Below are positions 1 through 13,316 of a stretch of DNA of 13,316 bases, piece after piece. Below the pieces are notes generated by a model, which was not told where the DNA came from, did no database searches, and worked only from the letters and a program-made list of their open reading frames with translations. Both the position numbers and the translations under genes were made by a program. The stretch is from positions 1-13,316 of the forward strand of contig QMUF01000032.1 in the NCBI GenBank assembly GCA_003663525.1, read 5' to 3'. The DNA is from Thermococci archaeon. GTDB taxonomy: Archaea; Methanobacteriota_B; Thermococci; Thermococcales; Thermococcaceae. The number at the start of each line of letters is the position of its first letter. The first letter of the stretch is position 1.

Positions 1-17
1 GGAGTTATTCATATTTT

Positions 18-23
18 AAAAAA
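18..23 (-). terminator. T-run terminator candidate after the pyr operon
   Basis: On the minus strand a run of six T lies about 20 bases beyond the pyrF stop codon (42-44), within an AT-rich stretch. Thermococcal RNA polymerase terminates at short U-runs, so this is a plausible end of the pyrBICKDF transcript. The window ends just beyond it, so the next gene is not visible. Confidence 0.45.
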
Positions 24-41
24 TTTTGGGTACCTGAAAAT

Positions 42-794
42 CTAATCAAAGTAATATTTGGTTAAGAGTTCTTTGAATTTCTCTGCGCTTTTTTTAACCT
101 CTTCTGCGAAAATGATTGCCCTAGAGACATTTACCATGACATCTTTGCTTTTTAAACTTCTAAGAATCTCTGGATTTCCACCTTGAGCTCCGATTCCGGG
201 AAGCAACCATGGGAGATTCCCACTTTTATCAGATATCTCTCCTATAAACTCCTCTTTTGTGGCCCCAACTACAATACCAACTTTTTTAGGGTATGCGAGT
301 TCAAGTTCCTTCGAAAGTTCAAGAACCCGAGAGTATACTGGCACTTCAATTTCATCAGCTGATTTGTTGCTTGTTAAAAGAAGAATGAAAGCATGTCCTT
401 TTTCTAAAAAGGGAATTATAGCATCTCTACCCATGTAGGGATTAACAGTTACAGAGTCTACTTTTAGTTTCTCAAAATATGCTTCTGCATAGGCCTTTGC
501 AGTGTTTCCTATGTCTCCTCTTTTGGCATCTAAGATTATGGGTACATTAGTGCTTTGTTTTATCAGTTCTATGGTTTCTTCCATGACTTTGTATCCCTTC
601 CATCCAAGTTTCTCATAAAATGCAATGTTGATCTTATAGGCACAAACAAGATCTGCAGTTTCATGCACAATATGTTCATTGAACTCCAAAATACCCTTGA
701 ATCTCTTAGGAATCTTATCTATATCACTATCTAGTCCCACCACTAGGATTGAGTTGTTTTTTTCTCGGGCTTTTCTATATTTATTAATGAACAT
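42..794 (-). CDS. pyrF: Orotidine 5'-phosphate decarboxylase, group 2 type
   Basis: Decarboxylates OMP to UMP, the last step of de novo pyrimidine synthesis. The 250-residue product is a cytosolic TIM barrel. The D-x-K-x-x-D catalytic signature is D89/K91/D94 in DAKRGDIGNT, followed by N118-P119-Y120-M121-G122, the glycine-rich PGIGAQGG (199-206) and a phosphate-binding arginine in VNVSRA (R225). DAKRGDIGNT, NPYMG and the LLLTSNK segment characterise the longer group 2 family (known from Mycobacterium, Bacteroidetes and Thermus); the usual thermococcal PyrF is about 210 residues with a DxKxADIPxT-type signature. ATG at 792-794 is preferred over an in-frame GTG at 801-803 because the AAAGGTGG binding site (800-807) ends five bases before the ATG. 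It overlaps pyrD by 11 bases and is the last operon gene. Function is nearly certain; the bacterial affinity is inferred from motifs. Confidence 0.95.
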   Translation of the reverse strand: MFINKYRKAREKNNSILVVGLDSDIDKIPKRFKGILEFNEHIVHETADLVCAYKINIAFYEKLGWKGYKVMEETIELIKQSTNVPIILDAKRGDIGNTAKAYAEAYFEKLKVDSVTVNPYMGRDAIIPFLEKGHAFILLLTSNKSADEIEVPVYSRVLELSKELELAYPKKVGIVVGATKEEFIGEISDKSGNLPWLLPGIGAQGGNPEILRSLKSKDVMVNVSRAIIFAEEVKKSAEKFKELLTKYYFD

Positions 795-1713
795 TGAGAC
801 CACCTTTGTGTGCTACTCCGATGATCTTATTAAAACTTTCAATTTTTTTACGGTCAAGAAATGCTTTAATCCCCTCTATGATTCTAACAGGCGCTTCTGG
901 GTCAACCATAACTGCTGTACCCAGCCCTAGAAGTGATGCGCCGGCCATAGCATGCTCGATGGCATCTTGCCAGTTCATGATACCACCAATTCCTATTATT
1001 GGAACATCTAAAGCCTCTCTGGTCTTGAAAACTTTTGCAAGGGTTATGGGTTTTATTGCAGGTCCGCCAAGGCCTCCCGTTTTGAGCTTGAGTACAGGCA
1101 ATCCAGTTTCAACGTCTATTCTCATGGCTTGGATCCCGTTTCCTATAGCTAGGCCATCTGCACCAGCATCTACTGCGGCTTTTGCTATCTCTACTATATC
1201 TGTCACGTCTGGTGCCAATTTTGCAATTATTGGTTTGTTTGTCAATTTTCTTGCAATTTTCACGACTTTCTGCGTGAGTTCTGCATCCTCTGCCCACCTT
1301 CGTTTTCCTTTAACATTAGGACATGAGAGGTTGAGCTCAATGATCTTGATTTCCTTTATTTTATCCATTTCTTCTCCTAAAATCTCCCATTCATCCATAC
1401 TAAACCCTGCAATACTTCCAATTTTGATGGTTTTGAGTTCCTTAAGGCGTGGGGCAATTTCCTCTACAAATCCTTCTATTCCAGGGTTTTGAAGTCCGAT
1501 AGAGTTAATAACTCCCCCATGTGAATCTACCAGCCTTGGAGGGGGATTTCCTTCTCTTGGCTTGAGAGTAACTGTTTTCAAAGTTATTGCACCAACATTT
1601 GAAAAGTCAAGATAGGGCATGAGTTCAAAACCAAATCCAACAGGTCCAGAAGCTAGTATTATTGGATTTCTGAACTTTATTCCAAATACATCGACGCTTA
1701 AATCCACTCCCAT
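784..1713 (-). CDS. pyrD: Dihydroorotate dehydrogenase, class 1B catalytic subunit
   Basis: Oxidises dihydroorotate to orotate using FMN; electrons pass through the PyrK partner to NAD+. The 309-residue protein is a TIM barrel with a typical N-terminus (NPIILASGPVGFG, 16-28), K46 in the TLKTVT segment near FMN, N70 and N76 in the NSIGLQNPG stretch, and the NLSCPN motif whose C131 is the class 1 catalytic base (class 2 enzymes have Ser). K165 (AKLAPD) and GIGGIMN (241-247) complete the FMN/phosphate site. There is no membrane-anchoring N-terminal helix, and pyrK is immediately upstream, both fitting class 1B. The ATG is preceded by a strong GGAGGAGAT site, and the gene overlaps pyrK by 16 bases and pyrF by 11. 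Confidence 0.96.
   Translation of the reverse strand: MGVDLSVDVFGIKFRNPIILASGPVGFGFELMPYLDFSNVGAITLKTVTLKPREGNPPPRLVDSHGGVINSIGLQNPGIEGFVEEIAPRLKELKTIKIGSIAGFSMDEWEILGEEMDKIKEIKIIELNLSCPNVKGKRRWAEDAELTQKVVKIARKLTNKPIIAKLAPDVTDIVEIAKAAVDAGADGLAIGNGIQAMRIDVETGLPVLKLKTGGLGGPAIKPITLAKVFKTREALDVPIIGIGGIMNWQDAIEHAMAGASLLGLGTAVMVDPEAPVRIIEGIKAFLDRKKIESFNKIIGVAHKGGLNVH
800..807 (-). promoter_or_regulatory. Ribosome binding site deciding the pyrF start
   Basis: The minus strand reads AAAGGTGG here, with five bases to the ATG at 792-794. The in-frame GTG at 801-803 lies inside this site and so is unlikely to be the start. Confidence 0.7.
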
Positions 1714-2408
1714 ATTATCTCCTCCTTTCTGAATAGTGGTCCATTTTTACAGACAAGCTTCACGCCTTTTTTGGTCTTTACAGCACAGCTTTTACAAGTA
1801 CCTATTCCACATCCCATCATAGCCTCAAGCGATACATAGGAAGTTGCAGGCAGATTCTTTAACATCGGCACTGGCCCGCATGCTAAAATTCCGATTTCTT
1901 CTGAATATATATCTTTTAAAACATCTATCACGGTTTTTCCACTTTCCTCTTCAATGATTAGATTTCTCTGTTCTTTTTCAGTAAACAGTTCCCGTATATA
2001 ACTTCCTTTAAATCCATAGAACTTTTCATAAACCATGGTCGGATGAAGTTCGGAAAAAAAGTTTAATGGGGCTATCCCACTTCCACCTCCAACAAGTATA
2101 TATTGTTTTTCACCATCTATTAAGTCAACGTAGGGATTTCCGTGGGGGCCTCTTATGTAGAACATCTCCCCAATTGGGCTTGAGAAGATTTTACCTGTTA
2201 ATCTTCCCACTCGTTTTATAAATAATGTGAGTTCTCTGTTCTTGTAGGAGTAGATAGAAAATGGTTTCGCTAAAACTGGCTCATCTGAGGCTTTAAGCAT
2301 CACAAATTGACCAGCCTCGGGATTTTCCAGGTCTCCATAAAGTTTGAACGTGAAAAGGCCATAATCCTTGGATATCTTTTTCTCCTTTAGTTCAGCTTCA
2401 ATCAACAT
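1698..2408 (-). CDS. pyrK: Dihydroorotate dehydrogenase electron transfer subunit
   Basis: Carries electrons from PyrD's FMN through a [2Fe-2S] cluster and FAD to NAD+. Of the 236 residues, the N-terminal half is a flavoprotein-reductase FAD barrel with K48-P-F-S (in place of the common R-P-x-S). The NAD-binding half has VGGGSGIAPL (107-116) and ACGPVPML (176-183). The C-terminal cluster ligands are C200, C205, C208 and C220 (C-x4-C-x2-C-x11-C), the PyrK pattern. The start is ambiguous: an in-frame GTG (2412-2414) lies two codons upstream and a TTG follows the ATG. ATG at 2406-2408 was chosen because the GAGG core of GAGGTGATA sits five bases upstream of it. It overlaps pyrC by 11 bases, consistent with translational coupling. 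Confidence 0.93.
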   Translation of the reverse strand: MLIEAELKEKKISKDYGLFTFKLYGDLENPEAGQFVMLKASDEPVLAKPFSIYSYKNRELTLFIKRVGRLTGKIFSSPIGEMFYIRGPHGNPYVDLIDGEKQYILVGGGSGIAPLNFFSELHPTMVYEKFYGFKGSYIRELFTEKEQRNLIIEEESGKTVIDVLKDIYSEEIGILACGPVPMLKNLPATSYVSLEAMMGCGIGTCKSCAVKTKKGVKLVCKNGPLFRKEEIIWEWI

Positions 2409-3663
2409 TATCACCTCTGTATATTATTTTGCCATTTTTAATAGTTAATTCAACGACTCCTGGGAGAGTTCTGTTTAAAAATGGAGTGTTTTTTCCTTTA
2501 GAGAGGAGGCTCTTCTCAGTAACTTTCCATCTTTTGTTGGGGTCAACTATTACAATGTCCCCAACATAGCCTGGGGCAAAATCACCTCGAAGGCCTAAAT
2601 TAAAAATTTGTGCAGGCTTCCAAGTGACTTTCTCCAGAAGGGATATGAATGATATTTCATACATATCTGCTATAAGAAATAGCGATGATAGAAGGGTTTC
2701 AATCCCACTTATCCCAAATGGAGCGCTCTCTATATCTGTAGACTTCTCTTCTTTTGAATAAGGTGCGTGATCTGTAACTATTATGTCTATTGTACCGTCT
2801 ATGAGTCCTTTAACTAAGGCTTCTTGGTCTTCTTGTGTTGGCAGTGGAGGATTAACTTTTTTGAAAGGAGAGCGATCCTTTAAATCTTCATCAGTAAAGA
2901 GTAGGTGGTGGTGAGTTACTTCTCCCGTAACTGGAATTGTCCTTTTCTTTGCGTTTTTCAAAATCTCTACAGAGGCCTTTGTAGATAAATGCTGTATATG
3001 AATATGGGCCCCAGTATAGCGGGCAACTTCTATATCACGGGCAACGGCAATGGATTCAGCTATATCTGGTATTCCACTTACTCCATACCTCTTTGAGAAT
3101 TGCCCCTCTCTCATACTTCCTCCTGAAAGTTCTTTTATTTCCGCATGATCGGCAATTGGCTTTCCAACTGCTCTGGCAAATTTCGCTGCCTCAAGGAATA
3201 TTTTGAAGCTTTGAGGAGTTGTGCCATCATCACTGAATGCTATCACATGACTAGCTAAGCTCTTAAAATTTACAAGCTTATTTCCTTTCCGTCCTTCTGT
3301 TATTGCGCCTGTTGGAAAAATATCTATGAGCCCAACTTCATGGGCTCGTTGTTTTACATATTCAATAATCTGTGGGCTATCTAAAGCAGGGTTTGTGTTG
3401 GGCATTACTGCCACAGTAGTAACGCCTCCATGGATGGCTGCTTTAGACCCACTCTCTATTGTTTCTCTATGTTCGTAGCCGGGCTCTCTGAAATGGGCAT
3501 GCATATCTATTAAACCTGGAATTACAAGTTTATCCTCAGCATCTATATAGTCTTTTCCTTCTTTGGGTTTATCTCGTTGAACTTTTTTGATTATCCCGTT
3601 TTTTAACACAATATACCCTTTTCCTTGGTAGCTATGTGAAAGTATTTCTCCCTTAATTATCAT
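2398..3663 (-). CDS. pyrC: Dihydroorotase, class I
   Basis: Cyclises N-carbamoyl-aspartate to dihydroorotate. The 421-residue amidohydrolase has the metal motif DMHAHFREPG (H55, H57; R59 for substrate), the MPNTNPALDS stretch (88-96), FSDDG (D145/D146), DHAE (H173), IQHLS (H225) and the catalytic TDHAP (D298). Length and motifs fit the long type I enzymes (archaeal and Gram-positive style) and not the 350-residue E. coli type. The ATG follows a GAGG site in the gap after pyrI; the pyrI-pyrC gap is nine bases. A hydantoinase is the usual alternative for this superfamily, but placement in a pyr operon and the HFREPG motif settle it. Confidence 0.96.
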   Translation of the reverse strand: MIIKGEILSHSYQGKGYIVLKNGIIKKVQRDKPKEGKDYIDAEDKLVIPGLIDMHAHFREPGYEHRETIESGSKAAIHGGVTTVAVMPNTNPALDSPQIIEYVKQRAHEVGLIDIFPTGAITEGRKGNKLVNFKSLASHVIAFSDDGTTPQSFKIFLEAAKFARAVGKPIADHAEIKELSGGSMREGQFSKRYGVSGIPDIAESIAVARDIEVARYTGAHIHIQHLSTKASVEILKNAKKRTIPVTGEVTHHHLLFTDEDLKDRSPFKKVNPPLPTQEDQEALVKGLIDGTIDIIVTDHAPYSKEEKSTDIESAPFGISGIETLLSSLFLIADMYEISFISLLEKVTWKPAQIFNLGLRGDFAPGYVGDIVIVDPNKRWKVTEKSLLSKGKNTPFLNRTLPGVVELTIKNGKIIYRGDNVD

Positions 3664-3672
3664 GATCGTTCC

Positions 3673-5080
<1,408 letters not shown>

Positions 5081-5108
5081 TTTTTGTTAACATATTTGTG
5101 CGGGTGTA

Positions 5109-5115
5109 GAGGTGG
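5109..5115 (+). promoter_or_regulatory. Ribosome binding site deciding the pyrE start
   Basis: GAGGTGG ends five bases before ATG 5121-5123. An in-frame GTG at 5112-5114 falls inside this site, so the longer frame is not the real protein; ATG 5127 is 11 bases away and less likely. Confidence 0.75.
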
Positions 5116-5120
5116 TTTAC

Positions 5121-5681
5121 ATGAAAATGTCAAAGGAAAAGCAGCTTTTAATTGAACTTATCTTTGAGGAGAAAGCAATTGAATTCGGACATTTTGTTCT
5201 CAGTTCTGGAAAAGAAAGTAACTATTACATTAACATTAAAAAACTTATAATGAATCCCAAAGCATTGAGGCTTATTGCTTCCCTTATGAAAATCAAGATA
5301 GATGAGTTTGCTCTTGAATATGACAAAATAGCAGGACCGGAACTTGGGGCAGTCCCCATAGCAGTTTCTTTTGCTCTAATGGGTGATAACCCTCTGCTAA
5401 TAGTACAAAAGAAGAAAAAAGAATATGGAACAGGGAGGCAAATTGAGGGTGAAGTGAAAAAAGGTGATAGAGTACTTCTTGTAGAAGATGTTACAACTAC
5501 TGGTGGAAGTGTTCTCAGGGCAGCAAAAGCTTTAGAAGAGGAAGGTGCCAAAATAGTTGGGATAATGGTAGTAGTTGATCGGGAAGAAGGTGCTAAAGAA
5601 GCTTTAGAAAAAGAAGGTTACACCCTAATTCCACTGGTAACAGTGGGAGATCTATTCAAATATAGAGAAAAGAGAGAATAG
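5121..5681 (+). CDS. pyrE: Orotate phosphoribosyltransferase
   Basis: Transfers phosphoribose from PRPP to orotate to make OMP, the substrate of PyrF. The 186-residue cytosolic protein shows FVLSSGKES (25-33), the loop lysines K97-K100 followed by EYGTG, and the PRPP-binding signature [13 protein letters not shown] (118-130) with adjacent acids E122-D123. The start at 5121 gives MKMSKEKQ and is set by GAGGTGG at 5109-5115. It is the only pyr gene here on the plus strand, divergent from pyrB through a shared TATA palindrome. Its stop is one base from the end of the convergent winged-helix gene, so its terminator must lie within that gene's antisense strand. Confidence 0.96.
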
Positions 5682-5682
5682 A

Positions 5683-5961
5683 TCAAAAATAATCTTCAAG
5701 GGTTTTTGCTTTAACCATTATTGTTGCCTTTTCGTTTCCATAGAAGATTTCAACAAGGCCTTCTGATTCTAATCTTTTTAACGTGTGTAAAAGCCATGGC
5801 ATTGGTGTTTCAAGCTCTTCACTTAACTTTTGTAAAGAAGTAGCTCTCTTTTTTGTTACCAAGAGTTTGTAGATAACATTTTTTCTAGCAACCATTCCAA
5901 GAACACCAAATATTATATTGTTTTTGATTCTAATAAACGTTTCTTGGCATCCTATTGGCAT
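5683..5961 (-). CDS. Small winged-helix DNA-binding protein
   Basis: A 92-residue protein of unknown role. Residues from about 24 on (KNVIYKLLVTKKRATSLQKLSEELETPMPWLLHTLKRLESEGLVEI, here read in pieces) look like a winged helix-turn-helix: LQKLSEELETP then MPWLLHTLKRLESEG as recognition helix, followed by a short beta wing (LVEIFYGNEKATIMVKA). The first 22 residues are not obviously part of the fold, and an ATG at 5893-5895 would give a 70-residue core protein. The longer start is kept because GGTGGA (5971-5976, complement strand) precedes it; yet the TATA at 5989-5996 predicts a start near 5966, which would omit that site. It faces pyrE tail to tail and is divergent from the m5U methyltransferase gene. 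A transcription factor or chromatin protein is likely; its target is unknown. Confidence 0.65.
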   Translation of the reverse strand: MPIGCQETFIRIKNNIIFGVLGMVARKNVIYKLLVTKKRATSLQKLSEELETPMPWLLHTLKRLESEGLVEIFYGNEKATIMVKAKTLEDYF

Positions 5962-5988
5962 TGTGACAAATCCACCTAACCAGCATCT

Positions 5989-5996
5989 TTTTATAT
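5989..5996. promoter_or_regulatory. TATA box usable in both directions
   Basis: The plus strand reads TTTTATAT (complement ATATAAAA) in the 55-bp spacer between two divergent genes. A 26-base spacing predicts initiation near 6019 on the plus strand, practically at the methyltransferase ATG (6017), and near 5966 on the minus strand, five bases before the winged-helix ATG (5961). Both mRNAs would be leaderless or nearly so. Confidence 0.55.
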
Positions 5997-6016
5997 GCCT
6001 CCTCTAAACATGGTAC

Positions 6017-7276
6017 ATGCGAGTGGAGATAGAAAAACTAAGTTCTGAAGGTTTTGGGGAAGTAAAAATTAATGGTAAAAAGTTATTTATCCCATTCACG
6101 GCTCCTGGGGATATAGTTGAGGTTAAAAAGTGGCGTAAAGAAAAGAAGAAATGCGTAGCCTATGAATATGCAATACTTGAGCCTTCCTCTATTAGGGTTA
6201 AACCAGAGTGTAAGCACTTTGGTGTATGTGGAGGATGTTTGCTTCAGCATCTTCCTTATGAAGAACAACTAAAATTTAAGGAGCAAAAATTATCTGAACT
6301 TCTAGAAATGAACGTTGAAGTACTTCCATGTCCTAAAATTTATGGTTATAGGAACAGAATTGACGTGGCAATAACCACAAGAGGAATTGGCTTTAGGCGA
6401 AGGGGTATTTGGTGGGATGTTACAGATGTGAAAAGCTGTAGAATCTTTGGTGATAAGAGTGAGAAAGCCCTAAGGTCAGTTAGGGATCTTATCGAAGATC
6501 TTAAGCTAGTTCCATGGGACTTAAAGAAAAGTAATGGCTTTCTAAGGTATATAGTTTTGCGAGAAGGCAAGTTTACAGGAGAATTCATGGTAAACTTGGT
6601 AACATCTGAAGGCACTCTTTCCAAGGAAGTCACTGAATACTTTGATTTTGCAACTTCTCTTTACTGGAGTGTTAACAACACTAAAAGCGATGTATCATAT
6701 GGGACTCCTAGGAGAGTTTGGGGGACAGAATTTATTAGGGAAAAACTTGATGATGTTACGTACCTTATTCATCCGAATTCATTTTTTCAAACAAATTCTT
6801 ATCAAGCTGTTAATCTTGTAAAAAAGGTTAGTGACTTTGTTGAAGGCGAGAAGGTTCTTGACCTTTACTCTGGTGTAGGGACTTTTGGAATATATTTAGC
6901 AAGAAGAGGATTTAAAGTAGAGGGAATTGAGGTAAATCCCTTTGCAGTAGAAATGGCGAACACAAATGCAAGGATAAATGAAGTAAATGCGGAGTTTAAG
7001 GTAGGAGAAGATAGAGAGGTGAGGGACTTAGGGGGTTATGACACTGTCATTGTGGATCCTCCAAGAGCAGGCCTTCATCCGAAACTTATAAAGAAACTAC
7101 TCAAAGATTCACCTGAAACGTTGGTATATGTGTCCTGCAATCCGAGAACATTTTCAGAAAATTTGAAAAAACTTAAAGAGGGATATGCCATTGAAGAGAT
7201 AGTGGCTCTTGATATGTTTCCCCATACTCCTCATGTTGAGATTGTTGCAAAACTAGATTTGAAGAACAAAATATAG
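6017..7276 (+). CDS. RNA m5U methyltransferase, probably tRNA U54 specific
   Basis: SAM-dependent C5-methylation of a uridine in RNA (RumA/TrmA superfamily). The 419 residues begin with a TRAM RNA-binding domain (1-55), then an Fe-S cluster site C65, C71, C74 and C141. The SAM domain follows: Q258 in FFQTN, D282 in DLYSGVGTFG, D347-P-P-R in VDPPRAG, the nucleophile C374 in VSCNP, and E408 in PHTPHVE. All catalytic residues are present. Thermococcales carry two paralogues, one for tRNA U54 and one for 23S rRNA; overall likeness to the P. abyssi tRNA U54 enzyme, as I recall it, and ttuA further along favour the tRNA role, but this is not decisive. No clear binding site precedes the ATG, and the TATA at 5989-5996 implies a leaderless mRNA. 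Confidence 0.9.
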   Translation: MRVEIEKLSSEGFGEVKINGKKLFIPFTAPGDIVEVKKWRKEKKKCVAYEYAILEPSSIRVKPECKHFGVCGGCLLQHLPYEEQLKFKEQKLSELLEMNVEVLPCPKIYGYRNRIDVAITTRGIGFRRRGIWWDVTDVKSCRIFGDKSEKALRSVRDLIEDLKLVPWDLKKSNGFLRYIVLREGKFTGEFMVNLVTSEGTLSKEVTEYFDFATSLYWSVNNTKSDVSYGTPRRVWGTEFIREKLDDVTYLIHPNSFFQTNSYQAVNLVKKVSDFVEGEKVLDLYSGVGTFGIYLARRGFKVEGIEVNPFAVEMANTNARINEVNAEFKVGEDREVRDLGGYDTVIVDPPRAGLHPKLIKKLLKDSPETLVYVSCNPRTFSENLKKLKEGYAIEEIVALDMFPHTPHVEIVAKLDLKNKI

Positions 7277-7281
7277 GGTTC

Positions 7282-7295
7282 AAAAAGTTAATATA
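7282..7295 (+). promoter_or_regulatory. lrpA promoter (BRE/TATA)
   Basis: AAAAAGTTAATATA resembles a purine-rich BRE plus TATA. The predicted start near 7316-7318 leaves a short leader holding the GGGGTGA binding site (7317-7322 region) before ATG 7328. In P. furiosus LrpA represses its own promoter by binding around the start site; an equivalent site would fall about 7295-7330. Confidence 0.6.
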
Positions 7296-7327
7296 CTCGG
7301 TTAATAAAACAATTATGGGGTGAATGT

Positions 7328-7753
7328 ATGTTAGACGAAAGGGACAGGATTATAATTGAGATGTTGACAAGAGATGCAAGAACGCCCTTTACTGAAATAG
7401 CAAAGGCTTTGGGCATAAGTGAAACAGCTGTAAGGAAAAGGGTCCGATCATTGGAAGAGAGAGGGATTGTAAGACAGTATACTATTAGAGTAGACCCTCA
7501 AAAGCTTGGTTACAATCTGGTAAGTATCACAGGGGTGGACACAACACCAGAAAGACTTTTTGAAGTTGCCAGTAAGTTAAAGGAGTTTGAGTTTGTAAGA
7601 GAGCTCTATCTATCAAGTGGTGACCACATGATAATGGCAGAAGTATGGGCAAAGGATGGTGGGGATTTAGCAGATATTATGTCAAATAAAATAGGAAAAA
7701 TTGATGGTGTTACAAAGGTCTGCCCGGCTATAATTTTGGAACGGTTAAAGTAA
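7328..7753 (+). CDS. lrpA: Lrp/AsnC-family transcriptional regulator, LrpA-like
   Basis: A 141-residue feast/famine regulator. The N-terminal helix-turn-helix spans about 1-60, with [19 protein letters not shown] (27-45) as the HTH with its recognition helix, and a short linker leads to the C-terminal RAM (ligand-binding, dimer/octamer-forming) domain at about 65-141 with the GVDTTPE and SSGDHMIM segments. Length and sequence closely match P. furiosus LrpA, a negatively autoregulated repressor. The start is supported by GGGGTGA five bases upstream. Monocistronic by layout: it has its own TATA, and the stop codon is overlapped by the promoter of the following tRNA gene. Effector and targets cannot be read from the sequence. 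Confidence 0.92.
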
Positions 7754-7763
7754 AGCTTTTAAA
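7752..7763 (+). promoter_or_regulatory. tRNA-Gly promoter overlapping the lrpA stop
   Basis: AAAGCTTTTAAA is a textbook archaeal BRE/TATA, centred about 28 bases before the tRNA 5' end. Its first bases are the last two of the lrpA TAA stop (7751-7753). Confidence 0.8.
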
Positions 7764-7788
7764 CCTTCTTTGTATTATCTTTCGTTGA

Positions 7789-7866
7789 GCGGTGGTAGTC
7801 TAGCTTGGTCTAGGACACCGGCCTCCCAAGCCGGTAACCCGGGTTCAAATCCCGGCCACCGCACCA
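7789..7866 (+). tRNA. tRNA-Gly, anticodon CCC
   Basis: Cloverleaf is complete. The acceptor stem GCGGTGG (7789-7795) pairs with CCACCGC (7856-7862); the anticodon stem CCGGC/GCCGG encloses loop CTCCCAA with anticodon CCC, reading GGG glycine codons; the T arm is CCGGG-TTCAAAT-CCCGG. Discriminator A7863 is followed by an encoded CCA (7864-7866). There is no intron. Position 54 is T, the target of the m5U/m5s2U pathway represented elsewhere in this window. Confidence 0.97.
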
Positions 7867-7870
7867 CAGA

Positions 7871-7876
7871 TTTTTT
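7871..7876 (+). terminator. T6 terminator after tRNA-Gly
   Basis: Six T residues begin four bases after the encoded CCA, as expected for an archaeal U-run terminator. Confidence 0.6.
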
Positions 7877-7904
7877 AAACACTTGTTAGTTAGATGTGTG
7901 ATCT

Positions 7905-7918
7905 CAAAACTTTTTTAT
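7905..7918 (+). promoter_or_regulatory. Possible promoter for the GC-rich RNA block
   Basis: CAAAACTTTTTTAT has a BRE-like A-run and a TATA-like tract. The predicted start is near 7940, which is where base composition switches abruptly to GC-rich (the block beginning CGCGCCCGCC at 7940-7949). It may equally be a second T-run terminator (7911-7916) for the tRNA, as the T6 tract is imperfect as a TATA box. Confidence 0.35.
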
Positions 7919-7968
7919 GATGGGGGAGAAATTATCTCACGCGCCCGCCTAATCTTTAAGGGGTTGAT

Positions 7969-8137
7969 TCCGTAAGGCACTCCCTCTCTGGGAGAAACGG
8001 CTGTGTGGGAATGAGACTCCAAGTGTTGCCTTAGGGGAGCTGGCTCCCCTTGGCAGGGTTGCTGTCAACCAGCCTAATGTAGGGGTTCCGCATTGGAATC
8101 ACCTACAAACCCCTTCCTGACGGAAGGGGTAGTTGAC
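7969..8137 (+). mobile_element. Minimal IS200/IS605-type (ISDra2-like) element without transposase
   Basis: A 169-bp unit directly follows TTGAT (7964-7968) and ends in TTGAC (8133-8137). These are the left target/cleavage and right cleavage pentanucleotides established for ISDra2. The left end carries a hairpin CTCCC-TCTCT-GGGAG (7980-7994), optionally extended by CCGT/ACGG (7970-7973/7997-8000). The right end carries CCCCTTCC-TGAC-GGAAGGGG (8110-8129), three bases before TTGAC. Hairpins 5' of the right cleavage site and 3' of the left one are the subterminal palindromes of this family. No tnpA or tnpB reading frame, whole or broken, is present, so it would be a MITE-like copy mobilised in trans. 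GC content is far above the flanks, though GC-richness starts some 25 bases before TTGAT, a point against the exact left edge. Confidence 0.55.
8027..8129 (+). ncRNA. Candidate structured RNA (omega-RNA-like core)
   Basis: Four hairpins follow each other with almost no spacer. First, TGCC/GGCA (8027-8030/8052-8055) enclosing GGGGAG/CTCCCC (8034-8039/8044-8049), loop CTGG. Second, GGTTG/CAACC (8057-8061/8066-8070), loop CTGT. Third, TGTAGG/CCTACA (8078-8083/8102-8107), with inner pairs 8084-8089/8095-8100 and loop GCATT. Fourth, CCCCTTCC/GGAAGGGG (8110-8117/8122-8129). In IS605-family elements the 3' end of tnpB plus the right end encodes the guide RNA scaffold, and this block sits in that place. 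No protein frame or known archaeal RNA (SRP, RNase P, C/D box) fits. Transcription is not shown by sequence. Confidence 0.5.
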
Positions 8138-8266
8138 TGGCCATGTACAGTCCTTAAACTTCATAAACCTTGTATTCCTCTCTTCTTTCTTTGAGAAGCT
8201 TCTTTGTGGCCTATAATATTCACAATCGAAATACTAAGAAATGTGTGCAAAGAAATATTGTTTGCA
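8138..8266. other. Gene-free spacer downstream of the element
   Basis: AT-rich and without a supportable gene. It holds a pyrimidine-rich stretch on the plus strand (8174-8193) that might end a transcript from the element, a short palindrome AGAAGCTTCT (8203-8212 region), and a 7-bp hairpin GTGCAAA/TTTGCAC (8245-8251/8261-8267) that starts at the antiporter stop codon on the minus strand. If the element is an omega RNA, bases from 8138 onward are the guide. Confidence 0.5.
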
Positions 8267-9391
8267 CTACCTTTTGTAAACCCACTTCAGTAGTGGGGGT
8301 GTTAGGATTGTGGTTGCAAATACCATAGAAATGGCTATTGTAAGGGCTTCTGGCCCAATTACACCACTTGAGAGAGCTATTGTAAGCATTGCAAGCTCAA
8401 CACCGAGTCTTGGGATCATTCCAATACCAATCCTTAAAGATGATTTAAGATCAAAACCGGCTAAATATGCTCCTGTTCCACATCCAAGGATTTTGCTTAT
8501 TATTGCTGCAAGAGTGTATAAAATTGCAAAGAAACTTGCATGTAAGATATAGCTGGCTTCGATTCTCATACCAACCTCTACAAAGAAGAGGGGAATAAAG
8601 ATGGAGTAACCAAGGATGCTCACATGGTTTTCAACCTGTTTTCTGTAGCTAGTTTGTCCTATTGTTAATCCTACCAAATATGCTCCTAGAATAGATGCGA
8701 GGTTCAGATGCTCTGCCATATAAGCAAAAATTATCAGGAAGATTATTGCAAATGTTGTTGTGGACTCGGGCAAGTCTATGCGTGAAATTCTTTTGAAGGC
8801 TTTCTCTGCAAGGACTGGCCCAAAATACAAGAAAACTGCAAGAAATCCACTAACCTCTACAAGGATCTCGAAGATTGTCATGTAATCTATGCTTCCTTCC
8901 CGAAGAAGAGAAATGATAACAGTTAAAACAAGAATCCCCAAAACATCATCTACAACTGCGGCAGCTAAGATCGTTGTGCCCTCCGTACTCCTAAGTTTTC
9001 TGAGTTCCATTAGAACCCTTACAGTTATACTAACACTTGTTGGTGTCATTATAGCACCATAAAGGAGGGCCTCATGAAACTCTACGAACGGATAAGCTAC
9101 TAAAAACCCGAATACAAATGCAAATATTACACCAATACCAGCTACAGAGATACTTGGTTTTCCCACCCGTTTAAATTCTGTAAGATCACTTTCAATACCT
9201 GCTAGGAATAGAAGCAAAAGAACGCCGAGGTTTGAGAATTCTCTGATTATTTCGTTACTCTCCACAAAAAGCCCTATCATCAAACCTCCCAAAATTTGTC
9301 CAAGAACCACTGGCTGGCCGAGTTTTTCAAATACCCATCCCAGAAGCTTTGCCATTGCCAACATTATGGCTATCATGATAAGTGTTTCCAT
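8267..9391 (-). CDS. CPA2-family Na+/H+ antiporter (second of a tandem pair)
   Basis: A 374-residue integral membrane protein with about 11-13 hydrophobic helices, KefB/NapA-like (COG0475 type). Ion-binding acids are D148-D149 in AAVVDDVLG; the unwound crossing helix carries TPTSVS (116-121), a helix-10 lysine is K300 (SKILG), and GIGMIPRLGVELAM (322-335) is the conserved re-entrant/helix segment. The DD pair fits electrogenic exchangers of the NapA/NhaA group, but the coupling ion (Na+ or K+) cannot be told from sequence. There is no cytosolic TrkA-N (RCK) tail as in KefB, and length matches the transport core alone. One base separates it from the upstream paralogue, whose end contains its GAGGGAT binding site. 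It is the last gene of the operon. Confidence 0.9.
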   Translation of the reverse strand: METLIMIAIMLAMAKLLGWVFEKLGQPVVLGQILGGLMIGLFVESNEIIREFSNLGVLLLLFLAGIESDLTEFKRVGKPSISVAGIGVIFAFVFGFLVAYPFVEFHEALLYGAIMTPTSVSITVRVLMELRKLRSTEGTTILAAAVVDDVLGILVLTVIISLLREGSIDYMTIFEILVEVSGFLAVFLYFGPVLAEKAFKRISRIDLPESTTTFAIIFLIIFAYMAEHLNLASILGAYLVGLTIGQTSYRKQVENHVSILGYSIFIPLFFVEVGMRIEASYILHASFFAILYTLAAIISKILGCGTGAYLAGFDLKSSLRIGIGMIPRLGVELAMLTIALSSGVIGPEALTIAISMVFATTILTPPLLKWVYKR

Positions 9392-9392
9392 A

Positions 9393-10535
9393 TTAATCCC
9401 TCGAGAATATCCATTTCAGCAGGGGAGGTGTTACAATAGTTGTGATTACTACCATAGTAACGGGGATCGAGAAAATTCCCTTATCAAACACATTCTCTGT
9501 AAGTGCGACGTTTGCCATAATTAAAGCCACTTCCATCCTGGGAATCATCCCAATACCAACTCTAAGTGCTTCTTTTGGTTTAAATCTGGCTAATATCGCA
9601 CCAACACCGCAACCTGCTATTTTTCCTATTATCGCTATCACTGAATAGAGAATTGCAAAAGTTCCTGCATGGAGAACGATGCTTATGTCTGTTTTTATAC
9701 CAATTCCAACAAGAAAAACAGGAACAAAGAGAGAATATGAGACGGTTATCATTCTGTTACTTATTCTTTTTGCTTCATCTGTTTGTGCTATCAAAACTCC
9801 TGCTAGATATGCTCCGGTTATTCCTGCTATTCTAAACTGCTCGGCTATATATGCGAAAATGAGAGCTAAAGCAAGTGCAAATGCCGTTAGAGTTTCCGGT
9901 AAATCAATTCTCTTGGAGAGCTGTAGAATCTCCTTAACTACTGGCCTCCCAACAAGCCAGCTCACTACAAAGAACACGGCTACTTCTCCAACAAGAATTC
10001 CCAGATCTTCTATATAAACATGCCCTTTCCTGTGGATAGCGATCAATGTTGTAAGCACAATAATTCCAAGAACATCATCTACCACTGCAGCCGCCAAGAT
10101 TGCAGTACCTTCCTTTGTACGGAGTTGTTTCATCTCCATTAATATACTCGCGGTCAATCCAACACTTGTGGCTGTTAATACGCCTCCTAAAAACAAAGCT
10201 TCAGTTCTTTCGTAACCAAACCAGCTGGAGAGATAATAACCTGTTACAAAGGGAACTATAACACCTCCTAGCGCAACAAGAAAAGCAGGTATCCCAACAC
10301 TTTTAAACTCTTCGATGTCTGTTTCAAGACCAGCGAGGAATAAGAGCAAAACCACACCAATCTCACTTATTAGGTGGACTCCTTCGGAGTAACTCACTAT
10401 GTTGAGAATGGAGGGTCCGATAAGCATTCCTCCAATAAGTTGACCAAGAACCCCAGGCATCTTCGCTTTTGTAGCAATATAACCAAATAGCTTAGCCGCT
10501 ATCAGGATCACTGCAAGTTCAAGGAATACATCCAT
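9393..10535 (-). CDS. CPA2-family Na+/H+ antiporter (first of a tandem pair)
   Basis: A 380-residue membrane antiporter closely related to the downstream gene: both have FLAGIE/LETD near 65, a VVDDVLGI block (here D153-D154), the RIDLPE loop, a helix-10 lysine (K305) and GIGMIPR followed by a helix and the TPPLLKW C-terminus. Differences lie in the crossing segment (TATSVG here, TPTSVS in the partner) and the IPRMEVALIM versus IPRLGVELAM region, which may shift ion preference or let the two act as distinct exchangers. The N-terminal helix is membrane-spanning with no cleavable signal. It follows the CBS gene by 18 bases with GGGGATG upstream of its ATG. Confidence 0.9.
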   Translation of the reverse strand: MDVFLELAVILIAAKLFGYIATKAKMPGVLGQLIGGMLIGPSILNIVSYSEGVHLISEIGVVLLLFLAGLETDIEEFKSVGIPAFLVALGGVIVPFVTGYYLSSWFGYERTEALFLGGVLTATSVGLTASILMEMKQLRTKEGTAILAAAVVDDVLGIIVLTTLIAIHRKGHVYIEDLGILVGEVAVFFVVSWLVGRPVVKEILQLSKRIDLPETLTAFALALALIFAYIAEQFRIAGITGAYLAGVLIAQTDEAKRISNRMITVSYSLFVPVFLVGIGIKTDISIVLHAGTFAILYSVIAIIGKIAGCGVGAILARFKPKEALRVGIGMIPRMEVALIMANVALTENVFDKGIFSIPVTMVVITTIVTPPLLKWIFSRD

Positions 10536-10553
10536 GCTTTCATCCCCTGCTGA

Positions 10554-11111
10554 TTATAATGTTACGATTCTAATAAGCCGAATAATGTCATTGACCTCTA
10601 ACAAGCCATGAACTTTCTTTTCGTCATCGATAACGGGAAGGTGGTGTTTTCCAGTTTCTATCATGAGTTTAATGGCATGACCGAGATTATCCTCTATGTG
10701 GATGGTTATTGGCTTTGTTACCATTATATCCTCTACCCTTGAAGCACGAGTTATTGTGTATTTTTTTAATAAACCTAATCCCACAACAGAGCATCTTCTG
10801 GGAGTTGTGAAAAATTGAAGGAGGTCTTTCATTGTAATAAACCCTAAAAGTCTTCCTTCTTTGTCTATCACAATTGCAGAGGTTTCTTCACTTGTAAATT
10901 TGCTTACAAGAACTGTTAAAGGGTCATCCGGGTGAACTGTAAGAAACTCTCTATCCATTACTATTTTGACAGGGACTTTTGAGATGTACCTAATGTTGTG
11001 ACTTAGGTCTTCCTTTCTTTGAAGCATTAAATGGCGTTTTTTTCCAATAATTATTGACATTTTTTTATGTTTTGTATTTTTGGGTTTATTTGGAGGTGGT
11101 AAATATTTCAT
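10554..11111 (-). CDS. Two-CBS-domain (Bateman module) protein
   Basis: A 185-residue soluble protein made of a basic, low-complexity N-terminus (1-40) and two CBS motifs: about 47-101 (ending LLGFITMKDLLQF) and about 125-182 (EDIMVTKPITI to VHGLLEVNDIIRLI). CBS pairs bind adenine nucleotides or related ligands and gate transporters or enzymes. It is the first gene of an operon with two antiporters, so regulation of ion exchange by nucleotide state is a reasonable inference, not shown. The first ATG is preferred over M18 and M29 because only it has a binding site (GGGGAT, 11117-11122) and a TATA-like box at fitting distance. No catalytic domain is attached. Confidence 0.85.
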   Translation of the reverse strand: MKYLPPPNKPKNTKHKKMSIIIGKKRHLMLQRKEDLSHNIRYISKVPVKIVMDREFLTVHPDDPLTVLVSKFTSEETSAIVIDKEGRLLGFITMKDLLQFFTTPRRCSVVGLGLLKKYTITRASRVEDIMVTKPITIHIEDNLGHAIKLMIETGKHHLPVIDDEKKVHGLLEVNDIIRLIRIVTL

Positions 11112-11145
11112 GTTTTATCCCCTATACTCTTTATCTAGTTTCCAC

Positions 11146-11153
11146 TTAAATTT
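11146..11153 (-). promoter_or_regulatory. Promoter candidate for the CBS-antiporter operon
   Basis: The minus strand reads AAATTTAA preceded by GAGAAA. The predicted start near 11123 gives a 12-base leader that contains GGGGAT (11117-11122) before the ATG at 11111. This also supports the upstream start of the CBS protein. Confidence 0.5.
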
Positions 11154-11161
11154 TTCTCTTA

Positions 11162-11228
11162 CATGTAGCATTTTCCATTTGAGAGAAAGAAAATCTACAT
11201 CTACATGGCAAAAATTGAAATGGAAATG
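11162..11228. repeat. Two interleaved inverted repeats in a divergent spacer
   Basis: CATGTAG (11162-11168) matches CTACATG (11201-11207) inverted, and CATTTTCCATTT (11169-11180) matches AAATGGAAATG (11218-11228) inverted with one base missing. CTACAT also occurs twice in tandem (11195-11206). They lie between the two promoters of the CBS-antiporter operon and the FAD oxidoreductase gene and could be operator half-sites. The spacer is AT-rich, so chance is possible. Confidence 0.35.
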
Positions 11229-11252
11229 TGATATATTAAGCTTATATCAAGC

Positions 11253-11265
11253 AAAAACTTTATAA
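11253..11265 (+). promoter_or_regulatory. Promoter of the FAD oxidoreductase gene
   Basis: AAAAACTTTATAA is a strong BRE/TATA match. The predicted start near 11288 leaves a ten-base leader with AGGGA just before ATG 11298. Confidence 0.65.
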
Positions 11266-11297
11266 GAGAATTATGCCCAAACATCGGTAAGGGAAAT

Positions 11298-12752
11298 ATG
11301 GTTTTTGAAGAAAAATTTGATGTTGTCATAATTGGAGCAGGCCCTGCAGGTCTTTTTTCAGCTTATGAGCTCGCTGAAAAGAGCAATTTAAAAGTTGTAG
11401 TGATTGACGAGGGAGGAGACATTGAAAACCGTGTATGCCCCATGAACGAACTTGGCTACTGCATTGGGTGTAAGCCCTGTCACATAATGAGTGGTGTTGG
11501 TGGGGCCGGTGGACTTAGTGATGGGACCATAAACCTAAGGCCGGATATTGGAGGAGACCTAACAGAACTTACAAGGGATGAGAATTATTCTTGGCAGCTT
11601 GTTTGGGAAGTTGACCAGATTTTCCTAACACATGGAGCTCCTAAAGGGGTTTACAAGGGGCATGAGGATGAGATACGGAAATGGGAAAGAAGAGCGGCCC
11701 AAGCAGGAGTGAAATTCATACCGATAATTCAGCGTCATATTGGCTCAGATCACACTAAAGGAGTTATAAAGAGTATTAAAGACTACTTAGAAAGCAAGGG
11801 TGTCAAGTTTATCCTCTGGACAAAGGTGGAAGAGTTTAGAAAAGGAGAAGTTGTTGCTAGGAAGGGAGATGACGTTTTCACGATAAAAGCACGCTATATA
11901 ATAGTAGCACCAGGCAGAGGAGGAGCAGAATGGTTCCATGACGTTGCTCAAAAAATAGGTTTGAAGTCAAGGCATGGTCCTATTGACGTTGGAGTTAGAG
12001 TTGAGGTCCCTGCAATAATAATGGAGCAAATAACAAAAATAAACCATGATCCCAAGTTCCACATCTATACTGAAACTTACGATGATTTTGTGAGAACTTT
12101 CTGTGCCAATCCAAATGGATTTGTTGTTGAAGAGAAATATGATGGTTATGTGGGTGTAAACGGCCATTCAATGAGGGATAAAAAAAGCAACAACACCAAT
12201 TTTGCATTCCTTACAAGGATTGAACTCACTAAGCCGGTGGAAGATACCACAGCCTATGGTAGAAGCATTGCTCAGCTTGCAACTACAATTGGTGGAGGAA
12301 AGCCAATACTTCAAAGACTTGGGGACTTAAGAAGGGGGAGAAGAAGCACGTGGAGCAGGATAAAGAAGAGTGATGTTGAGCCAACTTTAAAGCACGTTAC
12401 TCCAGGAGACATAGCAATGGCACTGCCTCACAGAGTTGTTACAAACATTATTGAGGGCCTTGAAAAGCTTGACAGAGTAATTCCTGGAGTTGCAAGTGAT
12501 CATACTCTCCTCTATGCTCCGGAGATAAAATATTATGCAATGCAAGTTGAGGTTGATGATCTCCTTGAAACCACCATCGAAAATATTTTTGCAGCTGGAG
12601 ATGGAGCCGGGTTGAGCAGGGATATTGTTAATGCCGCAGCAACAGGACTTTTGGCTGCGAGAGGCATATTGGTCAAGGAGGGCCTTTATCGGGAGAGGGA
12701 TTTCAAAAAATCTGGCAATTGGAAAAAAGTCGTCGAGAGTTTGGAAGCATAA
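11298..12752 (+). CDS. FAD-dependent oxidoreductase, COG2509-like
   Basis: A 484-residue flavoprotein of uncertain substrate. The N-terminal Rossmann fold is G13-A-G15-P-A-G18 with E38 for the FAD ribose. Residues 430-438 (IFAAGDGAG) plus the following helix form the conserved second FAD motif. Between them sits C47-x7-C55-x2-C58-x2-C61, immediately before the GVGGAGGLSDG segment (66-76); this arrangement marks the uncharacterised dehydrogenases of the NAD(FAD)-utilising type. The four cysteines could bind an Fe-S cluster or a metal, or act in redox; nothing here decides it. It has its own promoter and is divergent from the CBS-antiporter operon. A 46-base gap, containing the next promoter, precedes ttuA. 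Geranylgeranyl-reductase-like flavoproteins are a less likely alternative because of the cysteine block. Confidence 0.8.
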   Translation: MVFEEKFDVVIIGAGPAGLFSAYELAEKSNLKVVVIDEGGDIENRVCPMNELGYCIGCKPCHIMSGVGGAGGLSDGTINLRPDIGGDLTELTRDENYSWQLVWEVDQIFLTHGAPKGVYKGHEDEIRKWERRAAQAGVKFIPIIQRHIGSDHTKGVIKSIKDYLESKGVKFILWTKVEEFRKGEVVARKGDDVFTIKARYIIVAPGRGGAEWFHDVAQKIGLKSRHGPIDVGVRVEVPAIIMEQITKINHDPKFHIYTETYDDFVRTFCANPNGFVVEEKYDGYVGVNGHSMRDKKSNNTNFAFLTRIELTKPVEDTTAYGRSIAQLATTIGGGKPILQRLGDLRRGRRSTWSRIKKSDVEPTLKHVTPGDIAMALPHRVVTNIIEGLEKLDRVIPGVASDHTLLYAPEIKYYAMQVEVDDLLETTIENIFAAGDGAGLSRDIVNAAATGLLAARGILVKEGLYRERDFKKSGNWKKVVESLEA

Positions 12753-12756
12753 GGAT

Positions 12757-12768
12757 AAGATTTAAATT
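12757..12768 (+). promoter_or_regulatory. ttuA promoter candidate
   Basis: AAGATTTAAATT lies just after the upstream stop codon. The predicted start near 12790 leaves GGTGA (12790-12794) as the binding site four bases before ATG 12799. Confidence 0.5.
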
Positions 12769-12798
12769 CTTTAGCCTTTTCTCATTTTTGGTGAGAGC

Positions 12799-13316
12799 AT
12801 GAAGTGCAGGTTCTGCGAGAACAGGGCATATATAAAGCTCCACTACCCAAAAATGTATTTATGTTCTAATCACTTTATCGAATATTTCGAAAAAAAGGTC
12901 AAGAAAACGATTGATAAGTATAAACTTCTTAAAGCTAGTGAAAAAGTACTTGTAGTCATTAGTGGAGGGAAAGATTCTGCTGTAACAGCTTATGTCCTCA
13001 AAAAGCTTGGCTATGCTGTGGAGTGTCTGCATATAAATTTGGGTATTGGTGAATACTCGGAAAAGAGTGAAGAGTTTGCAAAAAAGCAGTGTGAGTTAAT
13101 AGGGGTTCCGCTTCATGTAGTTAGAGTTAGGGAACTTTTAGGGGCCGGCATTGGAGAAGTAAGAACTAGAAGGCCTGTTTGCTCTTATTGTGGCCTTACA
13201 AAGCGTTATATCTTCAATAAATTTGCTTATGATAATGGGTTTGATGTTATTGCAACAGGACATAACTTAGATGATGAGGCCAGCTTTATTCTTTCTAACC
13301 TCATGAATTGGAATAC
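12799..13316 (+). CDS. ttuA: tRNA-5-methyluridine(54) 2-sulfurtransferase, 5' part
   Basis: Converts m5U54 of tRNA to 2-thio-m5U, a heat-stabilising modification of the T loop. The first 172 residues are visible; the gene runs off the window. An N-terminal zinc ribbon has C3, C6, C22 and H25. The PP-loop that adenylates the base is SGGKDS (55-60). C128 and C131 (CSYC) match the positions of two of the three [4Fe-4S] ligands known for Pyrococcus TtuA; the third, near residue 222, and the C-terminal zinc ribbon lie outside. ATGHNLDDEA (152-161) is the conserved follow-on motif. The ATG has GGTGA four bases upstream. The related TtcA (cytidine 32) and Ncs6/CtuA families share the fold, but the N-terminal ribbon and cysteine spacing favour TtuA. 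Confidence 0.9.
   Translation, partial: MKCRFCENRAYIKLHYPKMYLCSNHFIEYFEKKVKKTIDKYKLLKASEKVLVVISGGKDSAVTAYVLKKLGYAVECLHINLGIGEYSEKSEEFAKKQCELIGVPLHVVRVRELLGAGIGEVRTRRPVCSYCGLTKRYIFNKFAYDNGFDVIATGHNLDDEASFILSNLMNWN

Follow-up and report, generated by a model that had tools for sequence, protein, structure and literature searches.

A mini-element beside a tRNA gene

The window, 13,316 bp in full, is contig C32 of its source genome (G000), which is 83% complete and consists of 220 contigs. Between a conserved tRNA-Gly(CCC) gene on the left (7789..7866; like all features given below, on the forward strand) and the 3′ end of an antiporter-like gene on the right, judged from its open reading frame, lies a mini-element of 202 bp (7936..8137) that runs from CTCACGC at its left end to GTTGAC at its right end. 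The tRNA gene is outside the element, and no ORFs of at least 60 aa overlap the element. The RNA fold of positions 7958-8137 was far above those of shuffled sequences (z −4.15), and the DNA fold of 7950-8150 had a z of −3.44. At Rfam gathering thresholds the tRNA alone passes in the window, and the element matches no family above threshold. A match to HEARO on the minus strand, antisense to the element (8064-8137; 20.6 bits, with 83 needed), is probably due to chance. Searching plasmid records with the element returned zero matches, and a scan for bacterial promoters and terminators was uninformative (the host is an archaeon).

The extent of the element was established by alignment with five other copies, i.e., C36, C17 and C33 of the same genome, and C140 and C225 of a close relative (G083). 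Homology to the other copies runs leftwards through a TTGAT (7964..7968) and ends at CTCACGC (7936), and this internal TTGAT is not conserved, two of the five solo copies having TCAAT or TCGAT instead. The right end, GTAGTTGAC, is common to all six copies examined and is followed by unrelated flanks. The pentamer preceding the left end is TTCAT in four solo copies (C36, C17, G083:C140 and G083:C225), ATTAT in the window (7931..7935) and TTTTT in C33; the C17 element begins with CTCTCAC.

The original prediction had described a 169-bp, ISDra2-like unit (7969-8137) flanked by TTGAT and ending in TTGAC, with further copies preceded and terminated in the same way. Both pentamers are present (7964-7968 and 8133-8137), and TTGAC is the true right end, common to the copies. 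TTGAT as the left end was ruled out by the alignment of copies, whose homology passes through it to 7936, and by the empty sites, the exact ones of which show TTCAT, the pentamer that the four solo copies follow. We therefore give the shorter, TTGAT-flanked version next to no credence. The likeness to ISDra2 also fails at the target, which is TTCAT in four of the six Thermococcales copies, not the TTGAT target/TAM of the ISDra2 subgroup. Hairpins had been expected inside each end: the right one (8109-8117 with 8122-8130) is present in all six copies, but the left one proved to be an internal stem. The true left-end hairpin is found in C17, G083:C140, G083:C225 and C33, and is missing from the window copy and C36.

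Copies, empty sites and decay of the window copy

A search of the source genome with positions 7950-8160 returned five matches: the window itself, C36 (98%), C17 (82%), C33 (85% over query positions 115-188) and a weak match of 21 bases on C172. The first three contigs beyond the window thus hold the further copies that had been anticipated in this genome. When 94 genomes of the family were searched with the longer C17 copy (best 7 candidates per genome), strong matches were found only in G000 and the close relative G083, which holds two solo copies and one tnpB piece, while three further genomes gave only right-end matches of 26-27 bases. A full-length RNA model run over the family genomes added only weak matches of 22-32 bits to the known copies. 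Short right-end matches, GGGCGGGAAG..GGAGGGGTAGTTCAC, were also seen at L019, L020, L021 and L027 in several relatives, with approximately 100 nt viewed on each side.

The joined flanks of five copies were compared with 13 genomes of the genus. Uninterrupted sites were detected for G083:C140 in G000:C11 (98%) and G079 (93%), and for G083:C225 in G079 (95%). At base level the junctions read TTTCAT|AACA for G083:C140, where the G079 site differs slightly a few bases to the right, and CTTCAT|CTTAC for G083:C225, which is ambiguous by two bases (CT); neither shows a duplication. A fixed short target that is not duplicated, as in the IS200/IS605 family, is thus seen at these two insertions, though not cleanly at the window copy. 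C36 and C17 had zero uninterrupted sites in the 13 genomes. The flanks of C33 were matched across in G079 (raggedly) and in G082 and G077 (both at 75%); its insertion also occurs in G083, as judged by the right flank, where the contig ends inside tnpB. The sister copies jumped after closely related species split.

The simple empty site proposed for the window locus was not found in the two relatives examined. The element is lacking at the corresponding sites of G083 (L035) and G079 (L036), which carry 71 and about 67 bp, respectively, between ATTAT and the right flank that the window lacks. These extra bases end in TTTTTTCGT, and in the relatives TTCGT directly precedes the right flank (8138 onward). 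Most likely, the element inserted 3′ of TTCGT or TTCAT, and a neighbouring deletion then removed sequence right up to its left end. By identity G079 resembles an outgroup, which makes a later insertion in the relatives the less likely alternative. The difference between the window and the two relatives stops exactly at the left end of the element, as if it came from a transposition reaction.

Within the element, the window copy retains a left-end remnant of 14 positions (7936..7949). Relative to G083:C225, both the window and C36 are short of about 45 nt that include the left hairpin, and the window additionally lacks 31 nt after 7949 that hold a promoter-like box, TTAAGTTTTTAAACAC, which C36 keeps (length and losses assessed by eye). 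The window copy, without left hairpin and promoter-like box, is probably immobile, and its expression, if any, would come from a flanking promoter. The left hairpin is absent from both C36 (L002) and the window, although the two copies occupy different sites: either a copy moved without this hairpin, or it was lost twice.

A predicted TnpB guide RNA with covarying helices

The predicted RNA consists of a 5′ domain (7958..8053), with an outer stem and a GGGGAGCTGGCTCCCC hairpin, and a predicted omega-RNA core of the last 84 nt (8054..8137). In the core, stem 1 (8057-8061 with 8070-8074) encloses a loop containing GTCAAC (8064..8069) and is followed by stems 2/3 (8078-8107), the right-end hairpin and the terminal GTTGAC (8132..8137). 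The hexamer in the loop, GTCAAC, is the complement of the terminal GTTGAC, and the two form the 5′ and 3′ strands of a predicted pseudoknot, the 3′ strand being at the same time the right end of the element. The predicted guide, located by analogy to ISDra2 and by position only, is the 20 nt of flank just past the right end (8138..8157).

The fold was evaluated on 11 sequences, including five solo copies, two Thermococcales tnpB loci and four loci from other archaea. Of 339 cells, 94.4% were paired, against 29.8-51.7% in slid versions of the structure. Double changes occurred at 12 pairs and in 32 cells, compared with shuffle means of 6.2 and 10.8, respectively (the shuffles ignore relatedness), and the 26 further pair types were equalled by 24 of 500 shuffles. 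Most changes are in stem 1 and the right hairpin, and three inner pairs of stems 2/3 suit only part of the sequence set. These compensatory changes, a purely comparative form of evidence, support the helices of the predicted RNA. The six pseudoknot pairs are invariant within the GTTGAC class, so this class alone is neutral on them.

A core model (R1) was applied to 43 hand-chosen sources, giving 41 matches, 38 of them distinct (11 of the 38 trained the model). An exact complement of the terminal hexamer was found within the first 40 nt, in the stem-1 loop, in 33 of the 38. When each row was given the hexamer of another row, the number averaged 17.5 and never exceeded 27 over 2000 trials; in shuffles the mean was 0.34 and the maximum 4. 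The hexamers came in three matched variants, GTTGAC/GTCAAC, GTTCAC/GTGAAC and GTTTAC/GTAAAC; loop and terminal hexamers thus change together across TnpB classes. The five sequences without the full hexamer are L122 (one mismatch), L033, L050, L057 and L110, the last a cut match with the hexamer complement just upstream. Sequence comparison recovers the predicted pairing of the stem-1 loop with the last bases before the guide, and the stems that follow the loop, as in an omega-RNA.

Origin from a tnpB-only element

The C33 copy (L004, G000:C33:4652-5892) is a tnpB-only element of 1,240 bp with the same ends as the minis. A frameshift breaks its tnpB into pieces of 135 and 258 aa, the larger of which matches NF040570 (guided_TnpB) with a score of 179 (cut-off 100). 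A public protein (P0001) has 98% identity to the 258-aa piece and the same length and start, which suggests that the break is not a sequencing slip, and an intact public relative (P0002; 379 aa) has 95% identity. In the 94 family genomes, the search for an intact tnpB of the TTGAC class (E 1e-30) found only the frameshifted C33 gene, the sole tnpB of this class in the source genome, and a piece at a contig end (G083:C159).

The inside of the window element contains a decayed tnpB 3′ end (7971..8129), which matches P0004 by blastx (58 aligned residues, 50% identical). The match contains a stop, and a gap of 5 residues takes the place of the last RuvC motif (NAD); the protein is therefore dead. 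C17 and C140 best match the C-terminus of another TnpB (P0051/P0049; 79-82% over 28 residues, blastx). A TATA-like box, TTAAGTTTTTAAAC, is kept in four of the five solo copies, and G083:C140 also retains a stretch resembling the first tnpB codons. With the ends of a C33-type tnpB-only element and a decayed tnpB 3′ end inside, the mini-element arose by internal deletion, and its predicted RNA, as is typical of omega-RNAs, originates from the 3′ end of tnpB together with the right end. The idea that the 5′ RNA domain is foreign cargo was dropped, as blastx shows the decayed tnpB 3′ end there.

Related tnpB loci were found in named records. Four of seven (L091-L094) keep the GTAGTTGAC end and an upstream GTCAAC, L096 is without the GTAGTTGAC end, and L097 stops before it. 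Left ends were assigned by eye and partly on the pentamer, as TTCAT in L092, L093 and L097 and ATCAT in L091, which is weak support given that the left-end sequences of these four loci differ from those of the minis and that several TTCATs occur near L093. The TnpB relatives at L091, L092, L093, L094 and L097 have 65-89% identity and come from MAGs labelled Sigynarchaeota, Archaeoglobi, Methanoxibalbensis and Alkanophagales. The GTTGAC end is present in four of those MAG loci where visible, and transfer between distant archaea is possible.

A second family of solo elements

Model R1 detected 46 places in 14 of the 94 family genomes (stricter filters, best 45 candidates per genome, rough E-values). 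We classified 50 hand-collected places, drawn from the R1 places, the four named-record loci and the earlier loci, by tblastn with four TnpBs; L025, L028, L033, L050, L057, the cut L148 and duplicates were left out. Twenty-one were tnpB-linked (at least 90 aligned residues upstream), 5 had <220 nt upstream, and 24 were solo, including 11 for which the upstream sequence spans only 229-378 nt. A box, TTTAAATAC or TTTTTAAAC, lies inside the element and no more than 260 nt from the core in 20 of the 24 solo places and in 0 of the 21 tnpB-linked ones, a soft contrast, since the motifs were picked after viewing the copies and tnpB-linked loci have coding sequence there. As for the four solo places without an inside box, that of the window falls outside the element, and L099, L005 and L159 are without any.

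A second family of solo omega-RNA minis, larger than the first, occurs in the same genus; its members start with C and end in GTTCAC. Its copies (L149, L150, L152, L153, L155-L160, L109, L114, L116, L120, L122, L126 and L005) are in genomes G000, G083, G079, G076 and G084, with at least 6 solo copies in G000 and at least 7 in the close relative. The TTTAAATAC box is found 109-114 nt before the core in 13 of 16 copies examined. Six solo insertions were chosen and four of them searched, and for each of the four at least one congener has an uninterrupted site; in these sites TTTAT is joined to the flank, or TTCAT in distant congeners for L149. L157 is probably also present in G083:C87, where its flanks are 251 nt apart. 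On a tentative reading, two tnpB families of the genus yielded solo omega-RNA elements.

Proposed mobilization and guide function, and alternative explanations

We conclude that the window very probably carries a solo TnpB omega-RNA gene as the cargo of a now decayed, non-autonomous copy of an IS200/IS605-type element, a judgement that covers identity and origin. The original prediction of a transposase-less IS200/IS605-type element is thereby upheld, and so is its structured-RNA cargo, the TnpB guide-RNA nature of which had been missed. We see even chances that such RNAs would be used by TnpB.

A Y1 transposase supplied in trans would move the copies as single strands. Matches to its domain (PF01797) were not found in the 83%-complete source genome, and numbered 36 in 25 of the 94 family genomes. 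None of the 14 TnpA loci examined out of these 36 had the GTAGTTGAC end nearby within the fetched flank, and the TnpA loci in which both ends were read differ from the minis (e.g., TTTAAC...GTTCAC). The RNA would be transcribed through the right end, with the flank becoming the guide, and a TnpB acting in trans would cut alleles without the element, i.e., TTCAT beside guide-matching DNA, favouring re-copying. TnpB has been proposed to help an element copy itself back into its empty site (PMC8612924).

It is conceivable, if somewhat doubtful, that the minis are instead plain derivatives of the kind known as PATEs, gutted IS605-type elements moved by TnpA in trans, in which the RNA structure is a passive leftover of the tnpB 3′ end; this account concerns function, and its probability overlaps with that of the identity claim. 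PATEs are known in Haloquadratum walsbyi, and resemble the minis in being transposase-free and IS605-like, with near-terminal palindromes, no target duplication and strain-specific insertions (PMC3119063). They were described in 2011, before TnpB guide RNAs, and the account available to us contains no guide RNA or promoter analysis (PMC3119063). Such an origin would also agree with the lack of an intact partner tnpB among the genes found in the source genome and with a window copy that is without a promoter-like box. A passive leftover is harder to reconcile with a reading frame that decayed while the omega-RNA-like fold was kept, the frame being broken and the hexamers still complementary, or with the same layout in two families, and the inside TATA-like box (20/24 solo, 0/21 tnpB-linked), soft as that contrast is, also speaks against it.

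It is improbable that the element is a small RNA domesticated by the host, which may be the case for sRkB and sRkC of Pyrococcus abyssi. These two, the only ones of six OrfB-related repeats to have BRE/TATA boxes, are expressed and bind L7Ae in gel shifts (Phok 2011, PMC3124441). The main species are 209-218 and 340-343 nt for sRkB and about 137 and 211 nt for sRkC (PMC3124441). Together with the four similar repeats, these ncRNAs resemble the minis in being repeated in Thermococcales and in their kinship to the 3′ end of an orphan OrfB (tnpB) gene, but they differ from the minis in being presented, in the sections of that paper at hand, neither as mobile nor as guides of TnpB (PMC3124441). 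The full-length RNA model (E 0.01) had 0 matches in nine g3 genomes, taken as Pyrococcus (stricter filters, best 28 candidates per genome). Contrary to a host role, insertion sites differ among close species, strong matches are confined to 2 of the 94 family genomes (best 7 candidates per genome), and the window copy is decaying.

Possible significance and comparison with known systems

Cas12 is regarded as a descendant of TnpB, the guide RNA of which is usually encoded inside the tnpB element; Altae-Tran 2021 is reportedly the original OMEGA paper. The solo omega-RNA elements could perhaps be a recurrent parasite of a parasite, many with their own promoter, that borrows both TnpA and TnpB, although we hold this with less than even confidence. 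If true, the guide would be the DNA beside each new insertion, so every jump would retarget the RNA and reprogram cutting to the allele without the element, and a self-retargeting homing drive would fit into the smallest element possible. Guide-RNA genes that split off with a promoter kept or gained, and that move themselves, would show a route to separate guide-RNA loci. They could also explain the persistence of multi-copy, transposase-free IS605-like repeats where transposase genes are few or absent, and each solo RNA would predict which DNA is cut. A search of open-access titles and abstract starts, in which omega-RNA is a poorly searchable term, found no description of promoter-bearing solo omega-RNA elements.

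Circular omega-RNAs of archaea are likewise IS200/IS605 guide RNAs seen as transcripts, but they are described with IS200/IS605 transposase genes, and solo loci do not appear in the portion of the report consulted (PMC12558985); further context is given in the available part of PMC10969869. Compared with ISDra2 (PMC8612924, PMC10097598), the target of the minis would likewise double as the TAM, but the motif is TTCAT rather than TTGAT, and the ISDra2 RNA comes from a tnpB-bearing element, whereas the minis are solo. In the ISDra2 omega-RNA, position −6 is G, positions −5 to −3 run from U to C and −2 is A (PMC10097598), and these terminal bases do not fit the TTGAC end if −1 counts as the final base of the element, which also weighs against the originally proposed ISDra2 likeness. 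Its pseudoknot joins bases −5 to −3 with a strand enclosed by stem 1 (PMC10097598), and the spacing is about 100 nt, against about 70 in the minis. The order of parts in the ISDra2 omega-RNA/reRNA nevertheless matches the one predicted here: stem 1 with the pseudoknot strand, stems 2/3, a further stem, the terminal strand and the flank-derived guide (PMC8612924, PMC10097598).
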